This document shows positions 1 through 64,000 of a stretch of DNA of 64,000 nt, piece after piece (position 1 is the stretch's first letter; each line of letters begins with the position of its first letter). The notes beneath the pieces are model-generated. The model was not told the DNA's origin and ran no database searches. It saw only the letters and a program-made list of their open reading frames with translations. Origin of the DNA: an uncultured Tateyamaria sp. (lineage in GTDB: Bacteria > Pseudomonadota > Alphaproteobacteria > Rhodobacterales > Rhodobacteraceae); assembly GCF_947496075.1 (NCBI RefSeq), contig NZ_CANMBJ010000004.1, positions 372,001-436,000 of the forward strand. The letters run 5' to 3'. The translations under genes and the position numbers were made by a program.

Positions 1-1056
1 ATTCATCTCTTCGAGCGCCTGGAAGGCGCGTTGGGGTAGCACGATGCTGCGTTCCATCCGTGTGGCCCCGAGGTCGGCGCCGCGGCCCGAGAACGGGTCG
101 AGGGCAAAGACCTCGCGTTCGACGGACGAAAACCAGCCCGCGCGTTCCTCAATTACACGTTCCGAGCGCAGGTCTTCCTCGGTCCAGACCAGCGCCCAGT
201 CCTGCCCTGCGGGCGCGCGCGCGGCTTTCAACACATCTAGAATCGGCCCTGATTGTTCCGTAAAGGCCGAGGAATACATCGGCCCCGCATAGAAACGGCG
301 CAGGCGTTTGGGGTGGATGTCGTCGAAATCCTCGTCGAACCCTTTGGCGATGGTGACCAGCTTTAGCTTGCCGAGCGATTGCGCCATCAGGTGCGCTTGG
401 GCTTCGGGCCAGCGGCGGGGGTCCTTGGGCAGAGCGGTGCGGCCCGTGTCCTCGACCTCCATCATGTAGATGACGGGCAGGTTCAGTTCGGTGTCGTAGA
501 CGGCCCAGTGGATGCGGAAGCTGCGGCGGTCGTCGCTGAGGTTGCCGGTCCAGACGATCTGTGGGTCGTTGCGGGGCCAGAAGAGTTGTCCCTTTTGCAG
601 GTCTTCGTAGTAGAGCCGCTGGGATAGGGCGAATTGCAGTTTCGTGGGCACCTGGCGGTCGCCGATGATGACCTCGACCATCTGCTTTTTCAGCTCATCC
701 GCGGTTTCGATGCGATCGAGATGGCGGTCGGCCTGCAACGCGTCGGAGGCCATGGTGAGCAGTTCCTCGGCCGCCGGAAAGCCGCTGTAGCGCGTGTCGA
801 TGGCGAGGCTGCCAAAGAAGCGGCCGGTGTCGCGGCCGACCAGTAGATACTTCTGGCTGAGCGCGCGGAAGGTGAAAGTCAGTTCGGCAATGTAGCGGGT
901 GAGGATCTTGACCTCGTCCCGGTTCAGATCGCCCTCGGCTTCCATCACGCCGGCCACGCGGGCGAGGTGGCCGGTGATCGTCTCGAACTTCTTGAAGTAG
1001 CGGCGCGAGGCGAAGAGGTCGGTGAGGCCGGAGGTTTCGGGTTTGCTTCGGTTCAT
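1..1056 (-). CDS. conserved protein of unknown function, C-terminus beyond window
   Basis: An open frame of 352 codons runs from an ATG at 1056 off the left edge of the window, so the C-terminus is missing. The start is fixed by an ATGA overlap with the stop of the upstream small membrane gene. The protein is soluble, with no signal peptide or membrane segment. It opens with MNRSKPETSGLTDLFASRRY and is rich in charged residues throughout. I do not recognise the family. It is the last gene seen of a four-gene operon with a TelA-like coiled-coil protein and two small membrane proteins, so a role in the same envelope or stress process is inferred from context only. Confidence 0.75.
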   Translation of the reverse strand, partial: MNRSKPETSGLTDLFASRRYFKKFETITGHLARVAGVMEAEGDLNRDEVKILTRYIAELTFTFRALSQKYLLVGRDTGRFFGSLAIDTRYSGFPAAEELLTMASDALQADRHLDRIETADELKKQMVEVIIGDRQVPTKLQFALSQRLYYEDLQKGQLFWPRNDPQIVWTGNLSDDRRSFRIHWAVYDTELNLPVIYMMEVEDTGRTALPKDPRRWPEAQAHLMAQSLGKLKLVTIAKGFDEDFDDIHPKRLRRFYAGPMYSSAFTEQSGPILDVLKAARAPAGQDWALVWTEEDLRSERVIEERAGWFSSVEREVFALDPFSGRGADLGATRMERSIVLPQRAFQALEEMN

Positions 1057-1232
1057 CGGTCATGCCCACCAAGTCCGGACCTGTCCGCGTCCATATTGAA
1101 AGCGCCCAACAGAAGTAGCCCTATCAACACCAGAGCAATGAACGGAACAAAGGCCCACCATGCAGCACCAAATTTACTGGCAGCGAGAATACCCAGAATA
1201 CCCACAACGATAGATGCAACTTTCAAATTCAT
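1053..1232 (-). CDS. small membrane protein, 59 aa
   Basis: This short gene starts at an internal ATG at 1232. A longer reading from 1340 would add an unlikely basic N-terminus. The product is almost entirely hydrophobic: one membrane segment at about residues 4-20 and another at about 24-42, followed by a short charged tail ending GLGGHDR. A GAGG element lies upstream of the ATG. The stop codon overlaps the ATG of the next gene as ATGA, which indicates translational coupling. No family was recognised. It most likely sits in the inner membrane beside the other membrane protein of this operon. Confidence 0.6.
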   Translation of the reverse strand: MNLKVASIVVGILGILAASKFGAAWWAFVPFIALVLIGLLLLGAFNMDADRSGLGGHDR

Positions 1233-1353
1233 AGGCGGGCCTCGGCATCCGCAAAAGCTAAGGGCAGCCCACGACCGCGGGTCTGGATATAAACAGCGCC
1301 TGAGTAGGCGGTCGGGGGCTGCCCGGGCGTAAAAGGCCAATTCCTAATCATCG

Positions 1354-1746
1354 TCAGTCATTATTTGAAGCTGAGGCTATCATGTCCGTTCCATCAGCAT
1401 TTAACCGGTGAACATGCTTGTCCCAAAAACTATGCTGCACGTTTTTGAAAAAAACACCTTTGGACTTCGGATTAGACGCTGCCAAAAGATTGATCTGGCG
1501 TATGGGTCGCATCATAAAACCGTGAATGAAACCAAAAAAGGCACCGACTCCGCACAAGAAAATCGCGGAGACATAGTTTCCAAAACTTGGGTCATTAAAA
1601 GCCCGTCTCAGTGCAGGGATGTCGCTGTGCACCTCACGTTCTCCCCCAGTAAAAACAAGCAGGCTGACGAAAAAAGTCGCCGCCAAGAACCAGACTGCGC
1701 CAGTCACCATACCTGACCTGAACTGCAGCGGATTAATGTAGATCAT
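1354..1746 (-). CDS. two-pass membrane protein of unknown function, 130 aa
   Basis: A 130-residue protein with two predicted membrane segments, about residues 11-31 and 57-78, separated by a polar stretch, and with a polar C-terminal tail of about 50 residues. Its ATG at 1746 overlaps the stop of the TelA-like gene by four bases (ATGA), so the two are probably translated together. No known motif is visible. By context it is an inner-membrane partner of the coiled-coil protein encoded just upstream. Confidence 0.7.
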   Translation of the reverse strand: MIYINPLQFRSGMVTGAVWFLAATFFVSLLVFTGGEREVHSDIPALRRAFNDPSFGNYVSAIFLCGVGAFFGFIHGFMMRPIRQINLLAASNPKSKGVFFKNVQHSFWDKHVHRLNADGTDMIASASNND

Positions 1747-2819
1747 GCACCATACGCGTTGCTGTCGTGCTTCTCGACGATCTGGGCAAAGCGCCGGGCA
1801 AACCGTTCATCCGCCTTGGCCTTCTGCTCCAGCACGTCGCGGGCAAAGACCATCTGGTCTTCGTGCGCTTCCAGCATGTCGGCCATACGGGCGTTGGTGG
1901 CGGCACCGATCCCGGCCATGGCGGTTTGTGCTTCCTGGTCCGTCTGCACGCCGATCTCGTTGATGCGGTGGGCGACGTCCTGCTGCTGGGCCGTTTTCAG
2001 CGACTTGGTCAGCGCATCATAGAGCACCACGCGTTGCTTGGTGTCTGTTTGCAGCTTGTTGATCAGCACCATCTGGGTTGCGGCCTGGTTTTGCAGGGAG
2101 TCCACCCAGGTTTTACCCTTCTCGATATAGCGTTCGAGGGTCTGGGACTGGGCCACCTTGACCTGTTCGTCCTGCACCATCTCGTTGTATTTCGAGTTCA
2201 TGTCGGCCAGTTCCGTCTCAAGCGCGGTGCGCTTGGCGGCGTCGGTTTCGGACGCAATCTTGTTTTCCAACGTGATGATCTGCGGGTCCATCGCCTGGAT
2301 GTCCCCTTGCAGGGCGGAGAGTTCCTGCACCGTCAATTCACGCTCGTCCAACGTCTCGGTCAGGTTCGCTTCGACCTTGGTCTTCTGCTCTTCCAGCATG
2401 GTCAGCTGGCCTTGTAGCAGTTGCACGATCACGTCGGATTTCGAGATCAGGTCTTGCAGCTTGTCGTCAATGGATGCGGAGCGCACGCGTTCCTGGCGCA
2501 TGGATTCCGACTTCGCCTTGGCAAAGATGCCGACGAAGCTCTCCCAGCCTGTCTTGGACCGCATCTCGTCAAAATCCTTGGAGAACGCCGCCGTGACATC
2601 GTCCAACCCCATGATCAGCTCGGCAATGTTGGCATTCATCACGTCCGTATGGGCGTGCACGTCTTCGAGCGTGGCATTTTCGATATCCATCGAAATGTCA
2701 TCGCCCGATTTCATCTTGGCGCGCGCCATTTCGATCCGGCTGGTCAGCTCAGCGATCTTTTCCTGTGCCTCTGCCACCTGTGATTGAGATTCCTCAACCT
2801 GGCTCGCGAAATCCGCCAT
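1743..2819 (-). CDS. TelA-like coiled-coil protein
   Basis: A 358-residue, cysteine-free, strongly helical protein. Heptad-like patterns run from residue 1 to about 50 and again over about 130-240. The C-terminal third (KGKTWVDSLQNQAATQMVLI, then a QRVVLYDALTK segment and a long helix) has the layout of the toxic-anion resistance family TelA, which is usually 330-400 residues. TelA proteins are associated with tellurite tolerance and envelope stress, but their biochemical role is not settled. The gene heads a coupled minus-strand operon. The family match is by overall pattern rather than a signature motif. A plain structural coiled-coil protein is the alternative. Confidence 0.55.
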   Translation of the reverse strand: MADFASQVEESQSQVAEAQEKIAELTSRIEMARAKMKSGDDISMDIENATLEDVHAHTDVMNANIAELIMGLDDVTAAFSKDFDEMRSKTGWESFVGIFAKAKSESMRQERVRSASIDDKLQDLISKSDVIVQLLQGQLTMLEEQKTKVEANLTETLDERELTVQELSALQGDIQAMDPQIITLENKIASETDAAKRTALETELADMNSKYNEMVQDEQVKVAQSQTLERYIEKGKTWVDSLQNQAATQMVLINKLQTDTKQRVVLYDALTKSLKTAQQQDVAHRINEIGVQTDQEAQTAMAGIGAATNARMADMLEAHEDQMVFARDVLEQKAKADERFARRFAQIVEKHDSNAYGA

Positions 2820-3053
2820 GAAATGTCCTTTCCACTCAATGCGTTGCGACAGATATAGTCAATGTAACACGCATTTACATCTGTCTGCGTCCATATTTGA
2901 GGAGATAGTTGCAAAAACACAGCGTCATGGAAAGGCGGGCTTGTATCGAATGCAGATTAGCGACGAAAGCCTGTGCTTTCGCCGCCCACATGTGAAGTGG
3001 TCCGCCCTGCTGAGCGGTGCAAATGCGTGGCGGGACGGGGCCCGCCGCCCGTG

Positions 3054-4262
3054 TCAGCCAACGACGTTGCTGTCCGGTCCGTAGGGAAAGCCGGTGATGT
3101 TCTCGTTACCGTCCTCAGTGATCACGAGGATGTCGTGCTCGCGGTAGCCGCCGGCGCCGGGCTGCCCGTTCGGAATGGTCAGCATCGGCTCCATCGAAAT
3201 GACCATCCCCGGCTCGAGCACCGTGTCGATGTCTTCGCGCAGTTCCAGCCCTGCCTCACGGCCATAGTAGTGGGACAGCACGCCGAACGAGTGTCCGTAG
3301 CCAAAGCTGCGATATTGCAGCAGGTCGTGTTCGCGGAAATAGGCGTTCACGCCTTCAGTCACCTCGGCACAGGTCACGCCGGGTTTCAGCAGGGACATGC
3401 CCAACTCGTGTGCTGCGACGTTGTGGTTCCAGATCTGAAGGCTGGCGTCATCCACCGTTTCGACAAAAAGGGTGCGTTCCAGGGCGGTGTAGTAGCCCGA
3501 GATCATCGGGAAAGTGTTGAGCGACAGGATATCGCCCCGTTCCAGCACGCGGCCTGTGACCGGGTTGTGTGCGCCGTCGGTGTTGATCCCCGACTGGAAC
3601 CACACCCATGTGTCGCGGTATTCGGCGTCGGGGAAACGCTTGGCGATCTCCATCTCCATCGCGTCGCGGCCTGCCATGGCCACGTCAATCTCGCGCACGC
3701 CCGCCTTGATGGCGTCGCGGACGGCGTAGCCACCCACATCGGCCACCTGGGCGCCGTGGCGGATCAAGGCAATCTCGGCCTCGGACTTGTGCATGCGCTG
3801 AAGCATGGTTGTCTCGTACAGGTCGACGGTTGCGACGGGCTTGAGGAAATCCTCCATCTTGGCCTGTTGCAGCAGCGTCAGGTGATCGGATTCAATGCCG
3901 ATCACGGCGCTCTCGCCTGTCACCTCGCGCACGGCGCGCCAGAAATTGTCGCGCTGCCAGTCGGTGTAGGTGATGTTGTCGCCATGGCTGCGCCGCCAGG
4001 GCTGGCCTGCGTCGATGCCCGCGCTGATGGTGACACAGGCATCTTCGGTCACGACACAGGCGTAAGGACGGCCAAAGGCGCAATAGAGGAAGCCCGAGTA
4101 GTAGGCGACATTGTGCATCGAGGTGAAGACGGCGGCGCTGGCGCCTTGCGCTTCCATCCGTTCGCGCAGCTCGGTCAGGCGCGCGTCATACTCGGCGGCG
4201 TCGAACGGCAATGCGTCCTTGGTGCCATTGTGAAAGCGGTAGAAATCGGGGCGAGCGGTCAT
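3054..4262 (-). CDS. creatinase (creatine amidinohydrolase)
   Basis: A 402-residue pita-bread-fold protein of the M24 superfamily, predicted to hydrolyse creatine to sarcosine and urea in the cytoplasm. It aligns almost without gaps to the known Pseudomonas creatinase, which has about the same length. The catalytic positions fall on the same numbers: His232 in GINTDGAHNPVT, Glu262 in GYYTALERTLF and Glu358 in MVISMEPM. The FGYGHSFGVLSHYYGREAGL segment is also typical of creatinases rather than of proline peptidases, whose metal ligands are absent. It lies 98 bp downstream of an alpha/beta hydrolase on the same strand. No sarcosine oxidase or urease gene is in the window. Confidence 0.9.
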   Translation of the reverse strand: MTARPDFYRFHNGTKDALPFDAAEYDARLTELRERMEAQGASAAVFTSMHNVAYYSGFLYCAFGRPYACVVTEDACVTISAGIDAGQPWRRSHGDNITYTDWQRDNFWRAVREVTGESAVIGIESDHLTLLQQAKMEDFLKPVATVDLYETTMLQRMHKSEAEIALIRHGAQVADVGGYAVRDAIKAGVREIDVAMAGRDAMEMEIAKRFPDAEYRDTWVWFQSGINTDGAHNPVTGRVLERGDILSLNTFPMISGYYTALERTLFVETVDDASLQIWNHNVAAHELGMSLLKPGVTCAEVTEGVNAYFREHDLLQYRSFGYGHSFGVLSHYYGREAGLELREDIDTVLEPGMVISMEPMLTIPNGQPGAGGYREHDILVITEDGNENITGFPYGPDSNVVG

Positions 4263-4360
4263 CCTTGACCCTCCTTTTCAGAAAGGTCCCGGCGTTCAGG
4301 ACGGTTTGGGCTGGAAATGCGGGCGACGCCATCGCCCGCGGCCACGCCACATCTGGCGCG

Positions 4361-5155
4361 TCACGGTGTCGTCGTCAAGCGCTGGATCATGTCACTGTCC
4401 GGGTTCGCCAGCGCCTCAATAACGTTGAAGTGGTGTTCGCCCTTGGTGACAACGTGATCGGCGCCCCATGCCTTGGCCAACCAACGCGCCTGATCAAGGA
4501 AAACAGGCCGCTCGTCCGCCCCGACCCACACCGTGACGGGCGTGTCGGGTTTTGGTTGGCGCATGGGGCTTTCGGCGCGCGCCATGGCCGCATCCATACC
4601 GAAATCTGCGTTCATCGACGTTTCCAGCAGCGGTTCAAGGTCGGATATGGGCGAGATGGGCATCACGTGGGTGAGCCGCGACAGAACGGATGCAGGCAAC
4701 ATACCGGGCGCAAGCATGCGCGCAACAAGGTGCCCGCCTGCCGAATGACCGGCCAGGCTGATCGGCCCCATGCTGCCCTCGGCCACCGCCATCACGGCCT
4801 GTGCGATTTGCTGCGTGATCCCCGCGATCCGCACGGTCGGACACAGATCATAAGAGGGCATTGCCACGCACCAGCCGTGGGCCAACGCCCCCGTCGCCAG
4901 ATGCGACCAGTACGATCGGTCGAACTTGAGCCAATAGCCGCCATGCACAAAGATCAGCGTGCCCTTGGCCTCGCCCTCGGGCATGAAGTGATCAAGGGCC
5001 ATCCGGTCGGAGGGACCATAGCTCAGGTTCAGGTGCGCGCGCGTGCCAAGACCATCCCGAAACGCTTGCGCCGCCTCTGCCCAGCGTGGTGGATAGTCAG
5101 CGGCCCCGTCGATATAAGCGCCGTTGGCATAGGCATCGTCCATGTCTGGCATCAT
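4361..5155 (-). CDS. alpha/beta hydrolase, kynurenine formamidase-like
   Basis: A 264-residue cytoplasmic alpha/beta hydrolase. The oxyanion-hole motif HGGYW and the nucleophile elbow GHSAGG are clear. A late Asp (VWVGADERPVF) and His (KGEHHFNV) complete a catalytic triad. The HGGxW motif is typical of arylformamidase/esterase-like members. The start at 5155 is preferred because AGGAGG lies about five bases upstream; the longer frame to 5242 lacks a site and approaches the divergent dehydrogenase promoter. It is probably co-transcribed with creatinase. The substrate is unknown, and an amide or ester linked to creatine or tryptophan catabolism is only a guess. Confidence 0.75.
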   Translation of the reverse strand: MMPDMDDAYANGAYIDGAADYPPRWAEAAQAFRDGLGTRAHLNLSYGPSDRMALDHFMPEGEAKGTLIFVHGGYWLKFDRSYWSHLATGALAHGWCVAMPSYDLCPTVRIAGITQQIAQAVMAVAEGSMGPISLAGHSAGGHLVARMLAPGMLPASVLSRLTHVMPISPISDLEPLLETSMNADFGMDAAMARAESPMRQPKPDTPVTVWVGADERPVFLDQARWLAKAWGADHVVTKGEHHFNVIEALANPDSDMIQRLTTTP

Positions 5156-5230
5156 GACCCTCCTGACTTTGGAACTGGACAAGCCTACCCCGTGTCGTTT
5201 GACATGCAACAGACCCGAAAAGGACGCACC

Positions 5231-6706
5231 ATGCTTGATCAAATCACAGACCTCAAATCCATGCTAAAGGATCGCTCGTTGCTGGAAACCCGCGCCTATG
5301 TGAACGGCGCGTGGATCAGCGGGGACGCAGGCACGTTCGATGTGACCAACCCGGCCCGCGGCGATGTCGTGGCCGAAGTGGCTGACCTGAACCGCACGCA
5401 GGTGGCTGAGGCCATTGCCGGCGCAGATGCCGCGCAAAAGGACTGGGCGACGTGGACCGGCAAGGAGCGCGGCGCCGTGCTGCGCCGCTGGTTCGAGTTG
5501 ATGATGGAGCATCAGGACGATCTGGGTACCATCCTAACCGCCGAACAGGGCAAGCCGCTGGCCGAGGCCAAGGGTGAGATCGCCTATGGCGCATCCTTCG
5601 TCGAGTTCTTTGCCGAAGAGGCCAAGCGCATCTATGGCGAAACGATCCCCGGCCACCAGCGCGACAAACGTATCACGGTATTGAAACAGCCCATTGGGGT
5701 GGCGGCATCCATCACGCCATGGAACTTTCCCAACGCCATGATCACCCGCAAGGCCGCCCCGGCGCTGGCGGCTGGTTGTGCTTTTGTTGCGCGTCCCGCC
5801 GAATTGACGCCCCTGTCTGCCATAGCCATGGGTGTGCTGGCCGAGCGTGCCGGGATCCCGGCGGGTGTGTTTCAAGTCGTCACGACCTCGAACGCCTCTG
5901 AAACCGGCAAAGAGTTCTGCGAGAACCCTGCCGTGCGCAAGCTGACCTTCACCGGCTCGACACAGGTGGGCCGTATCCTGCTGCGTCAGGCTGCTGATCA
6001 GGTGATGAAATGCTCGATGGAGCTGGGCGGCAATGCGCCGTTCATCGTTTTTGACGATGCCGATCTGGACGCTGCCGTCGAAGGCGCGATGATCTGCAAG
6101 TTTCGCAATGCGGGCCAGACCTGTGTCTGTGCCAACCGGATTTACGTGCAGGCCGGGGTCTATGACGCCTTTGCTGCGAAGTTGAAAACAGCCGTTGAGG
6201 CCCTGAAGGTCGGTGACGGGCTTGAGGACGGTGTCACGACCGGGCCGCTGATCACGGACAAGGCAGTTGAGAAGGTTCAGGATCATCTGGCCGACGTGAT
6301 CAACAACGGCGGCGCGATCCTGACCGGGGGCAAGGCCCATCCGCTGGGTGGTACGTTCCTGGAACCGACCGTCGTGACGGGGGTGACGCAGGATATGAAA
6401 GTGGCGCATGAAGAGACCTTTGGGCCCCTCGCGCCGCTCTTCAAATTCGAGGATGTGGACGATGTGATCGCGATGGCCAATGATACGATCTTTGGTCTGG
6501 CCGCCTATTTCTATGCCAACAATCTCAGCCGGGTTCACAAGGTGGCTGAAGCGCTGGAATATGGGATGGTTGGGGTCAATACCGGCATCATCTCGACCGA
6601 GGTCGCACCCTTTGGTGGCGTCAAGCAATCCGGGCTGGGACGCGAGGGGTCGCATCACGGGATCGAGGAATTTCTGGAGATGAAGTATATCTGTATGAGT
6701 GTCTGA
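5231..6706 (+). CDS. gabD: NAD(P)-dependent succinate-semialdehyde dehydrogenase
   Basis: A 491-residue aldehyde dehydrogenase predicted to oxidise succinate semialdehyde to succinate, feeding GABA-derived carbon into the TCA cycle. Landmarks are ITPWNFP (about 161-167), the Glu264 base in MELGGNAPF and the catalytic Cys298 in GQTCVCANR, a context typical of GabD. The start is the ATG at 5231 with AAAGGA upstream; the much longer open frame to 4211 runs through the divergent hydrolase and is not used. One oddity is that the cofactor-binding Lys of the usual KPA motif is Arg here (FVARPAELTP, residue 188). A related semialdehyde dehydrogenase function cannot be excluded. Confidence 0.85.
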   Translation: MLDQITDLKSMLKDRSLLETRAYVNGAWISGDAGTFDVTNPARGDVVAEVADLNRTQVAEAIAGADAAQKDWATWTGKERGAVLRRWFELMMEHQDDLGTILTAEQGKPLAEAKGEIAYGASFVEFFAEEAKRIYGETIPGHQRDKRITVLKQPIGVAASITPWNFPNAMITRKAAPALAAGCAFVARPAELTPLSAIAMGVLAERAGIPAGVFQVVTTSNASETGKEFCENPAVRKLTFTGSTQVGRILLRQAADQVMKCSMELGGNAPFIVFDDADLDAAVEGAMICKFRNAGQTCVCANRIYVQAGVYDAFAAKLKTAVEALKVGDGLEDGVTTGPLITDKAVEKVQDHLADVINNGGAILTGGKAHPLGGTFLEPTVVTGVTQDMKVAHEETFGPLAPLFKFEDVDDVIAMANDTIFGLAAYFYANNLSRVHKVAEALEYGMVGVNTGIISTEVAPFGGVKQSGLGREGSHHGIEEFLEMKYICMSV

Positions 6707-6880
6707 TGTCCCATCGTGGGACAGAGCATGGCCTTTGAGATTTCAAGGGGTTACCGGGGCGCATTTACCAACCGTTAGGAATTGGACCCTCACATGGTTG
6801 TGACCTCAGACGGGCATGATTGCCCGATGGTGGGCATCTGTTCTATTGATGTTTTACCTGTTTGCGAGGAATTTTGATTC

Positions 6881-7546
6881 ATGTTGACCAGACGCTATTT
6901 CGTAATGACAACCGCCGCCCTTTTTTCGGCACCCATTGCGGGGCCTGCATTGGCACGCCCCATTTCCGATCAATCAAAGTGGTCCGCGTGGGACTCCCAA
7001 GTCACCCCGGCCAATTTCGACCTGACAACATCGAACCCCTGGGGTGTGCACCGCCGGTTCCTGCCCCAGCGCGTGCAGGCCAATGACGGGTTGAAGCCGG
7101 GTGACATCCACGTGGATGCCGTGGCGCGATATCTTTACCACATTCAGGCGGACGGCACGGCCATGCGCTATGGTGCGGCCATTGCGCGGGGCAACCTGTA
7201 TGAGCCGGGCACCTACACGATCAAGCGCAAGACCAAGTGGCCGACATGGACGCCGACCAAGGCAATGATCGAACGCGATCCGGACCTGTTTGAAAAACAT
7301 GCCGATGGGATGAATGGCGGCCCCACGAACCCGCTTGGGTCGCGCGCGCTGTATCTGTTTGTCGGCAATCGAGACACGTATCTGCGCATTCACGGCACGC
7401 CCTACCCCCGCTCGATCGGCGGGCGGGCCAGCTCGGGCTGCGTGCGCATGATCATGGCACATATCAACCAGCTTTATCCAAACGTCACACCCGGCGCGAC
7501 GGCGTTCCTGTACCCGTCCGAAGACGGTACGACAGCGGCGAGCTAA
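6881..7546 (+). CDS. L,D-transpeptidase (YkuD family), exported
   Basis: A 221-residue exported protein. The N-terminus MLTRRYFVMTTAALFSAPIA contains a twin arginine followed by a hydrophobic stretch and a likely cleavage after GPALA, so a Tat signal is possible. The YkuD catalytic signature is complete near residues 168-190: IHGTPYPRSIGG followed by SSGCVRM, with the reactive Cys. Such enzymes make or remodel 3-3 peptidoglycan cross-links or anchor proteins in the periplasm. The gene stands alone, 174 bp after the aldehyde dehydrogenase. Confidence 0.88.
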   Translation: MLTRRYFVMTTAALFSAPIAGPALARPISDQSKWSAWDSQVTPANFDLTTSNPWGVHRRFLPQRVQANDGLKPGDIHVDAVARYLYHIQADGTAMRYGAAIARGNLYEPGTYTIKRKTKWPTWTPTKAMIERDPDLFEKHADGMNGGPTNPLGSRALYLFVGNRDTYLRIHGTPYPRSIGGRASSGCVRMIMAHINQLYPNVTPGATAFLYPSEDGTTAAS

Positions 7547-7701
7547 GGTCTGCGTTTCAGGTTCTTGCGTCGGTCCTTTCGCAGAGGGCCGTCGCAAGGC
7601 GTGGGCACCCCGGTCTTGTTGGTAACGCCTGGAAACCTGGCAAGGAACCGCCCGCGCGGGACGTCGCATTGTCCCTATCACCGTGCTATTGCGTGAGCGT
7701 G

Positions 7702-8409
7702 ATGGATTGGGACCGCTCCGCACATGCCTGGATTGAGGCACAAGGCACGCATGGTGACTTCAGCCGTCGGCGCGTTCTGGACGTACCGATGCTGGACCGC
7801 GTACACGCCTTTGAACCGCGCACGCTCCTTGATCTTGGCTGTGGCGAGGGACGGTTTTGCCGCCTTCTTGCAGACAATGTCGAGACGTTGGTCGGGTTGG
7901 ATCCTTCCAAGGCGCTGTTGTCCCGGGCACGCGAACTTGGCGGGGCGCAGTTCGTTCATGGCCGCGCTGAGGCGCTGCCGTTCGAGCGTGCCACCTTCGA
8001 CATGGTCGTGTCTTACCTAAGTCTTCTCGACATCGAGAGCATCGAAGCCGCACTTGACGAGGTCAGGCGCGTCTTGCGCCCCGGTGGCCGCTTTCTGTTT
8101 GCGAACCTGACAGGCTTCGCGACCGCCTCGGACATCAAGAGCGGCGGCTGGCGTGTCCAGCCCGATGGGGCGCGCAAGATCATCGTGCGCCGCTATCTGG
8201 AGCCCCATGCTGTCAAGGCGGAGTGGAAGGGCATCACGGTCACCAACTGGCACAGGCCCCTGTCATTTTATATGACGCACCTTCTGGAGCGTGGGATGAC
8301 ATTGACGCATTTTGATGAGCCAGCCGTGCCGGAGCCTGCCGACCTGAAGGAACAGGCTTACAACAATGCACCGTACCAACTGATCATGGAATGGCAGGCA
8401 CCCGGCTAG
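7702..8409 (+). CDS. class I SAM-dependent methyltransferase
   Basis: A 235-residue methyltransferase of the Methyltransf_11 type. Motif I is LLDLGCGEGRF (about residues 42-52), the acidic loop VGLDPS follows, and the post-motif LRPGGRFLFANLTG lies near residue 140. The substrate is unknown. The ATG at 7702 (MDWDRSAHAW) is preferred to an upstream in-frame GTG because the family begins close to this point, although no good ribosome binding site is seen. The preceding gap (7547-7701) holds an imperfect 12 bp stem-loop at about 7565-7596 and nothing else recognised. Confidence 0.75.
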   Translation: MDWDRSAHAWIEAQGTHGDFSRRRVLDVPMLDRVHAFEPRTLLDLGCGEGRFCRLLADNVETLVGLDPSKALLSRARELGGAQFVHGRAEALPFERATFDMVVSYLSLLDIESIEAALDEVRRVLRPGGRFLFANLTGFATASDIKSGGWRVQPDGARKIIVRRYLEPHAVKAEWKGITVTNWHRPLSFYMTHLLERGMTLTHFDEPAVPEPADLKEQAYNNAPYQLIMEWQAPG

Positions 8410-8454
8410 CCTCAGCGCCTGCTGGACAGACGCCCATATGACGCAGCGGGCTGA

Positions 8455-8754
8455 TCAGGTGGCGGCGGGGGTCGCTTCTGCCTCAACCTGCGTGCAGATG
8501 GGGCGCCCGTCGCGGGTGCGCAGCGGCAGGAAGGTCGTCTCGACCGGGCCGACATGGCGATAGACAAGGCACCCGTCCACCGGGTCGACCTTGACCGCGT
8601 TCAGGTCCTGTTTTGGATCGGCCAATGTCAGGATGCGCTCTGGCAGGGGCGAGAGGAACGGCCCGCCTGCTGCGCCTGATTGCGTGGTCTCGTCACAGGC
8701 GGCCAGCATTATCATCGCCGCTGCAAGCATCACTCCGGTCCGTTTCATGTCCAT
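8455..8754 (-). CDS. small lipoprotein of unknown function
   Basis: A 99-residue protein with a lipoprotein signal: MDMKRTGVMLAAAMIMLAAC, with Cys at about residue 20. The mature part is short, with two further cysteines (DGCLVY and PICTQV) that could pair in the periplasm. The start may be 8754 or 8748, since a GGGGGATGG stretch lies just upstream. It is divergent from the secreted hydrolase at 8913. No family was recognised. Confidence 0.6.
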   Translation of the reverse strand: MDMKRTGVMLAAAMIMLAACDETTQSGAAGGPFLSPLPERILTLADPKQDLNAVKVDPVDGCLVYRHVGPVETTFLPLRTRDGRPICTQVEAEATPAAT

Positions 8755-8912
8755 CCCCCGTGACATTGGTCGCTGGTCTTTGCCAAGCATCTGCCCCTGT
8801 TATCGTGGCATGTGTCCCCGCCTGCAACGGGCTGATCATCTGACGCTGACGTGAGTTGCGCGCCCGCAACGATTCCTGTGTGCTGGCGGGACCCAACACC
8901 CGGAGCACAACC

Positions 8913-9743
8913 ATGTCCCGTTTCCTTGCCGCCTTATTTGCCCTTGTCCTGTTCCCGCTGCCCGCGTTGGCCTGCGGGGGGCGTGATGAGCCCTGTGCCT
9001 TGCCCAGCGGCAATTACCATATGGCCGTGCCCGAGGTGGCAGCGCCGCGGGGCATTGTCATGCATCTGCATGGCGGCGGAGGGCGTGGGCGCGGATTGCT
9101 CAATTCCGGCCTCGCGCGCGAGGCGTTGGCCCGTGGGTATGTCTTTGTGGCCCCCGATGGCGATCAGCCGACCCGTCGGTTCAAACAGGACTGGTCGGTG
9201 CGGGGCAAGAACCTGGACTATGACAGGCAGGATTTCGGGTTCCTGCCCGAGGTCATGGCCGACGTGCGCGCGCGGACCGGGCTGGAGGGGGGCACCGTGC
9301 TGCTGGCCGGTTTTTCGCGTGGCGGGTCGTTTGTTTGGGACATGGCCTGCCAGATGCCTGAATTTGCCGATGCCTATGCGCCCTTGGCCGGGGCGTTCTG
9401 GGACGATCTGCCGACCGGCTGTGCGGCCCCGGTGCGCCTGTTTCATACCCATGGCTGGAATGACCGGACTGTCCCGCTGGAAGGACGCTCTTTTGCCGAT
9501 GGGGCGGTGGTGCAGGGCGATGTCTGGGCCTCGTTGAAAATCCTGCGCGAGACCAATGGCTGTGACGCGCGCCAGCCTGAACGCAACAGTTTCGAGGGTG
9601 ATTTGTGGTTCCGCCACTGGACCGATTGCGCCGCTGGCGACATTCGCTTGATGCTGCACAAGGGTGGGCATGGCGCGCCGCAGGGTTGGGCCGCGCGTGT
9701 CATGGATTGGTTCGAGGGCAAGGGGCTGGACGCCGAGGGGTGA
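8913..9743 (+). CDS. secreted alpha/beta hydrolase, LpqC/PHB-depolymerase type
   Basis: A 276-residue protein with a clear signal peptide (MSRFLAALFALVLFPLPALA, cut before CGG). The esterase layout is visible: HLHGGGGRGRG near residue 50, the nucleophile elbow GFSRGGS near residue 130, an Asp in HGWNDRTVPL and a His in KGGHGAPQGW. This layout is shared by LpqC, feruloyl esterases and short-chain polyhydroxybutyrate depolymerases; the substrate cannot be assigned. The ATG at 8913 has GGAG upstream; the longer frame from 8856 would hide the signal peptide. Confidence 0.75.
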   Translation: MSRFLAALFALVLFPLPALACGGRDEPCALPSGNYHMAVPEVAAPRGIVMHLHGGGGRGRGLLNSGLAREALARGYVFVAPDGDQPTRRFKQDWSVRGKNLDYDRQDFGFLPEVMADVRARTGLEGGTVLLAGFSRGGSFVWDMACQMPEFADAYAPLAGAFWDDLPTGCAAPVRLFHTHGWNDRTVPLEGRSFADGAVVQGDVWASLKILRETNGCDARQPERNSFEGDLWFRHWTDCAAGDIRLMLHKGGHGAPQGWAARVMDWFEGKGLDAEG

Positions 9744-9761
9744 TCGGGGTCAGATGCGCCC

Positions 9762-10730
9762 ATGCTGACCCGTTCCGATCTTGAGATTGCCGCCGCCTTT
9801 GTCCACGCCCGCATGGCTCCAACGCCGCAGCACCATTGGCCACTGTTGAGTGCCGCCACGGGGGCCGAGGTGTGGGTGAAGCACGAGAACCACACGCCCA
9901 CCGGGGCCTTCAAGGTGCGGGGCGCGCTGACCTTCATGGACTGGTTGGTGCGCACGCACCCGGATGTGCCGGGCATCTGCACAGCGACGCGTGGCAATCA
10001 TGGGCAGGGGCAGGCTTGGGCCGCGACGAATGCCGGGCTCACGGCCAAGGTCTATGTCCCGCGTGGCAATTCGGTCGAGAAAAACGCGGCCATGGAAGCC
10101 TTTGGCGCGGAGTTGATCGAGTTTGGCGATGATTTCGATACCGCGCGTGTGGAAGCCTATCGCGTGGCGGACGCAGAGGGGCTGTTCATTGTCCCGCCCT
10201 ATCACCCCGAGCTGGTGCGTGGGGTGGCGACCTATGCCTATGAGCTGTTCAGTGCGCGGCCTGACCTCGATACCGTCTATGTCCCCATCGGCTGCGGGTC
10301 GGGCATTTGCGGGACGATCATGGCGCGCGACGCGCTGGGGTTGTCGACCAAAGTGGTTGGCGTGGTGTCGGATCAGGCGCAGACGGCGAAACTGTCGGTC
10401 GAAGCGGGACGGTTGGTCGAGACGAATTCAGCCGCGACCTTTGCCGATGGCATGGCCGTGCGGGTTCCGGTGCAGGAGGCGTTCGACATCTATTCCAAGG
10501 GGGCCGAGCGCATCATTACGGTCAGCGATGACGAGGTGGCCGACGCCATCCGGTTGTATTTTACCGCGACCCACAACGTGGCCGAGGGTGCGGGGGCCGC
10601 CCCATTGGCCGGGTTGATGCAGGAGCGTGCACAGATGGAGGGCAAGTCCGTGGGCGTCATCCTGTGCGGCGGCAATATCGACACCGGCTGGTTCCGGACC
10701 GTGCTGGACGGCCATACGCCTCAGGTCTGA
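9762..10730 (+). CDS. threonine/serine dehydratase-like PLP enzyme
   Basis: A 322-residue fold-type II PLP enzyme. The Schiff-base Lys is Lys51 in HTPTGAFKVRGA, the substrate loop is TRGNHGQ, and the phosphate-binding glycine loop is VPIGCGSGICG. The protein has no C-terminal ACT regulatory domain, as in short catabolic threonine dehydratases and serine racemase-like members. It is predicted to deaminate threonine or serine, or a hydroxylated analogue, in the cytosol. It begins 19 bp after the secreted hydrolase stop and may be co-transcribed with it. Confidence 0.82.
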   Translation: MLTRSDLEIAAAFVHARMAPTPQHHWPLLSAATGAEVWVKHENHTPTGAFKVRGALTFMDWLVRTHPDVPGICTATRGNHGQGQAWAATNAGLTAKVYVPRGNSVEKNAAMEAFGAELIEFGDDFDTARVEAYRVADAEGLFIVPPYHPELVRGVATYAYELFSARPDLDTVYVPIGCGSGICGTIMARDALGLSTKVVGVVSDQAQTAKLSVEAGRLVETNSAATFADGMAVRVPVQEAFDIYSKGAERIITVSDDEVADAIRLYFTATHNVAEGAGAAPLAGLMQERAQMEGKSVGVILCGGNIDTGWFRTVLDGHTPQV

Positions 10731-10815
10731 TTTTACAAAACTGACATATCACTGTTACGTCTGCGTCAAGCAAACGCGCCACTTCGTGCGGGATTTGATC
10801 CCGATGGAGTGTCTG

Positions 10816-12987
10816 ATGACCAAACCCCTTATGTGCATGACTTCGGCCCTGGCCCTGATTGCAGGTGCCGCTGCTGCGGACGGCCATGCCGAAAAGAATT
10901 TCAACCGCATCGCGTCTTTCCCGGTCGTGACCAACATGGCCGAGGGCGAGGATACGTCCCGCGAAACATCGCCCGAGATCATCGACGTGACCGCCGATGG
11001 CATGACGCTGGTCTACACCGACAGCCCGCTTGAAGCCTTGGGGCTGGTGGACATCACTGATCCCGCGGCCCCTGCCCCGCTGGGCAACATCGCTTTGAGT
11101 GGCGAGCCGACGAGCGTTGCCGTGATCGGATCGACCGCTTTTGTCGGCATCAACACCTCTGTATCCTTCACCGAACCGTCGGGCCAGTTGATGGCGCTGG
11201 CTGTCCCTGCGGGGACAGAGTTGGCATCCTGCGATCTGCCGGGTCAGCCCGACAGCGTGGCCAAAGCCCCCGACGGATCCTTTATCGCCGTGGCGATTGA
11301 GAACGAGCGGGACGAGGACCTGAACGACGGTGTGATCCCGCAGCTGCCCGGCGGTGGTGTGGTGCTGGTGAACATGGTTGATGGCACTCTGGATTGCGCG
11401 TCACTGCAATATGTGGACCTGGCTGGTTTGGCCGACATAGCGCCCAGCGACCCCGAGCCGGAATATGTGTCGATCAACGCCTTGGGCGAGACGGTGGTGA
11501 CCCTGCAAGAAAACAACCACATGGTTGTTGTTGCCCGCGACGGGTCGATTGTGAACCATTTCCCTGCCGGTGCCGTGGACCTTGAAGGCATTGATGCCAC
11601 GGACGAGCGTGGCGCCCTGATCTTTACCGAGAGCCAGATGGGCCGTCTGCGTGAACCCGATGCGGTGACGTGGATTGATGACGAGCATTTCGCCACCGCC
11701 AACGAGGGCGACTACCAGGGCGGATCGCGGGGTTGGACGATCTTCCGCAAGGATGGGCGGGTTGTATACGAAAGCGGTGTGAGCTTTGAGCATGCGCTTG
11801 TCCAGATCGGGCACTACCCGGACAAGCGGTCGGACGCCAAGGGCGTTGAGCCGGAAAGCGTGACCTTTGCGGAATTCGATGGCACGCCTTTCGTGTTTGT
11901 GGGGTCCGAGCGCGGTTCAATCGTGGGGGTCTATGATGTGACCGATCCTGCGGCGCCTATACTCAAGCAGATGCTGCCTTCGGGTGTCGGGCCGGAGGGC
12001 TATGTCACGATCCCCGCGCGCAACCTGCTGGTGTCGGCCAATGAAAGCGACCTGATCGAAGATGGCGGCGCCCGGGCGCATGTCATGCTGTACGAATTTG
12101 CAGAAGGTCCAGCGGCCTATCCCCACCTGACCTCGGAAGGCATGGAGGAACTGACCGGTTGGGGTGCCTTGTCCGGCATGGTCGCGGATGAGGATGGCAT
12201 GATCTATGCCGTGTCCGACAGCTTCTACGGCTTTCAGCCGCGCATCTTCAAAATCGACCCATCCCAGACCCCTGCCCGGATCGTCGAGGCCATCGACGTG
12301 ACCCGCGCAGGCCGCCCAGCGCAGAAGTTGGACATGGAAGGCATCACGCTGGATGGCGATGCGTTCTGGATCGCGTCCGAAGGGCGCACGGACCGGGTCA
12401 TTCCCCATGCGATCTACAAGGTCGAGGCGGATGGGAACATTGACGAAGAGATCGGCCTGCCGCCCGAGCTGATGGCGGTTGAGAAACGCTTTGGCTTTGA
12501 AGGGATCACCAAGGTGGGCAACACCCTGTGGATGGCCGTGCAGCGCGAATGGAAGGACGATCCGGCGCACCATGTGAAGCTGGTGGCCTACAACATCGAA
12601 ACCGAGGAATGGGGTGCTGTTCACTATCCCAAGGCCGAGCCCACCAAGGGTTGGGTCGGCCTGTCGGAGATCGTGGCGCATGGCGATCACGTCTATATCG
12701 TTGAGCGCGACAACCTGCATGGGATCGAGGCGGTCACGAAGAAGGTCTACCGCGTGCCGCTGGCCGAGATGCAGCCCGCGCCCCTGGGTGGTGAGCTGCC
12801 CGTGGTCAGCAAGGAAGAAGTGCGCGATCTGATCCCCGACCTGACATCGACCGGCGGCTATGTGCTGGACAAGGTCGAAGGGCTGGCGATCACATCCGAT
12901 GGCACTGCATGGATTTCGACCGATAATGACGGGGTCGATGACCATTCCGGCGAGACGATGTTCTTTTCCATCGACCAGGTGAACTAA
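10816..12987 (+). CDS. secreted beta-propeller protein with esterase-like phytase domain
   Basis: A 723-residue exported protein. It opens with a signal peptide (MTKPLMCMTSALALIAGAAA) and continues with two propeller-like halves. Residues about 30-430 carry repeats such as LVDITDPAAP and VYDVTDPAAP, resembling choice-of-anchor I or alkaline-phosphatase-like propellers. Residues about 440-723 (LSGMVADEDGMIYAVSD, LDMEGITLDG, KVEGLAITSDG) match the esterase-like activity of phytase domain. The GGAG at 10807 favours the ATG at 10816. It probably acts on phosphate esters outside the cytoplasm, but that is inferred from the family. The gene ends in a strong terminator. Confidence 0.75.
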   Translation: MTKPLMCMTSALALIAGAAAADGHAEKNFNRIASFPVVTNMAEGEDTSRETSPEIIDVTADGMTLVYTDSPLEALGLVDITDPAAPAPLGNIALSGEPTSVAVIGSTAFVGINTSVSFTEPSGQLMALAVPAGTELASCDLPGQPDSVAKAPDGSFIAVAIENERDEDLNDGVIPQLPGGGVVLVNMVDGTLDCASLQYVDLAGLADIAPSDPEPEYVSINALGETVVTLQENNHMVVVARDGSIVNHFPAGAVDLEGIDATDERGALIFTESQMGRLREPDAVTWIDDEHFATANEGDYQGGSRGWTIFRKDGRVVYESGVSFEHALVQIGHYPDKRSDAKGVEPESVTFAEFDGTPFVFVGSERGSIVGVYDVTDPAAPILKQMLPSGVGPEGYVTIPARNLLVSANESDLIEDGGARAHVMLYEFAEGPAAYPHLTSEGMEELTGWGALSGMVADEDGMIYAVSDSFYGFQPRIFKIDPSQTPARIVEAIDVTRAGRPAQKLDMEGITLDGDAFWIASEGRTDRVIPHAIYKVEADGNIDEEIGLPPELMAVEKRFGFEGITKVGNTLWMAVQREWKDDPAHHVKLVAYNIETEEWGAVHYPKAEPTKGWVGLSEIVAHGDHVYIVERDNLHGIEAVTKKVYRVPLAEMQPAPLGGELPVVSKEEVRDLIPDLTSTGGYVLDKVEGLAITSDGTAWISTDNDGVDDHSGETMFFSIDQVN

Positions 12988-13006
12988 CCCACACAGCATG
13001 ATCTGG

Positions 13007-13040
13007 AAGGGCGTCAGGCATCCGCTTGACGCCCTTTTTC
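13007..13040 (+). terminator. Rho-independent terminator after the beta-propeller gene
   Basis: A perfect stem GGGCGTCA/TGACGCCC (13009-13016 and 13027-13034) with two more A-T pairs at its base and a 10-base loop, followed by five T residues. It starts 20 bp after the stop of the 723-residue secreted protein gene. Confidence 0.85.
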
Positions 13041-13085
13041 TTTGCGCATACACCCCGCGCCTTTCCGCATGGTCAGGGGGACGGT

Positions 13086-14345
13086 ATGGCACACACGTTG
13101 GGCATTGATTTCGGCACCTCGAATTCGGCCGCGGGCTATGTCCGGGACGGCAAGCCGCATCTGGTGACCATGGCACCTGGGGAAACGACCCTGCCGACGA
13201 CCGTGTTCTTTGACTACGACGCGCGCAAAATGCTGATGGGGCATCCGGCGAATGACGCCCTGCTTGATGGGATCGAGGGGCGGTTCATGCGTGCGCTGAA
13301 GCGCGTGCTGGGCACCTCGATCATGCATGAAAAGCGGCAGCTGCTGAACGCGCGGATGACCTTTGTCGATATCATCGCGCGCTTTCTGCGCGAAGTGAAA
13401 CGGCGGGCCGAGGCGGAGGCGGGACACCCCTTTGACCATGCGTTGTCCGGGCGGCCCGTGGTTTTTCATGGCACGGGCGATCCGCGCGAAGCGCAGGCCG
13501 AGGCGGATTTGCGCGCCTGCTATCTGGCCGCAGGCTTTAGCGACGTGTCCTTCTTGCCCGAACCCGAAGCGGCAGCGATTGCGTCGGGCGCGCTGGACCA
13601 TCCTGGTGCGACGGGCCTGATCGTGGATATTGGCGGCGGGACGTCCGACTTTTCGGTCTTTCGGACAGGCAATGATGGCGTGACGATCCTGGCCAATCAC
13701 GGGGTGCGAATTGGCGGCACCGACTTTGACCGATCCATCAGCATCGACCGTGTCATGCCCCTGTTGGGGGCTGGCACCCTGATCCGCAACGCCATGGGGC
13801 CGGGCACGCTGCCTGCGCCCAAGGGTATCTTCAACGATCTGGCGACATGGGAGAAGATCCCGTTCCTTTACACCGCCAAGACGCGCCGCATGGTCAGCGA
13901 CATGGTGCAGTTGTCGGAAGAACGGGACAAGATGGGGCGGCTGGGTACGGTGCTGGAGCATGAGTTGGGCCACGATGTCGCCTTTGCCGTGGAACAGGGC
14001 AAGATTGATGCCAATTCCGGGCGCGACGATGCGGTGATTGCGCTGGCTCAGGTGGCAAGCGGCCTGACTGCCCCCCTGCCAGTGGACGCTTTGCGCGGCA
14101 TCCTTGACCCCCATGCCGCCGCCTTGCGCCTTGGCGTGGCCGAGACGTTGGAGATGGCGGGCATAGAGGCAGGACAGATCGATCAGGTGATCTATGTCGG
14201 TGGGTCCAGCCTGATGTCGATGGTGACGGACACGATGGGCGAGAGCTTTCCCGACGCGCGGCATTCGTTTTCCGAGGTATTTACGGCCGTGGCGGATGGG
14301 TTGGCGCTGGCTGCCGATCGGCATGATGCGCCAGTGGTGACATGA
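13086..14345 (+). CDS. Hsp70 family protein, YegD-like
   Basis: A 419-residue protein with the actin/Hsp70 nucleotide-binding fold and no full substrate-binding domain, like E. coli YegD. Phosphate 1 motif GIDFGTSNS is at the N-terminus, phosphate 2 motif LIVDIGGGTSDFSVF near residue 180, and the adenosine motif VIYVGGSS near residue 370. It is presumably a cytoplasmic ATP-dependent chaperone-like protein of unknown client. The ATG at 13086 is preceded by an AGGGGGACGG site; the longer frame from 13026 overlaps the terminator. It converges with the ClbS-like gene, three bases apart. Confidence 0.85.
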   Translation: MAHTLGIDFGTSNSAAGYVRDGKPHLVTMAPGETTLPTTVFFDYDARKMLMGHPANDALLDGIEGRFMRALKRVLGTSIMHEKRQLLNARMTFVDIIARFLREVKRRAEAEAGHPFDHALSGRPVVFHGTGDPREAQAEADLRACYLAAGFSDVSFLPEPEAAAIASGALDHPGATGLIVDIGGGTSDFSVFRTGNDGVTILANHGVRIGGTDFDRSISIDRVMPLLGAGTLIRNAMGPGTLPAPKGIFNDLATWEKIPFLYTAKTRRMVSDMVQLSEERDKMGRLGTVLEHELGHDVAFAVEQGKIDANSGRDDAVIALAQVASGLTAPLPVDALRGILDPHAAALRLGVAETLEMAGIEAGQIDQVIYVGGSSLMSMVTDTMGESFPDARHSFSEVFTAVADGLALAADRHDAPVVT

Positions 14346-14348
14346 CGT

Positions 14349-14843
14349 TCACCCCCGTGCCCTGAGTGCGGCGCGGATGTACTTGGCGGCAGACCGGTAA
14401 TGGCTGGGCCCCGCGGCTTCGGCCCAGCGCCCCGACCGCCAGTCATTCTGTGCCCCTTTCATGGGACCGCCATACAGCTCATCATCCGAGCGATCATTGA
14501 TGAAGCCCGTCAGTTCGCCGTGCTTCTTTTTCAGCAAGTTAACGGCTTGTGGCCAGTCCAAGTGGGATTGCCGCTGCCTGAGGTCCGCGTTGTAGCGTTT
14601 GAGCTCATTCCACTTGTAGCCTTCGGCCGGGAAATGAACGGTTTTCCCCGCCCGTCCATCCCAGTACCACCCCAGAAACAGGTCGATCCAATGTGCGCGA
14701 TGGGCGATGACATCCTTGATCGAGGTGTCGTCGGCGTCCTTTTGTAGCGCGACATCGGGGGGGATGGTTTCGATCAGCTTTTCCAGCTTTCCGAAGTCCT
14801 TTTGCGTGATGTCGATGAGTTCCGTCTTGCTGTGTGCGGGCAT
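14349..14843 (-). CDS. ClbS/DfsB family four-helix bundle protein
   Basis: A 164-residue protein of the DinB-like four-helix bundle superfamily, closest in pattern to ClbS/DfsB: the start MPAHSKTELIDITQKDFGKL, the IKDVIAHRAHWIDLFLGWY helix, and a C-terminal WRSGRWAEAAGPSHYRSA segment. ClbS hydrolyses colibactin and DfsB is linked to disulfide-bonded toxin tolerance, but most relatives are uncharacterised. AGGAG lies six bases before the ATG at 14843, so the TTG start six bases further upstream is not needed. No toxin pathway is nearby. Confidence 0.75.
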   Translation of the reverse strand: MPAHSKTELIDITQKDFGKLEKLIETIPPDVALQKDADDTSIKDVIAHRAHWIDLFLGWYWDGRAGKTVHFPAEGYKWNELKRYNADLRQRQSHLDWPQAVNLLKKKHGELTGFINDRSDDELYGGPMKGAQNDWRSGRWAEAAGPSHYRSAAKYIRAALRARG

Positions 14844-15001
14844 GTCCAACTCCTTTCGCCGCCATCGAAGCAGAATGCGCGGCGTGACGCTTTGCGATGG
14901 ATCAGTTGAGCAGGCGTGTTTTTGGGGACGTTGCAGCCGGGCCGGTTGCTGCCAGTGCCGGGTGCCGTATCATGACCGCGTGGGTTAGAGGGGGCAAAGA
15001 C

Positions 15002-15445
15002 ATGGCCGGCACGATCACCGGAGGATGCCAATGCGGCGCGGTGCGCTTTGCGATTGACCGTTTGGGCATGGCGAGCATCTGCCATTGCCGCATGTGTCAG
15101 AAGACCTTTGGCAACCTCTTTGCCACGCTTGTCCATGTCGAAGGCGTCACGTGGACGCGCGGGGAGAGGGCCGTGTTTCACAGCTCGGACACGAATTGGT
15201 GCGGGTTCTGCAAGGATTGCGGCAGGCCGCTGACCTATGAGTTCGACAAACATATCGAGATTGCGGTGGGTGCGTTGGACAATCCGGATCTGGCTGTGCC
15301 GACGGTGCAGGTGAACGTGCAGTTCCAGCGCAGGTGCTTTTCCAAGCTGGGTACCCTGCCCGAAAAACCGCCCGCTCAGCAGGCCGAAGATGCGCAGTGG
15401 AATGCGTCCGTCGTGTCGCATCAGCACCCGGATTACGACACCTGA
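15002..15445 (+). CDS. GFA family zinc protein
   Basis: A 147-residue protein of the glutathione-dependent formaldehyde-activating enzyme (GFA/CENP-V) family. The zinc-binding cysteines are present in order: GGCQCGAVRF near the start, CHCRMCQK near residue 30 and CGFCKDCG near residue 67. Most family members are uncharacterised and glutathione binding cannot be read from sequence. GAGGGGG lies upstream of the ATG at 15002; the longer frame from 14897 has no support. It is divergent from the ClbS-like gene. Confidence 0.8.
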   Translation: MAGTITGGCQCGAVRFAIDRLGMASICHCRMCQKTFGNLFATLVHVEGVTWTRGERAVFHSSDTNWCGFCKDCGRPLTYEFDKHIEIAVGALDNPDLAVPTVQVNVQFQRRCFSKLGTLPEKPPAQQAEDAQWNASVVSHQHPDYDT

Positions 15446-15452
15446 TCACATG

Positions 15453-15483
15453 AAAAACCCCGAGGCGCGTAAGCACCCCGGGG
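15453..15483 (-). terminator. Rho-independent terminator of the Hsp20 gene
   Basis: On the minus strand an 11 bp GC-rich stem with two G-T pairs (15473-15483 with 15458-15468) closes on a TTAC loop and is followed by TTTTT (15457-15453). It lies 37 bp downstream of the Hsp20 stop, and may also serve the convergent GFA gene. Confidence 0.85.
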
Positions 15484-15519
15484 CCGTCCGACAGGGAGGA
15501 GAAAGTCGGACGTTAGGCC

Positions 15520-15984
15520 TTAGTTCACGGCCTTGGCGTCAACCACGTCGGTTTCGATCGCCTTCTGACTGGCAATCTCGATCCGGCGGGGTTTGAGGGC
15601 TTCGGGCACCTCTTTGACCAGGTCGATATGCAGCATGCCGTTTTCGTGGGAAGCACCCGTCACGACGACATGGTCGGCCAAATGGAACCGGCGTTCGAAT
15701 GCGCGGGTGGCGATGCCGCGGTGGAGGTAGGTTGTGTCCTGTTCGTCAGCCTTGCGGGCCGAGACGACCAGGCTCTTTTCCTTGACCTCGACACCCAGGT
15801 CGGCATCCGAAAAGCCCGCAACGGCGATTGAGATGCGATAGGCATCTTCGTCGGTCTTTTCGATGTTGTAAGGGGGGTAGCTGTTGGCGTTGCTGTCCGT
15901 CGCAAGGACCCGGTCCATCAGGTCGGCAATCTGGTCAAAACCAACGGTTGCGCGGTAGAGCGGTGCAAAATCATATGTACGCAT
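15520..15984 (-). CDS. small heat shock protein, Hsp20/IbpA type
   Basis: A 154-residue small heat shock protein. The alpha-crystallin domain begins at PPYNIEKTDEDAYRISIAVA (about residue 36) and contains LVVSARK, a GIATRAFERRFHLADHV segment and the GMLHIDLVKEVPEA strand, typical of IbpA. It should hold unfolding proteins for refolding in the cytoplasm. The ATG at 15984 has GAGGATGAC before it; the frame extended to 16071 is not supported. No ROSE-type RNA thermometer could be convincingly read upstream. Confidence 0.9.
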   Translation of the reverse strand: MRTYDFAPLYRATVGFDQIADLMDRVLATDSNANSYPPYNIEKTDEDAYRISIAVAGFSDADLGVEVKEKSLVVSARKADEQDTTYLHRGIATRAFERRFHLADHVVVTGASHENGMLHIDLVKEVPEALKPRRIEIASQKAIETDVVDAKAVN

Positions 15985-16115
15985 GTCATCCTCATTCAGA
16001 GCGATTAACGGCGGGCCCTCCATCCTTGGACAGACCCGCAGGGTTGCTATGGTCGGACCCCGTCCGGGCATCCGATACCATCAATGTGGTGAGGATTTTT
16101 GCGCGTTCAAGCCCC

Positions 16116-16919
16116 CTAAGGCCGGACGAACTTGGCACCCGTATTGCCCCGGTTGCCACCGCCAACGGTGATGCGACGCACCTTGGCAACCGGTGCTGCC
16201 ACCTGCATCCGCATTTGGCGCTTCAGTTCTGTCACGCGATCCGGCAGAGCCATCCCGATGGCACGTTTTTGTCCTTGGATCCGCACCATGCCCGAAATGA
16301 CCGACATGATCTGCCCGCGCCCGTTGCGATGGGTGAACACCGGCGCACCAGATGATCCAAAGGTCACATCGCAATCAAACACCATCGCGTCACCCGCCCG
16401 GTCCAGCATCTGGCACTCCTTTTGCCGGGACTGTGCGTTTTCACGGCCCCTGCCATAGCTGACAACGCTGACGGGCCCCGGCGAGATGCGCCCGTCATGG
16501 ACGTAGAACGGGGGCACTTCGAATGTCGAAATAGGCTCGGACAGCTTGATCAGACCAACATCGTAGGTGGCGTTCTGTGCCGTCAGGGCGCCGACAGGTT
16601 CGAACCCCTCATGTGCGGCGGCATCCGCTGCGCGACGTGTCGCCACAGCCTTCCCTTCGCGAAACCCGGCGCTGAACCGGATACCATCGGTCGGCCACAG
16701 TTTGTCAGTACCCGGTTGATACAGACAATGCGCGGCAGTCAGTACAAGATCACGGGCGATCAGCGTTCCTGAACAAAAAGCGCGCCCGCCAAAATCAATG
16801 CGGCCGACAGCTTTCCAGCTTGCGGCGGAATAGTCGGTATCAAGCGTGCGCAGCTGCGTGGTCTGCGCCACGGCCATTGGCGCCCATAACAGGGCCAATA
16901 TCAGCGCCAAACCCTTCAT
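16116..16919 (-). CDS. secreted trypsin-like serine protease (second of tandem pair)
   Basis: A 267-residue S1-family protein with a signal peptide ending VAQ at about residue 19. The catalytic triad is visible: His in VLTAAHC, Asp in TYDVGLIKL and Ser in FGSSGAPVF. It is probably periplasmic or secreted, and cysteine pairs suggest disulfides. Its ATG overlaps the stop of the upstream paralogue by four bases (ATGA). Both proteins end in a near-identical tail (NTGAKFVRP here). The natural substrate is unknown. Confidence 0.85.
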   Translation of the reverse strand: MKGLALILALLWAPMAVAQTTQLRTLDTDYSAASWKAVGRIDFGGRAFCSGTLIARDLVLTAAHCLYQPGTDKLWPTDGIRFSAGFREGKAVATRRAADAAAHEGFEPVGALTAQNATYDVGLIKLSEPISTFEVPPFYVHDGRISPGPVSVVSYGRGRENAQSRQKECQMLDRAGDAMVFDCDVTFGSSGAPVFTHRNGRGQIMSVISGMVRIQGQKRAIGMALPDRVTELKRQMRMQVAAPVAKVRRITVGGGNRGNTGAKFVRP

Positions 16920-17716
16920 GGCTTGACGAATTTCGCCCCAGTCTCGCGGCGCATGCCGCCCAAGATACGTGGGCTGACATCATCGCGCTGCGCCACCAAC
17001 TCGGCTTGCAAGAGTGCCAAAGGCGTGCCGAGCGACGTCCCAAGCGATACCGCTTCGCCCTCGACCTCGGCCTTGGCCGATACAACTGAAACGATCTGCG
17101 CGCGGCCTTCATCAATGACAAAAATCGGCGCTCCGGAACTGCCGAAATCGACAGAGCAGGATGTCACCAGCAGCCCATCCTGCTGCGCCAATACCCGGCA
17201 CAGCTCTTGCAGGGACGGTGCTTCGGATCGCCCGGTGCCATAGCTGACCACGCCGACCTTTGCACCGCGCCGGGGCTGTGCCGCCGTTTCAAAGGGGATG
17301 ATCTTGCCATCACGAATGGGGTGATCAAGCTCGAGCAGGGCCAGGTCATTGCGCACCGCTTTCGAGCCTACGTGCCCGACATAGGTGTAGTCCGGGTGCA
17401 CAACAGCCCGGCGTACATTGCGGTAAGCGGACGCGCGCCCGTTGCGCCATCCGGCCAGAAATTCGACCCGCGTGTGATCGATACGCTCACCGTTGGTCTT
17501 GTCGAACAGGCAATGCCCGGCCGTCAGGACAAGGTTCGGCGCAATCAGAGCACCCGTGCAAAATCCGGTGCCGCCAATGTTGAGACGCCCGACTGCTTCC
17601 CAGCCGGCGGCATCCGCGCCCGACTCAAGTCGGCGCAGTTGCGCATCCTGTGCCAGAGCCGTCGATGCCAAAACCAAAGCCGCAAATGAAAGGGCCATCC
17701 ATCGGCGCATACTCAT
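16916..17716 (-). CDS. secreted trypsin-like serine protease (first of tandem pair)
   Basis: A 266-residue paralogue of the next gene. The signal peptide ends LASTALAQ at about residue 23; the triad is His in VLTAGHC, Asp in VRNDLALLEL and Ser in FGSSGAPIF. GGAGAG precedes the ATG at 17716. The C-terminal tail ETGAKFVKP matches the tail of its neighbour although the preceding 40 residues diverge, which suggests a shared recognition or sorting function rather than chance. The two genes form a two-cistron unit. Confidence 0.85.
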   Translation of the reverse strand: MSMRRWMALSFAALVLASTALAQDAQLRRLESGADAAGWEAVGRLNIGGTGFCTGALIAPNLVLTAGHCLFDKTNGERIDHTRVEFLAGWRNGRASAYRNVRRAVVHPDYTYVGHVGSKAVRNDLALLELDHPIRDGKIIPFETAAQPRRGAKVGVVSYGTGRSEAPSLQELCRVLAQQDGLLVTSCSVDFGSSGAPIFVIDEGRAQIVSVVSAKAEVEGEAVSLGTSLGTPLALLQAELVAQRDDVSPRILGGMRRETGAKFVKP

Positions 17717-17788
17717 AACTCTCCGATCCCAGGGGGGGTTCGAACGGTCTAGGTGAGAATGGCGGCAAAACTAAGGCAAAGATGCAAT

Positions 17789-19102
17789 TTAGCGCAAAAT
17801 TGGAACATCGTCTGGATGCCGATCCAAAGCAGGCGGGCGTGGCCCTCCGGATGCCCAATCCAGCAACTCGACTGTGTGCACAACGGGCACGCCCGCTGCC
17901 GACCCGATCTGCATCATGCAACCGATGTTCCCGGCAGCGATGATATCGGGGTTCTTGGCCTCCAACGTGCGCACTTTGCGTTCTTTCAATTGCTTGGAAA
18001 TCTCGGGTTGCATCAGGTTGTATGTGCCCGCCGATCCGCAGCAGAGATGACTGTCTGCAGGCTCTACCACATTGTAACCTGCCCGCTTCAACAGGTCTTT
18101 TGGAAAGGTCTTGATCTGTTGCCCATGCTGCAAGGAACAGGCCGCGTGATATGCGACGGTCATGGTCTGGGCCTCCCCTTCGGGGAGGTCCAGCTTCATC
18201 AGAACCTCGCTCACATCCATGGCGATGTCCGCAACCCGCGCCGCGTCCTTGGCCAGCGGGTCATTGCGGAACATGTGCCCGTAATCCTTGACCGTGGTGC
18301 CGCAGCCCGACGTGTTGATGACAATGGCGTCCAGGCCGTTGCCGTCCATCTCGGACACCCAGGCGCGGATGTTCTTGGCCGCAGTGGCATGGCTTTCGCC
18401 CGCCTTGCCCATGTGGTGGGTGAGCGCACCGCAACAGCCAGCCCCCTCGGCCACCACAACCTCGCATCCCAAGCGGGTGAGAAGGCGGATCGTAGCATCG
18501 TTAATATCGGTGTTCAGCGCCTTTTGCGCACACCCCGTCATCAGGGCCACGCGCATCTTTTTCTCGGCCAGCGGCGCAAAGCTTTGTGGATCGTCGTTGC
18601 GGCTGACAGGCGGAATGTAATCCGGCGCCATTTCCAACATGGCGCGCAGACGGGCATCCGGCATCAGCCGCGCGAAGGGGCGTCCGATCTTGGCCCCAAG
18701 CAGCGCCACACGGAACCGCATCGGGTAGGGCAGGATACGCGCCAGCACCCAGCGCAGGGCGCGGTCGGTAAAGGGGCGCTTGTACCGGTTCTCGATATAC
18801 TCGCGGGCGTGGTCGACAAGGTGCATGTAGTGCACACCCGAGGGGCATGTGGTCATGCAGGCCAGACAAGACAGGCAGCGGTCGATATGCTTGACGACCT
18901 TTTCATCCGGGTCGCGGTCGTTTTCGAGCATGTCCTTGATCAGGTAGATGCGCCCGCGCGGGCTATCGAGCTCATCCCCAAGCACCTGATACGTCGGGCA
19001 TGTGGCTGTACAGAACCCGCAATGCACACAATTGCGCAAGATCTCGTTCGACCGTTCGATTTGCGGATCGGTCAACTGTTCCGGGGTGAATGTCGTTTGC
19101 AT
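17789..19102 (-). CDS. glcF: glycolate oxidase iron-sulfur subunit
   Basis: A 437-residue protein with two ferredoxin-like [4Fe-4S] motifs at the N-terminus, CVHCGFCTATCP (about 25-36) and CLSCLACMTTCP (about 76-87). Two CCG domains follow (GCCGALTHH and LCCGSAGTYN contexts). It is the electron-transfer subunit of glycolate oxidase, passing electrons from GlcD towards the respiratory chain at the inner membrane. It ends the glcD-glcE-membrane protein-glcF operon, starting one base after the preceding stop. Confidence 0.95.
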   Translation of the reverse strand: MQTTFTPEQLTDPQIERSNEILRNCVHCGFCTATCPTYQVLGDELDSPRGRIYLIKDMLENDRDPDEKVVKHIDRCLSCLACMTTCPSGVHYMHLVDHAREYIENRYKRPFTDRALRWVLARILPYPMRFRVALLGAKIGRPFARLMPDARLRAMLEMAPDYIPPVSRNDDPQSFAPLAEKKMRVALMTGCAQKALNTDINDATIRLLTRLGCEVVVAEGAGCCGALTHHMGKAGESHATAAKNIRAWVSEMDGNGLDAIVINTSGCGTTVKDYGHMFRNDPLAKDAARVADIAMDVSEVLMKLDLPEGEAQTMTVAYHAACSLQHGQQIKTFPKDLLKRAGYNVVEPADSHLCCGSAGTYNLMQPEISKQLKERKVRTLEAKNPDIIAAGNIGCMMQIGSAAGVPVVHTVELLDWASGGPRPPALDRHPDDVPILR

Positions 19103-19103
19103 G

Positions 19104-19457
19104 CTATCTCGCGATCATTTGGGCCGCGGCAAAGCCGAACCACGGGACGGTGGTGCCCATGGCACCTGCCACACGGACAAAGCGCCGCGCACGAAGAGAT
19201 GGAAGCGCCTGGCGCACGGCACGCGCGGCCAGGACCATGACCAGCACCCAGGCCAGCCAGATGAACAGCACGCTCAGAAAAGTGCGGGTGACGTCGGTTG
19301 AAAAGGCCAGGCTGGCCTCGCTCCGTAAAACGAAGCTGGCCAGCACGAGGACCGATGCGACCAGCGCCAGTGGCCAATGCTTGCCAACCACGCGATCCAG
19401 AGCAAAAAACAAGGCCGGGCCGATCACAAAAGCCATGATAAACAGGAGGATAAGCAT
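19104..19457 (-). CDS. membrane protein of unknown function inside the glc operon
   Basis: A 117-residue hydrophobic protein, starting MLILLFIMAFVIGPALFFAL, with three to four predicted membrane segments (about residues 1-19, 29-45, 59-78 and a weaker one near 100-113). Its ATG overlaps the stop of glcE as TGATG and its stop lies one base before the glcF ATG, so it is fully embedded in the glycolate oxidase operon. I do not recognise it. A membrane anchor for the oxidase or a glycolate uptake helper are possible roles, inferred from position alone. Confidence 0.7.
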   Translation of the reverse strand: MLILLFIMAFVIGPALFFALDRVVGKHWPLALVASVLVLASFVLRSEASLAFSTDVTRTFLSVLFIWLAWVLVMVLAARAVRQALPSLRARRFVRVAGAMGTTVPWFGFAAAQMIAR

Positions 19458-20578
19458 CACGCGGCCATCAGCCCCGGATTGAGGATACCCTTGGGATCGA
19501 AGCGCTGCCGCAAGGACGCAGACAGGGCGGCGACACCGGGTGCTTCGGGTTGGAAGACCGGCACGGCTGTGCGCACGGCTTCCGGCCCTTTGATCATGGT
19601 TGCGTGACCACCCAGCCCGGCCACGGCCGCCTGCACCCCAGTATGGGCCGCAGCAATGTCGCCACCGGATAGGCCCGCCCAGATCAGACCGCCACCCCAA
19701 TCCATCATGGCATCGCACCCGTCGGGCAAGGCACCGATCACCGCCGGGCCATCGCTTGGTTTGACCGAGATGCGCCAAACCGCCTCTGCCCCGTGCAGCG
19801 GAGCGGCATCGCGCATGGTGCGCCAGTCCGCGTCCGTTTCCACAATGTCGCCAAAAGAGGACAGAAGGGTCTTCAACTCCCCTGCCCGATAGGCAACCGA
19901 GCTTTCGAAGCCTTCCAGGCGCAACCAGACCTGACCGCCTGTCCACGCCGCGCCAGACACCTCGAAGGGCGATGCCAGCGCGCGGCTCATGGCGTCGACC
20001 GCACGGGCCGGATCCAAACCATTGATAACGAGTGTTGTCACCGCCTCGACCCCGGGCAGCACTTTAAGGCTCACTTCGGTCAACACACCCAGCGTCCCCC
20101 AGGACCCGCACATCAGTTTGACAAGATCGTAGCCGGTGACGTTCTTCATCACCCGCCCGCCATTCTTGATGACCTGCCCCGCCCCGTCGACGAACCGCAC
20201 CCCCAAGGCAAAATCACGTGCCGCACCCGCCATAATGCGACGCGGGCCGCTGGCGTTCGTTGCGATGACCCCACCAATCGTCGAGGCACCGGGCGTGCCC
20301 AACATCCCGGTCAGATCGTAGGGTTCAAAGGCGAGGCGCTGGTTCTCGGCCGCGAGTGTCTTCTCAATCTCAGCCACAGGCGTTCCTGCCTGCGCCACAA
20401 GGGTTAGCGCGCCCGGCTCATACAAGGTCACCCCAGACAGGCCCGATACGTCCAGAACCTCACCCACGACGGGACGACCCACTGACCGTGTTCCACCACC
20501 ACGCACGGCCAACGGCCTTCGGGCTCCGGCAACGGCAGCGGTCACCTCATCTTCGGTCTTCATTTTGCTCATCTTCAT
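19457..20578 (-). CDS. glcE: glycolate oxidase FAD-binding subunit
   Basis: A 373-residue FAD-binding protein of the PCMH/VAO type, of normal GlcE length. Recognisable pieces are PLAVRGGGTRS (pyrophosphate-binding region), TPGASTIGGVIATNASGPRR, and MKNVTGYDLVKLMCGSWGTL. The C-terminus RFDPKGILNPGLMAA is characteristic. GlcE works with GlcD and GlcF to oxidise glycolate to glyoxylate. Three ATG codons cluster at the start (20578, 20572, 20563); the exact one is uncertain because no clear ribosome binding site separates them. Confidence 0.92.
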   Translation of the reverse strand: MKMSKMKTEDEVTAAVAGARRPLAVRGGGTRSVGRPVVGEVLDVSGLSGVTLYEPGALTLVAQAGTPVAEIEKTLAAENQRLAFEPYDLTGMLGTPGASTIGGVIATNASGPRRIMAGAARDFALGVRFVDGAGQVIKNGGRVMKNVTGYDLVKLMCGSWGTLGVLTEVSLKVLPGVEAVTTLVINGLDPARAVDAMSRALASPFEVSGAAWTGGQVWLRLEGFESSVAYRAGELKTLLSSFGDIVETDADWRTMRDAAPLHGAEAVWRISVKPSDGPAVIGALPDGCDAMMDWGGGLIWAGLSGGDIAAAHTGVQAAVAGLGGHATMIKGPEAVRTAVPVFQPEAPGVAALSASLRQRFDPKGILNPGLMAA

Positions 20579-20631
20579 CTTGCCCAATAAACTTCGGGGG
20601 TGAGGCCGTTAGGCCGAGGGGGCTGGCCCCC

Positions 20632-22080
20632 TTACTCGGCCGCAAACTTGGTCGCGCGGCGGGGTTCGGACACCGCCAATGGAAATACCTTGGCAGGGTT
20701 TAACAGCCACTTAGCGTCAAACACATCCTTCACAGCCATCTGCGCCTCCAGATCGGCGGGCGCATATTGATGGGTCATCAGATCGCGCTTTTCGATCCCC
20801 ACACCGTGCTCACCGGTCAGACAACCGCCAACCTCGACGCACAGCTTCAGGACCTCGGCGCCGAACTCTTCACACAGTTCCAGATCACCGGGTTTGTTCG
20901 CATCATAGCAAATCAGTGGATGCATATTACCATCACCTGCGTGGAACACGTTGCCCACCGGCAGATTGTATTTGTCGGACATCTCGCCAATGCGGCGCAG
21001 GACATAAGGCAGCTCGGACACGGGGATCGTGCCATCCAGACACATGTAATCGCTGATCCGCCCAATGGCCGAGAACGCCGCCTTGCGACCCGCCCAGATG
21101 CGGGCGCTTTCATCGGCAGAGGCGCTTTCGCGCAAGGCAACCGGGTTGTGCCGCTTGGCAATATCCATGATCAGCGCAAGCTGCGCATCAATCTCTGCAT
21201 CCGACCCTTCGACCTCGACAATCAGGAGTGCACTGCACATCGGATAATCGGCTTTTGCAAAGTCCTCGCACACCTCGATTAGCATCTTGTCCATGAACTC
21301 AATGGCGACAGGCAGAACACCCGCCTTGATGATGTCGGCCACGCAGGCCCCCGCCACTTCGGCACTATCAAAACCCATCAGGACGGGCCGCGCGCCTTCA
21401 GGCTTATGCAGGATGCGCAGGGTCGCTTCGGTCACGACACCCAATTGCCCCTCCGACCCACAGATCACGCCCAGCAGGTCCAGGCCGCCGGCATCCAGAT
21501 GCCCGCCGCCAATCTCCACGACCGTGCCGTCCATCTGAACCAGCGTCACACCCATCAGGTTGTTGGTGGTCACACCGTATTTCAGACAATGCGCCCCGCC
21601 CGAGTTCATCGCGATATTGCCCGCAATGGCACAGGCCAACTGGCTGGACGGGTCAGGGGCGTAGAAAAAGCCATCTGCTTCGACCGCACCGGTCACGCTC
21701 AGATTGGTCCGCCCCGTCTGCACCCGGATGATGCGGTTGTCATAGTCGGTTTCCAGAACGTCATTCATGCGTGCGACGCCAAGGATCACGCAATCTGCCG
21801 TGGGCAATGCCCCCCCGGCCAAAGAGGTCCCCGACCCACGCGGCACCACTGGCACCCCTTCGTCATGGCAGATGCGCAGCACGTCCGACACTTCCGCCGT
21901 GGTCGACGGCAGCACGGCCACCATGGGCGGGCAGCGATAGGCGGTCAGCGCATCACACTCATAGGCGCGCGTCTCTGAAGGATCATCAATGACGGCATCG
22001 CCGGGCAACACATCCCGCAAACGCTCCACCACCCGCGCCTTGCGCGCCAGCACATCAGAATCAGGAACAGGCATTTCCAT
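20632..22080 (-). CDS. glcD: glycolate oxidase catalytic subunit, FAD-linked
   Basis: A 482-residue FAD-linked oxidase. The N-terminal FAD domain shows VPVVPRGSGTSLAGGALP; the C-terminal domain shows VGNVFHAGDGNMHPL and LTGEHGVGIEKRDLM, both typical of GlcD and related lactate dehydrogenases. With glcE and glcF downstream, glycolate oxidation to glyoxylate is the best assignment. GGAGG precedes the ATG at 22080; the longer frame would run into the operator-like palindrome at 22097-22119. It heads the operon and is divergent from a DUF599 gene. Confidence 0.93.
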   Translation of the reverse strand: MEMPVPDSDVLARKARVVERLRDVLPGDAVIDDPSETRAYECDALTAYRCPPMVAVLPSTTAEVSDVLRICHDEGVPVVPRGSGTSLAGGALPTADCVILGVARMNDVLETDYDNRIIRVQTGRTNLSVTGAVEADGFFYAPDPSSQLACAIAGNIAMNSGGAHCLKYGVTTNNLMGVTLVQMDGTVVEIGGGHLDAGGLDLLGVICGSEGQLGVVTEATLRILHKPEGARPVLMGFDSAEVAGACVADIIKAGVLPVAIEFMDKMLIEVCEDFAKADYPMCSALLIVEVEGSDAEIDAQLALIMDIAKRHNPVALRESASADESARIWAGRKAAFSAIGRISDYMCLDGTIPVSELPYVLRRIGEMSDKYNLPVGNVFHAGDGNMHPLICYDANKPGDLELCEEFGAEVLKLCVEVGGCLTGEHGVGIEKRDLMTHQYAPADLEAQMAVKDVFDAKWLLNPAKVFPLAVSEPRRATKFAAE

Positions 22081-22096
22081 GGGGCGTCCTCCAGTT

Positions 22097-22119
22097 ATTG
22101 GTAAAATAATATGACCAAT
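22097..22119. promoter_or_regulatory. inverted repeat ATTGGT-N11-ACCAAT in the glcD promoter region
   Basis: A 23-base inverted repeat with an A+T-rich core sits 17 bp before the glcD ATG and 46 bp before the divergent DUF599 gene. TTGGT/ACCAA half sites are typical of FadR-subfamily GntR regulators (PdhR, GlcC class), which often control glycolate or lactate oxidases, although their spacer is usually shorter. The regulator gene is not in this window. Confidence 0.45.
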
Positions 22120-22164
22120 TTGGCCGGGATGCAATCTGAATCACTGCGGTGTAAGACCGCACAT

Positions 22165-22863
22165 ATGACATGGCTTGACCGCATCGCCCTTTTTACACCG
22201 CTCGATTTCGGCGCCCTTGCCCTCTTGTTGCTGGGCTGGTTGGTCATCGGATGGCGGATCGAACACCCCGCAACGAAGCACCCCTCGACCTCGCAGATCA
22301 TGGCCGGGTTCCGACGCGAATGGATGCAGCAGATGATCACGCGCGAACCGCGAATCTTTGATGCCCAAGTCGTGGCCAGCCTGCGGCAGGGCACGGCCTT
22401 CTTTGCCTCAACCTCGGTCATCGCAATCGGCGGCACGCTGGCGCTGATCGGCAATGCGGAACGTCTGACGGGCATAGCAAACGAACTGGTCCTGATGGAC
22501 AGTCCCGCCTTCGTGTGGGAGGCCAAGATGCTGACGGTGGCCCTGTTCCTGACCAACGCCTTCCTGAAATTCGTCTGGGCCAACCGGCTGTTCGGCTATG
22601 CCGCCGTGGTCATGGCCGCCGTGCCAAATGATGTATCAGATCCGGCATGCGCCCCGCGCGCCACGCAAGCGGCCGAGATCAACATCACCGCGGCACGGTC
22701 CTTCAACCGGGGACTGCGATCCGTCTATTTTGCACTCGCGTGTGTGGCGTGGCTGGCCGGACCCATGACATTGATCGTGGCAACCATCTTTACCCTCGCT
22801 GTCATCTGGCGCCGTGAGTTCGCCTCGAACTCGCGCACAATTCTGCTGGGCACGGACACGTGA
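22165..22863 (+). CDS. DUF599 family membrane protein
   Basis: A 232-residue inner-membrane protein with about four membrane segments (near residues 10-30, 78-95, 125-145 and 195-220). The pattern RREWMQQM ... REPRIFDAQVVASLRQGTAFFAS is characteristic of DUF599 proteins, whose function is unknown. The ATG at 22165 (MTWLDRIALF) is preferred to the frame start at 22111 because the latter lies inside the palindromic promoter region. It is divergent from glcD. Confidence 0.72.
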   Translation: MTWLDRIALFTPLDFGALALLLLGWLVIGWRIEHPATKHPSTSQIMAGFRREWMQQMITREPRIFDAQVVASLRQGTAFFASTSVIAIGGTLALIGNAERLTGIANELVLMDSPAFVWEAKMLTVALFLTNAFLKFVWANRLFGYAAVVMAAVPNDVSDPACAPRATQAAEINITAARSFNRGLRSVYFALACVAWLAGPMTLIVATIFTLAVIWRREFASNSRTILLGTDT

Positions 22864-22899
22864 CATGACAACGACACAACTGGGACATAGCCTAAGCCC

Positions 22900-23256
22900 A
22901 TGAAACGTTTGATCCCTCTGCTGCTAATCGCAGCCCCCGCCTTCGCCGAAGAACCGGTGATCGAGAACGTGGACGTGTCCAAAACCAGCACCGACACCTA
23001 TCGCTTTTCGGTCACCATCCGCCATCCAGACACCGGGTGGGACCACTACGCGGATGGCTGGCGCGTGCTGGACATGGACGGGAAAGAACTGGGCATGCGC
23101 GTCCTGGCCCACCCACATGTCGACGAACAGCCCTTCACCCGCAGCCTTAGTGGCGTTGTGATCCCGACAGGCACGACCGAAGTGCAAGTGCAGGCGCGCG
23201 ATCTGCCCGCAGGCTGGAATGAAGGCACAACAATCGTCACACTTCCAACAGACTAA
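22900..23256 (+). CDS. secreted protein of unknown function, 118 aa
   Basis: A small exported protein with a clean signal peptide (MKRLIPLLLIAAPAFA, cut before EEP) and a compact beta-rich mature part with no cysteine. Visible features are the IRHPDTGWDHYADGWRVLDM stretch and a HPHVDEQPFTR segment. No named family comes to mind, though similar proteins appear common in Rhodobacteraceae. It follows the DUF599 gene by 36 bp and may share its transcript. Confidence 0.65.
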   Translation: MKRLIPLLLIAAPAFAEEPVIENVDVSKTSTDTYRFSVTIRHPDTGWDHYADGWRVLDMDGKELGMRVLAHPHVDEQPFTRSLSGVVIPTGTTEVQVQARDLPAGWNEGTTIVTLPTD

Positions 23257-23290
23257 GCCCTTCTTCTGGCTGGAAATACCTCGGGGAGCT

Positions 23291-23309
23291 CGAGGGGCAG
23301 AGCCCCTCG
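23291..23309. repeat. GC-rich palindrome between convergent genes
   Basis: CGAGGGGC-AGA-GCCCCTCG forms a perfect 8 bp hairpin and is preceded by a GGAAATACCTCGGGGAGCT context. A similar arrangement (CTTCGGGGGTG followed by GGGGGCTGGCCCCC) lies at 20588-20631 between glcE and glcD. These look like short dispersed intergenic repeats that may also act as transcription stops; there is no T tract. Confidence 0.45.
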
Positions 23310-23346
23310 TCAGCAAAATGAATCGCGTCGCGCAGCGGCCCTTGGA

Positions 23347-23817
23347 TCACACCCGATGATAAGGCGATCCAGCCAGGATCGACGCGGCTCGATACAGCTG
23401 CTCGGTCAGCATCACGCGCACCAACATATGCGGCCAGACCATCGCCCCGAAAGACAGCAGATGATCCGCCTCGGCCCGCAGGCTTGGATCAATCCCATCC
23501 GCGCCACCAATCAAAAAGGCCACGTCGCCGCGCCCATTGTCGCGCCATCCACTCAACCGCTTGGCAAAGGCGGGCGAGGTCTCAACCTTGCCCCGCTCAT
23601 CCAGGCAACACAGCACCGCCCCTTTGGGCAGGGCACGACGCAGCAGATCAGCTTCCGCCGCCATGCCACCGCCCCTACGGTCTTCCACTTCGGTGAGAGT
23701 CAGAGGACCAAGGCCAAGGGCCCGGCCCGTGCGGTCAAAGCGGGTGACATAGTCAGACACCAAATCGCTCTCTGGACCGCCTCGCAGGCGGCCCACCGCA
23801 CAGATATGCACACGCAT
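23347..23817 (-). CDS. rlmH: 23S rRNA pseudouridine-1915 N3-methyltransferase
   Basis: A 156-residue SPOUT methyltransferase of the length usual for RlmH. The SAM-binding trefoil-knot signatures are [10 protein letters not shown] (about 100-109) and the C-terminal [19 protein letters not shown]. It methylates pseudouridine 1915 in helix 69 of 23S rRNA on 70S ribosomes. It lies 17 bp downstream of rsfS, a common bacterial pairing. Confidence 0.95.
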
Positions 23818-23834
23818 AAGCTAAGCGCGCAGGA

Positions 23835-24194
23835 TCAGTTGGTTGCAGCAGCGCCCGGCTGCCACATCTTCTCCAGCTGATAGAACTCGCGCACCTCGGG
23901 CCGGAACACGTGGACGATCACATCGCCCGTGTCGATCAGAACCCAGTCGCCGGTATCCTTGCCCTCGACCCGAGTCGAGATGCCGAACTTGGCTTTCAGC
24001 CGCTCCACCAGCTTTTCTGAGATCGCCGCCACCTGGCGCGACGACCGACCCGAGCAGATCACCATGTAGTCACCCATGGCGGTCTTGCCGCGCAGATCGA
24101 TCTGCACAACATCTTCGGCTTTGTCGTCGTTGAGGGAAGACAGCACAGCCTCAAGGATACCATCGCTTGTGGCTTGCGTTTTGGGGGCGGCCAT
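23835..24194 (-). CDS. rsfS: ribosomal silencing factor RsfS
   Basis: A 119-residue RsfS/Iojap protein from MAAPKTQATSDGILEAVLSS. Conserved blocks are IDLRGKTAMGDYMVICSG and KDTGDWVLIDTGDVIVHVF. It binds uL14 on the 50S subunit and blocks subunit joining in starved cells. The frame is open up to 24320, but the start at 24194 fits the family length and coincides with a TGATG overlap with an 18-codon upstream frame that owns the only strong Shine-Dalgarno sequence. A longer N-terminus from a non-ATG start cannot be ruled out. Confidence 0.85.
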   Translation of the reverse strand: MAAPKTQATSDGILEAVLSSLNDDKAEDVVQIDLRGKTAMGDYMVICSGRSSRQVAAISEKLVERLKAKFGISTRVEGKDTGDWVLIDTGDVIVHVFRPEVREFYQLEKMWQPGAAATN

Positions 24195-24250
24195 CACAGC
24201 CGCGGCTCCATCAGCGGTCTGAACCGCGTCAGCAGAGAATGACAGGACAT
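24194..24250 (-). CDS. putative 18-aa leader peptide coupled to rsfS
   Basis: A perfect AAAGGAGG lies three bases before an ATG at 24250 that opens an 18-codon frame (MSCHSLLTRFRPLMEPRL). Its stop TGA shares two bases with the rsfS ATG at 24194 (TGATG). No other ribosome binding site of this strength precedes rsfS. This suggests translational coupling or a regulatory upstream frame, but conservation is untested. Confidence 0.4.
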   Translation of the reverse strand: MSCHSLLTRFRPLMEPRL

Positions 24251-24340
24251 TGTCCTCCTTTGTCAGCACGCCGTCCAAATCCCCGGCGCTGGGATACCTA
24301 GATCGTAACAACGCGCGCATTACATTTCAATGAAACGCGT

Positions 24341-24856
24341 TCACGCGCAGGGTTTCAGAGGGTCTTGTGCAACACTTTCCAGCGCTTCGTCGATGGGTGC
24401 GTCTTTCACCAGCGGCAGAAAGGGACCGTCCGCGGCAAGCCGTATGTAAATGGACACCTTGCCTGTTTCGGGCAACGCGACGCCAATCCGGCAGGGTTCA
24501 AAATCCACGCTGAGGCTGCCCGTGGTCCCGTCCGGGTCAGCGGCCTTCCATGCCCTGATCTCTGCCTGCAGCGCACGCAGATCCGCATGTGCCGCCGGGG
24601 CCACCTGCAATACGTCCCCCGCCATCTCAACCGGGAAACTGCCCGACGTTTCAGCCCCATCGCCGCGCGCGGCCCGCAGATCCAGCATGCCGGATCCCGG
24701 CAACAGGGCCACACCGTCGGGCAGGTCAACCCGCAACGCGATATCGGCCGGGTCGGCAGACAGTGGATCCAGCCCTTGCAGTTGCAGCAGCGTGCCGGCC
24801 ACGATCGAGGTACAGGCACCGAGACAAATGGACAGGGCCAACAAAACATCTTTCAT
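24341..24856 (-). CDS. lipoprotein-like exported protein of unknown function
   Basis: A 171-residue protein with a short hydrophobic start and a lipobox-like LGAC at residues 12-15 (MKDVLLALSICLGACTSIVA). The mature part has two cysteines (FEPCRIG and the C-terminal KPCA) that could form a disulfide. No known domain was recognised. It may be an outer- or inner-membrane lipoprotein. It is upstream of rsfS by 91 bp on the same strand. Confidence 0.6.
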   Translation of the reverse strand: MKDVLLALSICLGACTSIVAGTLLQLQGLDPLSADPADIALRVDLPDGVALLPGSGMLDLRAARGDGAETSGSFPVEMAGDVLQVAPAAHADLRALQAEIRAWKAADPDGTTGSLSVDFEPCRIGVALPETGKVSIYIRLAADGPFLPLVKDAPIDEALESVAQDPLKPCA

Positions 24857-24925
24857 GAAATTTGTCCTTTCGAATCATTTTTTATTGTTTTACATTAAGT
24901 TTTAGTAGCCATATAGGAAACACAG

Positions 24926-25459
24926 ATGCAAGACACTTTGATCGCCCGACGGGCCCGACAATTCGAATGGGCAACGATCGGCCTGTTTACGCTGCTGGTC
25001 GTTGCAGCCGTCATTGCCATTGTTGACGGGGGGCTGTCCGTTGCCGACCTGCGCGAAGAATTTGACACCAAGAACTTCCCAGAAACGCCCAGCGCCTGGG
25101 CAGTCACCCTGTGGCGCACAATTGAAACTGCGTCTTATGCCCTGTTGCTCTGGGTGCTGTGGTGCGTCCGGGGGTGGTTGGCCGCCTGTGCCAATGGCGA
25201 CACGTTCCAAATCGATACGGCGCGGCGTGTGTTGCGCATTGGTCAGGGGCTTCTCGCCCTCGCCATTGTCGAGATTGTGAGCAACACCGTGATCATCCTG
25301 GCCCTGACCTGGAACAACCCCGCTGGTCAACGCACCTTGTCCATTGCCATCGATGGCGGGGGGCTGTTCCTGTTGCTGGCCGCAGCGCTGTTAACCATGT
25401 TTGGATATATTCAGTCAGAAGCGGCCCGACTGATGGCTGAGAACAGGGAATTCATATGA
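24926..25459 (+). CDS. DUF2975 membrane protein
   Basis: A 177-residue inner-membrane protein with four predicted membrane segments (about residues 14-35, 62-82, 103-125 and 138-160). The central CANGDTFQIDTARRVLRIGQGLL segment is typical of DUF2975. Members of this family are nearly always encoded beside a small Cro/CI-type regulator, as here, where the next gene overlaps by four bases (ATGA). The pair probably senses a membrane or envelope signal; the function is unknown. Confidence 0.8.
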   Translation: MQDTLIARRARQFEWATIGLFTLLVVAAVIAIVDGGLSVADLREEFDTKNFPETPSAWAVTLWRTIETASYALLLWVLWCVRGWLAACANGDTFQIDTARRVLRIGQGLLALAIVEIVSNTVIILALTWNNPAGQRTLSIAIDGGGLFLLLAAALLTMFGYIQSEAARLMAENREFI

Positions 25460-25674
25460 CCGGAATCATTGTCCGCCTCGACGTGATGATGGCCATGCGC
25501 AAGGTGAAGGGCCGCGACCTTGCGGCCCGGATCGGAATCACAGAACAGAACCTGAGCCTGCTGAAATCCGGCAAGGTCAAAGGCATCCGCTTTGAAACAC
25601 TGGCCAAGCTGTGCGAAGCGCTGGACTGTCAGCCGGGCGACTTGTTGGAGGCCACAACGCCGGATACGTCCTGA
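25456..25674 (+). CDS. small Cro/CI-family HTH regulator (YozG-like)
   Basis: A 72-residue DNA-binding protein that is little more than a helix-turn-helix. The core is MAMRKVKGRDLAARIGITEQ followed by NLSLLKSGKVKGIRFETL and CEALDCQPGDLL, the usual HTH_26 pattern. It overlaps the DUF2975 gene by four bases, so the membrane protein and regulator are produced together, probably as a signal-responsive pair. Confidence 0.85.
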   Translation: MTGIIVRLDVMMAMRKVKGRDLAARIGITEQNLSLLKSGKVKGIRFETLAKLCEALDCQPGDLLEATTPDTS

Positions 25675-25697
25675 CAGCATTTCGCCTCGCTGTCAGG
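25670..25697. terminator. stem-loop between convergent HTH and MBL-fold genes
   Basis: CCTGACAG (25670-25677) pairs perfectly with CTGTCAGG (25690-25697) around a 12-base loop. It overlaps the stop of the HTH gene and lies 13 bp from the convergent metallo-hydrolase stop. No T tract follows, so it is only a terminator candidate. Confidence 0.4.
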
Positions 25698-25710
25698 GCC
25701 AAACCAACGT

Positions 25711-26376
25711 CTAACCCAGTTGCGCTGCAAACTCTGTGAAAACGTCTCCACTGACCGCCGGACCATGCCCGAACGCCACCCGCTTCGGCCCCAGCGCCGC
25801 CAACTTACGGATCGAGGCGCGTGCAGCGTCCATGTCCCACGTTGCGATCCCCAAGGGCAATCCAAGGCGCGGTGTGGTAGTGAACAGGTTCATGCCCACC
25901 GCTGCATCACCTGCGATCAACACCCCATCGGACGCACGCCAGAACGAGATGTGACCCTTGGTATGCCCCGGCGTTTCAATCACCTCGAATCCGCCAACCC
26001 GGTCCCCTTCGATCAACGTCCGTGCCACGGGATGCCCTTCGCCAGCAAAGAACCTTTGCTGCATCCGCGCCATCAGCGACTTGGGATTTGGAAACGAGCC
26101 CAGAACATACCCCGTCTCAGCCGCCTCCCGTTCCGCCGGATGACACATCAACGACAGGTTCAAAGCCCGGCACACCTCGGCCGTGGCCCCCTGATGATCC
26201 GGGTGGGCATGGGTCAGGGCATGACCCGACATTGCCTTACCGCGTAGCGCGCGCAGCAGCTTGGGACCGGACCGCTTTATCCCGGCATCCACCAACACGT
26301 CGCCCAACAGATAGCAATTCACCGACTGGCGCGGCATCACCGGAATTTGCCACGCCCCTTCCCCAAGCTGAATCAT
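25711..26376 (-). CDS. MBL-fold metallo-hydrolase
   Basis: A 221-residue metallo-beta-lactamase fold hydrolase. The metal-binding motif HAHPDHQG (about 56-63), the ETPGHTKGHISF segment (about 131-142), the Asp in LIAGDAAVG and the His in VAFGHGPAV give a complete dinuclear zinc site. It is cytoplasmic with no signal peptide. The substrate is not evident. It overlaps the stop of the upstream mechanosensitive channel gene by four bases (ATGA). Confidence 0.82.
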   Translation of the reverse strand: MIQLGEGAWQIPVMPRQSVNCYLLGDVLVDAGIKRSGPKLLRALRGKAMSGHALTHAHPDHQGATAEVCRALNLSLMCHPAEREAAETGYVLGSFPNPKSLMARMQQRFFAGEGHPVARTLIEGDRVGGFEVIETPGHTKGHISFWRASDGVLIAGDAAVGMNLFTTTPRLGLPLGIATWDMDAARASIRKLAALGPKRVAFGHGPAVSGDVFTEFAAQLG

Positions 26377-27782
26377 AACCCTTCGTCCTCGTCACTGCCC
26401 TGCCCCAACAGCCGCACTTCGCGCTGCGGGAAGGGGATAGAGATGTTGTTCTCTTTGAAAATGTCCCACAGCGCCAGATACACGTTGCCGCGGATGTTGG
26501 TCAGGCCCCCTGTGGGGTCCGTGATCCAGAAGCGCAGGATGTAGTCGACGGAACTGTCGCCAAATCCCACAATGTGGCACACGGGCGGACGCGAAGACAG
26601 CACCCGCTCCACCCCCTTGGCCGCCTCAATCGCCAGTTTGCGGACCTGATGAGGATCACAGCCATAGGACGTGCCGAAATAGATATCGAGGCGCACAAAC
26701 TCGTTCGAATGGGACCAGTTAACCACCTGGCCCGTGATCAGATCCTCGTTCGGGATCAGGTATTCACGGCCATCGCGGGTCACGACCGATGCGTACCGCG
26801 CCCCCAGGGTCTGTATCCATCCAAACGTATCGCCCAGGCTGATCACATCGCCGGGCTTGATGGATTTGTCGAGCAGGATGATGACCCCAGACACAAGGTT
26901 CGACACCACCTTCTGGAGACCAAAGCCCAAGCCCACACCGATGGCACCCGACAGCACGGCGAGGCCCGTCAGGTCGATGCCCAGCGCCCGCACCCCCGCA
27001 TAGAAGGCGATGGCATAGAAGACGATCTGCACGACCTTGACGATCAGCACCCGCATCGAGGGCGAGATATCCTCGTTCGCCTGAACGCGGTTAGAAGTTG
27101 TGACAGTGATGAACCGCGCCAATGCGAACAGACACCCGACAACCACAATGCCCTGCACCACCAGCAGGGCCGAGATGCGCATATCGCCAATTGAGAATGC
27201 GGCGGCGTCCAGTACCTCCGATGCCTCGTCCACGATGCCCAGCACGTAGAGGGTTACGTAAATCCACGCGCCATAGCGCACCATGCGGCGCAGGAAAATC
27301 GAACGGATAAGGCGGGTCGCAAACACAACCAGCAGCCACGCCGTGGCAAGGGTTGCGATCAAGCCAAGGACATAGGATCGCGATGGCCACGTCACCTCGC
27401 GCATGATCCAGACCAGCATCCAGATAAGAAGGACAAAGAACATGGCACGCAAACGCTGGTGCACGACCACCAGCACACGCATGCGCCACTTGGGCCAGCC
27501 TTCGCGCGTACCCATCCAAGTGCGGATGGGTGGCCCGAGCCAGTGACGCAGCAAATGGGCCAGCACAAAGACCGCCAGCGCCATCCCCAACTGATACGCC
27601 ACCCAAGGGCGCAGCAACGACATGGCGAAACTCTCGGCATAGCTGAACATCGTCACCAGCAGTGACCATGCAATCTCGGTCAGGGTTTGCCCATCCGTGG
27701 ACTGTCCGGCCACCGCAGCCTCGGCCGCGGAACTCAGCGCGTTGGCAATATCATTGCCGCTCCCGTCCGTGTGAGTGGTCAT
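26373..27782 (-). CDS. MscS-family mechanosensitive ion channel
   Basis: A 469-residue inner-membrane channel with about six membrane segments (near residues 58-78, 98-120, 130-150, 166-185, 205-225 and 245-270). The conserved pore-lining segment (VLSGAIGVGLGFGLQKVVSN) and the MscS beta domain (DTFGWIQTLGARYASVVTRD, LIPNEDLITGQVVNWS) follow. The cytoplasmic C-terminal domain is present and ends with an acidic tail. It should open under hypo-osmotic stress. It is co-transcribed with an MBL-fold hydrolase. Confidence 0.88.
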   Translation of the reverse strand: MTTHTDGSGNDIANALSSAAEAAVAGQSTDGQTLTEIAWSLLVTMFSYAESFAMSLLRPWVAYQLGMALAVFVLAHLLRHWLGPPIRTWMGTREGWPKWRMRVLVVVHQRLRAMFFVLLIWMLVWIMREVTWPSRSYVLGLIATLATAWLLVVFATRLIRSIFLRRMVRYGAWIYVTLYVLGIVDEASEVLDAAAFSIGDMRISALLVVQGIVVVGCLFALARFITVTTSNRVQANEDISPSMRVLIVKVVQIVFYAIAFYAGVRALGIDLTGLAVLSGAIGVGLGFGLQKVVSNLVSGVIILLDKSIKPGDVISLGDTFGWIQTLGARYASVVTRDGREYLIPNEDLITGQVVNWSHSNEFVRLDIYFGTSYGCDPHQVRKLAIEAAKGVERVLSSRPPVCHIVGFGDSSVDYILRFWITDPTGGLTNIRGNVYLALWDIFKENNISIPFPQREVRLLGQGSDEDEGL

Positions 27783-27853
27783 GCCCGCCCTCCGTTATCG
27801 GCAGCATGCAATGCCAGACGCACACGATCAATCGCGCCTCGCTTGATCGGCAC

Positions 27854-27964
27854 ATGGAATCCCGTTATCTGGCAAATATGACCCGCCTCTTTGACATGGA
27901 TGACCGCGCACGTCTGCGCGAACGCTTTTTCGGGGCGACGCACACGGTGCTGGCGCGCCTATAA
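27854..27964 (+). CDS. doubtful 36-aa ORF upstream of leuC
   Basis: A short frame starting at the ATG at 27854 (or 27878) and stopping 56 bp before leuC. Its charged sequence ([19 protein letters not shown]) reads like coding sequence with normal codon use. It lacks the leucine run expected of a classical leucine attenuator peptide, and no convincing ribosome binding site is seen. It could be a small gene, a gene fragment or chance. Confidence 0.2.
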
Positions 27965-28020
27965 GGCTGCCCATCCCTCATCCATCTCGAATACAGCCAA
28001 TCCAAGGGAGAGGACCAACC

Positions 28021-29427
28021 ATGTCCCCCAAGACACTCTATGACAAAATATGGGATGCCCACGTTGCCCACGAGGCCGAGGACGGCACCTGCCTGCTCTA
28101 TATCGACCGCCACCTCGTGCACGAGGTGACCAGCCCGCAAGCCTTTGAAGGGCTGCGCATGGCAAACCGCCCTGTCCGCGCCCCGGACAAAACGATTGCC
28201 GTGCCGGACCACAACGTGCCGACGACGCCCGGTCGCGAAGACCCCAAGAACATGACCGAAGACAGCGCCATTCAGGTTGCCGCCCTCGACAAGAATGCCA
28301 AGGACTTTGGCATTCACTACTACCCCGTATCAGACGTGCGTCAGGGTATCGTGCACATCGTCGGACCCGAACAGGGCTGGACCCTGCCCGGCATGACCGT
28401 CGTTTGTGGTGACAGCCACACCGCCACCCACGGCGCATTCGGCGCACTGGCCCACGGCATCGGGACGTCCGAGGTTGAACACGTGCTGGCGACACAAACG
28501 CTGATCCAGAAGAAATCCAAGAACATGAAGGTCGAGATCACGGGCAAATTGCGCCCCGGTGTGACGGCCAAGGACATCACCCTGTCGGTTATCGGTAAAA
28601 CCGGGACAGCAGGCGGCACCGGCTATGTCATCGAATATTGCGGCGAAGCGATCCGCGATCTGTCGATGGAAGGGCGCATGACCGTCTGCAACATGGCGAT
28701 CGAAGGCGGCGCGCGTGCAGGTCTGATCGCGCCGGATGAAAAGACCTTTGAATACGTCAAGGGCCGCCCACACGCTCCCAAGGGCGCGCAGTTCGAAGCC
28801 GCGCTCGAGTGGTGGAAAACACTCTATTCCGATGACGATGCACATTGGGACGAAGTCGTTACGATCAAAGGCGAAGACATCGCACCGGTGGTGACCTGGG
28901 GCACCTCGCCCGAAGACGTGTTGCCGATCACGGCCAACGTGCCGTCGGCGGATGATTTCGAAGGTGGCAAGGTCGGCGCAGCCCAGCGCTCGCTCGACTA
29001 TATGGGCCTGACCCCCGGCACACCTCTGTCGGATATCGAGATCGACACCGTCTTTATCGGGTCGTGCACCAATGGCCGCATCGAAGACCTGCGCGCCGCA
29101 GCCGAGATCCTGAAAGGGAAAAAGATCAAGGACGGTCTGCGCGCCATGGTCGTGCCAGGCTCGGGCCTTGTCCGTCTTCAGGCAGAAGAAGAGGGGCTGG
29201 CCGACATCTTCAAGGACGCCGGTTTCGAATGGCGGCTTGCGGGTTGCTCGATGTGTCTGGCAATGAACCCCGACCAGCTGGCCGAAGGCGAACGCTGCGT
29301 ATCGACGTCGAACCGGAACTTTGAAGGGCGGCAGGGATACAAGGGGCGCACGCACCTTGTGTCACCTGGCATGGCGGCAGCGGCAGCCATCACTGGCAAA
29401 CTCACCGACGTGCGGGAGATGATGTAA
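28021..29427 (+). CDS. leuC: 3-isopropylmalate dehydratase large subunit
   Basis: A 468-residue aconitase-family protein. The iron-sulfur ligands are in IGSCTNGR (about 348) and [10 protein letters not shown] (about 410), and the [20 protein letters not shown] segment (about 130) is diagnostic. With LeuD it isomerises 2-isopropylmalate to 3-isopropylmalate in leucine synthesis. The start is preceded by AAGGGAGAGG. Its TAA overlaps the leuD ATG by one base. Confidence 0.97.
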
Positions 29428-30032
29428 TGGAAAAGTTCGAAACCCTGACAGGCATCGCGGCCCCCATGCCGCTGGTCAATATCGACACCGATATGATCAT
29501 TCCCAAGCAGTTCCTCAAAACGATCAAGCGGTCCGGCCTTGGCGCGAACCTCTTTGACGAGATGCGTTTTGATCGGCAGGGCAACGAGATCGCTGATTTC
29601 GTGCTGAACCAGGACGCCTATCGCAGCGCCGAGATCCTCGTCGCAGGTGACAACTTCGGTTGCGGGTCTTCGCGCGAGCATGCCCCTTGGGCAATCAAGG
29701 ATTTCGGCATCCGCTGCGTGATCTCCACTTCGTTTGCCGACATTTTCTACAACAACTGCTTCAAGAACGGCATTCTGCCCATCGCCCTGCCGCAGGAGGC
29801 CGTTGACGTGCTGATGAAGGACGCGGAAAAAGGGGCCAACGCCCGCATGACGGTTGATCTCGAAAACCAGACCGTGACCACTTCAGATGGTGAAACCTTC
29901 AACTTCGAAGTGGACGCATTCAAGAAGCACTGCCTGCTCGAAGGACTGGACGATATCGGCCTGACAATGGAAAAGGTCAGCAGCATCGATACCTTCGAGG
30001 CGCAAGCCGCTCAGGCCCGTCCGTGGGTCTAA
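29427..30032 (+). CDS. leuD: 3-isopropylmalate dehydratase small subunit
   Basis: A 201-residue swivel-domain subunit. Key segments are [17 protein letters not shown]-like N-terminal sequence ([17 protein letters not shown]), [16 protein letters not shown] (about 74-89) and [16 protein letters not shown]. It pairs with LeuC. Translation is coupled to leuC through a TAATG overlap. A perfect hairpin follows 21 bp after the stop. Confidence 0.97.
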
Positions 30033-30339
30033 GCCTGCGTTAACCAAAAAGTGGCATAGCGGTTGCGCACCGCTATGCTACCCAAGCGCTCCACACACAA
30101 CATGTTGGGGTGCACGTATAGCGTGCCAAAATCCCGCCTCAGAAATGATGCACAAAGGCACCACACCGTCCCTCAAAATGACCAAAGGTTTGCGTTTCAT
30201 TAACCCTAAGGCTTGAGAGCCCGGGTCAATCAAGGCAAGAATGTGTCGAGAATGAGGCACCCGCCTGACCCGGTGGGATCAAGTTGGAACAAGTCGCGGC
30301 AACGTATCGGGACTGGCCAGTTTGAAGGGAAAAAGAGAC
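30033..30339. other. intergenic region after leuD with a 10 bp perfect hairpin
   Basis: GCATAGCGGT (30054-30063) pairs perfectly with ACCGCTATGC (30069-30078) across a five-base loop. No T tract follows on the plus strand, so it may be a factor-assisted stop or mRNA 3' end. The remaining sequence to 30339 contains no recognised gene and presumably the promoter of the membrane protein gene. Confidence 0.5.
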
Positions 30340-31176
30340 GTGATCGCACGATTGTCAGGCGCCGCTGTGCGCGGTTTTTTGGTATCATTGATGATTGCCA
30401 TACCAGCACTCGTTGTGCCCGGCGCATCCATGGATTCCTCGCAAGCCACTATCCTTATTGCACTTCTTGCCGCTTTCCTGACATTTGTCGAATACAACTC
30501 GACAAGCCCGAGTATCGTTGAGTTCCGTGACGCGGCGCCCTTTAACCGTCTGCGCTTTGCCGCGCTCATGGCAACCGTATTCCTGCTCAGCCTGATCTGC
30601 CGCGGCAAAACAGACCCCACCTTGCTGACCAACGCCCTCACATCCGTCGGCACAATCATCGGCAACAGCATCGACTTTCCCTACAGCCCAGTACGCCTTG
30701 TTGTACTGATGCTGCCACCGGACGCACATGACAGCGTCGTGCAATCGGTCCGCACAGCGGCCGGCCTTGCCTACCTCATTTCGCTGACCGCCATGGCCGT
30801 CTTTCTGTTTCTTGTGCGGGTCATGGGTTGGCCATCGCGCAACGGGTCGTTCAACGTGTGGGTCAACCTGCCCCTGTTCGATCCGACGGCTGGCGGCGAT
30901 GTACTGTATCGCCTAAACCGCGATGCACGGATCAATATCGCGCTCGGATTTCTGCTGCCATTCGTAATACCTGCTGTGGTCAAGATGGCTGCCGACCTGC
31001 TAAACCCGATCACGCTTGAGAACCCGCAAACCCTGATCTGGACGATGAGCGCATGGGCCTTCCTTCCTGCCAGCATGATCATGCGCGGCATCGCGATGCA
31101 GCGGATCGCCGAGATGATCCGCGACCAGCGCAAGCGAGCCTACGCCAACGCAGATACGGATTTGCTTCTGGCCTAA
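30340..31176 (+). CDS. multi-pass membrane protein of unknown function
   Basis: A 278-residue inner-membrane protein with five to six predicted membrane segments (about residues 8-28, 36-54, 70-88, 140-160, 202-225 and 245-262). The GTG at 30340 is preferred over the TTG at 30322 because the AAGGGAAAAAGAGAC stretch fits its ribosome binding site. No domain was recognised. Its end overlaps the likely signal-peptide region of the next gene, so the two may be co-transcribed between leuD and leuB. Confidence 0.65.
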   Translation: MIARLSGAAVRGFLVSLMIAIPALVVPGASMDSSQATILIALLAAFLTFVEYNSTSPSIVEFRDAAPFNRLRFAALMATVFLLSLICRGKTDPTLLTNALTSVGTIIGNSIDFPYSPVRLVVLMLPPDAHDSVVQSVRTAAGLAYLISLTAMAVFLFLVRVMGWPSRNGSFNVWVNLPLFDPTAGGDVLYRLNRDARINIALGFLLPFVIPAVVKMAADLLNPITLENPQTLIWTMSAWAFLPASMIMRGIAMQRIAEMIRDQRKRAYANADTDLLLA

Positions 31177-31209
31177 TCACCGAATGCATCGCCCTGCTGT
31201 TCGGGGCGA

Positions 31210-32210
31210 TGGCGCAGGCGGACACGCTTCGCATCGCGACTTACAACACTGAATTGCAACGGGACGGTCCCGGTCTTTTCCTGCGTGATCTTGCGCGTGG
31301 AGAGGACGACCAAATCGCTGCGGTACTGGCTGTCCTTGCCCATGCAGACGCAGATGTTCTGGCGCTTCAGGGGATCGACTTTGACCTGACCGGTGAAGCG
31401 CTGAGCCGCTTGGCCAAGGTCGCGGGATACCCCCACCATTTCGCTTTGCGCCCGAATACAGGCATGCCCACCGGTTTGGATATGGATGGCGATGGTCGGC
31501 TTGGCGGCCCGCGCGATGCGCAAGGCTATGGGCGGTTCTCGGGACAGGGTGGCATGGCAATCCTATCGCGCTTTCCGATCAGGGCGAACGACGTGGAGGA
31601 CCTGTCATCTCTCCTATGGGTGAACCTGCCCGATGCACTGCTTCCTGAAGTGAACGGCGCTGCATTTCCGTCAGAGCAGGCACTGGCTGCACAACGCCTG
31701 TCTACGACCGGCCACTGGATTGTCCCGATTGACGCGCCAGCCGGTACATTTCACTTGATGACCTTCCATGCCAGCCCGCCGGTTTTCGATGGTCCCGAAG
31801 ACCGCAATGGAAAACGCAACCATGATGAGATCAAGCTGTGGCAGCACGTATTGGATGGCCGGGTCAGCGCGGCCCCACCCGGCCCTTTCGTCGTTGCCGG
31901 TGATGCGAACCTGGATCCGGATGACGGCAGCGGGCTGCACGATGGTATCCGGAACCTTCTTGCAGATCAGCGACTTATAAATCTGTCCCCGCGGGGACAC
32001 GCTGGCACAGACACCGTGGATTGGGATGATCCGATACCGGGAGACCTGCGCGTCAGCTATGTGTTGCCCTCGACCCATTGGCGGGTTGTGGACAGCGGGG
32101 TGCTTTGGCCTGCCCCGGATGACGCTTTGGCCGACACCGTGGCGACAGCAAGTCGTCACAGGCTGGTTTGGGCGGACCTGACCCTTGACCCCGCCGACGG
32201 TGGTGAGTAG
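31210..32210 (+). CDS. endonuclease/exonuclease/phosphatase family protein, probably exported
   Basis: A protein of the EEP superfamily. Visible motifs are LRIATYNTE, LALQGIDFD in place of the usual LQE, FHLMTFHASPP, a NGKRNHDEIKLW segment and FVVAGDANLDPDDGSG, with a final HRLVWADLTL. These give the metal site and catalytic His/Asp residues of DNase I-like phosphoesterases. The start is unclear: the in-frame sequence before the ATG at 31210 (LITECIALLFGAMAQA) looks like a signal peptide but no ATG, GTG or TTG lies close upstream; the nearest in-frame ATG is at 31053, inside the preceding gene. Confidence 0.75.
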
Positions 32211-32243
32211 GCGAAACCCCAAGCAATCAAAGGAGTTTCGCCC

Positions 32244-33347
32244 ATGTCCAATCCGTCGATCTTGATCCTGCCCGGCGACGGCATCGGCCCCGAAGTCATG
32301 GACCAGGTGACACGTGTCATCGACTGGTACGGCGCGAAACGGGACCTCGCATTTGACGTCTCCACCGACCTTGTGGGCGGTGCAGCTTACGACGCACATG
32401 GCACACCCCTGCATGACGATACGATGGCACGCGCGCAAGAGGTTGACGCGGTTCTGCTGGGCGCCGTGGGTGGCCCAAAATACGACGATCTGGACTTCTC
32501 GGTGAAGCCGGAACGCGGCCTGCTGCGCCTGCGCAAAGAGATGGACTTGTTCGCCAACCTGCGTCCCGCACAGTGCTTTGACGCTTTGGCCGACTTCTCG
32601 TCCCTGAAAAAGGATATCGTTGCCGGTCTTGATATCATGATCGTGCGCGAGCTGACCTCGGGCGTTTACTTTGGCGAACCCCGCGGCATCTTCGAAGAAG
32701 GCAACGAACGCGTGGGCATCAACACGCAGCGCTATACCGAAAGCGAGATCGAACGCGCTGCCCGCTCGGCCTTTGAGCTTGCCATGCGCCGGAACAAGAA
32801 GGTCTGCTCGATGGAGAAGGCCAACGTGATGGAAAGCGGCATCCTCTGGCGCGAGGTTGTGACCAAGGTCGGCGAGGAATACCCCGAGGTCGAGCTGAGC
32901 CACATGTATGCGGACAACGGCGCGATGCAGCTGGTGCGTGCGCCCAAACAGTTCGATGTGATCGTGACCGACAACCTGTTCGGCGACATCCTGTCCGACT
33001 GTGCCGCCATGCTGACAGGCTCACTGGGTATGCTGCCCTCCGCGTCGCTGGGCGCGCCGATGGCCAATGGCCGTCCAAAGGCGATGTACGAACCGGTCCA
33101 CGGATCGGCCCCTGACATCGCGGGTCAGGGCAAAGCGAACCCAATCGCCTGCATGCTCAGCTTTGCCATGGCGCTGCGCTATTCCTTTGACCAGGGCGAC
33201 GAGGCTGCACGCCTGGAAGCCGCCATCGAGAAGGTGCTGGCAGACGGTGCCCGCACGGGCGACCTGATGGGACCGGAAGGCGGCACGCCGCTATCCACTG
33301 CCGAGATGGGCGACGCGATCCTCGCGGCCCTTGACGCCAGCCTGTAA
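32244..33347 (+). CDS. leuB: 3-isopropylmalate dehydrogenase
   Basis: A 367-residue beta-decarboxylating dehydrogenase. Landmarks are [11 protein letters not shown] at the N-terminus, [19 protein letters not shown] (about 90-108), [14 protein letters not shown] (about 135) and [20 protein letters not shown] (about 243). It oxidises and decarboxylates 3-isopropylmalate to 2-oxoisocaproate with NAD+. AAAGGAG precedes the ATG at 32244. In this window it is separated from leuCD by a membrane protein and an EEP protein. Confidence 0.97.
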
Positions 33348-33356
33348 TCCCGCGCA

Positions 33357-33382
33357 GGCGCGCGAAGCATATTTCGCGCGCC
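33357..33382. terminator. stem-loop after leuB
   Basis: GGCGCGCGAA pairs perfectly with TTCGCGCGCC (10 bp, loop of six), beginning 10 bp after the leuB stop. There is no T tract, so it is a probable but unproven transcript end. Confidence 0.45.
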
Positions 33383-33468
33383 GCGTCAGGGCAGGAATTC
33401 CTGACTTGGGACAACACGACGCGATCACCACCTCGTGATCCGTTGAGTAACGGACCAAAGGATTTTCC

Positions 33469-33831
33469 ATGTTCCTGTTTTCCCTGCGTGCCGCATTGTG
33501 CGGTCTTGTACTTGGCGGCCTCGCCGCTTGCGACGTCGCATACCCGGTCACCGTGATTGGCGACAACGGAATGACCTTTCGCGGATCAGCCACCGATACG
33601 TTCCTTCATGGCGGCAGCTTTCAGGCCACCAATGGCAACGCAGTCTGCACCGGCACCTACGACAAATTTGCAGATATCAGCACAGTGAGCTTCCCTGTTG
33701 TGTGCAACAACGGGCTGCGCGGCGTGGGCACCGCGTATTTCCAGTCTCCGACCTCAGGGTCCGGTTTCGTCACAATGACCGATGGCAGCCAGTGGCAGTT
33801 CATCTTTGGCCGCGGCGCGCTGGCGCTTTAA
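33469..33831 (+). CDS. small lipoprotein of unknown function
   Basis: A 120-residue protein with a lipoprotein signal: hydrophobic MFLFSLRAALCGLVLGG followed by the lipobox LAAC (Cys at about residue 21). The mature domain is glycine and aromatic rich with two cysteines (AVCTGTYD and PVVCNNG) that may pair. Similar short lipoproteins seem common in roseobacters but no function is known to me. It stands alone after leuB. Confidence 0.65.
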   Translation: MFLFSLRAALCGLVLGGLAACDVAYPVTVIGDNGMTFRGSATDTFLHGGSFQATNGNAVCTGTYDKFADISTVSFPVVCNNGLRGVGTAYFQSPTSGSGFVTMTDGSQWQFIFGRGALAL

Positions 33832-33913
33832 GGCTCATGGCCCTGCGGGCTGGTGGACATCGCCCGGCCCGCGGCGTTAATGGAACAAAAGCATAGTTAT
33901 CAAAAAAATCGCC

Positions 33914-34897
33914 ATGTCCTCGAACGCCAAGGGCGCATTGCTCGCCCTCATCGCCTTTGGAATATTTTCGACCCATGACGTCTTTATCAAGACGTTGGGG
34001 GCGACCTATTCCCCGATCCAAATCGTGTTCTTCAGCGTTCTGCTCAGCTTTCCGCTGGCGACGATCATGCTGATGCGCGACGCCAAGCCCGGCACATTGG
34101 TGCCGGTGCATCCATGGTGGATGGCGCTGCGCACTGCAGGGGCGGTCATCACCGGTGTGTCGGCATTTTATGCTTTTGCAAACCTGCCGCTGACACAAAC
34201 CTATGCCATCTTGTTTGCCACACCGCTGCTTATCACGGTTCTGTCGATCCCCATTCTGGGCGAAAAAGTGCGTCTTCCCCGTTGGCTTGCTGTCATCGTG
34301 GGACTGGCCGGTGTGATGGTGGTGCTGCGCCCTGGCACGACAGACCTGACACTCGGCCATGCGGCTGCGATAATCGCTGCCTTTGCCGGTGCTTTTGCGT
34401 CCATCGTCGTGCGCAAGATTGGCGCCGAGGAACGCACGGTTGTCTTGCTGTTGTATCCGATGGTCGGCAACGTTCTTGTGATGGGCGCGGCGCTTGCCTT
34501 TGTCTACGAACCGATGCCGATCGAGCACCTGGGCATGCTGGCCGTCATCTCGGTCATGGCCTGGATCGCCGGTCGCTTCATCATTGCCGCATACCAGACC
34601 GGAGAAGCCGCAATCGTGGCGCCCATGCAGTATTCACAAATCCTGTGGGCAACCGTTTATGGCCTCGTCTTTTTCAACGAGGTGCCAGACAGCTACACCG
34701 GGGTCGGTGCCGCAATCATCATCGCGTCGGGCCTGTTCATCGTGTTCCGCGAAAGCCGGTCCGGCAATTCGGAAAACAAGCCAGTTCTGCGCACCCGCAG
34801 CCGTATCGGTACACCGGGCGCATTTCGGGTGAGCAGCCTCATGACCAGCGGTCGCTTCCGCGACAAGCCTCTTGCCAAAACACCGGACGGGGAGTAA
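33914..34897 (+). CDS. EamA-family (DMT) transporter
   Basis: A 327-residue inner-membrane protein with ten predicted membrane segments in two EamA repeats (about residues 10-140 and 155-285). The first repeat ends GVSAFYAFANLPLTQTYAIL, a typical DMT feature. The C-terminal 45 residues are polar and cytoplasmic. These carriers export or import small metabolites; the substrate is not readable. The gene ends 15 bp before tRNA-Pro. Confidence 0.85.
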   Translation: MSSNAKGALLALIAFGIFSTHDVFIKTLGATYSPIQIVFFSVLLSFPLATIMLMRDAKPGTLVPVHPWWMALRTAGAVITGVSAFYAFANLPLTQTYAILFATPLLITVLSIPILGEKVRLPRWLAVIVGLAGVMVVLRPGTTDLTLGHAAAIIAAFAGAFASIVVRKIGAEERTVVLLLYPMVGNVLVMGAALAFVYEPMPIEHLGMLAVISVMAWIAGRFIIAAYQTGEAAIVAPMQYSQILWATVYGLVFFNEVPDSYTGVGAAIIIASGLFIVFRESRSGNSENKPVLRTRSRIGTPGAFRVSSLMTSGRFRDKPLAKTPDGE

Positions 34898-34912
34898 TTC
34901 GCCCGGCACAGT

Positions 34913-34989
34913 CGGAGTGTAGCTCAGCCTGGTAGAGCACTGTCTTCGGGAGGCAGGGGCCGGAGGTTCGAATCCTCTCACTCCGACCA
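34913..34989 (+). tRNA. tRNA-Pro (anticodon CGG)
   Basis: A complete 77-base cloverleaf including encoded CCA. The acceptor stem CGGAGTG/CACTCCG is perfect, the D arm is AGCTCAGCCTGGTAGAGCA, the anticodon stem-loop CTGTC-TTCGGGA-GGCAG carries CGG (reads CCG), and the T arm GGAGGTTCGAATCCTCT is standard. Confidence 0.97.
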
Positions 34990-35235
34990 ATTGGAAAACG
35001 TTGAGCGCCAGACAACGTTAACCTTCAAATCACCAAGTATGCTACAGTTCCGGAATGCACGTGAGGAAAGTATCCTTAGTGAGGCGAAAACACCAATTCC
35101 AGACGGCGCGCCCTGATACTCTCAAGATACTCAAGAGACAGCGGGCGGACAGTACATATCGAGTGTTTCTGTCGCAACCTTTCTGAACGGAGTTTCAATC
35201 GACAGTCCTCGTTCACAACAACCCCAGACCCGCCG

Positions 35236-36279
35236 CTATCCGCGATCACGCGCCATGGCGATGGCATCTGCGACGGCCCGCACAGTTTGTCCGCGCAACG
35301 GGCCTGATGCGCAGAGTTCCCATATGCCTCTGTCTTTGCAGAATTGGTTCTGCGCTCTTATGGTCCGTGCGGTCATCTCTGCGGTGATACGACCCGAATA
35401 GTACCCAAGGCCGCGCAGCTCCTTCTGAAGTACACGAACCCAAGCGTTCTTGTTGATCCAAAACGCCGTACCTGCGACGCGCGCATAGTGTTCGGTTTCG
35501 GTGTCTTGCAGTACCTTTTCGGTCTCGATCCAGAACCGACCCGGGTTCAGGTCAGCAGCCAGCCGAACCCGTTCCATCAACAACGTGCGCCGCTGGATGC
35601 CGGGTACGCTTATCAAGGCTTCGCGTTGCCGGGTGATCTGGCTCCTTTTGTCTCGCTCACGGGTCAAATAGACAAGTGCCGCTTCCGCAAACCGTGCATC
35701 CCCCTCAAGACCAATTTGCACGACGCGTTTTACAATGTGATCCGGGGCTTGTCCGCGGATGCGGTTCCAGTTGTATCTTAACAAGAGATCGCGGGCAGCG
35801 TTTGCATCACCATCACGCGCCAACACACGCAGCATATGCTGGCCCAAGGCAGGATCTGATGCCGCACCAAATGCCCGATCGATATGCGCGGTACCCAGCA
35901 GTCGTGCTGTGCCCGGGTGCTGATCGCGCGCTGCCTGTTGCAAAAGGTGCAATGCAGCGTCTGCATGACCCAGTGCCAATTCTACCCGCGCCAGCGACGC
36001 AAAAGCCCAACGATGTCCGCTTGCAGTTGCGTGTTGATACCACCGCCGTGCGGCCGTCAGATCTTTGTGCGTCCCCAGGCCATGTCGATAGTAGTAGCCA
36101 ACCCGATTGGCCGCCGGGATGTGTCCCGAGTGCGCCAACACCAACATTGCGTCAAAGGCGGCTTCCGGATCATGCGTCTCCTGCGACTGGATCGCGTCGA
36201 ACTCCGAACGGCTGATGTCAGATTGGACAGCCGACGACAGCATCAGCACCAAAATAAGGGATCCAAGAACAGAGGGCAT
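35236..36279 (-). CDS. exported Sel1/TPR-like protein with peptidoglycan-binding-like C-terminus
   Basis: A 347-residue exported protein (signal peptide MPSVLGSLILVLMLSSAVQS). Residues about 30-170 hold degenerate Sel1/TPR helices, for example AANRVGYYYRHGLGTHKDLT and ARRWYQHATASGHRWAFASL. The C-terminal 90 residues (WVRVLQKELRGLGYYSGRIT) resemble a PG_binding_1 domain. Sel1-repeat lipoproteins such as AlgK act as scaffolds in polysaccharide export, and this is the last gene of the polysaccharide operon, so a periplasmic scaffold role is inferred. AAAGGAATGTC precedes the ATG at 36279. Confidence 0.7.
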   Translation of the reverse strand: MPSVLGSLILVLMLSSAVQSDISRSEFDAIQSQETHDPEAAFDAMLVLAHSGHIPAANRVGYYYRHGLGTHKDLTAARRWYQHATASGHRWAFASLARVELALGHADAALHLLQQAARDQHPGTARLLGTAHIDRAFGAASDPALGQHMLRVLARDGDANAARDLLLRYNWNRIRGQAPDHIVKRVVQIGLEGDARFAEAALVYLTRERDKRSQITRQREALISVPGIQRRTLLMERVRLAADLNPGRFWIETEKVLQDTETEHYARVAGTAFWINKNAWVRVLQKELRGLGYYSGRITAEMTARTIRAQNQFCKDRGIWELCASGPLRGQTVRAVADAIAMARDRG

Positions 36280-36301
36280 ATGACATTCCTTTTCCGTGTG
36301 C

Positions 36302-36326
36302 GGCGGCGCCCTGTTCGAACGCCGCC
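36302..36326 (-). other. intercistronic hairpin between RTX and Sel1 genes
   Basis: GGCGGCG and CGCCGCC form a perfect 7 bp stem around an 11-base loop in the 56 bp gap between the RTX gene and the Sel1-like gene. It may set mRNA stability or relative expression of the two genes. Confidence 0.35.
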
Positions 36327-36335
36327 TGGGATCGA

Positions 36336-37919
36336 TCAAAAAATCAGCAGGTCAACCACGCCATCAACGAAGGCGTCTCCGATGTCAGCGTGATCGCGGA
36401 CCAGGATGCTTTGCGCACCCGTCAGAGAGATCAGCAGATCTCCGTTTTCGTGCTGCTCGATATGCTCTGCAGCCCAAGTCTCGATGTCAAAAACAGCCGT
36501 GCCAAAGCTGAAGTCAGTCAGATCGATCACGTCCGCGTTGCCGCCATAGATGTTGATGTCGGTGATCTCGTCACGAAAAAAGCTGTTGGTTGCGTGGAAC
36601 ACAAAAACGTCGCTGCCCTGACCACCGGTGAGCGTGTTGCGACCACTGCCTCCGAAAAGAATATCGTTTCCAGTGCCTCCATCCAGGGTGTCACCCCCCG
36701 TGCCACCGTCCAGCGTGTCATTGCCCCAGGACCCTTCCAAAATGTCCTGACCTGCGCCTCCAAGCAGAAGATCGGTACCTGCCCCACCGTTCATAACATC
36801 GCCGCCAGCGCCCCCGTCGAGGGTGTCTGCGCCGTTTCCGCCGCCAAGCGTGTCCATGCCAGCGCCACCGTTCAGAATGTCGTTGCCCTGCTGCCCCTGC
36901 AGCAGGTCGTTGCCAGCGCCGCCGGACAGTTCGTCCGAACCTGCGCCTCCGTGCAATTCATCCGCGCCACCATCGCCAAACAGGGCGTCTGCACCCTGAC
37001 CACCACGCAAGGTGTCATTGCCTGCGCCACCCGACAAAAGGTCATCATCGGCGCGGCCGTACAGCGTGTCAGACCCATTTCCGCCAAAGAGCTGGTCGTT
37101 TCCAGATGCGCCGCCCAAGCGGTCATCACCATCGCCCCCAATGACGGTGTCATCACCATCGCCGGCCCAGATTTGATCTGCTCCGTTGCCGCCATCAATA
37201 TCGTCGCTGCCAGAGCCGCCAAAAAGCATGTCGTGACCGACACCACCCGAGAGGATATCGGCACCCTCTGCCCCGTGCAGCCTGTCGTCACCCGCGCCGC
37301 CGTCCAAGGCATCGTCACCCGCGCCGCCAAAAAGGCCGTCTGATCCAGTGCCCGACAAAAGTACGTCAGCCCCTGTTCCGCCATAGAGCCGGTCAAAGCC
37401 TTCGCCACCCTGCAATGTGTCATCGCCCTCGGCGCCGATCAGACGATCATTGGCATCGCCACCATGCATCAGGTCGTTTTCGGCGCCTCCATACAATCGG
37501 TCGAGGCCGGCACCGCCCGTCATCGTGTCGGCACCCGCACCACCATAGAGCCGATCGTTACCCGACCCGCCGTCCATGTGGTCATTGCCCAAGCCACCCC
37601 AAAGGCGGTCGTCGATCCCACCGCCTGCACCGCCGCCTGTACCACTGGTTTCACCACCGATCAGAACGTCATGTCCCGGGCCACCGAATAACCGATCGCT
37701 GCCCGTGGAGCCGTTGACTGTGTCGTCACCCGCGCCGCCGCGTACTGTGTCGTTGCCCGCCCCGGCATCGACCACATCTTCGCCCGCTTGGGCATAGACC
37801 TGGTCGGCGCTGTTGCCTGATGTGATGATATCGTCAGCGGCTTTGCCATGGATCCGGTCCGGCCCTGCGCCGCCATTGATCATATCCGCCTCAGGTGTGC
37901 CGTAGATGTGTCGTGTCAT
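36336..37919 (-). CDS. RTX calcium-binding repeat protein
   Basis: A 527-residue protein made almost wholly of nonapeptide RTX repeats (GGxGxDxLx), from about residue 14 to 430. Each pair of repeats should bind Ca2+ in a parallel beta-roll. There is no N-terminal signal peptide. The C-terminal 90 residues (FVFHATNSFFRDEITDINIY, then VIDLTDF and LLIF at the end) are typical of an uncleaved type I secretion signal. It has no recognisable catalytic domain. Lying in a polysaccharide operon, it may be a matrix protein binding the acidic polymer through calcium. No HlyB/HlyD exporter genes are nearby. Confidence 0.88.
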   Translation of the reverse strand: MTRHIYGTPEADMINGGAGPDRIHGKAADDIITSGNSADQVYAQAGEDVVDAGAGNDTVRGGAGDDTVNGSTGSDRLFGGPGHDVLIGGETSGTGGGAGGGIDDRLWGGLGNDHMDGGSGNDRLYGGAGADTMTGGAGLDRLYGGAENDLMHGGDANDRLIGAEGDDTLQGGEGFDRLYGGTGADVLLSGTGSDGLFGGAGDDALDGGAGDDRLHGAEGADILSGGVGHDMLFGGSGSDDIDGGNGADQIWAGDGDDTVIGGDGDDRLGGASGNDQLFGGNGSDTLYGRADDDLLSGGAGNDTLRGGQGADALFGDGGADELHGGAGSDELSGGAGNDLLQGQQGNDILNGGAGMDTLGGGNGADTLDGGAGGDVMNGGAGTDLLLGGAGQDILEGSWGNDTLDGGTGGDTLDGGTGNDILFGGSGRNTLTGGQGSDVFVFHATNSFFRDEITDINIYGGNADVIDLTDFSFGTAVFDIETWAAEHIEQHENGDLLISLTGAQSILVRDHADIGDAFVDGVVDLLIF

Positions 37920-37978
37920 AGTCTTTATTCCTCATTTCTGGGTTGGGCGTGCGCTTGCACGCGCACTTGATGGGGCCG

Positions 37979-39814
37979 TCAGGCCACGCGAATGGGTTTG
38001 TCCGGTACGATGTCGAGACGGATGACACGTTCGAGGTCTTCGGCGCGGACATCGATCAGGATGCTGAGCATCGACTCGAGAGTGAAATAGGCGCGTAGAA
38101 CGCGGAAAATCAGATACTCTGGCAAGGCGAAGACGCCCTTTGGAACGCCGTTCAGGAACGAGGCCAAAATGGCCATGATCGCTGGAGCACCCGTAGTAAC
38201 GGCCACGATGGATTGCCAAACGATTGGACTATTGGCGTTGAAGCCCAAGCCCCATTCGAGGCTGCCAAATATGATCAACGGCACCAGCATGGCCCGCCGG
38301 GCTGAATTGATCAGCATGTAAGGCAGTATGACCTTGCCGCGCAGTGTTTTGCCGCCGCCGTAGATCAGGTCCCGGCATCGCGATGAGATGTGGTAAATCG
38401 ACCGAAACCACCGCATCCGTTGTTCACGCATGTGGCTGTAGGACGACGGGACCTCGGACACGTAGCGCAGTTTGGGGTCCACCACCGAGTGAAAGCCCAA
38501 TTCGCCAATGCGCAGCGAGATATCGGTGTCTTCGCCGTTCATTCCTTCGACGAAACCACCAAGGTACCGGGGATGATGCGTGCGGTAGACCACGAACATG
38601 CCAGGGATGCCGACGACGCCGTTCACAGCACCCATTGCCACGGAATAGAAGCCATGTTTGACCAGCACTTCGAGCAAGCGGGCCCGATCAAAAAGGGCGC
38701 CGCCCGGGGGCACGGGTACACCCCCCACGACACCGACGCTTGGATCCGTGAAATACGGCATGGCGCGGGTGAAATTGTCTTCGCCCACCAGTGTGTCTGC
38801 ATCGACGCGCACCAGAAACTCGGTTTCGCATGCATCAAGCCCTGCATTGAGCGCATTAGACTTTCCAGGTTTGGGCACGTTGATCACGCGTCCCTTGGCC
38901 GCCTTGCAGGCTGCCAGCGTTTCACGGGCAATCTCTTCGGTATCGTCGGTAGAGTTGTTGTTCATGATCAGGATGTGAACGTCACCACCGTAGTGGGCAG
39001 CCGCGCGATCCATGGCGTTGATCGTGTCACGGATGATGTAGCTTTCGTTGTGTGCAGGCACGATGACCGACACGGGCGGCTTGAACTCTGGCGTGTTGGC
39101 CGTCAGCACGTCGTAGATTGCCAGCAGATAAAGCTGCCCGAACAGCACAGGCAGGAACAGGAAAACGCCCGGGCCGATCCCGCCCAACAGGGTCCAGTCG
39201 CGCATCAATTGCACAAGGTAAAGGTCCATCCCGCCCACCCAGATGGCGACGCCAGCCGCGATCACGATGGTCACGCCAAGACGGAGAAATGCCCGGAGTT
39301 GGCTGACGGGTATATGTTCGATCCGGATGCGGGCCGGCATGAACCCGCGCTCCAGCAGCTTGAAGGAATAGACGGCAAAGCCGAACAAACCTGACGTGAT
39401 CGCGCTGAAATGCAGCGACAAAGACGAGCCGATCAGATGGTGCGCGGTCGCATTGGCCAAATCGAACACAGCACAGCCAGCCAGAAAGGTCAGCGTCATG
39501 TCTAACCCGAAGAGTATACGGCCACGTGCACCGCCAGAACTGAAAGCGGCAAATGCTGCGAAGAACGAAATCAGAAAGATGCGGATCGCGATGGCATGGC
39601 GACCGGTATGCTGGGAAAAGACGTAGTCATGGTTTGGAAAGATCTGGGCAACCGTGTCGGTGTTGATCAGCCAAAGCTGAACGGCAGCCAACACGGTGAA
39701 AACGGCCAACATGCGTGGCGCCTGCCACACGGAAACAGGGCCAGCGAACCGCTTCGGCGCACTGTCGACCGAGATGTAATTGATCTGTTCGCGCTTGTCG
39801 TCGGCGGTGGTCAT
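37979..39814 (-). CDS. processive family 2 glycosyltransferase (polysaccharide synthase)
   Basis: A 611-residue inner-membrane synthase. About six membrane segments precede residue 235, the GT2 domain spans about 247-470, and three to four membrane segments follow. Catalytic landmarks are VSVIVPAHNE, KPGKSNALNAGL, the DAD motif (338-340), GEDTD (427-431) and EQRMRW (464-469), a QxxRW-type motif of processive enzymes such as BcsA, Alg8 and HasA. No PilZ domain is seen. Its ATG overlaps the stop of the BcsB-like gene by four bases. The polymer is unknown. Confidence 0.88.
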   Translation of the reverse strand: MTTADDKREQINYISVDSAPKRFAGPVSVWQAPRMLAVFTVLAAVQLWLINTDTVAQIFPNHDYVFSQHTGRHAIAIRIFLISFFAAFAAFSSGGARGRILFGLDMTLTFLAGCAVFDLANATAHHLIGSSLSLHFSAITSGLFGFAVYSFKLLERGFMPARIRIEHIPVSQLRAFLRLGVTIVIAAGVAIWVGGMDLYLVQLMRDWTLLGGIGPGVFLFLPVLFGQLYLLAIYDVLTANTPEFKPPVSVIVPAHNESYIIRDTINAMDRAAAHYGGDVHILIMNNNSTDDTEEIARETLAACKAAKGRVINVPKPGKSNALNAGLDACETEFLVRVDADTLVGEDNFTRAMPYFTDPSVGVVGGVPVPPGGALFDRARLLEVLVKHGFYSVAMGAVNGVVGIPGMFVVYRTHHPRYLGGFVEGMNGEDTDISLRIGELGFHSVVDPKLRYVSEVPSSYSHMREQRMRWFRSIYHISSRCRDLIYGGGKTLRGKVILPYMLINSARRAMLVPLIIFGSLEWGLGFNANSPIVWQSIVAVTTGAPAIMAILASFLNGVPKGVFALPEYLIFRVLRAYFTLESMLSILIDVRAEDLERVIRLDIVPDKPIRVA

Positions 39815-41370
39815 GACGCCACCCCGCCAATTTCAATGCCGGCCGGGGCGATCAGCAAAAAGGCGCGTGTTGCGGGCAAACCTTGGCCCGGTTGCAAAGG
39901 GCGCAGATCGACGGTGCCAGTGTCAGCGCCTTGGATCAGAACCCATACTGATCCGCTCTCTGGCAAGGATGGGTGCATGTCACCCGGGTTCACAATGACA
40001 ATATGCGCCGTCTGCTGCGCGGGTTTTAGAGTGGCGGATGGCGGCGCGATCTGCGCCAACCAACCGGCAATCTGTTCTGCTTGCATTGCAGTCAGCGACG
40101 CCGTCAAGGAAACATAGATCGGATCCAGTGCTCCAAGAACTGCGCGCAGGTCATCAATCGGTCCTGCGTAAACATCTTCGCCTGGCACCAATTGCGTTTC
40201 CGGCAGCATCTCTGCCACCAACTCGGGACCTTGATCGCACACACCGTTCCGCTCGGCGTTAGTGGTGGCGACGATCTCAATCTGGTTGTGCGCACCTTGC
40301 CAGTCCGCTGGCAGATCGATGCGGGCCTCGTATTCCCTTTGCTTTGACTTGAAGCTGTCCTGCAGAAGCAAGCGATTGTTCAGTGTCACCGTAAGTGACC
40401 ACAGGTGATCGCCGAAAAGATCGCCAAGAGCCAGTCGTACATCCAGGTAAGCCGGGATGCGCTGCTTGCCGCCGTCTTCAAGCGAGTAGCGCGCGCGCCA
40501 AGCCGTGGCGTGATGAAACCTGCGCACACCGGCATTCACACCGCTCTGCGCCAAGGCTTGGGGATCGTCCACGGTGGGTGCAGAAGCGCCGGAAACAGTC
40601 GCCAACACCTCGCGCAGGGCAACTGTGGTCAGTGCGTCCTCTTCGCCTGCCACCAGAAAAAAGGTGCGCAAACCATGCCGCTTTGCATCCACGCCCAGCA
40701 ACAGACGGCGCAACTGTTCGTCCCGTTGAAGCCACGCAGGCCACGACACCCGCACCACATCGCCCCACGCGTGGACGCGGTCTCGGGCGCTGACAAGTGG
40801 TTCATTCAATGTGAGGTGAAGAGCGCTGGTCGTCTCGATCTCGACGATGGCGGCGATACCGTCTTCTGGTCCGCACTGCTGTTGGGTGTCAGTGCCTTGC
40901 AGTGAGAAAGAGACGACCAGCTGGTCACCCGCAAAATCCGACAGTGACAACGGAATTTGCAGGGACCGTCCCGCCTCGCCCGGACGCAGCAACAGTTCGC
41001 CCCGGCGGGTATTGTGGATCGAGATGCGCAGCACCCCTTCCACCCCGGCCAGAACCTGAGTTGTCGCATTGATTTGGAGGTATCCGGACGTCGGGCGTGC
41101 ATCTTTGGGGAAGGTGAACGCGACGCTTTGATAGGCGGGAAAACCAGCCAGGATCACGGGGTCATCCGGGTTGGATCGAAGGATTTCAGCCGTGTCGTTG
41201 CCCGGGGCCGATGCCGCCAGGCGGTGTTCGAACACCAGCTGCGGTCCGGCTACGATCTGCCGGACCATGTGTTGACCTTGTTCCAGAATGTTCATGGTTG
41301 AAAGCAGGAGGGCAACGCCTGCCAACAAAAAACCCATAAGCCCAATGCCGATCATGCGCATGGCTGTCAC
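39811..41370 (-). CDS. BcsB-like periplasmic polysaccharide synthase partner
   Basis: A 519-residue protein with an N-terminal membrane anchor (about residues 7-27) and a large periplasmic part. The arrangement resembles cellulose synthase subunit B: a jelly-roll-like beginning with PTSGYLQINATTQVLAGVEG and an inner domain with a second carbohydrate-binding-like unit (LTVTLNNRLLLQDSFKSK). It lacks the C-terminal membrane helix usual in BcsB. Co-translation with the glycosyltransferase (ATGA overlap) supports a synthase complex in which this protein guides the emerging polymer. The identification rests on layout and context more than on identity. Confidence 0.65.
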   Translation of the reverse strand: MTAMRMIGIGLMGFLLAGVALLLSTMNILEQGQHMVRQIVAGPQLVFEHRLAASAPGNDTAEILRSNPDDPVILAGFPAYQSVAFTFPKDARPTSGYLQINATTQVLAGVEGVLRISIHNTRRGELLLRPGEAGRSLQIPLSLSDFAGDQLVVSFSLQGTDTQQQCGPEDGIAAIVEIETTSALHLTLNEPLVSARDRVHAWGDVVRVSWPAWLQRDEQLRRLLLGVDAKRHGLRTFFLVAGEEDALTTVALREVLATVSGASAPTVDDPQALAQSGVNAGVRRFHHATAWRARYSLEDGGKQRIPAYLDVRLALGDLFGDHLWSLTVTLNNRLLLQDSFKSKQREYEARIDLPADWQGAHNQIEIVATTNAERNGVCDQGPELVAEMLPETQLVPGEDVYAGPIDDLRAVLGALDPIYVSLTASLTAMQAEQIAGWLAQIAPPSATLKPAQQTAHIVIVNPGDMHPSLPESGSVWVLIQGADTGTVDLRPLQPGQGLPATRAFLLIAPAGIEIGGVAS

Positions 41371-41392
41371 CGTTTGGTTGAAATTGAGATAT

Positions 41393-41438
41393 CTCTCTCA
41401 CGCGGGGCCCACCTCCAAGCAGGCGCAGCGTGAGAGAG
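41393..41438 (-). other. 11 bp intercistronic hairpin in the polysaccharide operon
   Basis: CTCTCTCACGC (41393-41403) pairs perfectly with GCGTGAGAGAG (41428-41438), with a 24-base loop, in the gap between the SqdB-like and BcsB-like genes. No T tract follows on the minus strand, so an mRNA processing or stability element is more likely than a full terminator. Confidence 0.5.
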
Positions 41439-41444
41439 GGTTGA

Positions 41445-42665
41445 TCAGGCCGCTTTGCGTGCTTTCGGAGGGACGACGCCCGGGCGCTGATTGTCGGTCC
41501 ACGTCGACACACAGGGGATCATCCGGCGAATGCAGCGGTCGGCGTATTTGGCCGCGATCTGCTGCGTTTCGTCGATTAGGCCCTGTGCCAGCGTGACCGG
41601 TTGCAGACCCAGAGAGAGAAAGGTCTTGTTCGAGACGCGCAGGTCATTTTCGGCCGCCTCGTTGCGGGGATTGTCCACATAGGCAATGGATGCGCCTGAT
41701 GCGTCTGCCACCAGTTTTGCCAGCGACCGCACTGTGTGGGTTTCGGTCATCTGGTTCAGGATTGCGACTTTGCCGTCCTTGGCGGGTGGATTGTTAACGG
41801 CCAAGGCAAGGCATTTCACCGTATCCTGAATATGGATGAACGCGCGGGTTTGACCGCCGGTGCCATGCACCGTCAGGGGGTGACCAACCACCGCCTGCAT
41901 CAGAAACCGGTTCAGGACGGTGCCATAGTCGCCGTCATAATCGAAACGGTTGATCAGACGTTCATCAAGGCGGGTCTCTTCCGTCTGGGTTCCCCAAACA
42001 ATACCCTGATGCAGGTCCGTGATGCGCAGCCGGTCATTCTTGGCATAGAACTGGAACAGCAGCTGATCCATGGACTTGGTCATGTGGTACACGCTGCCCG
42101 GATTTGTGGGGTACAGAATGTCCCGCTTCATGATCTGCTTGTCATCGCCGGGGACATAGACAGGCAGGTAGCCTTCGGGAATTTCCAACCCGTCATCGTC
42201 ATAGCCGTAGACCCCCATGGTCCCCAGATGGACAAAGTGTGGGTCCAGGCCCAGCTCAACCGACGCTGCAAGCAGGTTGTGTGTGCCGGAGATGTTATTG
42301 TCGACCGTGTAACGCTTTTCGCTCGCGCCTTTCATCGAATAGGGGGCGGCGCGCTGTTCGCCGAAATGGATGATCGTGTCGGGCTTGCTGGCTGCCAACA
42401 ACGCGGTCACTGCGTCAAAGTCGCGGGCCACATCGATGTTTTCAAAGCGGATGGTCCGACCGGTATGCTCTTTCCAGGCGGCAATGCGATCGTCCATGGA
42501 TGCGATGGGGGTCAAGCTGTCCGCCCCCATCTGCGCGTCGATGTCACGGCGCGATAGGTTGTCGACGATGGTGATGTTGTGCCCCTGTGCCGACAGGTGC
42601 AGTGCCGTGGGCCAACCACAAAAACCGTCGCCACCAACCACAATAATGTCTTTTGAATATTCCAT
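41445..42665 (-). CDS. UDP-sulfoquinovose synthase-like epimerase (SqdB/SQD1 family)
   Basis: A 406-residue short-chain dehydrogenase-fold enzyme matching SqdB/SQD1. The NAD motif is GGDGFCGWPTALHLS (11-25), followed by DNLSRRDID, SLTPIASM and FGEQRAAPYSM (101-111). The active-site residues align with the plant enzyme: Thr149 in LGTMGVYG and Tyr193-His194 with Lys197 in VYHMTK. The NRFDYDGDYGTVLNRF and GHPLTVHGTGGQTRAF segments are also diagnostic. SqdB converts UDP-glucose and sulfite to UDP-sulfoquinovose. The usual lipid partner sqdC/sqdD is absent; instead the gene heads a polysaccharide operon. Confidence 0.82.
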   Translation of the reverse strand: MEYSKDIIVVGGDGFCGWPTALHLSAQGHNITIVDNLSRRDIDAQMGADSLTPIASMDDRIAAWKEHTGRTIRFENIDVARDFDAVTALLAASKPDTIIHFGEQRAAPYSMKGASEKRYTVDNNISGTHNLLAASVELGLDPHFVHLGTMGVYGYDDDGLEIPEGYLPVYVPGDDKQIMKRDILYPTNPGSVYHMTKSMDQLLFQFYAKNDRLRITDLHQGIVWGTQTEETRLDERLINRFDYDGDYGTVLNRFLMQAVVGHPLTVHGTGGQTRAFIHIQDTVKCLALAVNNPPAKDGKVAILNQMTETHTVRSLAKLVADASGASIAYVDNPRNEAAENDLRVSNKTFLSLGLQPVTLAQGLIDETQQIAAKYADRCIRRMIPCVSTWTDNQRPGVVPPKARKAA

Positions 42666-42788
42666 GTCTTTGTTCCCTCAGATGGGCCCCTCCAAGCGGC
42701 CCGTTGTAAGATGGACAAAGATTTACGCCCCTGACGCGCCATGCGCTGGGGTGAGGGGGTATAGGCCTCGGGGAATTGGAGCAGGACA

Positions 42789-42806
42789 ACTATCCCAAAG
42801 GATAGT
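42789..42806. promoter_or_regulatory. palindrome ACTATCC-CAAA-GGATAGT before the SqdB-like gene
   Basis: A perfect 7 bp inverted repeat with a CAAA spacer, 124 bp upstream of the SqdB-like start and just beyond the hybrid kinase stop. The same arrangement (CTATAC-CAAA-GTATAG) occurs at 45973-45988 before the LuxR-type regulator. Shared spacer and flanks suggest one regulator binds both. Confidence 0.6.
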
Positions 42807-42816
42807 GCACCTGTGC

Positions 42817-45354
42817 TTATGGTGTCTGAGATGCGTGCTGCAACACCGCGTTCACCCGGGTTTGAGACGTTTCTTTTTCCGCCTCTAGACGACACACCCA
42901 AGAATCGTAGTCCTGCAAGGCTTCGGCACGCGCTTGAGTTTCCATGTCGAACAGGATCGCTTCCAGATCCAACTGGCCCAACAGCGACGCCGCGCCCTTT
43001 GCCCTGTGCACTGCCTCAGCCAGCGTGGCCTGATCCGGCATTGTGACCTGCGCGCGCAAGAGGTCGAACAAGTTCGTCATTTCACGGAAAAAGGCGTCCG
43101 CAGTGGATCGCACTTTGTCGGGGCCTAACAGGTCAATCATTTCCGTCAGCGCTTCGGGGTACTGCACACCGTCCAGTCTGGAGGTCGGGCCTGCCGACAC
43201 TTCAGACAACACACTATGAAGGGCGTCCAGCCGAATAGGTTTGGTATGGAACCGGTCCATGCCTGCATCAACGGCCTGCTCGCGGTACTCTTCGCGCCCG
43301 TGGGCCGTCAGGCCGACAATCAAAGTGTTTGCGTTCCTGCCACCGTCAGACCGCAAATGCCGGGTCGCTTCGATACCGTTCATGACAGGCATGCTGATAT
43401 CCATAAAGATGATATCGAACGCGATCGCGTTGGCGCGTTCGATCGCGTCAGCGCCGTTCACGGCCTCCTGCACGGAATGCCCCATCGAATGCAGCATGTC
43501 GCTTAGCACACTGCGATTGATCGAATTGTCTTCCACAATCAGAACCGAACAGACCTTGTGACTGGGCCGATCATCCTCGCCCGTCGCGGGTGCCTTCTCC
43601 GACACCGCTTCGCTGCGTTTCAAGGGCAGAGAAAGAACAAAGGTTGAGCCTTCGCCCGCGACGCTCTTGACCGACACATCGCCCTCCATGGCGCGGGCAA
43701 TGCGGCGTGAAATAGACAGGCCCAGACCATCACCGCGCGCCTGACGTCCCTCGGCAGCGGCATGGGCAAAGAAGTCCTCGAACACCTGTTCGTGTTGATC
43801 GGGCGCAATACCAATGCCTGTGTCGGTGACCGCAAAGCGTAGGGAAGACGTATCAGGCCCGTGGATTCCGGTGACGTCGACCGTGATGCCTCCCTGTTCC
43901 GTGAACTTGATCGCGTTGCCAATCAGATTGGTCAGGATTTGCCGGATGCGCCCTGCATCGGCATTGTACGGCCCACGCATCGCAGGCGCGATGTCGAGCA
44001 TAATCGACAGCCCCTTTTCCCGCGCCAGTGGTTCGAACATGTCGATGACGCCCTGCATCAGAGCGGTAAGCCGGAATTCCTGCAGGTTCAGTTGCAGATT
44101 GCCCGTTTCAATCCGGGTGATGTCCAGCGCTTCATTGACATGCTCCAGCAGTACCTCGCTTGATGAGGTTGCGATGTTGGCATAGCGTGTTTGTTGATCG
44201 TTCAGAGCAGTTGTCTTCAGCAAGTCGAGCACGCCCAGAATACCGTTCAAGGGTGTGCGCATCTCGTGGCTCATTACTGTCAGGAACTGCGACTTCGCCT
44301 TGTCGGTGCGTTCGGCGCGATCCCGGGCATCAATCAGCTTTTGCTCGTTGATCTTTCGTTCGCTGATGTCGCGAATATAGGCGATGAACGTAACGTTATC
44401 TCCGTCCTGCGCAGTCGTGATGTTCAACTCGACGGGAAACTCCTCGCCCGACTTCCGCAAGGCGGCCAGTTCCACCCGCCCGGCATCGACGACCCGCGGC
44501 TGGCCGGTTTTCAGATAACGTCGCATGCCGTTATGATGCGCATCCCGCATACGGTGTGGAATGAAGGTGTCTTCCATTGTCAGGCCGATTATCTCGTCCC
44601 GCTGCCAGCCGAACACACGTTCGGCAGAGCGATTAAATCCGATGATCCGCCCCTCCACATCCGCAGTGACGATGGCATCAAGAGAGGCAGCGACCGTCGA
44701 CGACAGTTGTTTTGAGGACGCTGAAAGCGCTGCATCGCGCCTGGCCGCACGCAGCAACAGCCTGTCCAATACGACCATCAGGGCGGCCATCAGGATGAGA
44801 AGCACAATGGCGACACCGCCAGTCCTGATCAGCTGGCTCGCAAACTGGGCGCGCCGTGCCTCGGACCGTTCCGCCCCCAACCGGATACCCAACAACGCGA
44901 TATCCCGGACAGCGGGTCTCACATCCCGCACGTCACGTTGCAATTGGGCTAAAGCCGCATCATCCAGTGCCCCCGGCGCATCCAGCACGGCAATCGCCTG
45001 TTCTGCAAAGGTATTGATCGGTGCGATCAACGCGCCGGCCTGCTGGCTTTCGCCAAAGATCTCGGCCGACCGGCCCGAGTTGATGATGTTCAGACGGCTC
45101 AACGCAATGTCGATCCGCAATCGCACCTCATCCTCGGGATAGGTTCCTGCAACGACCTGATCCGTCAGCATAGCATCAAGGTTCGCAAACTCCGTGTCTA
45201 TCTGCGAGATGCTCCACTGCGTGTTGTCCCCCGCGGCGCGGGACAGGGCCTGGACCTGTGACACCAGGCTTGTCACCATCACAGCCAACAAAAGAAAGAG
45301 CAGGCAAATGCCTGCTAGAACCGAAAGCCGGTAAAGGTTCAGCTTTTGCGTCAT
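42817..45354 (-). CDS. hybrid histidine kinase with receiver and HPt domains
   Basis: An 845-residue inner-membrane phosphorelay kinase. Membrane helices at about 9-31 and 179-200 enclose a helical periplasmic sensor region of roughly 145 residues. A PAS domain (about 215-335), HisKA with His363 (VMSHEMRTPLNG), HATPase (about 470-590, with DTGIGI and GDGLGLSI), a receiver (about 605-725, Asp in FMDISMPVMNG) and a C-terminal HPt domain (VHRAKGAASLLGQ) follow. The HPt should pass phosphate to a separate regulator, most simply the LuxR-type protein at 46051. It lies 46 bp downstream of a PruR-like secreted protein on the same strand. Confidence 0.93.
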   Translation of the reverse strand: MTQKLNLYRLSVLAGICLLFLLLAVMVTSLVSQVQALSRAAGDNTQWSISQIDTEFANLDAMLTDQVVAGTYPEDEVRLRIDIALSRLNIINSGRSAEIFGESQQAGALIAPINTFAEQAIAVLDAPGALDDAALAQLQRDVRDVRPAVRDIALLGIRLGAERSEARRAQFASQLIRTGGVAIVLLILMAALMVVLDRLLLRAARRDAALSASSKQLSSTVAASLDAIVTADVEGRIIGFNRSAERVFGWQRDEIIGLTMEDTFIPHRMRDAHHNGMRRYLKTGQPRVVDAGRVELAALRKSGEEFPVELNITTAQDGDNVTFIAYIRDISERKINEQKLIDARDRAERTDKAKSQFLTVMSHEMRTPLNGILGVLDLLKTTALNDQQTRYANIATSSSEVLLEHVNEALDITRIETGNLQLNLQEFRLTALMQGVIDMFEPLAREKGLSIMLDIAPAMRGPYNADAGRIRQILTNLIGNAIKFTEQGGITVDVTGIHGPDTSSLRFAVTDTGIGIAPDQHEQVFEDFFAHAAAEGRQARGDGLGLSISRRIARAMEGDVSVKSVAGEGSTFVLSLPLKRSEAVSEKAPATGEDDRPSHKVCSVLIVEDNSINRSVLSDMLHSMGHSVQEAVNGADAIERANAIAFDIIFMDISMPVMNGIEATRHLRSDGGRNANTLIVGLTAHGREEYREQAVDAGMDRFHTKPIRLDALHSVLSEVSAGPTSRLDGVQYPEALTEMIDLLGPDKVRSTADAFFREMTNLFDLLRAQVTMPDQATLAEAVHRAKGAASLLGQLDLEAILFDMETQARAEALQDYDSWVCRLEAEKETSQTRVNAVLQHASQTP

Positions 45355-45400
45355 AAGTGGCCTCGTTTCAGTCGATCCCAGCCTATGCGCTTGGGTGCTG

Positions 45401-45901
45401 TCAATCCACGACCTTGAGACGGTTCAGTTGCCAGATACTGAGCGAATAGATCGTCTCGGTCTGGTACTTGGGGTCCTGGTCGTATGGAAACACGATCCAA
45501 TAGGGCCCCTTATCCCGCACTGACATCACGTTACCATCCATACGAGTGGCGATGATGGGTACGGTGTCCTCAAGCTGGGCCAGCGGCATGGTCACCTTGT
45601 AGTCGTTCAGGGCAACCATCTCGACCGCAGTGCCTTGTGCGCCAACGGACTCCAGCACAGCAGCCAACGGCACACCCGAAAAGGTGACCGCCCCATCGGT
45701 CCAGATCGTGGACGTCGTGAAAGACTGCTGTGGCAAGGCGTCAAGATCGGCAAGCTCGAGTGTGACCGGATCAGACTGCGTGGCATCCGCGGTGATCTGC
45801 AACCCGGTAACGGATTGCGCCATGGCCGACGTGTGCCACCCCAAAAGCAGTACGAAAAAAAAGGTGATGGCCCGTAAGTGGTGACGCTTAACCATTTTCA
45901 T
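45401..45901 (-). CDS. secreted SUOX-fold protein, PruR-like
   Basis: A 166-residue exported protein (signal peptide ending TSAMA at about residue 28). The mature part resembles the oxidoreductase molybdopterin-binding (SUOX) fold, with the C-terminal block VRDKGPYWIVFPYDQDPK followed by SIWQLNRLKV. It has no cysteine, so it cannot hold the molybdenum cofactor as an enzyme. This matches PruR of Agrobacterium tumefaciens, a periplasmic pterin-binding protein that controls a partner regulator and biofilm polysaccharide. It sits immediately upstream of a hybrid kinase with a periplasmic domain, its probable partner. Ligand binding is inferred. Confidence 0.7.
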   Translation of the reverse strand: MKMVKRHHLRAITFFFVLLLGWHTSAMAQSVTGLQITADATQSDPVTLELADLDALPQQSFTTSTIWTDGAVTFSGVPLAAVLESVGAQGTAVEMVALNDYKVTMPLAQLEDTVPIIATRMDGNVMSVRDKGPYWIVFPYDQDPKYQTETIYSLSIWQLNRLKVVD

Positions 45902-45972
45902 TCCTCGATGATCCAGTGCCCTACCCCTAAATACCCGGGACGATCAGGTCATCAGGGCATTGGCATAGGCAC

Positions 45973-45988
45973 CTATACCAAAGTATAG
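45973..45988. promoter_or_regulatory. palindrome CTATAC-CAAA-GTATAG before the LuxR-type regulator
   Basis: A perfect 6 bp inverted repeat with the same CAAA spacer as the site at 42789-42806. It lies 62 bp before the response-regulator start and 71 bp before the divergent PruR-like start, so it could control both and allow autoregulation. Confidence 0.6.
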
Positions 45989-46050
45989 TTTCGTCATGGT
46001 TTGGTCAGGATTTCGGGTGAAAAGTTGCAAGGAGTAAAAGAGTTGCAGAC

Positions 46051-46668
46051 ATGCCCAACATTCTGATTGCTGACGATCACGACCTCGTACGCGACACCAT
46101 CGCCGCGTATCTTGAAACCGTTGATGACTTTCACGTGCAAACGGCAGCCAGCCTGGATGATGCGCTGACCAAGATGCGCGGCTTGGATGCGGTTGATTTG
46201 CTCATACTAGATTACAACATGCCGGGCATGAATGGCCTTGCCGGTCTGGACAAGGCACGGGGACAATTCCCTGCAACCAAGGTCGCGTTGATGTCCGGGG
46301 TCGCCAATCGTGACGTGGCCAATAGCGCGATGGCAAACGGGGCACATGGGTTCATCCCGAAGTCGCTGACGGCTGTGTCCTTGGTCAATGCGATCAAGTT
46401 CATTCTGTCGGGTGAACGATATTTTCCGTTCGATTTCGGCACGGGTGATACGCGCGCAAAGCCATCAGGCGCCTTTGCCACACTGTCGGATCGCGAAATG
46501 GAGACACTGGAACAACTCTGCATTGGGCTGTCAAACAAAGAGATCGCACGCAATCTCGGCGTGCAGGAAGTTACGGTCAAACTGCACGTCAAGAACGTGC
46601 TGGCGAAACTCGGCGTGTCGAACCGAACGCAAGCTGCCCTGCTGGCAAAAGAGCATCAGCTGTTTTGA
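46051..46668 (+). CDS. LuxR/NarL-type response regulator
   Basis: A 205-residue two-domain regulator. The receiver (1-120) has the acidic pair in IADDHD, Asp54 in LILDYNMPGMNG and a Lys in FIPKSL. The C-terminal LuxR helix-turn-helix reads LSDREMETLEQLCIGLSNKE followed by VTVKLHVKNVLAKLGV. GGAGTAAAAG lies upstream of the ATG. It is divergent from the PruR-like gene and has no kinase of its own, so the neighbouring HPt-bearing hybrid kinase is the likely phosphodonor. The palindromes at 45973 and 42789 are candidate binding sites. Confidence 0.92.
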   Translation: MPNILIADDHDLVRDTIAAYLETVDDFHVQTAASLDDALTKMRGLDAVDLLILDYNMPGMNGLAGLDKARGQFPATKVALMSGVANRDVANSAMANGAHGFIPKSLTAVSLVNAIKFILSGERYFPFDFGTGDTRAKPSGAFATLSDREMETLEQLCIGLSNKEIARNLGVQEVTVKLHVKNVLAKLGVSNRTQAALLAKEHQLF

Positions 46669-47168
46669 AACATCCCGCAGAGGATTAGAAAACCAAGCAA
46701 AAAGCGCACTCGACAGCTTGGCGCACTCGCCCAGCAGGGATGCGCAACCGGATCAATCCGATGTTGGCGGGGCTGCACACGCAACGCTGTCGGACAGTAT
46801 TTCATCTACTGCAGAGGCGGACTTGTTCAGTAAAACCGCAGACAATTCATCTACGGGCGTTACACGGTTCACATTGTAAGCCTCAAGCGTCGCAAAATCT
46901 GGGATGCTGTCCCAGTGAAGCGATAATCGGTGATCGTGTACGACATCAGGACAAAGGCGGTCTTGAGCATGGAAACGTGCACGATCCACCATGTCCGGTT
47001 TGGCTGCGCACCAAAAATGCAAACATGACGCCCAGAATCCGGCCAAACCCAAGACATAGTATATTGTGGGTGCGCCAGTTCAGATTTTGCAAAGCGGGCG
47101 GGTCCACAGAATGTCGATGCATCGCCACCACGCTATGTGAAAACTCTAACTGCTGTCTCGCAAAGCTT
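46669..47168. other. 500 bp between LuxR regulator and adenylate cyclase
   Basis: No intact gene is evident on either strand. The only coding-like signal is a possible frameshifted small gene at 46753-46970 on the minus strand, listed separately. No terminator with a T tract was seen. Confidence 0.5.
46753..46970 (-). pseudogene. possible frameshifted small ORF
   Basis: From the ATG at 46970 one frame gives MLKTAFVLMSYTITDYRFTG and then turns into arginine-rich, stop-bound sequence. The adjacent frame continues plausibly (SIPDFATLEAYNV, then a region ending SVACAAPPTSD) to a stop at 46753. A single base change near 46905 would join them into a protein of about 72 residues. It may be a decayed gene, a sequencing error or chance; no ribosome binding site is clear. 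Confidence 0.3.
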
Positions 47169-48191
47169 TCAGTCGTTGTCGGAAAGCCGCCAGATATCTT
47201 GCTCTCCAAATCCACGGATGGATCTGGCGCCCACGTTCTCAATGTCGAACTGATCCTTGATCGTATGCGCCACTGCGTCTTGCACTGTAATCTGCATGGG
47301 CTCTGAAAACTCCTGCAGACGCGAGGCAAGGTTCACCGCAGGGCCAAAGATGTCATAGACGTACTTTTGAATGCCCACGACCGAGCCAACCACAGAACCC
47401 GTGGAAATGCCGATGCGGCACCGCCACTGGTGTGGATGGCTCAAGTTGCGCCGCATCAGGTACCGCACAAACCGGATGGCCGTGTTGGCAATTGCCTTTG
47501 AGTGATCGGGGGTAGGATCAGGCAAACCCGCGACAGTAATGTAGGCATCACCGATTGTCTTGATGCGCTCACAGCCGAACTGCTCACCAATGCGATCAAA
47601 TGCACTGTAGATGTCGTTCAATTCCGTGACGGTCACACTCGGGTCTTGTGACGCGACCATGTCCGTAAACCCGACAAAGTCGAGCATCAGAACAGAAACG
47701 GGGTCGTACATCTGAGGCGTTACGACACCGAAGGTCTTGTATTCCTCGTAGACAGAGCGGGGCATGATGTTGAGCAATAGCTTTTCCACCTGCTCCTTCT
47801 CCCGTTTGATTTCTCGCGTATTGCGCTCAACCATCATCGAATAGGAATCAATCATCGACTCCAGTTCCTTGATGCGCGTGATGTTCTGGCACACGAGAAC
47901 AAGCATATCGCCCTCGGCCACGGTAAAATCCAAGGCGATGACCAGCGTCCGGCGTTTTTTCTTGAACCGGATTTCCGATGTGTGGCGCCCGGTCCCAATC
48001 AGGTTTTCGGACATCGCTTGGACATCAAGTTCCGGGAAAAGCTGTTGCAACTGGGTGGGTTGATTTTCGCCACCAAACCATTCGTCAAACGTATCGTTGC
48101 AGAATCCGAATTGGAGGGTTTTGCGATCCAAAAGTGCAACACCTACCCCAATTGCGCGAAGCAGTTGTTCGTTTATCGCTTCAATGGTCAT
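47169..48191 (-). CDS. class III adenylate cyclase with PAS-like N-terminus
   Basis: A 340-residue cytosolic cyclase. Residues about 1-105 form a PAS-like sensor domain similar to the H-NOX-associated type, about 106-145 a coiled-coil linker, and about 160-335 the catalytic domain. Metal ligands are Asp171 (LMLDFVGFTDM) and Asp215 (TIGDAY). The purine-selecting residues are Lys211 and Asp280, the adenylate rather than guanylate cyclase pair. Asn287 and Arg291 complete the active site. It begins 3 bp after a truncated hemoglobin gene, suggesting that oxygen or nitric oxide controls cAMP. Confidence 0.88.
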   Translation of the reverse strand: MTIEAINEQLLRAIGVGVALLDRKTLQFGFCNDTFDEWFGGENQPTQLQQLFPELDVQAMSENLIGTGRHTSEIRFKKKRRTLVIALDFTVAEGDMLVLVCQNITRIKELESMIDSYSMMVERNTREIKREKEQVEKLLLNIMPRSVYEEYKTFGVVTPQMYDPVSVLMLDFVGFTDMVASQDPSVTVTELNDIYSAFDRIGEQFGCERIKTIGDAYITVAGLPDPTPDHSKAIANTAIRFVRYLMRRNLSHPHQWRCRIGISTGSVVGSVVGIQKYVYDIFGPAVNLASRLQEFSEPMQITVQDAVAHTIKDQFDIENVGARSIRGFGEQDIWRLSDND

Positions 48192-48194
48192 GGA

Positions 48195-48554
48195 TCACCT
48201 AACAATCAAAGGGCGGCGTTTGCCGAATTCCGCCACGACGGTTTCGACATCGTCACTTGCCATTCCGTGCCCGAGCAGTGTTTCACGCAGCAGCGTTTCA
48301 AGCTCGTCGAAATGGGCATCGGTGATGTCCAGATGCGCGTGTAATTGTTGCAGTTGTTTGTCTGTATAGGCCGCAGGGCCACCCAGCAGGGACGCGATAA
48401 ACTTGGTCTGGTGATCCACGATCCGAGACATATCGACGTCGTCGAAAAACGGGCCAATTTCGTCGTTGTCCAGAAGGCTGTCATAGAAGGAAAGCACGAT
48501 TTTGCTGACCTGTGAAAACCCTCCGTACGACTCGTACAGCGTGCGTTCAGCCAT
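48195..48554 (-). CDS. group 1 truncated hemoglobin
   Basis: A 119-residue globin of group 1 (TrHbN) type. Visible features are the N-terminal LYESYGGFSQVSKIVLSFYD with the B10 Tyr, the HQTKFIASLLGGPAAYTDKQ segment, and the proximal His in LHAHLDITDAHFDEL. It should bind heme and then O2 or NO in the cytoplasm. AAAGGA precedes the ATG at 48554, so the longer frame to 48605 is not used. The stop lies 3 bp before the adenylate cyclase ATG, a strong sign of a common transcript. Confidence 0.88.
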   Translation of the reverse strand: MAERTLYESYGGFSQVSKIVLSFYDSLLDNDEIGPFFDDVDMSRIVDHQTKFIASLLGGPAAYTDKQLQQLHAHLDITDAHFDELETLLRETLLGHGMASDDVETVVAEFGKRRPLIVR

Positions 48555-48660
48555 CGTAAAATCCTTTCGCGCAAAGAAATGTCGAAAATACTCATCCTCA
48601 AACAAAGATGACTAATTCTCGTTTGGCAAGTTAACCAAGGTCCAAGCCGATCCTGGGTGG

Positions 48661-48690
48661 AAGCCCCCCGACAGAACCACTCGGGGGGCT
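48661..48690. terminator. strong hairpin between methyltransferase and globin genes
   Basis: AGCCCCCCGA and TCGGGGGGCT form a perfect 10 bp GC-rich stem around a nine-base loop, 20 bp downstream of the methyltransferase stop. The T run is very short on both strands. It probably separates the methyltransferase transcript from the globin-cyclase unit. Confidence 0.6.
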
Positions 48691-48710
48691 TTGGCCGCTT
48701 TATCAATGAC

Positions 48711-49541
48711 TTAATGACGTTCCAGAACCACCTCGGCATATTCTGAAGAGACGCACAGCGCGTCGCCGGTCGAGATGTCGAATTTGTCGATAAGTGCCAC
48801 GATGTCCGCCCGTAGGGCTGTCTGGCCTTCTGAATCCAGCGCTTCAAACGCCTTTTGCATCGGGCCATAGAACATTCGAAAGTAGTCGATGAAATGCGCG
48901 GCAGAGCGGTAGCGGAACAAGAAGTTCTTGCACTGGAACGAAGATACCTCGCACGAGGTGCCAAAGGTTTGGGCAAGCCAATCCCGACTGCCCCACAACG
49001 CGGGTGATTTGACGCCGGCAGGCGGCGGCACATGATGTCCGATCGTCTTGAACAGCTGTCCGATGAAGCTGTCAGGCGTCCAGTTGGCCATCCCGATCTT
49101 TCCACCCATCTTGACCACCCGCTGAAGCTCTGCGGCGGATTGCTGTTGGTTTGGTGCGAACATCACCCCGAAGGTGGATGCGACTGCATCAAAGGACTGA
49201 TCCTCGAACGGCAAATTCTCTGCATCGGCGACCTTGTAGTTGACAAACAGGCCCTCCGCTTTTGCACGCGCGCCGCTCGCATCCAGAAGCTCGGGCACAT
49301 AATCCGTCGAAGTGACGTTGCAAAAACGGCGTGCAAAGGCCAGCGTTGCATTGCCATTGCCGGCAGCCACGTCCAGAACGGTCGCGTCCGCATCCATGTC
49401 CATTGTTTCGGCAAGCTCCTCACCGGTGATTTGCAGGGTTACGCCAACCTTGCTGTAATCTCCCGATCCCCAAGCCACATTTTGCTTGGCCTTGATCGCG
49501 GTGTAGTCCGTTGCGGTATCGATCATCACTTGAGTGCCCAT
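48711..49541 (-). CDS. class I SAM-dependent methyltransferase
   Basis: A 276-residue methyltransferase of the UbiE/Methyltransf_11 kind. Motif I is VLDVAAGNGNATLAF (about 51-65), the acidic loop TSTDYVPE follows, and the ENLPFEDQSFDAVASTFGVM stretch (about 104-123) is typical. AAAGGAGACG precedes the ATG at 49541. The substrate is unknown. It follows an alpha/beta hydrolase on the same strand by 66 bp and ends in a hairpin. Confidence 0.82.
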   Translation of the reverse strand: MGTQVMIDTATDYTAIKAKQNVAWGSGDYSKVGVTLQITGEELAETMDMDADATVLDVAAGNGNATLAFARRFCNVTSTDYVPELLDASGARAKAEGLFVNYKVADAENLPFEDQSFDAVASTFGVMFAPNQQQSAAELQRVVKMGGKIGMANWTPDSFIGQLFKTIGHHVPPPAGVKSPALWGSRDWLAQTFGTSCEVSSFQCKNFLFRYRSAAHFIDYFRMFYGPMQKAFEALDSEGQTALRADIVALIDKFDISTGDALCVSSEYAEVVLERH

Positions 49542-49607
49542 CGTTCGTCTCCTTTGGGTGTTGAGCTGGCCATCCACCAGCAGTTTCATTCGGTCGTTGG
49601 GTTTGCG

Positions 49608-50447
49608 TCATGCAGCCACTTGGCTTGGCCACCTGCACGGCGCAGCGGGCCGTTCAACGCTCGCGACATGTTCGAGAATTCTTGAATTGACCCATTCTGG
49701 CTGGAAGATGGGCGCCATGTGTCCAAGTTCCGGCAGCAGTGCGATACGCGCCTTCGGCAATGCCTTTGCAATGGCAACAGACACGTGCTGTGTGACGTCA
49801 GGCGAATCCAAACCTGTCATGACCAGGGCCGGTATCGACAGGTTGGACAAATCGGAAAGCGTCCAGGTTTCTGCGAACCCATGAGCAAAATCCGTCATGA
49901 TCGAACAGATCATTCCAGCGAACCGTTGCTGGGCAACATCGGGCAGACCCGCCCAGAAGCCATCGCCATTCCAGAAGTCCAGGAAGTGCTGCATTCCCGC
50001 TGGCACGTCGTCTTCCAACGCGGCGATATTCACCTGTGCTGAGATGCTCTGGATCTGCGCAAACAGGCGTTGCTCCACAACGTTGCTGCCTTTCAAAAAA
50101 TGGAACGCCGCCGGTTCATAAAGCGTCAGGCTCTTCACGAGATCCGGGCGCATCAAGGCGACCTTGATTGCAATGCCGCCCCCATTTGAGTGGCCAACCA
50201 AGTGCACCGGCCCTCCGATTTCTTCGATGGCCGAGATGACTGGAGTGGCAGAAAATGCGCCGCCCTTCTGAGAGAAATCTCCGACCAAGGGCGCGCGACC
50301 GTAACCGGGAAGGTCAAACGCATGCACGTTGAACCGATCTTTCAGGTCATCTGCGAGCCGGCGCCATTGGCTGCTGCTTGAAGCTGAGGAATGCAAGGCG
50401 ACCACGGCGGCATTGCCTTGATCAATTGGCTGATATGAAAATGTCAT
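49608..50447 (-). CDS. alpha/beta hydrolase
   Basis: A 279-residue cytoplasmic alpha/beta hydrolase. It shows the nucleophile elbow VHLVGHSNGGGIAIK (about 90-104), an Asp in MTGLDSPD and a His in LPELGHMAPIF. HSSASSSSQWR near the N-terminus replaces the more usual HG oxyanion motif. An esterase, hydrolase or acyltransferase-like activity is possible; the substrate is unknown. Its promoter region is shared with the divergent PAS kinase and contains TGTTTCA repeats. Confidence 0.78.
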   Translation of the reverse strand: MTFSYQPIDQGNAAVVALHSSASSSSQWRRLADDLKDRFNVHAFDLPGYGRAPLVGDFSQKGGAFSATPVISAIEEIGGPVHLVGHSNGGGIAIKVALMRPDLVKSLTLYEPAAFHFLKGSNVVEQRLFAQIQSISAQVNIAALEDDVPAGMQHFLDFWNGDGFWAGLPDVAQQRFAGMICSIMTDFAHGFAETWTLSDLSNLSIPALVMTGLDSPDVTQHVSVAIAKALPKARIALLPELGHMAPIFQPEWVNSRILEHVASVERPAAPCRWPSQVAA

Positions 50448-50494
50448 TGTTCTGATCCAAATGCGTTGTCGATGGACAGCATCTGGTGGTCGTA

Positions 50495-50673
50495 TGTTTC
50501 AGTGCGATGTCTGAATGGGTGGTGCCGTGTTTCATTTGTTGCATAGCGGAGTTTGCGCGCCAGACGGCTACCGGCCCATTAAACATGGGGTTTTCGGCGC
50601 GCGTCTGGCTTGGCGCAGCAGCTTGTGAAACAATTGAAACACAAGACGCGAAATCTGAAATGGCATTGAAACA
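50495..50673. promoter_or_regulatory. cluster of five TGTTTCA/TGAAACA elements
   Basis: In the 247 bp between the divergent hydrolase and PAS kinase genes, TGTTTCA occurs at 50495-50501 and 50528-50534, and TGAAACA at 50626-50632, 50635-50641 and 50667-50673. The outer spacings are 33 and 32 bp, about three helical turns. This resembles a multi-site operator for an unidentified regulator. Confidence 0.45.
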
Positions 50674-50694
50674 CTGCTGTCTTAGACAACAGGG

Positions 50695-52938
50695 ATGACG
50701 ACCGGAATGGCAAACGACCTAGATGATATCGAAAATGCGCAGCACCTTCTGCGCGACGCCGTCGACTCTCTCAAGGAAGGGTTTGCCCTATACGATGAAA
50801 ACCGACGTCTCGTCATGTTCAATCAACGCTACGCTGAAATGAATAAGGCCGTCGCGCATCTTCTCAAACCCGGTCTGGACTGGGAAATTTTGATGCGCGA
50901 GACCGCGCGCCGCGGTATCTACGCCGATGCAGTGGGAAACGAACAGCAATGGCTGTCCGACAGGTTGGTCGGTGGCATCGAATTCATTCAAGACTTCGAA
51001 CTCAGAGAAACGGATGGGCGGACCTATTTGGTGTCCGTTCATCCCACGCGTTCCGGCGGCTTTGTTGTCACCCGTGAAGATATCACTGCCAAAAAACAAG
51101 CCGAAGTCGAGCAGCGCGACGGAGACCTTTTGATCAGGAAGGTGCTGGATGCCAGTGCTGCTGTGGTGACCATGGCGCGCATTGGTGACGGGCAAATCCT
51201 CTATCGCAGCCCTGCTGCACTTCATCTTTTTGGCCCTAGTAAATCTGCGCGCGAACACTATGCCCGCCCCGAAGAACGCGCAGACTTTGTCACCGAGCTT
51301 TTGGCAGACGGGCGCGTGGATAATTTTAAACTGGATCTGCGGAATGCTGATGGACACATCTTTCCCGCGTCCATTTCTTCGCAACTGATAGATTTCAAGG
51401 GCGAGGAAGTTATTGTCACGAGCATTATTGATCTCACAGTCCAAAAAGAGGCTGACGCGCTGATCCGGCAGGTGATGGAGGCTTATCCTGCTGCCATCAA
51501 CATGACGCATGCAGAAACCGGGGAGGTTTTGTTTTCGACGCCTGAGCTCAAAGCGCTGTTCGGGCCCGCCGACAACTCGCAATCCTACTACGCAGACCCG
51601 ACCGAACGTGAAAGCTACCTCAAGGACCTGCGACAGGCTGGCATGCTCAAGGACCGGCGCATGGAGTTTGTTGACGCGCATGGTCGTAAGTTTTGGGGTG
51701 CGGATTCCTCACGTCTCATTGAGTTCAACGGCGAAGAGGTCATTGTTTCGAATACACGCGATCTGACAGATGAGTTGGCGCTTTCAGAAGAGCTGTCGAG
51801 ACAGCGGGAATTGCTCTTTCAGAATGAAAAGATGTCCGCGCTCGGCGAATTGCTTGCCGGTGTCGCACATGAGTTGAACAATCCCTTGTCCGTTGTTGTC
51901 GGCCATTCGCTGATGCTCAAAGAAGAGATCACGGACCCCGGCCTAATGACGAGGATCGACAAGATCGGAACCGCCGCTGAGCGATGCGCGAAGATCGTCA
52001 AGACATTCCTCGCGATGGCGCGCCAGCAGCCAAGCAAGATTGAATCGGTTGATGTTGCGAGCGTGATTGAAACCGCCGCGGATGTTGTCGGCTATGGCAG
52101 CGTGTCAGGTGGCATCCGCATTACACGCAACATCCCCGACGGTGTGCCTCCCATTGCCGCCGATGCTGATCAGATTACGCAGGTCATCATCAATCTGTTC
52201 ATCAATGCTGAACAGGCATGGGCTTCCTCGGGAAGCGGCGACCACATTGACGTGTCGGCCTTGTTCAAGTCGGACACAGGTATGGTCGAAGTGATCGTTC
52301 ACGACAACGGCCCCGGCATTCCCGAGGCTATACGAGCGCGTATTTTCGAGCCGTTTTTCACAACCAAAGAGGTCGGCGAAGGAACAGGTATCGGTCTGGC
52401 GTTCTGTCATCGGATCATCCTGTCGCATGGCGGGCAGATCGAATTGGACCAGACGCGCACGTCCGGTACATGTTTTCGCATCATGCTCCCCGCAGCCAAA
52501 AGTGATGATGTGCAAACGGATGAACCCGCCAACCAGATCAGTGCGCCGGCGGACATGAGAGCCTTGATCGTGGATGATGAGGTTGAGGTTGGCGAGTTGA
52601 ATGCTGAAATTCTGAGGAAAGAAGGCTTCGCGGTTGACTTTGTTTCGTCGGGCGAAGAAGCGCTCGAACGTCTCCGTGCAACTGAATATGATGTTTTCCT
52701 AAGCGACTTGAACATGCCCGGCGTCGATGGCCGCCAGATATACGCGGCGTTGCAAACGCATTTTCCCGAGATGTTGAGCCGGACCGCATACATCACGGGT
52801 GACACGATGGGACAAAGCTCGCTTGGTTTGCTTCGAGATTCCGGTCTTCCGCACCTGGAAAAACCCGTGTCACCAGCAGAACTCAGAGAACTCGTTCACA
52901 GGCTGCTGACCGATCACAAAGGACCGACGGATGGATAG
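50695..52938 (+). CDS. soluble PAS hybrid histidine kinase with receiver
   Basis: A 747-residue cytoplasmic kinase without membrane segments. It has three PAS-like domains (about 15-133, 145-250 and 255-360); the second and third are clear duplicates, ending [18 protein letters not shown] and [18 protein letters not shown]. HisKA follows with His392 ([14 protein letters not shown]), HATPase (about 490-610, [10 protein letters not shown]) and a C-terminal receiver (about 625-740, Asp in [13 protein letters not shown]). The next gene, an OmpR-type regulator, overlaps it by eight bases and is its likely output. A second possible start is the ATG at 50707. Confidence 0.9.
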
Positions 52939-53644
52939 TCAGGGAGCGCATATCCTGGTGTGCGACGATGAGATCGACTTGCGGGAAATGCTCCAGGAAT
53001 ACCTAGGAAAACGTGGCTACAAGGTGTCTGGTGCCGCGGGCGGTGACGAATTGCGGGACGTTCTTTCCGTCAGTCCGGTGGATGTCATTATCATGGATAT
53101 CAACATGCCCCGCGAAGATGGCCTTTCCATTCTAAGGTCTTTGCGACCGAACGACACGACACCCGTCATCATGCTCACCGCAGCTGGTGACGTCATTGAT
53201 CGTATCATTGGCCTTGAGATGGGAGCGGATGATTACCTTGGCAAACCCGTGGATCTGCGCGAACTGGAGGCCCGGATCAAGGCGATCCTGCGCCGCGAAG
53301 CCATCAGTGGCGGTGCAGCAGCCACAAAAACCGACATCCACCGCGCAGTGTTCGGCGAATATGTCCTCGACAAGGACGCCGCCAAGCTGCTCGCACCAGA
53401 CGGGACGGAAGTCCAGTTGACCGCGATGGAGTACAGCCTGCTCAAGGTTTTCGCTGAGAACAAAGGACGTGTTTTGAATCGGGATCAGCTCTTGGAGCAA
53501 GCGCATGATCGGTCCTGGGATCCCTTTGACCGCAGCATTGATATCCGTATCTCGCGACTGCGCAGAAAACTCGAAGCCAATCCGGAAAAACCCGAGATCA
53601 TCAGGACCGTGCGCGGCATTGGATACCTCTACGACCCGGACTGA
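52931..53644 (+). CDS. OmpR-family response regulator
   Basis: A 237-residue regulator with a receiver (about 6-120; CDDE, Asp56 in VIIMDINMPREDG, Lys in DDYLGKPVDLREL) and a winged-helix output domain (about 140-237) ending RTVRGIGYLYDPD. It overlaps the upstream PAS kinase by eight bases. Because the kinase has its own receiver, the flow of phosphate may be branched. Candidate targets are the TGAAACA cluster and the adjacent genes, but this is only positional. Confidence 0.93.
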   Translation: MDSQGAHILVCDDEIDLREMLQEYLGKRGYKVSGAAGGDELRDVLSVSPVDVIIMDINMPREDGLSILRSLRPNDTTPVIMLTAAGDVIDRIIGLEMGADDYLGKPVDLRELEARIKAILRREAISGGAAATKTDIHRAVFGEYVLDKDAAKLLAPDGTEVQLTAMEYSLLKVFAENKGRVLNRDQLLEQAHDRSWDPFDRSIDIRISRLRRKLEANPEKPEIIRTVRGIGYLYDPD

Positions 53645-53716
53645 GCTCCCACAATCAACGGCAGGTGCCGCGAACTGAGGCACTCTCTGACATGCATCAG
53701 TTTTGCGATCACGGCC

Positions 53717-54199
53717 TCAATAGTCCTCACCGGCATAGCGATTGGGTTGACCAACGGCTTCCGTGCTCCTGATGAAGTCGGCCCAATCTGCTCCCGGCCG
53801 CCAGATGCTTTCCATGTTTTCCATCGCCTTGGGCACAGTTAACCCAAAGCCATCGATTGCATAGCGATAGAAAAATGCACTCACCCGCGCATTGTAGATG
53901 CAATGGACATGAATATTAGCGTTTGGATGAGCGGCGAGTGCCTCTTTGAAGGCCTGGTAATCCGCATCCGTTGGATTCTCGAAATCGACCGGGATGTATA
54001 TGTATGCCATGCCCAGTTCCGCCACCGTGCCACGTTCATCGGTCAGCGCACCTTTGCCATTGTGATGAATGCCCAGGTTTATGATGTGGGTCACACCAAG
54101 GGATTTGAGGTCGACCATTTGCGCCTCATCAGGTTGGCCTGACGTCGTGATGCGCATATCGATGCGCCTCCAGTTTAGGATGTGTGTTAGGTCAGTCAT
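53717..54199 (-). CDS. dual-specificity phosphatase-like protein
   Basis: A 160-residue protein of the tyrosine phosphatase superfamily. The start WRRIDMRITTSGQPDEAQMV and the active-site loop VHCIYNARVSAFFYRY (about 98-113) match bacterial beta-lactamase-hydrolase-like or PTP-like proteins, in which Cys and Arg are four residues apart instead of the usual five. The general acid is likely Asp in VDFENPT. AGGAGGAGG precedes the ATG. It follows a DUF1272 gene by 15 bp. Confidence 0.75.
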   Translation of the reverse strand: MTDLTHILNWRRIDMRITTSGQPDEAQMVDLKSLGVTHIINLGIHHNGKGALTDERGTVAELGMAYIYIPVDFENPTDADYQAFKEALAAHPNANIHVHCIYNARVSAFFYRYAIDGFGLTVPKAMENMESIWRPGADWADFIRSTEAVGQPNRYAGEDY

Positions 54200-54214
54200 T
54201 GTGGCCTCCTCCTG

Positions 54215-54469
54215 TCAGGCTTGCAGGTCTGCACAAACAGCGTGGGCTTTGGTGAAACGCTTTGTAGACGCAGGAAACCTTGCCAGTTTGTCGATAGGGC
54301 GCACCGGGCGTGGTACGAAGTTTCCGCCGCAGTTCGGGCAGAGGTTGGCAAATCTTTTCTCGGCGCACTCCGCACAAAACGTACATTCGAAAGAGCATAT
54401 GCGTGCGTCCTTCGAATCCGCCGGTAGGTCCTTGTCGCAGCATTCGCAATTTGGTTTTAGGATCAACAT
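54215..54469 (-). CDS. DUF1272 zinc-ribbon-like protein
   Basis: An 84-residue protein with eight to nine cysteines in paired motifs: CECCDKDL, CSFECTFCAECAEK and LCPNCGG. This is the DUF1272 signature and should coordinate two zinc ions. The C-terminal 30 residues are basic and lack the motif. Function is unknown in the family. It is divergent from the GlxA-type regulator (62 bp) and upstream of the phosphatase-like gene. Confidence 0.8.
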   Translation of the reverse strand: MLILKPNCECCDKDLPADSKDARICSFECTFCAECAEKRFANLCPNCGGNFVPRPVRPIDKLARFPASTKRFTKAHAVCADLQA

Positions 54470-54531
54470 ATCAACGTCTCCAGATCGTGTGACCGTAGAC
54501 TATCCGCTCTGTCTTTGGCAGAAATGCCAAC

Positions 54532-55536
54532 ATGACCGCAAAAACTGCCAAATTGAATTCACCAACGAACGACCCGAGGTTGGTCGTCTTTGTCGTGTAC
54601 CCGGATGTCGTTCTGTTGGATCTGGTCGGCCCACTTCAAGTCTTCTCTCATGCCCCAGATTCTCTGACTCAACGCAATGGCTACGAGTGCGTGGTTGTAT
54701 CTGTCGACGGCGGTCTCATCGAGACGAACACGGTTGTCTCCATTCCAAGCGAGCCCATCTCATGTCTCTTGAACCGCTCAGTACACACGCTGGTTGTCGT
54801 GGGTGGTGATGGAGCCATTCCCGGTATGCGCGATCCGAAACTGGGCGCAGCGATCAAGGCACTTGCCGAAAGAGCGCAGCGTGTCTGTTCCGTTTGTTCC
54901 GGCGCATTGGTCCTTGCGGCGACTGGGCTGCTGGACGGGCGGCGCGCCGTCACGCATTGGGAAGACTGTAGGATGCTCGCAGACGAGTTTCCCAAAGTGC
55001 AGGTCGAGCTTGACCCTATCTTCGTTAAGGATGGTCGAGTTTGGACATCGGCCGGGATCACGGCAGGCATCGATATGTCGCTGGCGATCGTGTCCGAGGA
55101 CTTGGGGCGCGATTCTGCTTTGAGCATGGCCCGCTCAATGGTGGCTCAAATGGTTCGTTCAGGTGGCCAATCGCAATACAGCCCAGCACTTGGCCGACAG
55201 GTCAGTGATGGCCTCGGACGTTTCGAGGCATTGCACGCGTGGATGTCGGAAAATCTAGGCGCGGAGTTGTCCGTTGGCTCACTGGCATCAAAGGCTGGAA
55301 TGAGCGCCCGTAACTTTGCTCGTGTTTATTCCAAAGTAATGGGTAAGACGCCAGCGAAGGCGGTTGAGGCGATGCGGATAGAAAGAGCGCAGGATTTGCT
55401 GGAGACATCCTCCAAGAGTTTGAAGCAGATCGCCACGCTGAGTGGGTTCAAGGAAGAAGACCGTATGCGATGTGCCTTCCTGCGAGTGTTGAGAGTAACA
55501 CCGTCGGAATATCGCCAGAACTTCCGGTCTGCGTAG
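54532..55536 (+). CDS. GlxA-type transcriptional regulator (DJ-1/PfpI plus AraC)
   Basis: A 334-residue regulator. The N-terminal half (about 15-190) is a DJ-1/PfpI domain with the nucleophile-elbow-like VCSVCSGALVLAATGLLDGR. The C-terminal half holds two AraC helix-turn-helix motifs (LASKAGMSARNFARVYSKVM and LKQIATLSGFKEEDRMRCAF). Such proteins often control amine or arginine catabolism. The start follows the DUF1272 promoter region on the opposite strand. The likely ligand is unknown. Confidence 0.9.
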   Translation: MTAKTAKLNSPTNDPRLVVFVVYPDVVLLDLVGPLQVFSHAPDSLTQRNGYECVVVSVDGGLIETNTVVSIPSEPISCLLNRSVHTLVVVGGDGAIPGMRDPKLGAAIKALAERAQRVCSVCSGALVLAATGLLDGRRAVTHWEDCRMLADEFPKVQVELDPIFVKDGRVWTSAGITAGIDMSLAIVSEDLGRDSALSMARSMVAQMVRSGGQSQYSPALGRQVSDGLGRFEALHAWMSENLGAELSVGSLASKAGMSARNFARVYSKVMGKTPAKAVEAMRIERAQDLLETSSKSLKQIATLSGFKEEDRMRCAFLRVLRVTPSEYRQNFRSA

Positions 55537-56466
55537 CCTTGGTACCAAGTTTGCTGATGGCTCTGGACATTGGGGTGATCGCTCTGGCGAAGCCGAGCCG
55601 CAGCGTCGAGAACTATGGCCGATCTTCTGATTGGCCCGAGACTTCGTTGCGCCAACCCCCCCACGACCAAGACGGCGCTTGTGGCGCGAACTCCACCGCA
55701 TTTGGCCAAGTGCAACAGGAACAAGACGGAGGTTATGAGGAAGCCGTTTGTGTTCTTCACCGTTCTCAAGCTGACGATCGACCAGCAAATGAATGCGCGC
55801 CGCTTGCGCAATGAGCGGTGCCAGATTAGTGCCGCCTGCGCTTCGGATAACGACACTGGCTCGATCATCTGAGCGGGTTTTACAGCCGGGATAAATGTGC
55901 TTGATCAGACCTGCGCTAACCAATTCGACGTCAATCCGTCCAATCGTTCTCTTCGACAATCCAAAAACCTGTGCAAGCAGCTCCAGTGAATGTCAAAGAG
56001 CGCAGATCTCGCCCCGTTAAAAGTCCGATGGCTGAAAGCTCCCAATCACGAATGCCAAGCACTCGACGGACCATTTAGAAAGGCCGAACCAGACGTTCGA
56101 TCGTCGCAGAAGCTGCTTCAGTTGATAGGGCGGATGTCGGAAGGGAGGTCTTCGTGTGCAAGCCGAACACTTATGCCGCACACCCTCACATCAGCTTACC
56201 GCCCGGATTGCCAGTTGATTTCACGTAGCCCTTTAAGGTGGCTTCTGCCAGAAAGCTGGGAGCTTTTGCGTTAGATTTGATCCTGGTTTCGGTTGCCGCG
56301 GAGCCGGGATTCTTCTTTGTATCTCGTCGATAGCACCTCCCATATTGAGCCGCGAACTGTGCCGGATTTATACCATTGTTTTTCACGTGTTCCCGTACAG
56401 ATGCTGCAAATTCCTCCAGGAGATAAGGCGTTCTTCGACGCAACAATATCTATTTATCGGTATTTT
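55537..56466. other. degenerate 0.9 kb region next to tRNA-Arg
   Basis: No intact gene is found between the GlxA-type gene and tRNA-Arg, and the base composition is lower in GC than the flanks. On the minus strand about 55985-55730 reads as protein-like sequence (a helix-turn-helix-like SKRTIGRIDVELVSAGLI, then TNLAPLIAQAARIHLLVD), with a stop just upstream and no good start; the pattern loosely recalls RepC-type replication initiators. Another minus-strand open frame (56186-56446) has no recognisable features. Remnants of an element inserted at the tRNA are plausible. Confidence 0.45.
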
Positions 56467-56543
56467 TGGCGACCCCGGCAGGATTCGAACCTGCAACCTG
56501 CCCCTTAGGAGGGGGCTGCTCTATCCAGTTGAGCCACGGGGCC
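56467..56543 (-). tRNA. tRNA-Arg (anticodon CCU)
   Basis: A complete cloverleaf on the minus strand including encoded CCA. The acceptor stem is GGCCCCG with CGGGGTC (one G-T pair), the D arm is GGCTCAACTGGATAGAGC, the anticodon arm CCCC-CTCCTAA-GGGG carries CCT (reads AGG), and the T arm GCAGGTTCGAATCCTGC is standard. A degenerate region abuts its 3' end. Confidence 0.96.
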
Positions 56544-56669
56544 TTGCGTGACCCAACTACTGTTTCAAACGCGCCTTGTCACCCGTTTCAATAGGCTCCG
56601 GGTTGTCCAAATGCTTGAATCTTGTTCAGTTTTAAAGGTAACTCAAGGGAAGCATAGAAAGGACCGTCC

Positions 56670-57704
56670 TTGACTGATCGCCCTGCCCGCCCGCTGACGC
56701 TGCGCGATGTATCCGCTGCGTCTGGCGTGTCCGAAATGACTGTCAGCCGTGTGTTGCGCAACAGGGGCGATGTGTCTGAAACGACACGGAAAAAAGTGCT
56801 CGCGGCGGCAAAGACACTTGGCTATGTCCCAAATCAGATCGCTGGATCGCTGGCCTCTCAACACGTCAACCTCGTAGCGGTCATTATCCCCTCGCTCAGC
56901 AACATGGTGTTTCCCGAAGTTTTGACCGGTATCAACCAGGTCCTGGAAGACACCCCGTTGCAGCCCGTATTCGGCGTCACCGACTACATGCGCGACAAGG
57001 AAGAGCGCGTGCTGTACGAGATGCTGTCCTGGCGTCCTTCGGGCGTGATCATTGCGGGATTGGAGCATTCGGATTCGGCGCAGGCCATGCTGCGCAACGC
57101 TGGTATCCCAGTGGTCGAGATCATGGATACCGATGGCAACCCAGTCGATAACATGGTCGGCATTTCGCACCGGCAGGCCGGGTTGGACATCGCCAAAGCC
57201 ATCTTGAAACAGGGCTATTCTCGCATCGGTTTCATGGGTACGTCCATGCCGCGCGACCACCGTGCGCGCAAACGGTTCGAAGGACTCACGGAGGGCCTCG
57301 CCAAAGCTGGGATTGAGATTGAAGCACGCGATTTCTACGAAGGCGGGTCTGCGCTGGCTAAGGGGCGCGAGATGACCAAAGCCATGCTGGACGCGAACCC
57401 GGACCTCGATTTCCTGTACTACTCCAATGACATGATTGGGGCGGGCGGGCTGCTTTACCTGTTGGACGAAGGGATCGATGTGCCCGGACAGATTGGTCTG
57501 GCGGGCTTCAATGGCGTTGAGTTGTTGCAAGGGCTTCCACGCCAATTGGCAACCACGGACGCCTGCCGCCTTGAGATTGGGCGCGCTGCAGCCGAGATCA
57601 TTCGTGATCGGAATGCCGAAGGGGCCGATCCGGCACCCAAGCACATCACGCTGACGCCAACCATCTCTTATGGCGATACATTGCGCCGCGCATTGCGGAC
57701 GTGA
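56670..57704 (+). CDS. LacI-family transcriptional regulator
   Basis: A 344-residue repressor-type protein. The N-terminal helix-turn-helix is TLRDVSAASGVSEMTVSRVL (about 9-28) with the hinge LGYVPNQIAGSLAS. The rest is a periplasmic-binding-protein-like effector domain. It resembles GntR (gluconate) type LacI members. TTG at 56670 serves as start with AAAGGA six bases upstream. Its stop overlaps the GTG of the YcaQ-like gene (GTGA), so it heads the transcript that ends with pxpBCA. The effector could be related to those genes but is not known. Confidence 0.88.
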   Translation: MTDRPARPLTLRDVSAASGVSEMTVSRVLRNRGDVSETTRKKVLAAAKTLGYVPNQIAGSLASQHVNLVAVIIPSLSNMVFPEVLTGINQVLEDTPLQPVFGVTDYMRDKEERVLYEMLSWRPSGVIIAGLEHSDSAQAMLRNAGIPVVEIMDTDGNPVDNMVGISHRQAGLDIAKAILKQGYSRIGFMGTSMPRDHRARKRFEGLTEGLAKAGIEIEARDFYEGGSALAKGREMTKAMLDANPDLDFLYYSNDMIGAGGLLYLLDEGIDVPGQIGLAGFNGVELLQGLPRQLATTDACRLEIGRAAAEIIRDRNAEGADPAPKHITLTPTISYGDTLRRALRT

Positions 57705-58909
57705 CGCCGTTCACGCTGACCAACACTCAGTCAAGGCGTGTCTTTCTGGATCGTCATGCCCTTTCTGACACGCCAGGCGGGCCGGCGCATGGGGATGCCC
57801 TGCTTGATCTGATCACGCGGCTTGGATTTGTTCAGCTCGACAGCATCAACACAGTTGCGCGTGCGCATGATCTGATCCTGTTCACTCGTAAGCCGAGATA
57901 CCGGCCGAAGAACCTCAAAAACCTGTACGAACGTGATCGTAGTCTGTTCGAACATTGGACACATGATGCTGCGGTCATCCCCGCGTCGTTCTATCCCTAC
58001 TGGCACCTGCGGCGCGGACGAGACGCCGCCCGCCTGCGCGAACGGTGGAGCGAATGGCGGCGTGATGGCTTCGAGGCCAAATTTCAGCCTGTTCTGGACC
58101 AGATTCGAGAGCACGGCCCTTGCTGCTCGGGCGATGTGGGAGATGGCGAAAAACGTGGATCCGGTGGTTGGTGGGATTGGCATCCGTCCAAGACAGCCCT
58201 TGAATACCTCTGGCGCAGCGGGGCCTTGCAAGTCGTCAAGCGCGAAGGATTTCAGAAGTACTATGACCTGACTGAACGGGTGCTGGATACCCGCACCATC
58301 GGTAATGCCCCGGATACCGAAGAAACCGTCGACTGGTGTTGCCGCGAGGCGTTGGACCGGCTGGGTTTTGCTACGCATGGTGAGTTGGCCGCATTCTGGG
58401 ATCACATCAGCCCGGCAGAGGCGAAGGACTGGTGCATATCGGCGCTTGCCTCGGGGCGGATCATAGAAGTGCATGTGACCGGCGTGGATGGGTCAACCCG
58501 TCCAGCATATGCGTGGCCCACACTGCCTGACGACCCATCCTTGGAGCAGGTTCCGACATCGCGGCTGCGTGTCCTCAGCCCGTTTGATCCTGCCTTGCGC
58601 GACCGAAAACGGGCTGAGCGCCTGTTCGGTTTCGCTTACCGGATCGAGATCTTCGTGCCTGAGCCCAAGCGGACCTATGGCTATTACGTCTTTCCGCTGA
58701 TGGAAGGTGATCGCATTGTGGGGCGGGTCGATATGAAGGCGCATCGTGCCGACGATGTCCTGCGCGTGCGTGCGCTGTGGCCGGAACGTAAAGTGCGTTG
58801 GGGCAAGGGCCGACAAGCCGCGTTCGAGGCGGAGCTGGACCGCGTCATCAAGCTGGCGGGTGTCAGTCAGATTGCCTTTGACGACGGCTGGCTCCGCACG
58901 GCGCTTTAG
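57701..58909 (+). CDS. YcaQ-family winged-helix DNA glycosylase
   Basis: A 402-residue protein of the winged-helix HTH_42 family that includes YcaQ/AlkX, which unhooks DNA interstrand cross-links. Typical segments are FVQLDSINTVARAHDLILFT (the catalytic QxQ/QxD-like motif is QLD here), WHPSKTALEYLWRSGALQVV, and RLRVLSPFDPALRDRKRAER. It starts with GTG overlapping the LacI stop. A DNA repair gene between a LacI regulator and the 5-oxoprolinase genes is unusual. Other members of the family are uncharacterised. Confidence 0.8.
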   Translation: MTPFTLTNTQSRRVFLDRHALSDTPGGPAHGDALLDLITRLGFVQLDSINTVARAHDLILFTRKPRYRPKNLKNLYERDRSLFEHWTHDAAVIPASFYPYWHLRRGRDAARLRERWSEWRRDGFEAKFQPVLDQIREHGPCCSGDVGDGEKRGSGGWWDWHPSKTALEYLWRSGALQVVKREGFQKYYDLTERVLDTRTIGNAPDTEETVDWCCREALDRLGFATHGELAAFWDHISPAEAKDWCISALASGRIIEVHVTGVDGSTRPAYAWPTLPDDPSLEQVPTSRLRVLSPFDPALRDRKRAERLFGFAYRIEIFVPEPKRTYGYYVFPLMEGDRIVGRVDMKAHRADDVLRVRALWPERKVRWGKGRQAAFEAELDRVIKLAGVSQIAFDDGWLRTAL

Positions 58910-58946
58910 CGTTGCGCCCAAGGATGAAGCCTCTACCTTGCACGCC

Positions 58947-59696
58947 ATGACAACCCTGAGCGCATACAGCCCCAAAGTCCGTTCTGTCGGACTTGACGGA
59001 GTGCTTGTGACCTTCGGCGACACGGCCACGGACGAGGCCAACCGCGCCGCCATCGCCTTTCGCGGCGCAGTGGATGCACAGGGCTGGCCAGAAGTGTCCG
59101 AAAGCAGCAGCACGCTGGTGTCGGCCTTTTTTCGGATCGACCTGGCTGAGCATCGGTTCGAAGCAATCTCGGATCGGTTGCAGAGCATTCTGGCCACACG
59201 GGATTGGTTCGCTGCATCCTTGCCTGAAGGACGCGCCTTGTGGACCGTTCCGGCGGTGTTCGGCGGCGCGCGGGCGCCGCAATTTGACGAAGCGGCCGAA
59301 GCAGCCGGCCTTAGCACCCGGGATGCACTGCGCGACCTGACCACGACCCGGCTGCGTGTCCTGACGCTCGGGTTTGCCCCGGGCCAGCCCTATCTCGGTA
59401 CGCTGGACGACGCCTGGAACATTCCGCGGCAAAAGGAATTGACGTTGAATGTCCCTGCCGGGGCGCTGGTGGCGGCCGTCCGCCAGATATGCCTGTTTGC
59501 CAAGGACACACCTACGGGGTGGCGACATGTTGGGCAATCGGCGTTTGCCTGTTTCCGTCCCCGCGGGGACACGCCATTTCCATTGGCGCCGGGGGACGAA
59601 GTCCAATTCACAGACATCTCAGCCACCGAGCTGTCCCGCATCGAAGACACCGTGACAGACGGGTCAGGCGGGGCGATCCGCACGGAGTTGGCGTGA
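58947..59696 (+). CDS. pxpB: 5-oxoprolinase subunit PxpB
   Basis: A 249-residue protein of the KipI/allophanate hydrolase subunit 1 family. Landmarks are VTFGDTATDEANRAAIAF near the N-terminus, LTLGFAPGQPYLGTLDD (about 140-155), PAGALVAAVRQICLFA and WRHVGQSAF. With PxpC and PxpA it forms the ATP-dependent enzyme that opens 5-oxoproline to glutamate. The ATG at 58947 starts 37 bp after the YcaQ-like gene. Its stop overlaps the pxpC ATG (TGATG). Confidence 0.9.
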   Translation: MTTLSAYSPKVRSVGLDGVLVTFGDTATDEANRAAIAFRGAVDAQGWPEVSESSSTLVSAFFRIDLAEHRFEAISDRLQSILATRDWFAASLPEGRALWTVPAVFGGARAPQFDEAAEAAGLSTRDALRDLTTTRLRVLTLGFAPGQPYLGTLDDAWNIPRQKELTLNVPAGALVAAVRQICLFAKDTPTGWRHVGQSAFACFRPRGDTPFPLAPGDEVQFTDISATELSRIEDTVTDGSGGAIRTELA

Positions 59697-60718
59697 TGAT
59701 TGCTCTGCATGTCCACCAAGTCGGTCCGGGTGTTGCGGTACAGGACCTTGGCCGCACCGGATTTCTGTCCAAGGGGCTGACACGCGGAGGTGCCACAGAC
59801 AGGTTGGCCGTGCATGAGGGGGCCGCGCTGTTGCGTCAAAGCCCTGAACTTGCCGTTTTGGAAATGGTTGGGACCGGTGGCACGTTCGAGGCGACCGAGG
59901 ACATGCGCATTGCTCTGGCCGGGGCAGAGATGACGGCACATGTTGACGGGGCTGCGGTTGCCTGGAACGCCAGCCATGCACTTGCGAAATCAAGCGTTCT
60001 GACCATCGGTCCGACACGCACGGGGACCTATGGATACCTGCATGTCGGCGGTGGTTTTGAAACTGAACAGATGCTTGGATCACGCGCGACGCACCAGTCG
60101 TGCGGCTTGGGCGAACTAGTCACCGCGGGTGATGTGTTGCCGATCGGGTTGGATCGCGGCGGAGACTTTGGCCTTACAATGCCCCGGGACACCCGTTTTG
60201 ACGGCGGTGCGATACGTATCGTTCCCAGCATGCAAACGTCTGATTTTGCAAAAGAAACACGAGAGAAATTCGAAGCGACCACGTTTCGCCGTGACCCGCG
60301 CGCCAATCGCCAAGGTATTCGCATGGACAGTGACGGCAACGGGTTCGCCACACCCAAGGCACTGAGCATCGTGAGCGAGGTCATCGTGCCGGGTGACATC
60401 CAGATCACGGGTGACGGCACCCCGTTTGTCTTGATGGCGGAAAGTCAGACGACCGGGGGCTATCCGCGTATCGGGACGGTCATGCCTTGCGATCTGCCCC
60501 GGGTGGCGCAAGCCCCTGCGGGCGCTGCCTTGCAGTTCCAGTTTGTGAGCCTCGAAGATGGCGCTGCAATCGAGGCGTGCGCGCGCGCAACATGGGCTTC
60601 GTTGCCCAAGGCCGTGACACCCTTGGTGCGGGACCCGGCGACGTTACAAGACTTGTTGAGCTACCAGTTGATCGGCGGCGTCGTGTCCGCCACCGATGCT
60701 CCATTGGACAGAGGATAA
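59696..60718 (+). CDS. pxpC: 5-oxoprolinase subunit PxpC
   Basis: A 340-residue protein of the KipA/allophanate hydrolase subunit 2 family. Visible blocks are VQDLGRTGFLSKGLTRGGAT (about 17-36), YGYLHVGGGFETEQMLGSRA (about 112-131) and ESQTTGGYPRIGTVMPCDLP (about 246-265). It pairs with PxpB to phosphorylate and activate 5-oxoproline. Translation is coupled to pxpB by a TGATG overlap. The stop is followed four bases later by the pxpA start. Confidence 0.9.
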   Translation: MIALHVHQVGPGVAVQDLGRTGFLSKGLTRGGATDRLAVHEGAALLRQSPELAVLEMVGTGGTFEATEDMRIALAGAEMTAHVDGAAVAWNASHALAKSSVLTIGPTRTGTYGYLHVGGGFETEQMLGSRATHQSCGLGELVTAGDVLPIGLDRGGDFGLTMPRDTRFDGGAIRIVPSMQTSDFAKETREKFEATTFRRDPRANRQGIRMDSDGNGFATPKALSIVSEVIVPGDIQITGDGTPFVLMAESQTTGGYPRIGTVMPCDLPRVAQAPAGAALQFQFVSLEDGAAIEACARATWASLPKAVTPLVRDPATLQDLLSYQLIGGVVSATDAPLDRG

Positions 60719-60722
60719 GGAT

Positions 60723-61490
60723 ATGGAAGTCGACCTGAACGCTGATATGGGCGAAAGCTTTGGCCCCTGGAAAATGGGCGATGACGCGGCTCTTTTGAAC
60801 ACTGTCACATCGGCCAATATTGCCTGCGGGGCGCATGCGGGTGACCCGGATGTGATGGCGACGACCATGAGCATTGCGCTTGAACAGGGTGTCGGCATCG
60901 GGTCGCATCCCGGCTTTGCTGACATTCAGGGGTTCGGACGGCGACGCATTGATATGCCTCTGAAATCGCTTCAGAATTCCATCCGATGTCAGGTGGGTGC
61001 GACGCTGGGAATGGCAAACGCGCTGGGGGCGCAAGTGCGTCACATCAAGCTGCACGGTGCGTTGGGCAACATGACATCCGAGGATGAGGACATGGCCCGC
61101 GCCTGTTATGAGGCCGCGCTGTCCGCACATCCAGGCGCCATCATCATGGTGCTGGCCGCTACAGCCCAAGAGCGCGCGGCACGGTCAATTGGGGCGACAT
61201 TCGCCTGCGAGATCTTTGCCGACCGCGCCTATAATGACGACGCCACACTGGTGGACCGCCGCAAGCCTGGCGCCATCATCCATGATGCTGAAATCGCAGG
61301 CAAAAGGATGGTCGAGATGGTGAAGGCGCAGGCCATCATCACCGACAGCGGCAAGCGGATCGAGACGCCCATCGACACCATTTGCTGCCATGGGGACACA
61401 CCCGAAGCGGTCGAAATCGCAGCGTCAGTCCGCCGGACGCTGGAGGCGGAAGGGATCACCGTGAAGGCCTTTGACGGGCGGACGGGATAA
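60723..61490 (+). CDS. pxpA: 5-oxoprolinase subunit PxpA (LamB/YcsF family)
   Basis: A 255-residue YcsF-family protein of normal length. The signatures DLNADMGESFGPWKMGDDAA, SANIACGAHAGDP and GSHPGFADIQGFGRR (residues 4-85) and the KLHGALGNM segment are present. It supplies the hydrolytic subunit of bacterial 5-oxoprolinase, recycling a spontaneous breakdown product of glutamine. It closes the LacI-YcaQ-pxpBCA transcript. Confidence 0.93.
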   Translation: MEVDLNADMGESFGPWKMGDDAALLNTVTSANIACGAHAGDPDVMATTMSIALEQGVGIGSHPGFADIQGFGRRRIDMPLKSLQNSIRCQVGATLGMANALGAQVRHIKLHGALGNMTSEDEDMARACYEAALSAHPGAIIMVLAATAQERAARSIGATFACEIFADRAYNDDATLVDRRKPGAIIHDAEIAGKRMVEMVKAQAIITDSGKRIETPIDTICCHGDTPEAVEIAASVRRTLEAEGITVKAFDGRTG

Positions 61491-61704
61491 CGTACGCGCA
61501 ACACCTATGCACCGTTTGATCGCCGCAAAGCGGCAGACACGGGTTAACACCATGAAAACAAGGGGCATGCGCGGTGCACCATGTGTACACCCCCTGTGCA
61601 CCCCCCGTACACCGCCGCAGCGCAGAAACTGCGGACCCGGGCTGGTTAACGCATCGAACGGTTCAATTCGCAAATAGATCGTTAACGGCACTGCGCGCCC
61701 GTAA

Positions 61705-61723
61705 GGCGCACCGGTGGTGCGCC
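61705..61723. terminator. hairpin between convergent pxpA and the Rieske-ThDP gene
   Basis: GGCGCACC-GGT-GGTGCGCC is a perfect 8 bp stem close to the stop of the convergent fusion gene. No T tract follows, so this is only a candidate bidirectional stop. The rest of the 240 bp gap shows no gene, only a small repeat-like TGTACACCCCC/CCCCGTACAC patch near 61580. Confidence 0.4.
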
Positions 61724-61730
61724 CCGCACG

Positions 61731-63704
61731 TCAAACCAGCTCGGAATCCGTCATAATCTCGACCAAGGCCGGGCCGTCGACATCCAGCGCCTTTTGCAAG
61801 GCCGCTTCGATGGCATCAGACGACACGACCTTTTCCCCATGCGCCCCACAGATCTTGGCGAAAGCCGCGAAAGACGGATTGTGCAGGGATGTTTCCCATA
61901 CCGGCCATTCACCGGATTTCTGTTCCTTGGTGATCTTGCCCAGCTCGCCGTTGTGCAGCAGCACGTGGGTGATATCCATTCCGTATTTGACCGCTGTGGT
62001 CAGTTCCATTGCGTATTGGCCGAACCCACCGTCGCCCGAAATCGAGATGATCTTGCGGCCCTTGAGCCAGTCAAAGTCCTGCGTGGCCGCCCACGCGCCC
62101 ATGGCTGCGGGAAAGCCGAAGCCGATGGAGCCAAGGTAGCCGGACATCAGCACGCGCTGCCCCTTGGTTTCGAAGTAGCGCCCAAAGGAGTAAGTGTTGT
62201 TGCCCACATCCACGGCGATGATCGCATCAGCTGGCGCCACGCGCGACAATGCGTCGAATATGGCGAAGGCATGGATGCCCTTGGCTGTTTCCTCCTCCAT
62301 ACGGTTACGTTTCTCCTTGCGCCAAATATCCCAGCGTTCAGCGAGTTCAGTCACCTGATCAGCCGCGTCAGCAGGACGTACCAGATGCGGAGCAACGGCC
62401 GCACAGAATTCACCAATCTCGGACCAGATGGGCAGATCGACCGGGTGGAACTTGCCAAGCTGCATGCGTTCGAAATCAACCTGGATGATGGGTTTCGAAG
62501 GTTCGATCCCCGTGTGGTTGGAGAAGGAGGTTCCGAGGGTCAGGATCAGGTCCGCTTCGTTCATAAACCACGACGCAATTGGCGTGCCGGACCGACCGAG
62601 AACGCCCGCAGCATTAGGGTGACTGTCGGACAGCAGGCCCTTGCCTTTGAACGTCGTCAGCACCGGAGCACCAAGGGTTTCGGCCAGCTTGGTGATCGCC
62701 TCCATATGGTCCCATGCCCCATGGCCGATCACAAAGATCGGGCGCTTGGCCGCGTTCAGCAGGTTCAGCGCATCGGCGACATCTGCATCCGATGGCTTGA
62801 CGACGGCGCGACCCATGCGCCCGTCGGGCTTGGATGCGGGCGCGTCGGATGGGTTGGTCTGCATGTCATCGGGGAAGATCAGGTGGGCCACGTCGCGTTC
62901 GACCAGCGCATTCTTCATCGCCAACGACACCAGTTCGGCGTGTTTTGAGGTGCTCAGCACTGTCTGGCTGAACCTGCTAACCGCATCAAAGGCCGATGCC
63001 AGGTCGATGTCCTGAAACGCGCCGGGGCCAAAGACCTGGGTCTGCACCTGACCCGTCAGTGCGAGCACGGGCGCGCGGTCGACCTTGGCGTCCCACAGAC
63101 CTGTCAGCAAGTTCGTGGCGCCGGGCCCAGCGATGGTCAGGCACCCCGCCGGATGACCCGTCAGCTTGCCATAGGCGGATGCGGCGAACGCGGCGGACCC
63201 TTCGTGGCGGATGCCCACATATTTCATCTCACCCGCTTCGACCCGCATTCGGATCGCATCCGCCAGCCCAAGGTTTGAATGACCCACCATGCCAAAGACG
63301 TGTTTCAGGCCCCAATTGACCATGCTTTCCGCCATCTGATCGCTGACCGTGCGCACATGCGGCGGTTCTGGTTCGAGACCCACAAATATCTCATCCCCCT
63401 CGATCTTGAGCGGGTACAGTTTCTGGCCCGTATCCTCGTGTCCGCCAGGAGGGGCACCGGTAAGCGGATCAAAGTCCCAACCGTGCCATGGGCAACGGAT
63501 CCAGCATTTACCGCCCTCTCCGCGCTCAATCGATCCTTCGCCCAGCGGTCCGCGCTGATGCGGACAGTGATTGTCCATCGCTGCCCACTGCCCATCGAAA
63601 TGGGAAAGGCAAATAGAGACGGTGCGTGCGGTGACCGTCTTCACCCGCCCTTCGGGCAAGTCGGTTGTCTGCCCAACCCGGATCCAATCAAGCGTTTCAG
63701 TCAT
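61731..63704 (-). CDS. Rieske [2Fe-2S] domain fused to a ThDP-dependent enzyme
   Basis: A 657-residue fusion. Residues about 8-108 form a Rieske domain with ligands in CPHQRG (Cys and His) and CPWHGW. Residues about 115-657 form a full thiamine diphosphate enzyme of the acetolactate synthase/oxalyl-CoA decarboxylase kind: the activating Glu is in VGIRHEGSAAFAASAYG, the central domain has VIGHGAWDH, and the ThDP loop starts SISGDGGFGQYAMEL and ends LLHNGELGKI. GGAGGG precedes the ATG at 63704. The reaction is unknown; a redox-linked decarboxylase or oxidoreductase is likely. Confidence 0.82.
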   Translation of the reverse strand: MTETLDWIRVGQTTDLPEGRVKTVTARTVSICLSHFDGQWAAMDNHCPHQRGPLGEGSIERGEGGKCWIRCPWHGWDFDPLTGAPPGGHEDTGQKLYPLKIEGDEIFVGLEPEPPHVRTVSDQMAESMVNWGLKHVFGMVGHSNLGLADAIRMRVEAGEMKYVGIRHEGSAAFAASAYGKLTGHPAGCLTIAGPGATNLLTGLWDAKVDRAPVLALTGQVQTQVFGPGAFQDIDLASAFDAVSRFSQTVLSTSKHAELVSLAMKNALVERDVAHLIFPDDMQTNPSDAPASKPDGRMGRAVVKPSDADVADALNLLNAAKRPIFVIGHGAWDHMEAITKLAETLGAPVLTTFKGKGLLSDSHPNAAGVLGRSGTPIASWFMNEADLILTLGTSFSNHTGIEPSKPIIQVDFERMQLGKFHPVDLPIWSEIGEFCAAVAPHLVRPADAADQVTELAERWDIWRKEKRNRMEEETAKGIHAFAIFDALSRVAPADAIIAVDVGNNTYSFGRYFETKGQRVLMSGYLGSIGFGFPAAMGAWAATQDFDWLKGRKIISISGDGGFGQYAMELTTAVKYGMDITHVLLHNGELGKITKEQKSGEWPVWETSLHNPSFAAFAKICGAHGEKVVSSDAIEAALQKALDVDGPALVEIMTDSELV

Positions 63705-63807
63705 GCTATCCCTCCAACCGGCGCGATCAGGTCGATCCATTGCCGTATGCTTGGTCAGGCTGACACAGAAACGTTTTGGGATCACATCACATTTTTCAGC
63801 GTCACCT

Positions 63808-64000
63808 TCAGAGGCTGCGGGCGACCAATGTGCCAATGGTCGCTTCGAACCGGCTGGCGTCCTGTGCGGCCCGCGCAACGATCTGCGCCCCTTCGACCTG
63901 CGCCATGGCAGCGTGAGCTTCGGCGCGCGGGTCAGACACATGTCGTAGGGTGCCATCGGCCTGCCCGAGGCGGAAAACCGTGTCTAGCCATGCTGTGACA
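63808..64000 (-). CDS. TetR-family regulator, C-terminal fragment
   Basis: An open frame enters from the right edge and stops at 63808. The 64 visible residues (VTAWLDTVFRLGQADGTLRH, then AHAAMAQVEGAQIVARAAQD and a FEATIGTLVARSL end) match the last two helices of a TetR-type ligand-binding domain. The DNA-binding part lies outside the window. It is upstream of the Rieske-ThDP gene on the same strand and may regulate it. Confidence 0.6.
   Translation of the reverse strand, partial: VTAWLDTVFRLGQADGTLRHVSDPRAEAHAAMAQVEGAQIVARAAQDASRFEATIGTLVARSL

Follow-up and report, generated by a model that had tools for sequence, protein, structure and literature searches.

A conserved sqdB–bcsB–glycosyltransferase locus in Alphaproteobacteria that probably makes a UDP-sulfoquinovose-based exopolysaccharide

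We detected a group of minus-strand genes in an uncultured Tateyamaria sp. that quite probably encodes a conserved, apparently undescribed, synthase-dependent exopolysaccharide system, most likely one based on UDP-sulfoquinovose. The genes lie in a 64,000-nucleotide stretch of contig NZ_CANMBJ010000004.1, referred to here as the window. The gene set, its conservation, the conservation of the SqdB active site and the failure to find SqdD are direct observations, and from sequence we infer substrate, polymer composition, linkage and export. In the proposed mechanism, SqdB would produce UDP-sulfoquinovose as the dedicated sugar donor of the system; the family-2 glycosyltransferase (GT2), which resembles BcsA and hyaluronan synthase, would, judging from its fold and motifs, polymerise this sugar and move the chain through its own channel; and the BcsB-like protein, held by an N-terminal helix, may, as its fold suggests, take up the chain in the periplasm. 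The product would be an acidic extracellular polymer with a sulfosugar, and the RTX and Sel1 proteins would be local additions to the system in the window's lineage.

An open reading frame (ORF) check found the five minus-strand genes spanning 35236..42665, in the same order and at the same coordinates as in a preliminary description of this DNA (Table 1). Spacing is tight, with 74 nt between sqdB and bcsB, a 4-nt overlap of bcsB and the GT2 gene, 59 nt between the GT2 and RTX genes, and a 4-nt overlap of the RTX and Sel1 genes, which is consistent with one operon. On the low-coordinate side, genes of the aconitase, endonuclease/phosphatase, isopropylmalate dehydrogenase and EamA families lie on the plus strand.

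Table 1. Genes of the locus and its probable regulators, with positions in the window
Feature	Length (aa)	Position	Strand	Basis
sqdB-like UDP-sulfoquinovose synthase, SDR fold	406	41445..42665	-	SQD1 structure matches
BcsB-like periplasmic protein, N-terminal membrane anchor	519	39811..41370	-	PF03170 and predicted fold
Processive family-2 membrane glycosyltransferase (predicted polymer synthase)	611	37979..39814	-	PF13641, model pLDDT 85.1
RTX (GGxGxD repeat) protein, lineage-specific accessory	527	36336..37919	-	Pfam HemolysinCabind
Sel1-like protein, weak peptidoglycan-binding-like C-terminus, lineage-specific accessory	367	35236..36339	-	
Hybrid histidine kinase (PAS-HisKA-HATPase-REC-Hpt), probable regulator		42817..45354	-	Pfam
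Small exported Oxidored_molyb-fold protein, no cysteine, possible sensor partner		45401..45901	-	PF00174, 29.4 bits
LuxR-type response regulator, divergent, probable regulator		46051..46668	+	Pfam Response_reg and GerE

The sqdB–bcsB–GT2 core recurs across the orders Rhodobacterales, Sphingomonadales, Hyphomicrobiales and Parvularculales. A search of 84,980 species genomes with GT2 profile A1 matched 333 stretches, 139 of which were confirmed as GT2 homologues, and the best 80 were kept; these include many close relatives, so the counts that follow are not independent. Among these best 80 of 139 loci, SqdB lay within 4 kb of GT2 at 76 (same strand in 75), BcsB was detected by HMM (>50 bits) at 73, all three genes were present at 69, and the order sqdB–bcsB–GT2 with an sqdB–bcsB gap of at most 150 nt was kept at 68. 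GT2 loci without a nearby SqdB occurred in Pontivivens (L128), Devosia (L132), Tateyamaria omphalii (L140) and Hoeflea (L151), and all four genomes encode SqdB elsewhere (62–70% identity): a lipid-type operon holds one of them (L232), a PAPS reductase cluster (also L057) another, and the remaining two lie in other surroundings. Five of the seven loci without BcsB by HMM belong to Shimia, and the two upstream ORFs tested were Gram-negative porins. With BcsB as the starting point, matches came from 12 of 295 family genomes; apart from the window's own genome, all of them (11) have adjoining SqdB and GT2 genes. Ten of these 11 belong to the set of 80 as well, so this route largely re-finds the same loci. 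When redundancy was reduced to 38 polymer loci (SqdB <80% identical), with ORFs chosen mechanically, GT2 was recovered in 34, BcsB in 29 and SqdB in 28. As a background rate, SqdB matches at E <= 1e-60 were found in 33 of 387 alphaproteobacterial genomes, and 31 SqdB regions from those genomes comprised two of polymer type, one with BcsB alone, three of lipid type, 24 in other settings and one without an SqdB ORF. GT2 profile matches at E <= 1e-90 numbered three in 398 genomes of the phylum, all from Alphaproteobacteria.

The same trio is present on a plasmid of Rhodococcus qingshengii, with an SqdB 62% and a GT2 38% identical to those of the window. The middle gene there scores 19.0 bits on Pfam BcsB (cut-off 21) and 103 bits on our local HMM. 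Among 537 matching plasmid records, the one that covered the Rhodococcus GT2 by at least 80% was the Rhodococcus record itself. About 3 kb upstream of this trio, the plasmid's annotation includes a SulP-type anion transporter.

The top solved-structure matches of the window SqdB were Arabidopsis SQD1 (1qrr, 3e-97; 1i24, 3.6e-97), and Thr149, Tyr193, His194 and Lys197, all named in the preliminary description, are indeed in place. The enzyme carries the motif [ST]MG...YxxxK (T149-M150-G151 ... Y193-H-M-T-K197), given as the catalytic signature of UDP-sulfoquinovose synthases in an excerpt of PMC8987622. Across 97 rows of polymer-locus SqdBs (79 distinct sequences), T149, S191, Y193, H194 and K197 are kept throughout, R105 in 95 (two gaps), M150 in 95 (two Thr) and H100 in 89 (Gln in six, gap in two); the six Gln rows (L080, L118, L119, L120, L122 and L124) include one subgroup. 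Mutagenesis of Agl3, as described in an excerpt of PMC4388408, found His95, Arg101, Met145, Tyr182 and Lys186 to be essential and a Glu147 mutant to be impaired. The essential residues are matched in the window SqdB by H100, R105, M150, Y193 and K197, placed via the SQD1 alignment and motif, with H95 and R101 equated by motif. The position of Glu147 is occupied by Val152, and Val is found there in all 97 polymer rows and also in all ten lipid-locus rows, so this residue is not decisive against synthase identity. On the NCBIfam equivalog model for UDP-sulfoquinovose synthase (NF041015), the window SqdB scores 333.9 against a cut-off of 575; since SqdBs from the sqdB–sqdD–sqdC loci of S. meliloti, Marinovum and Loktanella score equally low (328–338), this shortfall says little about function.

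Val152 in place of Agl3 Glu147 and Gln for His100 in six of the 97 rows count against a UDP-sulfoquinovose donor and favour a SqdB-like enzyme that makes some other UDP-glucose-derived sugar (a 5,6-ene, or the product of a nucleophile other than sulfite), which would leave the polymer without a sulfosugar. The same reading draws on the 5,6-dehydratase activity of UDP-sulfoquinovose synthase when sulfite is missing, as stated in excerpts of two reports (PMC8987622, PMC4388408). We nevertheless consider it quite unlikely, because the window SqdB is identical to ten of ten lipid-locus enzymes at all 16 active-site positions examined, and because a PAPS reductase gene lies within one polymer operon and others adjoin three related glycan clusters with SqdB, one of which (L043) is the query's own source. 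The polymer operon in question, from Marinicaulis (L125), carries a PAPS reductase (PF01507, 147 bits) that is a possible sulfite source. It is the only one of the best 80 of 139 loci with a PAPS reductase nearby (neighbourhood threshold over 150 bits), so sulfite supply would usually be unlinked to the locus.

An SqdB that is 61.7% identical to the lipid-type enzyme of the S. meliloti sqdB–sqdD–sqdC locus, and is the sole SqdB found in its genome, might instead serve the membrane sulfolipid SQDG, its position beside a polymer synthase being incidental. The preliminary description had asked whether this genome has a second sqdB with sqdD/sqdC; no second SqdB was found there, one other match to the SqdB model reaching 42 bits, and neither was SqdD. 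A Marinovum SqdD query gave no match in any of eight polymer-type genomes, the window's own included, whereas both lipid-type controls were positive, and SqdD and SqdC had no match at loci L050–L056. Given the failure to find SqdD and the conserved neighbourhood, with SqdB within 4 kb of GT2 at 76 of 80 loci, we discounted the sulfolipid role and regard it as most improbable. The tie of SqdB to a polymer synthase rather than to the lipid pathway, as first described, therefore finds good support in comparative genomics.

The SqdB tree (124 rows) also argues against a lipid role for the window enzyme, as the ten lipid-locus SqdBs form a separate group with support of 100 that is surrounded by polymer-locus SqdBs. 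In a repeat of the tree without the long branches L045, L229 and L165, row L200, whose locus has BcsB only, was grouped with the polymer type. A single clade of polymer-type SqdBs was rejected (AU test, p 9e-7), and because these enzymes are not one clade, the tree alone cannot separate polymer from other uses. With distant SqdBs as outgroup, the topology suggests that lipid use of SqdB may have arisen within glycan-dedicated enzymes. In two genomes (G116 and G081; loci L085 and L086), SqdB lies beside the synthase on the opposite strand and comes from another SqdB lineage, the L085 enzyme being 80% identical to that of L057 versus 65% to the window's. This lineage otherwise adjoins PAPS reductase (L043, L046, L057), and its appearance at L085 and L086 suggests an independent recruitment. 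As a different SqdB has been brought to the same type of synthase, the synthase would seem to need the SqdB product.

The GT2 scores 85 bits on Pfam PF13641, and the DAD, GEDTD and EQRMRW motifs reported earlier are all present; D338, D340, E428, D429, Q465, R466, R468 and W469 are invariant in alignments of 12 and 28 sequences. DxD, ED and QxxRW motifs together with flanking membrane helices in the predicted model mark it as a processive synthase, and a Pfam scan found no PilZ domain on it. Hyaluronan and cellulose synthases are among the top matches of its predicted structure, with a mannosyltransferase, which is no polymer synthase, as the single best. The BcsB-like protein scores 34.3 bits on PF03170 (cut-off 21), and its predicted model (pLDDT 81.9) has the BcsB fold, the top 22 Foldseek matches all being BcsB chains; the BcsB profile had no match among PDB sequences, which leaves Pfam and the predicted fold as the grounds for this assignment. 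In a simple hydropathy scan this protein showed a single hydrophobic helix (residues 6–24) and no C-terminal membrane anchor. Canonical BcsB carries a C-terminal anchor that docks on BcsA. A PF03170 search of the window's own genome was empty, yet it missed the window's BcsB-like protein too and is thus insensitive. Neither a BcsC-like outer-membrane export gene nor BcsZ was recognised among the five genes. The mannosyltransferase match, the lack of a BcsC-like gene among the five and the seven of 80 loci without BcsB all count against our reading of the locus, as do the single PAPS reductase among the 80 loci and the scatter of polymer-locus SqdBs over more than one clade.

Many processive GT2s take UDP-glucose or UDP-GlcNAc, and the main chain could be an ordinary glucan or similar polymer, with sulfoquinovose attached by a different transferase, either occasionally or as a side chain. 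The Marinicaulis operon L125, with its second GT2, fits such an arrangement. However, the next most recurrent gene clusters reach six of the 38 non-redundant polymer loci (a 10-locus cluster was an antisense reading over SqdB), which argues against a general second transferase and makes this arrangement rather unlikely; polymerisation of the SqdB product by the GT2 remains our preferred reading.

The remaining two genes appear to be accessories. The RTX protein has 21 HemolysinCabind stretches in Pfam (378 bits), and the fifth gene product scores 28.1 bits on Sel1 (Pfam cut-off 30.7) and 14 bits on PG_binding_1 (cut-off 23), so the Sel1/peptidoglycan-binding gene is present as an ORF but its domain identity is weaker than first claimed. 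The TTG start of this gene is doubtful, with a signal-peptide-like start at the internal Met21. Among the best 80 of 139 GT2 loci, an RTX ORF (at least four GGxGxD) was found at 13, nine of them directly downstream of GT2, and Sel1 at 11, which rules out the five-gene set as a conserved unit; what recurs of the proposed neighbourhood is its sqdB–bcsB–GT2 core. The RTX protein had been taken for a calcium-binding matrix protein, and it does carry the repeats, but with 13 of 80 loci it is at most a lineage-specific partner. The hybrid kinase, the exported molybdopterin-fold protein and the LuxR regulator were each present at 31 of these 80 loci, all three at 30, and they probably control the locus in the window's lineage.

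Several known systems share parts of this arrangement. SqdBs of the locus type and of the alphaproteobacterial sulfolipid pathway sqdB–sqdD–sqdC, as in S. meliloti, are 59–63% identical with the same active-site positions, but the window's locus is without SqdD and SqdC and joins SqdB to a polymer synthase and a BcsB-like protein. Rhodobacter also has the sqdB–sqdD–sqdC sulfolipid pathway. Like BcsA–BcsB cellulose synthase, the locus pairs a membrane GT2 bearing DxD, ED and QxxRW with a BcsB-fold partner; it differs in its dedicated SqdB, in the N-terminal anchor as the only one on the BcsB-like protein, in having no PilZ match, and in that no BcsC or BcsZ was recognised among the five genes. 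Identity to class I hyaluronan synthase is 13–14%; the window's locus adds a BcsB-like partner, and the predicted acidity of its product would come from a C6 sulfonate instead of a carboxylate. An arabinose polysaccharide locus of Sinorhizobium reportedly combines uxs1/uxe with glycosyltransferase and BcsB-like genes, uses a pentose donor and has no SqdB, so that a nucleotide-sugar enzyme, a GT2 and a BcsB-like gene would be common to both. Sulfoquinovose also occurs in Agrobacterium LPS. Agl3 of Sulfolobus acidocaldarius provides UDP-sulfoquinovose for a non-lipid glycoconjugate, according to an excerpt of PMC4388408, but its system makes an archaeal protein N-glycan (S-layer) and is not a polymer synthase operon.

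In excerpts of two reviews (PMC9594981, PMC12890257), sulfoquinovose appears as the head group of lipids and as a constituent of Sulfolobus N-glycans, and no bacterial sulfoquinovose polymer synthase appeared among the open-licence literature matches listed, which is weak evidence of absence. If our reading is correct, a dedicated polymer synthase would be a new source of sulfoquinovose, an abundant organosulfur compound, and its product would be a new acidic biofilm polymer bearing a sulfonate rather than a sulfate ester, and would serve marine sulfoquinovose degraders as a substrate. The sqdB–bcsB–GT2 trio could be used as a genomic marker.

We put forward, tentatively but as a real possibility, that the SqdB–GT2–BcsB machine, which spans four orders of Alphaproteobacteria and one actinobacterial plasmid, makes a new class of bacterial polymer, a linear sulfoquinovose homopolymer akin to C6-sulfonated cellulose or a similar beta-glucan, and that the sulfolipid SqdB of Alphaproteobacteria may derive from glycan-dedicated enzymes. 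Four sphingomonad/erythrobacter loci (L136, L139, L154 and L155) have a common upstream gene, as grouped by similarity; the one scanned, at L136, encodes a GH10 enzyme, which may point to a beta-1,4 backbone.

The exported protein of the Oxidored_molyb family encoded beside the window's sqdB-bcsB-GT2 operon contains no cysteine, so the usual molybdenum ligand is absent. It occurs together with the hybrid kinase and the LuxR regulator at 30 of 80 loci, these being the best 80 of 139 GT2 homologues. A comparable pair of kinase and molybdopterin-fold genes was seen in Agrobacterium (L045), close to a SqdB of 42% identity.

Features in the window and at other loci with SqdB and/or GT2
Feature	Location	Remark
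Oxidored_molyb-family protein	window 45401-45901	exported
Adenylate/guanylate cyclase domain protein	window 47169-48191	close to regulatory genes
GH10 glycoside hydrolase	L136:3308-4495	upstream of polymer operon
Gram-negative porin	L148:6360-7478	followed by SqdB
Gram-negative porin	L158:6246-7535	followed by SqdB

Two complete sqdB-bcsB-GT2 operons (L055 and L056) were present in G001, a genome of the same genus, with SqdBs 84% and 67% identical to that of the window. The GH10 gene, whose relatives at L139, L154, and L155 were grouped by clustering only, is a possible candidate for a polymer-cleaving enzyme. Of the seven loci lacking BcsB, two were scanned and both have a porin gene, perhaps providing an alternative exit path. 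In six polymer-locus SqdBs (L080, L118, L119, L120, L122, and L124), the otherwise conserved His100 is replaced by Gln, a substitution that could alter the chemistry.

A distinct SqdB lineage, found on roseobacter plasmids and in Tateyamaria, adjoins PAPS reductase at L043, L046, and L057, with glycosyltransferase or sulfotransferase genes close by; these clusters probably represent a further sulfoquinovose glycan route. Close SqdB homologues at L204, L211, and L216 are accompanied by GDP-mannose/epimerase genes or a Wzy-like ligase, which suggests that sulfoquinovose enters further heteropolysaccharides.
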